10,688 bases of DNA from DATKZS01 sp035527835 [NCBI: bacterium] (lineage in GTDB: Bacteria; RBG-13-61-14): NCBI GenBank assembly GCA_035527835.1, contig DATKZS010000083.1, forward strand, positions 1 through 10,688. Direction: 5' to 3'. Numbering within the stretch: the stretch's first letter is position 1; each line of letters begins with the position of its first letter. The translations under genes were made by a program, and so were the position numbers. Below, piece after piece: positions 1-10,688 of the stretch. Below the pieces are notes generated by a model that searched no databases, had not been told where the DNA came from, and was given only the letters and a program-made list of their open reading frames with translations.

Positions 1-134
1 CCGGTCCGCCAAGCCGGTTGGGGCCAACGCTCCGGAGCTGTTATTTGCCGGGCCGCAAAGAAACATCATGATTTACTTGGCGATCCTTGGCGCTCTTGGC
101 GTCTTGGCGGTTTTCTTACGGCCTATTTTGGACA
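1..134 (+). mobile_element. right part of a ~250-bp MITE-like structured repeat (copy 1, truncated by the window edge)
   Basis: Positions 1-113 match 10576-10688 in the same orientation with three differences (at 43, 57 and 83). The copy contains four CTTGGCG units (76-82, 86-92, 95-101, 103-109) and ends with TATTTTGGACA at 124-134, the exact reverse complement of TGTCCAAAATA at 10459-10469, which begins the other copy. Together the two partial copies imply an element of about 250 bp with 11-bp terminal inverted repeats and no convincing coding capacity. It ends about 40 bp before the exbB promoter. Calling it mobile is inference; a target-site duplication cannot be tested because each copy is incomplete. 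Confidence 0.6.
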
Positions 135-171
135 AGAGTGATCCACTACACTAGTTTTGGCCGCATTCCCG

Positions 172-180
172 TGATAACAT
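172..180 (+). promoter_or_regulatory. candidate extended -10 promoter of exbB, possibly giving a leaderless mRNA
   Basis: TGATAACAT reads as TG-n-TAACAT, an extended -10 box. No convincing -35 is seen. The box ends 10 bp before the exbB ATG, and no Shine-Dalgarno sequence lies between them, so transcription would start at or a few bases before the start codon. Confidence 0.4.
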
Positions 181-190
181 ATCCCGCATT

Positions 191-895
191 ATGGGAGATA
201 CCTTGCAGTTGATCAATTCGTTCTTCCCCCTGCTGGAGCGGGGGGGAGTGGTGATGTGGCCGATCGCGCTGTGCTCGGTGGTGGCGCTGGCCATCATCCT
301 GGAGCGGTCGTGGTTTCTGCTGGTTCGGGGGTCCCGGATCGCTCCGCGCGCATTTTTGCGCGAGGTCGAGGCCTACCTGGACCAGGGCAAGATCGAGGAC
401 GCGGTGGTGGCGTGCCGCAAGAGCGACTCTCTGATGGCCAAGGTGCTGCTGTCGGCGCTTTTGCTTTACGGTTCGCCCCGGGAGCGGATCCGGGAGGCAT
501 TGGAGGACGAGGGCCGCCGGGCGGCGCGCGAGCTGGAGCGGTTTTTGGGCATCCTGGCGGCGGTCCCGGGCCTTTCCACGCTGCTAGGGTTCCTGGGCAC
601 GGTGATCGGGATGATCCAGATCTTCGACCAGATCTCGCAGCGGCACATCGGGCAGATGGAGTTTTTAGCGAGCGGCATTTACGTGGCGTTGTACACCACG
701 GCCTTCGGGCTGATCGTGGCGGTCCCGGCGTACCTGGCTTACAAGGGCTTTTCCGGGCTCGCGGAGCGCAGCGTCCGGGAGATGGAAGAATTCGCGGTGG
801 ACCTGTTGAACCACATGGACAAGGCCGCGGCCAAAGGCCAGGCCGCGGCCATGGGCCAGGCCGCGGCCATGGGCCAGGCCGGGAACGGTAAATGA
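191..895 (+). CDS. exbB: MotA/TolQ/ExbB-family proton channel protein
   Basis: Inner-membrane channel subunit that, with an ExbD/TolR partner, converts proton-motive force into work on the cell envelope (TonB-dependent uptake or a Tol-like role). The 234-aa protein has the family layout: TM1 about residues 20-37, a large cytoplasmic segment, TM2 about 126-147 containing the signature LLGFLGTVIGM (131-141), and TM3 about 164-184. The length is normal for the family. The ATG at 191 follows an extended -10 box by 10 bp with no ribosome binding site. The stop overlaps the next start as ATGA, so the pair is probably translationally coupled. The C-terminus carries a low-complexity GQAAAM repeat encoded by an 18-bp tandem repeat. 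No tonB, tolA or receptor gene is nearby, so TonB and Tol roles cannot be separated; ExbB is the family-level choice. Confidence 0.85.
   Translation: MGDTLQLINSFFPLLERGGVVMWPIALCSVVALAIILERSWFLLVRGSRIAPRAFLREVEAYLDQGKIEDAVVACRKSDSLMAKVLLSALLLYGSPRERIREALEDEGRRAARELERFLGILAAVPGLSTLLGFLGTVIGMIQIFDQISQRHIGQMEFLASGIYVALYTTAFGLIVAVPAYLAYKGFSGLAERSVREMEEFAVDLLNHMDKAAAKGQAAAMGQAAAMGQAGNGK
836..880 (+). repeat. 18-bp in-frame tandem repeat at the 3' end of exbB
   Basis: The unit GGCCAGGCCGCGGCCATG occurs at 836-853 and 854-871 and again partly at 872-880; a degenerate partial unit precedes it. Each unit encodes GQAAAM, lengthening the cytoplasmic C-terminus of ExbB without changing frame. Exact repeats of this kind can change copy number by slippage. 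Confidence 0.8.
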
Positions 896-1365
896 AATTC
901 AAGGACAAGGAACGCGAGGACCCGCGGCCCGAGCTGACATCGCTCGTGGACATCATCTTCATCCTGGTCCTGTTCCTCACCGTCACCACCACCTTCGCGA
1001 CCTCCGGCGGCATCAACGTCAGCCTGCCCCAGGCCTCCAGCCAGCGGCCCCTCGAAAAAGCCGACAAGCTCTTCGTGGTGATCAACAAGGAAGGCGACGC
1101 CTTCATCGAGGGCGAGAAGCTCACCAACCAGCAGCTCTCCGGGCGGTTCAAGACGCTTTCCCGGGCGGCGCCCGACGGAGTGGTGGTGCTGCAGGCGGAC
1201 CAGGCCACGCTGCACGGCCGGGTGGTCGAGGTCATGGACCTGGCCGAGATGGCGGGACTGAAAAGACTGGCCATCGCGGCGGAGCAGAAACCGGTGGAGA
1301 CGCCAGGAGAAGGCCCCGCGCCGGCAGAGACCAGCGGGTCCACCGTGGGCGGCCCGGAAAAATAG
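892..1365 (+). CDS. exbD: ExbD/TolR-family biopolymer transport protein
   Basis: Partner of the preceding ExbB-type channel. The 157-aa protein has a short cytoplasmic N-terminus, one membrane helix (about 15-37, LTSLVDIIFILVLFLTVTTT) and a periplasmic domain. Asp20 in LTSLVD is at the position of the family's essential proton-carrying aspartate. The domain from about 55 to 135 contains the ExbD-like pattern of a strand with LFVVINKEGDAFIEG and a later VVVLQAD segment. The C-terminal 25 residues are rich in Pro, Gly and Glu and look disordered. Its ATG overlaps the exbB stop by four bases. The stop lies 10 bp from the end of the convergent M20 gene, with no clear terminator between them. Confidence 0.87.
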   Translation: MKFKDKEREDPRPELTSLVDIIFILVLFLTVTTTFATSGGINVSLPQASSQRPLEKADKLFVVINKEGDAFIEGEKLTNQQLSGRFKTLSRAAPDGVVVLQADQATLHGRVVEVMDLAEMAGLKRLAIAAEQKPVETPGEGPAPAETSGSTVGGPEK

Positions 1366-1375
1366 AGGCGAGCCA

Positions 1376-2800
1376 TTATTCCGAGTTCAAGATCAGCCGC
1401 CGGTAAAATTCGATGATTTCCTCGATGTTGTCCACCGCGATCCTTTCATCAGTTCCGTGGGCGCGCTCCTGATCCTTCTCGCTCACCCGCATCGGGATGA
1501 AGCGATAGACGCTGTCGCTTATGTTCTCGTAGTGGCGCGAATCAGTGCCGCCCAGGACCAGGAAGGGCGCCATCAGCGTCCCGGGAAAAACTTCGGCGAT
1601 CGTCGTCTTCAGGATCTTGAAGCCGTCGGACTCCACGCTCGATACTTTGGAAGCCTCGCGGGCCCCGTCCATGATCTCCACCGCGACCCGGGGATCGGCA
1701 ATGACCTTCTTCACCCGGCCCACGGCGTATGCAATGTCGTCGCCGGGGAGCAGTCTGAGGTTGACCACCGCCCTGGCCTCCTGGGGGAGCACGTTTTCCT
1801 TGGAGCCGGCTTCGATGATGGTGGCCGCGGTGGTGGTCCGGATCATGGCGTTGGTGGCGTTGACTTTTGACAGCATGTTTTTGATCACTCCGCCCAGGAG
1901 CCGGCGGCCGCTGATGGCGGCCCTCATGGAGGCGGGCATCTCGGGGGCCAGGCTTTCGAAGGTCAGAACGGTAACTCCCTCCAGGCGGGAGGGGAAGGGC
2001 CGCTTCTCGAGGCGGTGGATCGCGGCGCCGAGGATGCCGATGGCCGATTCCGGCGGCGGCATGGACGAGTGCCCGCCCCCGGTTTTTACCTTTAGTTCCA
2101 GCGAAAGATATCCTTTCTCGGCGATGCCGACCATGGCAAGGGGCTTGTCAATGCCCAGCGGCGCGCCATCAACGATGAATCCTCCCTCGTCAATAACGTA
2201 CTCCGCCTTCGCTCCCCGCGATTCGAGCAGCGACGAGATCGCGGCGGCCCCGTGGTCGCCGCCCACTTCCTCGTCATGCCCAAAGGCCAGGTAGATCGTG
2301 CGCCGCGGAGCGTGCCCTTCGGCGATCAAGCCCTCCACCGCTTCCATGATCGAAATCAGGAAGCCCTTGCAGTCCATGGTCCCTCTTCCCCACACGTAGC
2401 CGTCGGCGATGTCGCCGGAAAATGGAGAATGGGTCCAGTCACCAATGGTGCCGGGCGCGATGGGGACCACGTCCTGGTGGGCCATAAGGATCACGGGTCT
2501 GGCCGAGGGGTCGCTTCCCTGCCAGGTGTAGAGCAGGCTGAGGCCGCCGGCCTTCTCCCGAACCAGGTTTTTATGGATGAGAGGATAGCTTGTTGCGAGA
2601 TAATCATGGAGCGCGAAAAATTCCGTTGCATCCACCTGGGACGGGTCCTGGTGCGAAATGCTCTTGATCTTCACCGCGCCCGACAGGCTGTTCGCGGCGC
2701 TGCTCGCCCCCGAGGCCGATGTCGCATAAGGGGCCGACAGCAGGGAGATGGCCAGGATGCAGACAACGGCGGCCAACCTTTTGGGAACGCATATTTTCAT
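1376..2800 (-). CDS. secreted M20-family metallohydrolase, PM20D1/carboxypeptidase S-like
   Basis: Predicted dinuclear-zinc hydrolase of 474 aa acting on an amide or peptide bond outside the cytoplasm. The start at 2800 is chosen because GGAGG lies 8 bases upstream and because it begins a Sec signal peptide (KR near residues 7-8, hydrophobic 9-23, likely cleavage near ATSAS). Visible M20 residues: His108 and Asp110 (AHQD), bridging Asp143 (GRGTMD), catalytic Glu177 and zinc ligand Glu178 (GHDEE), Asp204 (VIDEGG), His244 (GGHSS, dimerisation-domain motif) and His448 (HGTDE). The segments GHDEE, DEGGFI, AIGILGAA, RTTTA and TDSR match what I recall of PM20D1, which makes and hydrolyses N-acyl amino acids, and of yeast CPS1, a carboxypeptidase. 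The substrate is unknown. The gene looks less G+C-biased than its neighbours, possibly a sign of transfer. Confidence 0.88.
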   Translation of the reverse strand: MKICVPKRLAAVVCILAISLLSAPYATSASGASSAANSLSGAVKIKSISHQDPSQVDATEFFALHDYLATSYPLIHKNLVREKAGGLSLLYTWQGSDPSARPVILMAHQDVVPIAPGTIGDWTHSPFSGDIADGYVWGRGTMDCKGFLISIMEAVEGLIAEGHAPRRTIYLAFGHDEEVGGDHGAAAISSLLESRGAKAEYVIDEGGFIVDGAPLGIDKPLAMVGIAEKGYLSLELKVKTGGGHSSMPPPESAIGILGAAIHRLEKRPFPSRLEGVTVLTFESLAPEMPASMRAAISGRRLLGGVIKNMLSKVNATNAMIRTTTAATIIEAGSKENVLPQEARAVVNLRLLPGDDIAYAVGRVKKVIADPRVAVEIMDGAREASKVSSVESDGFKILKTTIAEVFPGTLMAPFLVLGGTDSRHYENISDSVYRFIPMRVSEKDQERAHGTDERIAVDNIEEIIEFYRRLILNSE

Positions 2801-2808
2801 TTTTCCAA

Positions 2809-2813
2809 CCTCC
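2809..2813 (-). promoter_or_regulatory. ribosome binding site deciding the M20 hydrolase start
   Basis: GGAGG on the minus strand, 8 bases before the ATG at 2800. An in-frame upstream start would add 17 residues ahead of the signal peptide, so the internal ATG is preferred. Confidence 0.7.
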
Positions 2814-2926
2814 ATGAACCTGAATGATGCGGCAGGCCCGACGCGCCGCATGCCACACGCGGGCTATTCCCCGCCTTCCGCGGGAAAACGCCCTCCTTGA
2901 TCGTCTCGAACTCCATTAGAACATGC

Positions 2927-2936
2927 TTGTCGACAA
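2927..2936. promoter_or_regulatory. 10-bp perfect palindrome in a divergent gap, possible operator
   Basis: TTGTCGACAA is a perfect palindrome between the divergent M20 hydrolase and ftsB genes, about 60 bp upstream of the ftsB -10 box. This position would suit a regulator binding site, but no family is recognised and a 10-bp palindrome could occur by chance. Confidence 0.2.
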
Positions 2937-2997
2937 TCTCCCAAGTCCAGCCGGAATCAAGGCTCCTTGGCGCCGGCTACGAATTTTCAACGGAATC

Positions 2998-3006
2998 TGT
3001 TATAAT
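2998..3006 (+). promoter_or_regulatory. extended -10 promoter of the ftsB-cyclase operon
   Basis: TGTTATAAT is a perfect extended -10 (TG-n-TATAAT). The -35 region is weak, as is usual for extended -10 promoters. Transcription would start near 3013, giving a leader of about 50 bases before the ftsB ATG at 3063. Confidence 0.6.
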
Positions 3007-3049
3007 CTACAGTACGGCATCCCGGTGCGTACGCTCATGCTGGACATGC

Positions 3050-3055
3050 GGAGGT
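3050..3055 (+). promoter_or_regulatory. ribosome binding site deciding the ftsB start
   Basis: GGAGGT lies 7 bases before the ATG at 3063. An in-frame GTG at 3054 overlaps this site and is therefore an unlikely start. Confidence 0.7.
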
Positions 3056-3062
3056 GGAAAAG

Positions 3063-3359
3063 ATGAAGCTCAAGGTGGCGGTGGGCGTCCTGGTTCTTAT
3101 TATCCTCGCGTTCACGGTGTTCGGAGACCGTGGCCTCTTAAACCTCGTCCGGTACCAGCAAGAAAGGCAGGAGCTGCTCTCACGGGCGCAAAAGCTCCGG
3201 GAAGAGAACCGGGAGCTGCGCGCGGAGATCGAGCGTCTCCAGAACGACCCGGCGCACATCGAGCGCCTGGCCCGGGAGGAGCTGGGCATGGTGAAGCCCG
3301 GCGAGCTGGTGATCCAGTTTTCCGAAGACCCCGGCAAGGAAGCTCCAGGCAAACCATGA
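3063..3359 (+). CDS. ftsB: FtsB/DivIC-family septum formation protein
   Basis: Small bitopic division protein that, with FtsL and FtsQ, links the early and late divisome and helps activate septal peptidoglycan synthesis. The 98-aa product has one N-terminal membrane helix (about 5-20) followed by a coiled coil (about 30-62, rich in Glu, Arg, Leu and Gln). The conserved DivIC/FtsB tail follows: DPAHIERLAREELGMVKPGE (62-81), whose pattern of DP, IE, AR and ELGMVKPGE is diagnostic. Start ATG 3063 is set by GGAGGT at 3050. The stop overlaps the next start as ATGA, so it is coupled to the downstream diguanylate cyclase. The expected partners ftsL and ftsQ are not in the window. Confidence 0.85.
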   Translation: MKLKVAVGVLVLIILAFTVFGDRGLLNLVRYQQERQELLSRAQKLREENRELRAEIERLQNDPAHIERLAREELGMVKPGELVIQFSEDPGKEAPGKP

Positions 3360-5497
3360 AACGGGCGCGATCATCGCGCGATCTTTTGGCCCAGGCGCGG
3401 CCGCTCATCCGGCCCGCGCTTTACTTTCTCTCCCTTCTGCTCATCGCCTCCGGCCGCTTCGACCATTTTGCCGGGTACGGCGCGCCGCACTACGTCGCGC
3501 TGGCCGGGCTCCTGGTGGTCGTGCTCTTCGAGATCATGACGCTCATTGACCAGCAAGGCGACACGCGGCGGCGGGTGATGTGGCTGGGGGCCTGGACCAT
3601 GGCGGGCATGACGGTGGCGACGCTGGCGGCGGGGAGACACGGGCCGGCGCTCGGGCCCCTGTCCTTTATTATTTTCGCGGTGGCCGCGAGCTCGGCCGGG
3701 CTCAGGCGCGGGGCCATGCTGTGGCTCATGACCATGGCGCTCGTGGCGGGGCACTCGGCCTGGGCGGGCCGGGCCGATCCCGACTGGCCGGGCGCCGGCA
3801 TTCACGGCGCGTACCTCGCGGCGTTCGGCCTGGCCATGGGATTGTTCGTGAGCCTGGAGCGGAGGTCGCGGCAGCGGGCGGAGCGGGCGCTCGATGACCT
3901 CAAGCGCGACGTTTCCGAGTTCCAGCGCGACGACACGGTGCACCGGCTCTCGGGTCTCACGGACCAGGGGCGGAAGAGCGAGGCGGTGCGGTCGGTGTTC
4001 GCGCTGGACGAGGCGTTCCACGCGGCCCTGGAGGCCGGCCGCGAGGCCGTGGAGGCGGACGCGCTGGCGCTGTACTGGCGGGCGGCGGACGGTCCGTTCC
4101 ATCTGCGGGAGGTCTCGGCGTCGGATGAGATCAACGCGGAGGCCCGGGTGGCGGCGGGGTCGGGGCTGTTGGGCTGGGTGGCGGCGGAGGAGACGGCGCT
4201 CCGGGTGTCGGGGCCGGAGCGGCTGAAGGGAGCGTTGCCGTACCGTGGAGGGGCGGCGGTGGAGCATCTGGTGGCGGTTCCGGTGCTGAGCCAGGGCCGG
4301 CTGGCCGGGGTGCTGGCGGCGGACCGGAAGGACGGCAACGGGTTTTCGGCGGCGGACGAGAAGCTGATGAATCTGCTCGCGGACAAGGTGGCGGACGTGC
4401 ATTCGCACGCTCTGCTCATGAAGCTGGTCGAGTCGGAGGCCGCGCAGTTCAAGTCGCTGGCCGAGCTGTCGCACCGGCTCTCGCAGTCTCTGGACCTCGC
4501 GGAAATTTTCGCGGCGGTGCTGCGCATGAGCCAGGCCATTACCGGCCACGACGCGGCGGCCATCGTGCTGCCCGGCGACGACGGCGCGCCGGTGGTGGCG
4601 GCGGCCGGCGGGGACATCGTCAAATCGGCGGAGGGACAGGCGGTGGTGGAGGGGACACTGGCGGGATGGGTGATCGCACAGAAGCAGTACCTTTCCATCC
4701 CGGACCTGGCCGAGCGAACGCGCAAGACTTGGGCCCTGGGCCAGCGCCTCGACCCGTCCGGCATGAAGTCGGCGCTGATCCACCCGCTGCCGCTCAAGCA
4801 CTCGGCGCAGGGGGCGCTGGCGCTGTTCTCGCGCGAGCCGGACGCCTTCGGCCGATACATGGTGCGGGTCTCCGGCATTTTGGCGGACATCGCGGCGGTG
4901 GCGATCCATAACGCGCTCCTGTACCGGGAGATGGAGCAGCGGGCGGTGACCGACGGGCTCACCGGCCTTTACAACCACCGCTGGTTCCAGGGGCGGCTGA
5001 CGGACGAGATCGAGCGCGCGGGCCGGCTGGGCACGCGGCTCGCGGTGGTGCTATCGGACATTGACCACTTCAAGAAGATCAACGACGCCTACGGCCACCC
5101 GGTGGGCGACGAGGTGCTGAAGGGGGTCGCGGCGCTGCTTTGCTCGTCGGTGCGCAAGGTGGACAGCGCGGCGCGCTACGGGGGCGAGGAGTTCGCGCTC
5201 ATCCTGGTGGGCGCCGGGGAAAAGGGCGCGCGCGAGCTCGCGGAGCGGGTGCGCAAGAACGTGGCCAAGCTCCGCTTCCACGCTGACGGCAAGGAATTCA
5301 AGGTGTCGCTCTCGCTGGGGGTGGCGGTGTACCCGGACGACGCCACGGAAAAGGAGTCGCTGATCGAGCTTAGCGACCAGGCGCTCTACCGGGCCAAGGA
5401 GAGCGGGAGGAACCGGACGGTGATGGCGGCGGCGCTAAACAGTGAGATCAAAGAAAACCGCCAAGGCGCCAAGAGCGTTAAGAAAGAAATATTTTGA
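3356..5497 (+). CDS. membrane GAF-GAF-GGDEF diguanylate cyclase
   Basis: Predicted 713-aa enzyme condensing two GTP into cyclic di-GMP. About six membrane helices fill residues 17-166, followed by a charged linker (about 168-210), two GAF-like sensor domains (about 210-355 and 375-525) and a GGDEF domain from DGLTGLYN (533-540). The active-site loop is GGEEF (609-613), a functional variant. Asp568 in SDIDHFKKIND is the expected metal ligand. RKVD (600-603), five residues upstream of GGEEF, is an intact RxxD inhibitory site, so product feedback is likely. ATG 3356 overlaps the ftsB stop; the same frame is open upstream as far as 2897 from a TTG, but that runs through ftsB and is rejected. The last 15 codons (residues 699-713) and the stop lie inside an inverted repeat, so the native C-terminus was probably replaced. 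Confidence 0.88.
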   Translation: MKRARSSRDLLAQARPLIRPALYFLSLLLIASGRFDHFAGYGAPHYVALAGLLVVVLFEIMTLIDQQGDTRRRVMWLGAWTMAGMTVATLAAGRHGPALGPLSFIIFAVAASSAGLRRGAMLWLMTMALVAGHSAWAGRADPDWPGAGIHGAYLAAFGLAMGLFVSLERRSRQRAERALDDLKRDVSEFQRDDTVHRLSGLTDQGRKSEAVRSVFALDEAFHAALEAGREAVEADALALYWRAADGPFHLREVSASDEINAEARVAAGSGLLGWVAAEETALRVSGPERLKGALPYRGGAAVEHLVAVPVLSQGRLAGVLAADRKDGNGFSAADEKLMNLLADKVADVHSHALLMKLVESEAAQFKSLAELSHRLSQSLDLAEIFAAVLRMSQAITGHDAAAIVLPGDDGAPVVAAAGGDIVKSAEGQAVVEGTLAGWVIAQKQYLSIPDLAERTRKTWALGQRLDPSGMKSALIHPLPLKHSAQGALALFSREPDAFGRYMVRVSGILADIAAVAIHNALLYREMEQRAVTDGLTGLYNHRWFQGRLTDEIERAGRLGTRLAVVLSDIDHFKKINDAYGHPVGDEVLKGVAALLCSSVRKVDSAARYGGEEFALILVGAGEKGARELAERVRKNVAKLRFHADGKEFKVSLSLGVAVYPDDATEKESLIELSDQALYRAKESGRNRTVMAAALNSEIKENRQGAKSVKKEIF

Positions 5498-5539
5498 ATT
5501 GGTTTTCTTGGCGGTCTTGGCGCCTTGGCGGTTTTCTTT
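5450..5539. repeat. perfect 25-bp inverted repeat, CGCCAAG family, spanning the cyclase stop codon
   Basis: Arms 5450-5474 and 5515-5539 are exact reverse complements around a 40-base loop. The left arm carries CGCCAAG-g-CGCCAAG followed by a decayed third unit (CGTTAAG), stepping 8 then 9 bp. The cyclase stop (5495-5497) is in the loop, which also contains AAGAAAGAAATATT (5480-5493). A T-rich run follows the right arm, so it may act as an intrinsic-terminator-like structure. It ends 3 bp before the -35 of the next promoter. Confidence 0.85.
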
Positions 5540-5542
5540 TGC

Positions 5543-5569
5543 TTGACCTCTCACACCTTCGGCTAATAT
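5543..5569 (+). promoter_or_regulatory. candidate promoter of the ABC permease operon, near-leaderless
   Basis: TTGACC (5543-5548) and TAATAT (5564-5569) are separated by 15 bp, slightly short for sigma-70. The -10 ends 9 bp before the ATG at 5579, so the transcript would start almost at the start codon. GGAG at 5573-5576 is too close to the ATG to act as a normal ribosome binding site. Confidence 0.45.
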
Positions 5570-5578
5570 GATGGAGCC

Positions 5579-6454
5579 ATGGCGCGGGGCGAGGGCATAA
5601 TCAGCGGGAGGGCGGCGGGGGCGTTCAGCGCGCCGGCCGCCGCGCTGATCGTCCTGTTCCTGGCCTTTCCGGCGCTGTGGGTGATCGTGATCGGTTTCAC
5701 CGACCTCACCCTCACCTCGGTCTCCGCGCCGTCCTTCGTAGGCCTCGGGAATTTTTCGCGGATTTTCCACGACCACTTTTTCTGGAACGCGCTCAAGGTG
5801 AGCACGGGCTTCGTGATCGGGTCCGGGGTAATCGGCCAGGCGGGGCTGGGGCTTTTGCTGGCGATGATGCTGCACGGGGAGAAGGGGGCGGTCAAGGGCG
5901 CGATCCAGGCGGCGGCGGTGGCGGCGTGGATTTTGCCGGAGGTGGTGGTGGCGTATTGCTGGGCGGCGTTTCTCGACGCGGACGCGGGCCTGTTGAACCG
6001 CGCCATCACGGCGCTGGGCCTGCCCGCGGTGCCGTGGCTCCAGAGCCACGCGCTTTTGTCCATCATCGTGTTCAACACCTGGCGGGGCACGGCTTTTTCG
6101 CTCCTCTTGTTCAGCGCGGCCATCGCGTCGCTGCCGCCGTCGTATCTGGAGACGGCGGAGGTGCTGGGCGCGCCGGCGTATAACAAGTTCAAGGACATCA
6201 TCCTGCCCCTGATCCGGGGCACCCTGCTCACCGACCTCATCCTGATCACGCTGTGGACCTTCAACGTGTTCACGCCGTTTTTGTTGACGCGCGGGGGCCC
6301 GTCGTTCGCGACCGAGATCCTGCCGGTGTACATCTATCGCAACGCGTTTCTGGGGACGTTCAAGCTGGGGTTCGGGTCGGCGGCGGCCACCGTGATGCTG
6401 CTCATCAACCTCGGGCTGGGCGCGTTTTACATCGCGGCGGGGAGGAAGCGATGA
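5579..6454 (+). CDS. sugar ABC transporter permease, MalF/UgpA type
   Basis: Inner-membrane permease subunit of a carbohydrate-uptake ABC importer (CUT1 type). The 291-aa protein has six predicted membrane helices (about 17-40, 74-98, 112-131, 158-182, 215-236 and 264-287). The cytoplasmic coupling loop is the EAA motif ETAEVLGAPAYNKFKDIILP (191-210), with the conserved Glu, Gly197 and terminal LP that dock onto the ATPase. N-terminal start ATG 5579 lies 9 bp after a -10 box; no better in-frame start is visible. The stop overlaps the second permease start by ATGA. Substrate cannot be told from sequence; UgpA-, LacF- and MalF-like proteins are all possible. Confidence 0.87.
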   Translation: MARGEGIISGRAAGAFSAPAAALIVLFLAFPALWVIVIGFTDLTLTSVSAPSFVGLGNFSRIFHDHFFWNALKVSTGFVIGSGVIGQAGLGLLLAMMLHGEKGAVKGAIQAAAVAAWILPEVVVAYCWAAFLDADAGLLNRAITALGLPAVPWLQSHALLSIIVFNTWRGTAFSLLLFSAAIASLPPSYLETAEVLGAPAYNKFKDIILPLIRGTLLTDLILITLWTFNVFTPFLLTRGGPSFATEILPVYIYRNAFLGTFKLGFGSAAATVMLLINLGLGAFYIAAGRKR

Positions 6455-7272
6455 AGGCGGCGGCGATCGTGAAGTACGCGCTGATGGCGCTGTTCCTGCT
6501 TTTCTTCATCATGCCTCTGTGCTGGCTCGCGGTGACTCCGTTCTCGACGCGGCCTTCCATGGCGGTCGCGCTGCCCGGGCTCACCCTCAATAATTTTTCG
6601 TGGGCGTGGTCGGCGGGGGCGCGGGGGAACCTGCTGCCGTTCGTGAGCTCGGCCATCCTGTCGGCCGGGTGCATGATGCTGGTGGTGGCGGCGGGGTCGC
6701 TGGGCGCTTACGGGCTGGCGCGCTCCGGGTTCCGGGGCAAGGAGGCGGCGCTGTACGGGCTGGTGCTGCTCTCGTCCATCGTGACGGGGGTGGCGGCGAT
6801 GGTCCCGATCTACGGGCTGATGCTCAAGCTCCGGCTGGTGGACACCTATCTCGGGGTGGTGCTGGTAATGGCGGCGGGGTATCTGCCGACGGCGGTTTTT
6901 ATTTTGAAGGACTTCATGGACGGGGTGCCGCGTTCGTACGAGGAGGCGGCGCTGGTGGACGGGTCGTCGGCGTGGCAGGTATTCCGGAACGTGGCGTTCC
7001 CGCTGGCGCGTCCGGGGATCGCGGTGATCGCGCTGTTGGCTTTCATCAACGCGTGGTCGAATTTTCTGATCCCGTTCATCCTGTTCACGTCGCACGCGGC
7101 GGACCATTACCCGCTGTCGGTGGCCATCTTCCGGTTCCAGGACGAGATGGGCATCTTGAAGATCGGGACGATCGCGTCGTACTCGCTGGCCTACGCGCTG
7201 CCGGTGATCGGGGTGTACTTCTGGATCTCGCGGAGGTACGGGTTCGGGTTTTTCGGGGGGATCAAGGGGTGA
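6451..7272 (+). CDS. sugar ABC transporter permease, MalG/UgpE type
   Basis: Second permease of the carbohydrate importer, 273 aa. Helices are predicted at about 8-28, 65-90, 98-122, 132-152, 186-212 and 240-260. The EAA coupling motif is EEAALVDGSSAWQVFRNVAF (164-183) followed by PLARPG, with Glu164/165, Asp170 and Gly171 in the family positions. Start ATG 6451 has GGAGG at 6441-6445 and overlaps the first permease's stop codon, so the two are translated together. The ATPase gene follows only after a 358-bp repeat island, an uncommon gap within such an operon. No substrate-binding protein gene is seen downstream or upstream in the window. Confidence 0.88.
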   Translation: MKAAAIVKYALMALFLLFFIMPLCWLAVTPFSTRPSMAVALPGLTLNNFSWAWSAGARGNLLPFVSSAILSAGCMMLVVAAGSLGAYGLARSGFRGKEAALYGLVLLSSIVTGVAAMVPIYGLMLKLRLVDTYLGVVLVMAAGYLPTAVFILKDFMDGVPRSYEEAALVDGSSAWQVFRNVAFPLARPGIAVIALLAFINAWSNFLIPFILFTSHAADHYPLSVAIFRFQDEMGILKIGTIASYSLAYALPVIGVYFWISRRYGFGFFGGIKG

Positions 7273-7311
7273 GCGCGCGCCAGGGGAGGGTCATCATTGG
7301 GAGGGGATTGA

Positions 7312-7566
7312 TTTCGCACAGAGGCACAGAGAACACAGAGAATTTTTATTTTTTATTTTTCTCCGTGTTCTCTGTACTACTAACATGCAAGATGCATAAA
7401 TTTCTTTGCACCTTTCGAGAAATAATGCGCATCCGGCTGAAAGAATGAATGAACAAGGATGTAAAGGATATTCAGGATAAAAAAATCTTATCCTTGACAT
7501 CCTGAATATCCTTGTTAATGAATTCTTTGGTTGCGGCCTTGTGCCGCGCTAGGTTTCTGTGCGAAA
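7312..7566. repeat. composite repeat island: CACAGAG-family inverted repeat with its right arm displaced
   Basis: The gap 7273-7630 holds no supportable gene. The left arm has CACAGAG units at 7317-7323, 7325-7331 and 7334-7340 (8- then 9-bp steps). A 17-bp inner stem pairs 7326-7342 with 7359-7375 with one mismatch. The right arm stops at 7375, but TCTGTGCGAAA, the exact reverse complement of the outer left end (7312-7322), reappears at 7556-7566. The intervening 180 bp include an 87-bp second repeat (7441-7527) and a GC hairpin GCGGC-N5-GCCGC (7533-7547). The simplest reading is insertion into the right arm; a rearranged older element is also possible. Confidence 0.65.
7441..7527. repeat. 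AAGGAT-family inverted repeat nested in the island
   Basis: Outer arms 7441-7460 and 7508-7527 match as inverted copies at 17 of 20 positions. The inner part is three near-identical hexamers in 9-bp steps (AAGGAT, AAGGAT, CAGGAT at 7455, 7464 and 7473), met by the same hexamers inverted at 7488-7514 but with the linkers (GTA, ATT) in the opposite order, so pairing is imperfect in the middle. The loop is A-rich. Confidence 0.7.
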
Positions 7567-7619
7567 CAAAAATACGATGGGCGGGTCAGCGCTGATATGA
7601 CGGCAACTTAATTTTGATC

Positions 7620-7623
7620 GGAG
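7620..7623 (+). promoter_or_regulatory. ribosome binding site of the ABC ATPase gene
   Basis: GGAG lies 7 bases before the ATG at 7631, supporting that start. No convincing promoter is seen between the repeat island and this site, so the gene may depend on read-through from the permease genes. Confidence 0.55.
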
Positions 7624-7630
7624 TATTTAG

Positions 7631-8692
7631 ATGGCGGAAGTGGTTCTGGAAAACGCGGTCAAGGATTTCGGCGGGACGCGGGCCGTGGACGACGTGTCGC
7701 TCACGGTGGGCGACGGCGAGTTTTTCACGCTGCTGGGGCCGTCGGGCTGCGGCAAGACGACGACGCTTCGGCTGGTGGCGGGCCTGGAGTACGCGGACTC
7801 GGGCCGGGTGCTGATCGGCGGGCGGGACGTGACCAGGGTGCCGCCGGCGGGGCGGCGCATCGCCATGGTTTTCCAGAACTACGCTCTGTACCCGCACATG
7901 ACGATCCGGGAGAACATCGGGTATCCGCTCAAGCTGAAGAAGAAGCCGGAGCGGGAGCTGAATGAAAAGGTTGACGAGGTCGCGCGGCGGCTGGGGATCG
8001 AGCAGGTGCTCGCGCGGAGCCCGGCGGCGATCTCGGGCGGGCAGCAGCAGCGGGCGGCGGTGGCGCGGGCCATGGTGGGCGAGCCGCTGGTGTATTTGTT
8101 CGACGAGCCGCTCTCGAACCTGGACGCGCGTCTTCGGCTGGAGTCGCGGCGCTTTTTGAAGCACGTGCTCCGGGAGACGGGCGGGACGGCGGTGTACGTT
8201 ACGCACGACCAGACGGAGGCCATGGCGCTGTCGGACCGGGTGGCGGTGATGAAGGAGGGGCGGCTGATCCAGGTGGCGGCGCCGGAGGAGCTGTACGCGC
8301 GTCCGGCGAGCACGTTCGTGGCCGGGTTCGTGGGGCATTTGCCCATGAACCTGATCGAGGGCGAGGTCCGGATGGCGGACGGCCCGGCGTTTTGCGCGGG
8401 TGATTTGCGGGTCAAGCTGCCGGCGGGGACCGCGGGCCGGGACGGGGCCCGGGCCACGCTGGGGGCGCGGCCGGAGGACCTGGCGCTGACCATGGGCGGC
8501 GGTATCCGGGGCCGGGTGGAGGACGTGGAGGAGCTGGGTTCGGAGAAGATCGTCACGGTTTCGTGCCGGGGCGTGGCGCTGATCGTGCGGGTGGTGGTGG
8601 GCCAGGCGCCGCGGCCGGGCGACGAGGCGGACGTTATTTTCGACCCGGCCCGGGTGCACCTGTTCGACGAAAAAGGGGAGAGGATTGATTGA
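7631..8692 (+). CDS. sugar ABC transporter ATP-binding protein, MalK/UgpC type
   Basis: Cytoplasmic ATPase that powers a carbohydrate importer, very probably with the two permeases upstream. The 353-aa protein shows all nucleotide-binding motifs: Walker A GPSGCGKT (36-43), Q-loop Gln82, signature ISGGQ (134-138, Ile in place of the usual Leu), Walker B with LFDEP (156-160, catalytic Glu159) and switch His192 (THDQ). The region from about 235 onward is the TOBE/regulatory domain typical of MalK, UgpC and MsmX, with the pattern GARPEDL (278-284). Length is normal. GGAG lies 7 bases before the ATG. MalK/UgpC-family ATPases can serve several importers, which would fit the gap from the permeases, but this is inference. 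Confidence 0.9.
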   Translation: MAEVVLENAVKDFGGTRAVDDVSLTVGDGEFFTLLGPSGCGKTTTLRLVAGLEYADSGRVLIGGRDVTRVPPAGRRIAMVFQNYALYPHMTIRENIGYPLKLKKKPERELNEKVDEVARRLGIEQVLARSPAAISGGQQQRAAVARAMVGEPLVYLFDEPLSNLDARLRLESRRFLKHVLRETGGTAVYVTHDQTEAMALSDRVAVMKEGRLIQVAAPEELYARPASTFVAGFVGHLPMNLIEGEVRMADGPAFCAGDLRVKLPAGTAGRDGARATLGARPEDLALTMGGGIRGRVEDVEELGSEKIVTVSCRGVALIVRVVVGQAPRPGDEADVIFDPARVHLFDEKGERID

Positions 8693-8717
8693 GTGGGGAG
8701 GGTCAATCACGGATTCT

Positions 8718-8797
8718 TTTCACGCAAAGGCGCAAAGAACGCAAAGCCAAGAAAATAATATTTCTGATTTTTGCGATCTTTGCGCCTTTGCGTGAAA
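8718..8797. repeat. perfect 21-bp inverted repeat, CGCAAAG family
   Basis: Arms 8718-8738 and 8777-8797 are exact reverse complements. The left side has CGCAAAG at 8723-8729, 8731-8737 and 8740-8746, stepping 8 then 9 bp. The A/T-rich loop contains AAGAAAATAATATT (8749-8762). It starts 26 bp after the ATPase stop and ends 44 bp before the tRNA promoter, so it may terminate the transporter transcript. Confidence 0.85.
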
Positions 8798-8841
8798 TAA
8801 ATTTCCCCTCCATTGAGAGGGTCCGTTTCAGGCCTCCGGAC

Positions 8842-8873
8842 TTGACACGGCCGGAAGCCATGATATATATAAT
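8842..8873 (+). promoter_or_regulatory. sigma-70-type promoter of the tRNA pair
   Basis: A consensus -35 TTGACA (8842-8847) is followed by an overlapping -10 region: TATATA at 8864-8869 (16-bp spacer) or 8866-8871 (18-bp), or TATAAT at 8868-8873 (20-bp). The leader holds a short hairpin GCCGG-AAGT-CCGGC (8880-8893). Confidence 0.7.
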
Positions 8874-8903
8874 TTAACAGCCGGAAGTCCGGCGCTGGTG
8901 CGG

Positions 8904-8979
8904 GCAGGAGTAGCTCAGTTGGTAGAGCTCCACGTTGCCAACGTGGCTGTCGCGGGTTCAAGTCCCGTCTCCTGCTCCA
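8904..8979 (+). tRNA. tRNA-Gly, anticodon GCC
   Basis: Complete cloverleaf: 7-bp acceptor GCAGGAG/CTCCTGC (8904-8910 with 8969-8975), D arm GCTC-AGTTGGTA-GAGC, anticodon stem CCACG/CGTGG around loop TTGCCAA with GCC at 8937-8939, T arm with GGTTCAAGT, discriminator T and an encoded CCA (8977-8979). It is probably cotranscribed with the tRNA-Cys 8 bp downstream. Confidence 0.97.
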
Positions 8980-8987
8980 TTTTTATC

Positions 8988-9062
8988 GGCGGCATAGCCA
9001 AGTGGTAAGGCGACGGTCTGCAAAACCGTTATACACCGGTTCAACTCCGGTTGCCGCCTCCA
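8988..9062 (+). tRNA. tRNA-Cys, anticodon GCA
   Basis: Acceptor GGCGGCA/TGCCGCC (8988-8994 with 9052-9058), anticodon stem ACGGT/ACCGT around loop CTGCAAA with GCA at 9020-9022, T loop GGTTCAACTCC, discriminator T and encoded CCA (9060-9062). No intrinsic terminator with a T run follows directly; a repeat hairpin begins 55 bp later. Confidence 0.97.
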
Positions 9063-9117
9063 TCAATTTCCCCATCAATTCCACGGTATCCTCGAGAACG
9101 AGTGGGTTATTAATTTT

Positions 9118-9195
9118 GCCGCAGATGAACGCGGATGAACGCAGATAAGAAAATATTCAAAAATTAATCCGCGTTCATCCGCGTTCATCTGCGGC
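9118..9195. repeat. perfect 25-bp inverted repeat, GATGAACGC family
   Basis: Arms 9118-9142 and 9171-9195 are exact reverse complements. The left side is three 10-bp units (GCAGATGAAC, GCGGATGAAC, GCAGATAAGA). The 28-base loop begins with AAGAAAATATT (9147-9157). Imperfect flanking inverted sequence extends outward, with GAGTGGGT (9100-9107) facing ACCCACTC (9215-9222). It lies between convergent tRNA-Cys and rlmD and could terminate both. Confidence 0.85.
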
Positions 9196-9226
9196 TATTA
9201 AATAAGTTCGAATTACCCACTCCGGC

Positions 9227-10387
9227 TCATCCCTCCCTCACGATCAAACTCACCGTCTCGATGTGGGCGGTCTGGGGGAACATGTCGAGGGGGGTGATGG
9301 AGCGGAGGGCGTAGCCTTCGCGGGCGAGGTCTTTGAGGTCGCGGGCCAGGGTGGCGGGGTCGCAGGAGACATAGATGACGCGGGGCGGGGCGAGGCGGAT
9401 GATCCCGCTGACGGCCGGCCGGGCGCCGGAGCGCGGCGGGTCGAGCACGACCAGGTCAGGCCGATCGGCATCGCTCGCGCCCGCCAGAAAATCCTCTGCC
9501 TTCATATTCACGAACCTGACGCGCGCGGCGTGATCTTTCCCGATGCTCCGCCGGCCGAGCTCCATTGCCGCCGGATCGCTGTCCACCGCGGTCACCTGCT
9601 CACAGCGGCCGAGCAGCGCGCCCGCGAGGTTGCCCGTGCCCGCGTATAAATCAATCGCCTTCGCGCACGGCCCCTGCCCGGCCAGCCCCGCCACCAGCTC
9701 CCTGAGCGCCTCGTTGCGCTCCGGGTTCACCTGCGAGAAGGCGGCGCGCTGCCCCGCGTCCGGAGTCCAGCCGCCGTTGACCCACCGATAGGTCTTCCGG
9801 CCGCGGCCGGCCGCGATGGCCCATAAGCCGCCGTCCGGCAAAAGCATCAGCTCGACCGTCTCGGTCCCCCTGGCCCTGACGAGCCCGCCCAGCGTCGGCA
9901 GCAGGGCGTTGAGCTCGTCGCGCGCGATGTAACAGTGCGGGACCGGCAAAAGCTCGTTGGCGCCCTCCGCGAAAAACCCGGCGATGCCGCGCCTCACCTG
10001 GAGCTTGATCCGCGCGCGGTAATGCCAGGGAGAAGCCGCGGGCAACACCGGCGCGACCTCCGCCTCCACACCGGCCAGCCGCGCCAGAACCTCTTGCACG
10101 ATCTCCCGCTTGAACCGAAGCTGGGCCTCATACGAAACGTGCTGCAATTGACACCCGCCGCACCGCCCGAACAGCGGGCACGGCGGCACGGCCCGCTCCG
10201 GCGACGGTTCCACGACCTCCACTCTCTCCGCGGTCCGCCTCCGCCGCTCCTTCCTGATCGCGCCGATGCGCACGGTCTCGCCGGGTATCACGAACGCCAC
10301 GAACACGACGCCCTCGGTGTCGCGGACCAGGCCGAGGCCGCCATGGACGAGCTTCTCGACCTTGTAGACTTTGTTGTCCATGTTCAT
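9227..10387 (-). CDS. rlmD: TrmA/RlmD-family RNA uracil-C5 methyltransferase
   Basis: SAM-dependent enzyme that methylates C5 of a uridine, in RlmD U1939 of 23S rRNA. In the 386-aa product a TRAM domain (about 5-60) is followed by a [4Fe-4S] motif with Cys70, Cys76 and Cys79 (CPLFGRCGGC) and Cys152 (PHC). The methyltransferase domain has the SAM-binding loop DLYAGTGNL (246-254), LDPPRSGA (315-322), the nucleophile Cys342 in VSCDPATLARDL, and general base Glu377 in HIETVSLI. Start codons TTG 10390, ATG 10387 and ATG 10381 are close together and none has a ribosome binding site; 10387 is chosen. RlmD, TrmA and RlmCD cannot be fully separated by motifs; the FeS cluster and TRAM domain favour RlmD or RlmCD. 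The upstream gap is filled by repeats. Confidence 0.85.
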   Translation of the reverse strand: MNMDNKVYKVEKLVHGGLGLVRDTEGVVFVAFVIPGETVRIGAIRKERRRRTAERVEVVEPSPERAVPPCPLFGRCGGCQLQHVSYEAQLRFKREIVQEVLARLAGVEAEVAPVLPAASPWHYRARIKLQVRRGIAGFFAEGANELLPVPHCYIARDELNALLPTLGGLVRARGTETVELMLLPDGGLWAIAAGRGRKTYRWVNGGWTPDAGQRAAFSQVNPERNEALRELVAGLAGQGPCAKAIDLYAGTGNLAGALLGRCEQVTAVDSDPAAMELGRRSIGKDHAARVRFVNMKAEDFLAGASDADRPDLVVLDPPRSGARPAVSGIIRLAPPRVIYVSCDPATLARDLKDLAREGYALRSITPLDMFPQTAHIETVSLIVREG

Positions 10388-10413
10388 CAATAAGGGTTGA
10401 TATTTTTTATTGA

Positions 10414-10440
10414 GCGCAAAGACGCAAAGAACGCAGAGAA
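10414..10440. repeat. single arm of a CGCAAAG-family repeat
   Basis: CGCAAAG (10415-10421), CGCAAAG (10423-10429) and CGCAGAG (10432-10438) step 8 then 9 bp, as in the full hairpin at 8718. No inverted right arm follows before the next element starts at 10459, so this half was probably cut off by that insertion. The 298 bp from 10391 to the end contain only repeats; short open frames through them are not supported as genes. Confidence 0.7.
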
Positions 10441-10458
10441 TCTATTTTTTCCCAGTGC

Positions 10459-10688
10459 TGTCCAAAATAAACGGACCGGAGAACCGCCAAGACGCCAAGA
10501 GCGCCAAGGATTATTTTTAAACACGATTTTAAGAGGGCTGGGGTGCGAATGTTTCTTGCTTGGCGCTCCCGTCGGCCGGTCCGCCAAGCCGGTTGGGGCC
10601 AACGCTCCGGAGCTGTTCTTTGCCGGGCCGCGAAGAAACATCATGATTTACTTGGCGGTCCTTGGCGCTCTTGGCGTCTTGGCGGTTT
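10459..10688 (+). mobile_element. ~250-bp MITE-like structured repeat (copy 2, last ~21 bp outside the window)
   Basis: Begins with terminal repeat TGTCCAAAATA (10459-10469). Inverted CGCCAAG-triplet arms lie at 10485-10508 and 10661-10684, both in 8/9-bp steps. The interior folds as nested stems: ATGTTTCTT/AAGAAACAT (10549-10557 with 10633-10641), GCTTGGCG/CGCCAAGC (10558-10565 with 10582-10589), GTTGG/CCAAC (10592-10596 with 10599-10603) and palindrome GCTCCGGAGC (10604-10613). The part 10576-10688 is nearly identical to 1-113. It could be a non-autonomous transposable element or a structured RNA; no transposase is in the window. Confidence 0.6.

Follow-up and report, generated by a model that had tools for sequence, protein, structure and literature searches.

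Gene-less palindromes of the window

The window, i.e. the whole stretch of 10,688 nt that was analysed, harbours a series of gene-less palindromes whose arms consist of short, regularly spaced words. On its two strands we found seven exact occurrences of the arm CRCMRAG-N-CRCMRAG-NN-CRCMRAG, compared with none in 300 first-order Markov shuffles. Thus, the excess of triplets with steps of 8 then 9 bp (8/9) over shuffled controls was borne out inside the window.

At the left edge, positions 1 to 117 (minus strand) correspond to the right half of an element with a four-word arm at 76-109 (four CGCCAAG, with steps of 8, 9 and 10 bp from the outside); its missing left half is expected upstream of the window start. 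Positions 1-113 are 97% identical to positions 10576-10688, at the opposite end, where another gene-less element spans 10485 to 10687. The latter combines a left arm at 10485-10508 (plus strand; three CGCCAAG, 8/9) with a right arm at 10651-10684 (minus strand; four CGCCAAG, steps of 8, 9 and 10 bp from the outside), and its inverted repeat (I6) is 100% over 29 nt, with 148 nt separating the matching parts.

Five hairpins lie between these elements, with z-scores of -6.4 to -11.4 in single-strand DNA folding. That at 5450 to 5539 (inverted repeat I2, 92%; z -11.4) is built of CGCCAAG words in 8/9 steps, with one arm at 5507-5530 (minus strand) and 18 nt between the arms; it overlaps the 3' end of a GGDEF reading frame, with an ABC permease gene downstream. 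Its left arm, previously placed at 5450, begins at 5459 and has CGTTAAG as its third word. The earlier note's description of CGCCAAG, CGCAAAG and CACAGAG arms in 8/9 steps stands for the seven exact arms, but not for the start and third word of this one. At 8713 to 8802, both arms have CGCAAAG words in 8/9 steps (8723-8746, plus strand; 8769-8792, minus strand, with CGCAAAA as last word; I1, 83%; z -9.9). The hairpin at 7313 to 7378 (z -6.5) has an 8/9 left arm of three CACAGAG at 7317-7340 (plus strand) and a decayed right arm that pairs with about two words only in the DNA fold. Lastly, a solo 8/9 arm at 10415 to 10438 (plus strand; CGCAAAG CGCAAAG CGCAGAG) forms no hairpin (z +1.2), and the folded stretch shows no inverted partner for it.

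The two remaining hairpins had been considered to use other units. Their words do differ and recur in 9- or 10-bp steps, but the one at 9118 to 9195 follows the same three-word rule, with CGCAGAT/CGCGGAT words in 10/10 steps in both arms (9120-9146 and 9167-9193; I7, 97%; z -10.9). The other, at 7440 to 7528, has AGGAT words in 9/9 steps, as judged by eye (I4, 78%; z -6.4). Some window hairpins end with T-rich tracts, also by eye. Being gene-less, with inverted ends and several copies, the window elements share these traits with MITEs, as do the hairpins of genome G217.

Inverted arms around GxxExxY genes

The earlier note had proposed that a protein recognizes the arms, and suggested an association with a REP-type transposase. 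A protein association does exist, but the partner is GxxExxY, a predicted PD-(D/E)XK nuclease, and not a REP-type Y1 transposase. Two proteins encoded at related loci scored 141.7 and 146.8 bits with TIGR04256 (cut-off 35) and 141.3 and 140.8 bits with PF13366 (cut-off 22). Across 100 proteins the active-site residues are kept (D 99%, E 98%, K 100%, Q 99% and Y 98%), consistent with a nuclease of the D/ExK/QxxxY type. The fold was assigned from Pfam and these motifs because the structure model, a two-sequence prediction with a mean pLDDT of 38.6, was useless. No convincing relative was found in the PDB (one match at E 0.24), and the resemblance to Cas4 profiles is weak and near chance level (E 0.0084 and 0.049). 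In the window itself, none of the nine proteins has a GxxExxY match in Pfam, and no frame of at least 40 residues matches a GxxExxY profile.

We collected loci as the top-scoring matches of each family search (best 30 at most), mostly one or two per genome; two sets omit one locus each that was already present in an earlier set. Inverted arms bracketed 28, 28 and 28 of 30 GxxExxY genes (three shuffle seeds) in a first set, drawn from 24 loci of 23 genomes selected for 8/9 arms. The corresponding counts, by shuffle seed, were 29, 27 and 25 of 30 genes in a Verrucomicrobiota set, 27, 26 and 27 of 29 in a Planctomycetota set, and 9 and 9 of 11 extra copies; two regions of a set of 13 were genes counted before. 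Pseudo-genes at the same loci gave 0/55, 1/57 and 1/53, i.e. 2/165, and Uma2 genes 2 and 2 of 22 by shuffle seed (22 of 30 loci tested). Two GxxExxY genes of viral contigs picked regardless of repeats also had inverted arms, with unshuffled scores of 28 and 29. With the strict triplet, 46 of 100 GxxExxY loci had arms on both sides and 73 on at least one side.

A second family, coding for four-helix-bundle proteins, is likewise found between inverted word arrays (22, 22 and 23 of 30 genes, and 20 and 17 of 29, by shuffle seed), but with a word step of 7 bp as opposed to 8-10 bp at GxxExxY genes. Y1 genes of the same genomes had inverted flanks in 9 and 8 of 30 cases by shuffle seed, of a sequence other than the triplet arms; since 1/30 Y1 genes had the triplet on one side and 0/30 had it on both, we rejected the REP-type Y1 transposase as the partner. 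The presence of GxxExxY genes flanked by such arms in several bacterial phyla suggests a widespread, little-noticed type of small mobile element. No description of this pairing was found in the literature searched, and a literature search with literal 15-mers of the repeats returned no matches.

Spacing code and distribution of the arms

The proposed conservation of the 8/9 spacing holds in part: spacing is non-random and mostly constant within an element, but it varies between elements, and 8/9 is one class of several. The two arms of one element agree in spacing in 91% of cases, compared with a mean of 20% and a maximum of 39% in 500 reassignments of arms, and their words agree more than their spacers. 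Contig scans and the arms beside genes revealed other gap classes, which rules out 8/9 as the sole spacing. For CGCCAAG triplets with free gaps in genome contigs, the matches listed comprise at least 45 with gaps 1,2, at least 29 with 8,8, at least 26 each with 2,2 and 1,1 and at least 11 with 5,5, as well as rarer classes. Among at least 194 listed matches of CACAGAG triplets, gaps 2,2 are found in 88, 1,2 in 32 and 1,1 in 21; among at least 178 listed for CGCAAAG triplets in viral contigs, 1,1 accounts for 55, 1,2 for 27 and 2,2 for 16. In gene-flanking arms the inner step is longer in 38 cases and shorter in none. Steps range from 8 to 11 bp and fit no single helical turn; we therefore discarded the idea of three sites in phase with the helix.

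The arm code was mapped on a tree of 100 GxxExxY proteins, of which the 46 with two-sided triplets were labelled. Spacing changes 21 times, as against 28.2 in shuffles (0/400 as low), word position 7 changes 3 times against 9.5 (0/400) and position 5 changes 9 times against 12.9 (1/400); positions 2 and 4 track the tree weakly (26/400 and 34/400). Such agreement with the protein tree, in spacing class and at word positions 5 and 7, is what recognition of the arms by GxxExxY would predict, and co-inheritance of arms and gene predicts the same.

GxxExxY was detected in 22 of the 23 genomes preselected for 8/9 CGCCAAG arms; in 14 control genomes, it had a match at E 0.001 in three and above the cut-off in none. 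In samples selected without regard to repeats, with phyla inferred from record titles, both pattern and gene were present in 40 of 145 Verrucomicrobiota genomes (pattern without gene 6, gene without pattern 29, neither 70; p 6e-11) and in 40 of 149 Planctomycetota genomes (16, 30 and 63; p 4e-6). Thus, 6 of 46 and 16 of 56 pattern-bearing genomes lack a detected GxxExxY gene, some of which may be explained by genome gaps. The arm-rich genomes G224 (108 arms) and G212 (29 arms) are among them. G177 has 85 arms and no such triplet at its one GxxExxY gene, and the abundant CGCCAAG arms of G027 match none of the five GxxExxY genes examined there; among these genes, none is a gene-bearing partner with the ends of the gene-less copies. 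In G217, with 261 arms in total, gene-less hairpins do share extended ends with a gene-bearing copy: the 10-nt leader of this copy is found on 20 of 22 arms read (at least 8 of 10 letters; 32/20000 for random 10-mers). The second GxxExxY gene of G217 has no such triplet. A search of phage records found no GxxExxY match. Eight plasmid records have one, and a plasmid DNA search with one element as query gave a single weak match.

Proposed mobility of the palindromes

We favour, with slightly better than even confidence, the view that the window hairpins belong, as copies without a gene, to a group of small mobile palindromes. Gene-bearing members of this group would enclose a single GxxExxY gene within a pair of inverted arms, each made of three or four spaced words. 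This view draws on the bracketing of nearly all sampled GxxExxY genes, the match between the two arms of a copy, the spacing that tracks the protein tree, the presence or absence of elements at orthologous junctions such as L640, and the extended ends common to gene-less and gene-bearing copies in G217. The nuclease would recognize the words and spacing of its own arms, probably as a hairpin, and cut there. Cutting would spread its own element and, in trans, gene-less copies, as RAYT/TnpA-REP enzymes are thought to do for REP palindromes.

Alternatively, other machinery, e.g. replication slippage, a different transposase or recombination, might spread the palindromes, GxxExxY being a passenger of the loop or a regulator. 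Although we consider this unlikely, several observations fit it, most of which also count against the favoured view. Most arms are gene-less: the loop is shorter than 200 nt in 106 of 140 facing arm pairs, long loops containing other genes (by eye), and no GxxExxY frame was found in 355 loci fetched by pattern, which take in coding repeats and viral contigs, by a search that recovers the gene in 30/30 gene loci. Some arm-rich genomes have no detected or matching GxxExxY gene, and the unrelated four-helix-bundle family also sits between inverted word arrays. In Brasilonema, a good inverted partner is missing for most of the 40 arms, and some arms are located inside other palindromes or genes. 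Nevertheless, nearly all sampled GxxExxY genes are bracketed by arms, spacing class follows the protein tree, and each active-site residue is conserved in 98-100% of the proteins, all of which argues against this reading.

GxxExxY might instead act in a homing-like manner, cutting an empty intergenic junction into which repair copies the element. GxxExxY elements fill the L640 boundary in a total of six genomes, G145 plus five relatives, and several of these elements have CACTAAT/CACTGAT-like arms by eye; it is contiguous in nine relatives, and three others have gene-less or mixed hairpins and four other sequence. However, shared occupancy may reflect vertical inheritance with losses, and the arms of G217, of which those read have common ends at numerous sites, require dispersal rather than site-specific homing; we consider homing improbable. 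A search for target-site duplications met with empty and filled orthologous junctions too diverged for a call. A role of the hairpins as host sites, for instance bidirectional terminators or signals for RNA processing, appears a shade less probable again: they are strong and intergenic, and some in the window have the T-rich ends noted above, but orthologous junctions may either have or lack an element, and the 18 classifiable gene-less hairpins (13 tandem, 3 convergent and 2 divergent; baseline 216/71/95) reveal no convergent excess, on rough ORF calls that place 13 of 32 hairpins inside an ORF and one at an edge. Least probable of all is an action of GxxExxY against foreign or structured DNA, with arms that mark self or regulate it; the Cas4 resemblance that might hint at this is near chance level.

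The favoured mobile-element reading is best framed as a pairing of palindromes with an enzyme similar to REP/RAYT, with a different nuclease and arm code, of which the window would hold gene-less copies. As described in PMC8266576, REP palindromes (REPtrons, REPINs) are likewise tied to one small nuclease gene and have many gene-less copies, and enzyme groups have co-evolved with their palindromes. There, however, TnpA-REP is an HuH enzyme and the palindromes have a GTAG-type motif, whereas here the gene codes for a predicted PD-(D/E)XK nuclease and each arm is a series of three or four spaced words; no GTAG-type motif was seen on inspecting the leaders of ten arms in the window. Our elements resemble MITEs in being short, gene-less, mostly intergenic, with inverted ends and high copy numbers in some genomes, but their presumed helper is outside the known transposase families. 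Cyanobacterial STRR are intergenic 7-mer arrays. The TAACTGA heptanucleotide sets of Beggiatoaceae are also 7-mer arrays between genes, but according to PMC4679880 they are direct repeats, particularly right upstream of start codons, unlike inverted arms around a gene. The 23S rRNA intervening sequence described in PMC4990558, 428 nt long, is a selfish insertion that carries a four-helix-bundle (IVP/S23) gene, reminiscent of the four-helix-bundle genes between word arrays, but it is located in 23S rRNA and removed by RNase III. In the window, Rfam detected two tRNAs only, and none of the nine proteins is a four-helix bundle.

More tentatively, and with rather less than even confidence, GxxExxY might represent a class of palindromic transposable elements of many bacterial phyla, whose nuclease reads three or four words with steps that stay equal or lengthen inward (up to 8, 9, 10) and mobilizes many gene-less hairpins in trans, the four-helix-bundle (IVP) elements being a parallel class with 7-bp words. 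If so, both a role and a substrate would be found for a common family of proteins whose function is unknown, the abundance of hairpins in uncultured bacterial genomes would be explained, and a PD-(D/E)XK enzyme would join the enzymes that move palindromes. The arm code, i.e. word, spacing and non-shrinking steps, makes this specificity directly testable using oligonucleotides.

Hairpins of the window and their spacing

The window encodes ExbB/ExbD, an M20 peptidase, a DivIC protein, a GAF-GGDEF protein, an RNA methyltransferase, a binding-protein-dependent ABC transporter, tRNA-Gly and tRNA-Cys, and its hairpins occupy the gaps between these genes. Their arms consist of three or four spaced 7-letter words and are described here by the steps, in bp, between successive words from outside to inside. 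Seven three-heptamer arms with 8/9 steps are present in the window versus none in 300 Markov shuffles. The earlier note describes the arms as inverted around a loop. Five stretches fold as DNA hairpins (z -6.4 to -11.4), one of which, at 7313-7378, has a decayed right arm, and the arm at 10415 is solo. Two arms, at 76-109 and 10651-10684, have four words with steps of 8, 9 and 10 from outside. Both window ends consist of the same 113-nt direct repeat (1-113 and 10576-10688, 97% identical), and the record therefore starts within one copy and stops within another.

The proposal that different heptamers share an identical 8/9 spacing held only in part outside the window. For CGCCAAG triplets collected with free gaps in the genome contigs, 8/9 was the commonest class among the matches listed (at least 45), followed by 15/15 (at least 29), 9/9 and 8/8 (at least 26 each); steps of 9, 12 and 15 bp often seem to reflect coding sequence, to judge by their being multiples of three and by their context. 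Among the matches listed, the leading class was 9/9 for CACAGAG triplets and 8/8 for CGCAAAG triplets. The reversed order, 9/8, was scarce among them, with 1 versus 45 of 8/9 for CGCCAAG, 4 versus 32 for CACAGAG and 4 versus 27 for CGCAAAG.

GxxExxY genes between inverted arms

Inverted arms of the same grammar flank 30 genes of the GxxExxY family (TIGR04256, PF13366), PD-(D/E)XK nucleases of which protein and frame profile searches detected no frame in the window. We aligned locally the 300 nt upstream of each gene to the reverse complement of the 300 nt downstream and compared the result with shuffles. Genes were bracketed in 28/30 cases in the first set, in 25 to 29 of 30, varying with the shuffle seed, in a phylum inferred from a locus title to be Verrucomicrobiota, in 26 to 27 of 29 in a Planctomycetota set inferred likewise, and in 9 of 11 extra copies from two complete genomes. 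Pseudo-genes placed 850 nt away at the same loci were positive in 0/55, 1/57 and 1/53 cases, genes of the multi-copy Uma2 family from the same genomes in 2/22, and Y1 transposases in 8 to 9 of 30, mostly with REP-like palindromes. Two GxxExxY genes of viral contigs have inverted arms as well. On a Bacteroides finegoldii plasmid (NZ_OY725952.1), the gene lies between radA and a FAD protein gene, all three co-directional.

In 100 aligned GxxExxY proteins, D64 (99%), E74 (98%), K76 (100%), Q88 (99%) and Y92 (98%), numbered by alignment column, are conserved, and the GxxE motif is close to the N-terminus. We take the D/ExK/QxxxY signature to be a mark of the RecB/Cas4-like branch; a PDB search found no convincing solved relative.

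At the genome level, TIGR04256 was found in 22/23 genomes picked for 8/9 CGCCAAG arms; of 14 control genomes, three had a match at E 0.001 and none above the cut-off. Among 145 inferred Verrucomicrobiota genomes, 46 had the 8/9 pattern, 69 the gene and 40 both (Fisher p 6e-11); among 149 inferred Planctomycetota, the numbers were 56, 70 and 40 (p 4e-6). The pattern read backward, used as a control, occurred in one and three genomes, respectively. GxxExxY was not found in 6 and 16 pattern-bearing genomes of these samples, one of which (G224) has 108 arms, which counts against a strict need for the gene.

Co-variation of arms and protein

A generic triplet (CRCNRAN, steps of 8-11) was found on at least one side of 73 of 100 GxxExxY loci and on both sides of 46. 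Two-sided triplets were found at 0/30 loci of four-helix-bundle genes (the 23S IVP family, TIGR02436, PF05635), 0/22 of Uma2 and 0/30 of Y1, the last count arguing against the suggested link with a REP-type transposase. Steps in 92 GxxExxY arms were 8/8 (26), 8/9 (22), 9/9 (17), 9/10 (11), 10/10 (11), 10/11 (3) and others (2); the inner step exceeded the outer in 38 and was never smaller. Spacing agreed between the paired arms of an element in 91% of cases versus 20% with arms reassigned. For letters at the variable word positions, agreement was 75 to 99% versus 39 to 65%, and for spacer letters 63% versus 42%. Copies with different arms occur in one genome, and the paired arms inside a copy mostly agree. 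Second triplets or hairpins occur within a few elements (L690, L762, L767-L769, L774), the inner ones having 8/8 rather than 8/9 steps in all of these but L690.

On the GxxExxY tree, many inner branches of which are weakly supported, spacing class and word positions 5 and 7 change less often than under shuffling, and positions 2 and 4 only slightly less. The five 10/10 rows all belong to a single group of eight (SH-aLRT 83) that takes in Phycisphaera, Thiodictyon and Iningainema loci. In a clade of ten (SH-aLRT 97) spanning, to judge by locus titles, Bacteroidetes, Chloroflexi, Sorangium, Phycisphaerae, Chromatiales and cyanobacteria, the four rows with two-sided triplets are all 8/9; the remaining seven 8/9 rows are found elsewhere in the tree.

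Four-helix-bundle genes also lie between inverted arrays of 7-bp words, at 22-23 of 30 (L386-L415) and 17-20 of 29 loci (L721-L749). Among upstream arms whose lag is clear, 28/31 of the four-helix-bundle arms have one of 7 or 14 and 30/32 of the GxxExxY arms one of 8, 9 or 10; no clear lag was seen for 11/42 and 58/90 bracketed arms, respectively. Two rhythms for two unrelated genes argue that the arms belong to each gene's own biology; equally, such palindromes could accept passengers.

Gene-less copies and insertion

Going from arms to gene seldom works: no GxxExxY frame was detected in 355 pattern-fetched loci with a profile that detects 30/30 gene loci. Of fifteen regions read in G217, a genome with 261 arms, ten had facing arms with loops of 24-209 nt. 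The 10-nt leader of its gene-bearing locus L616 recurs on 20/22 arms with at least 8 of its 10 letters matching, a level reached by 32 of 20000 random 10-mers. These shared leaders, in one genome, are the best evidence for a single family of gene-bearing and gene-less members. There are counter-examples: no triplet of that kind was found at the second GxxExxY gene of G217 or at the one read in G177 (85 arms), and the plentiful CGCCAAG arms of G027 match none of five GxxExxY genes examined there. In a Brasilonema genome (L567-L606), most triplet arms are missing a good inverted partner; some lie within other palindromic repeats with different ends, and others, by eye, in an apparent in-frame mutS stretch, after the ligA stop or in the ridA leader. 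Four viral contigs (L223, L256, L305, L321) have facing triplet arms beside phage-like genes, as judged by eye, and gene-less hairpins may thus enter phage genomes.

Judged by eye, several elements of G145 and G104, two complete genomes, follow the stop codon of one gene and precede the start of the next. For three of the G145 elements, the two flanks were joined and the resulting sequence was sought in 41 genomes of G145's family. One junction (L640) is contiguous in nine relatives, with aligned flank ends 27-71 nt apart. Twelve wider junctions were read: five hold GxxExxY elements (G098, G323, G111, G346, G326), one a gene-less hairpin adjoining a GxxExxY-like frame (G342), two gene-less inverted repeats by eye (G344, G083) and four other sequence (G336, G341, G333, G343). 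In G098, the flanks of a second junction (L639) are contiguous, with 85% identity. Given their divergence, no target duplication was callable from these junctions.

GxxExxY genes are bracketed by arms that co-vary with them, in elements polymorphic for insertion, and we infer that these are moved enzymatically. The window hairpins are best read as gene-less representatives of a kind of element whose gene-bearing members carry GxxExxY.
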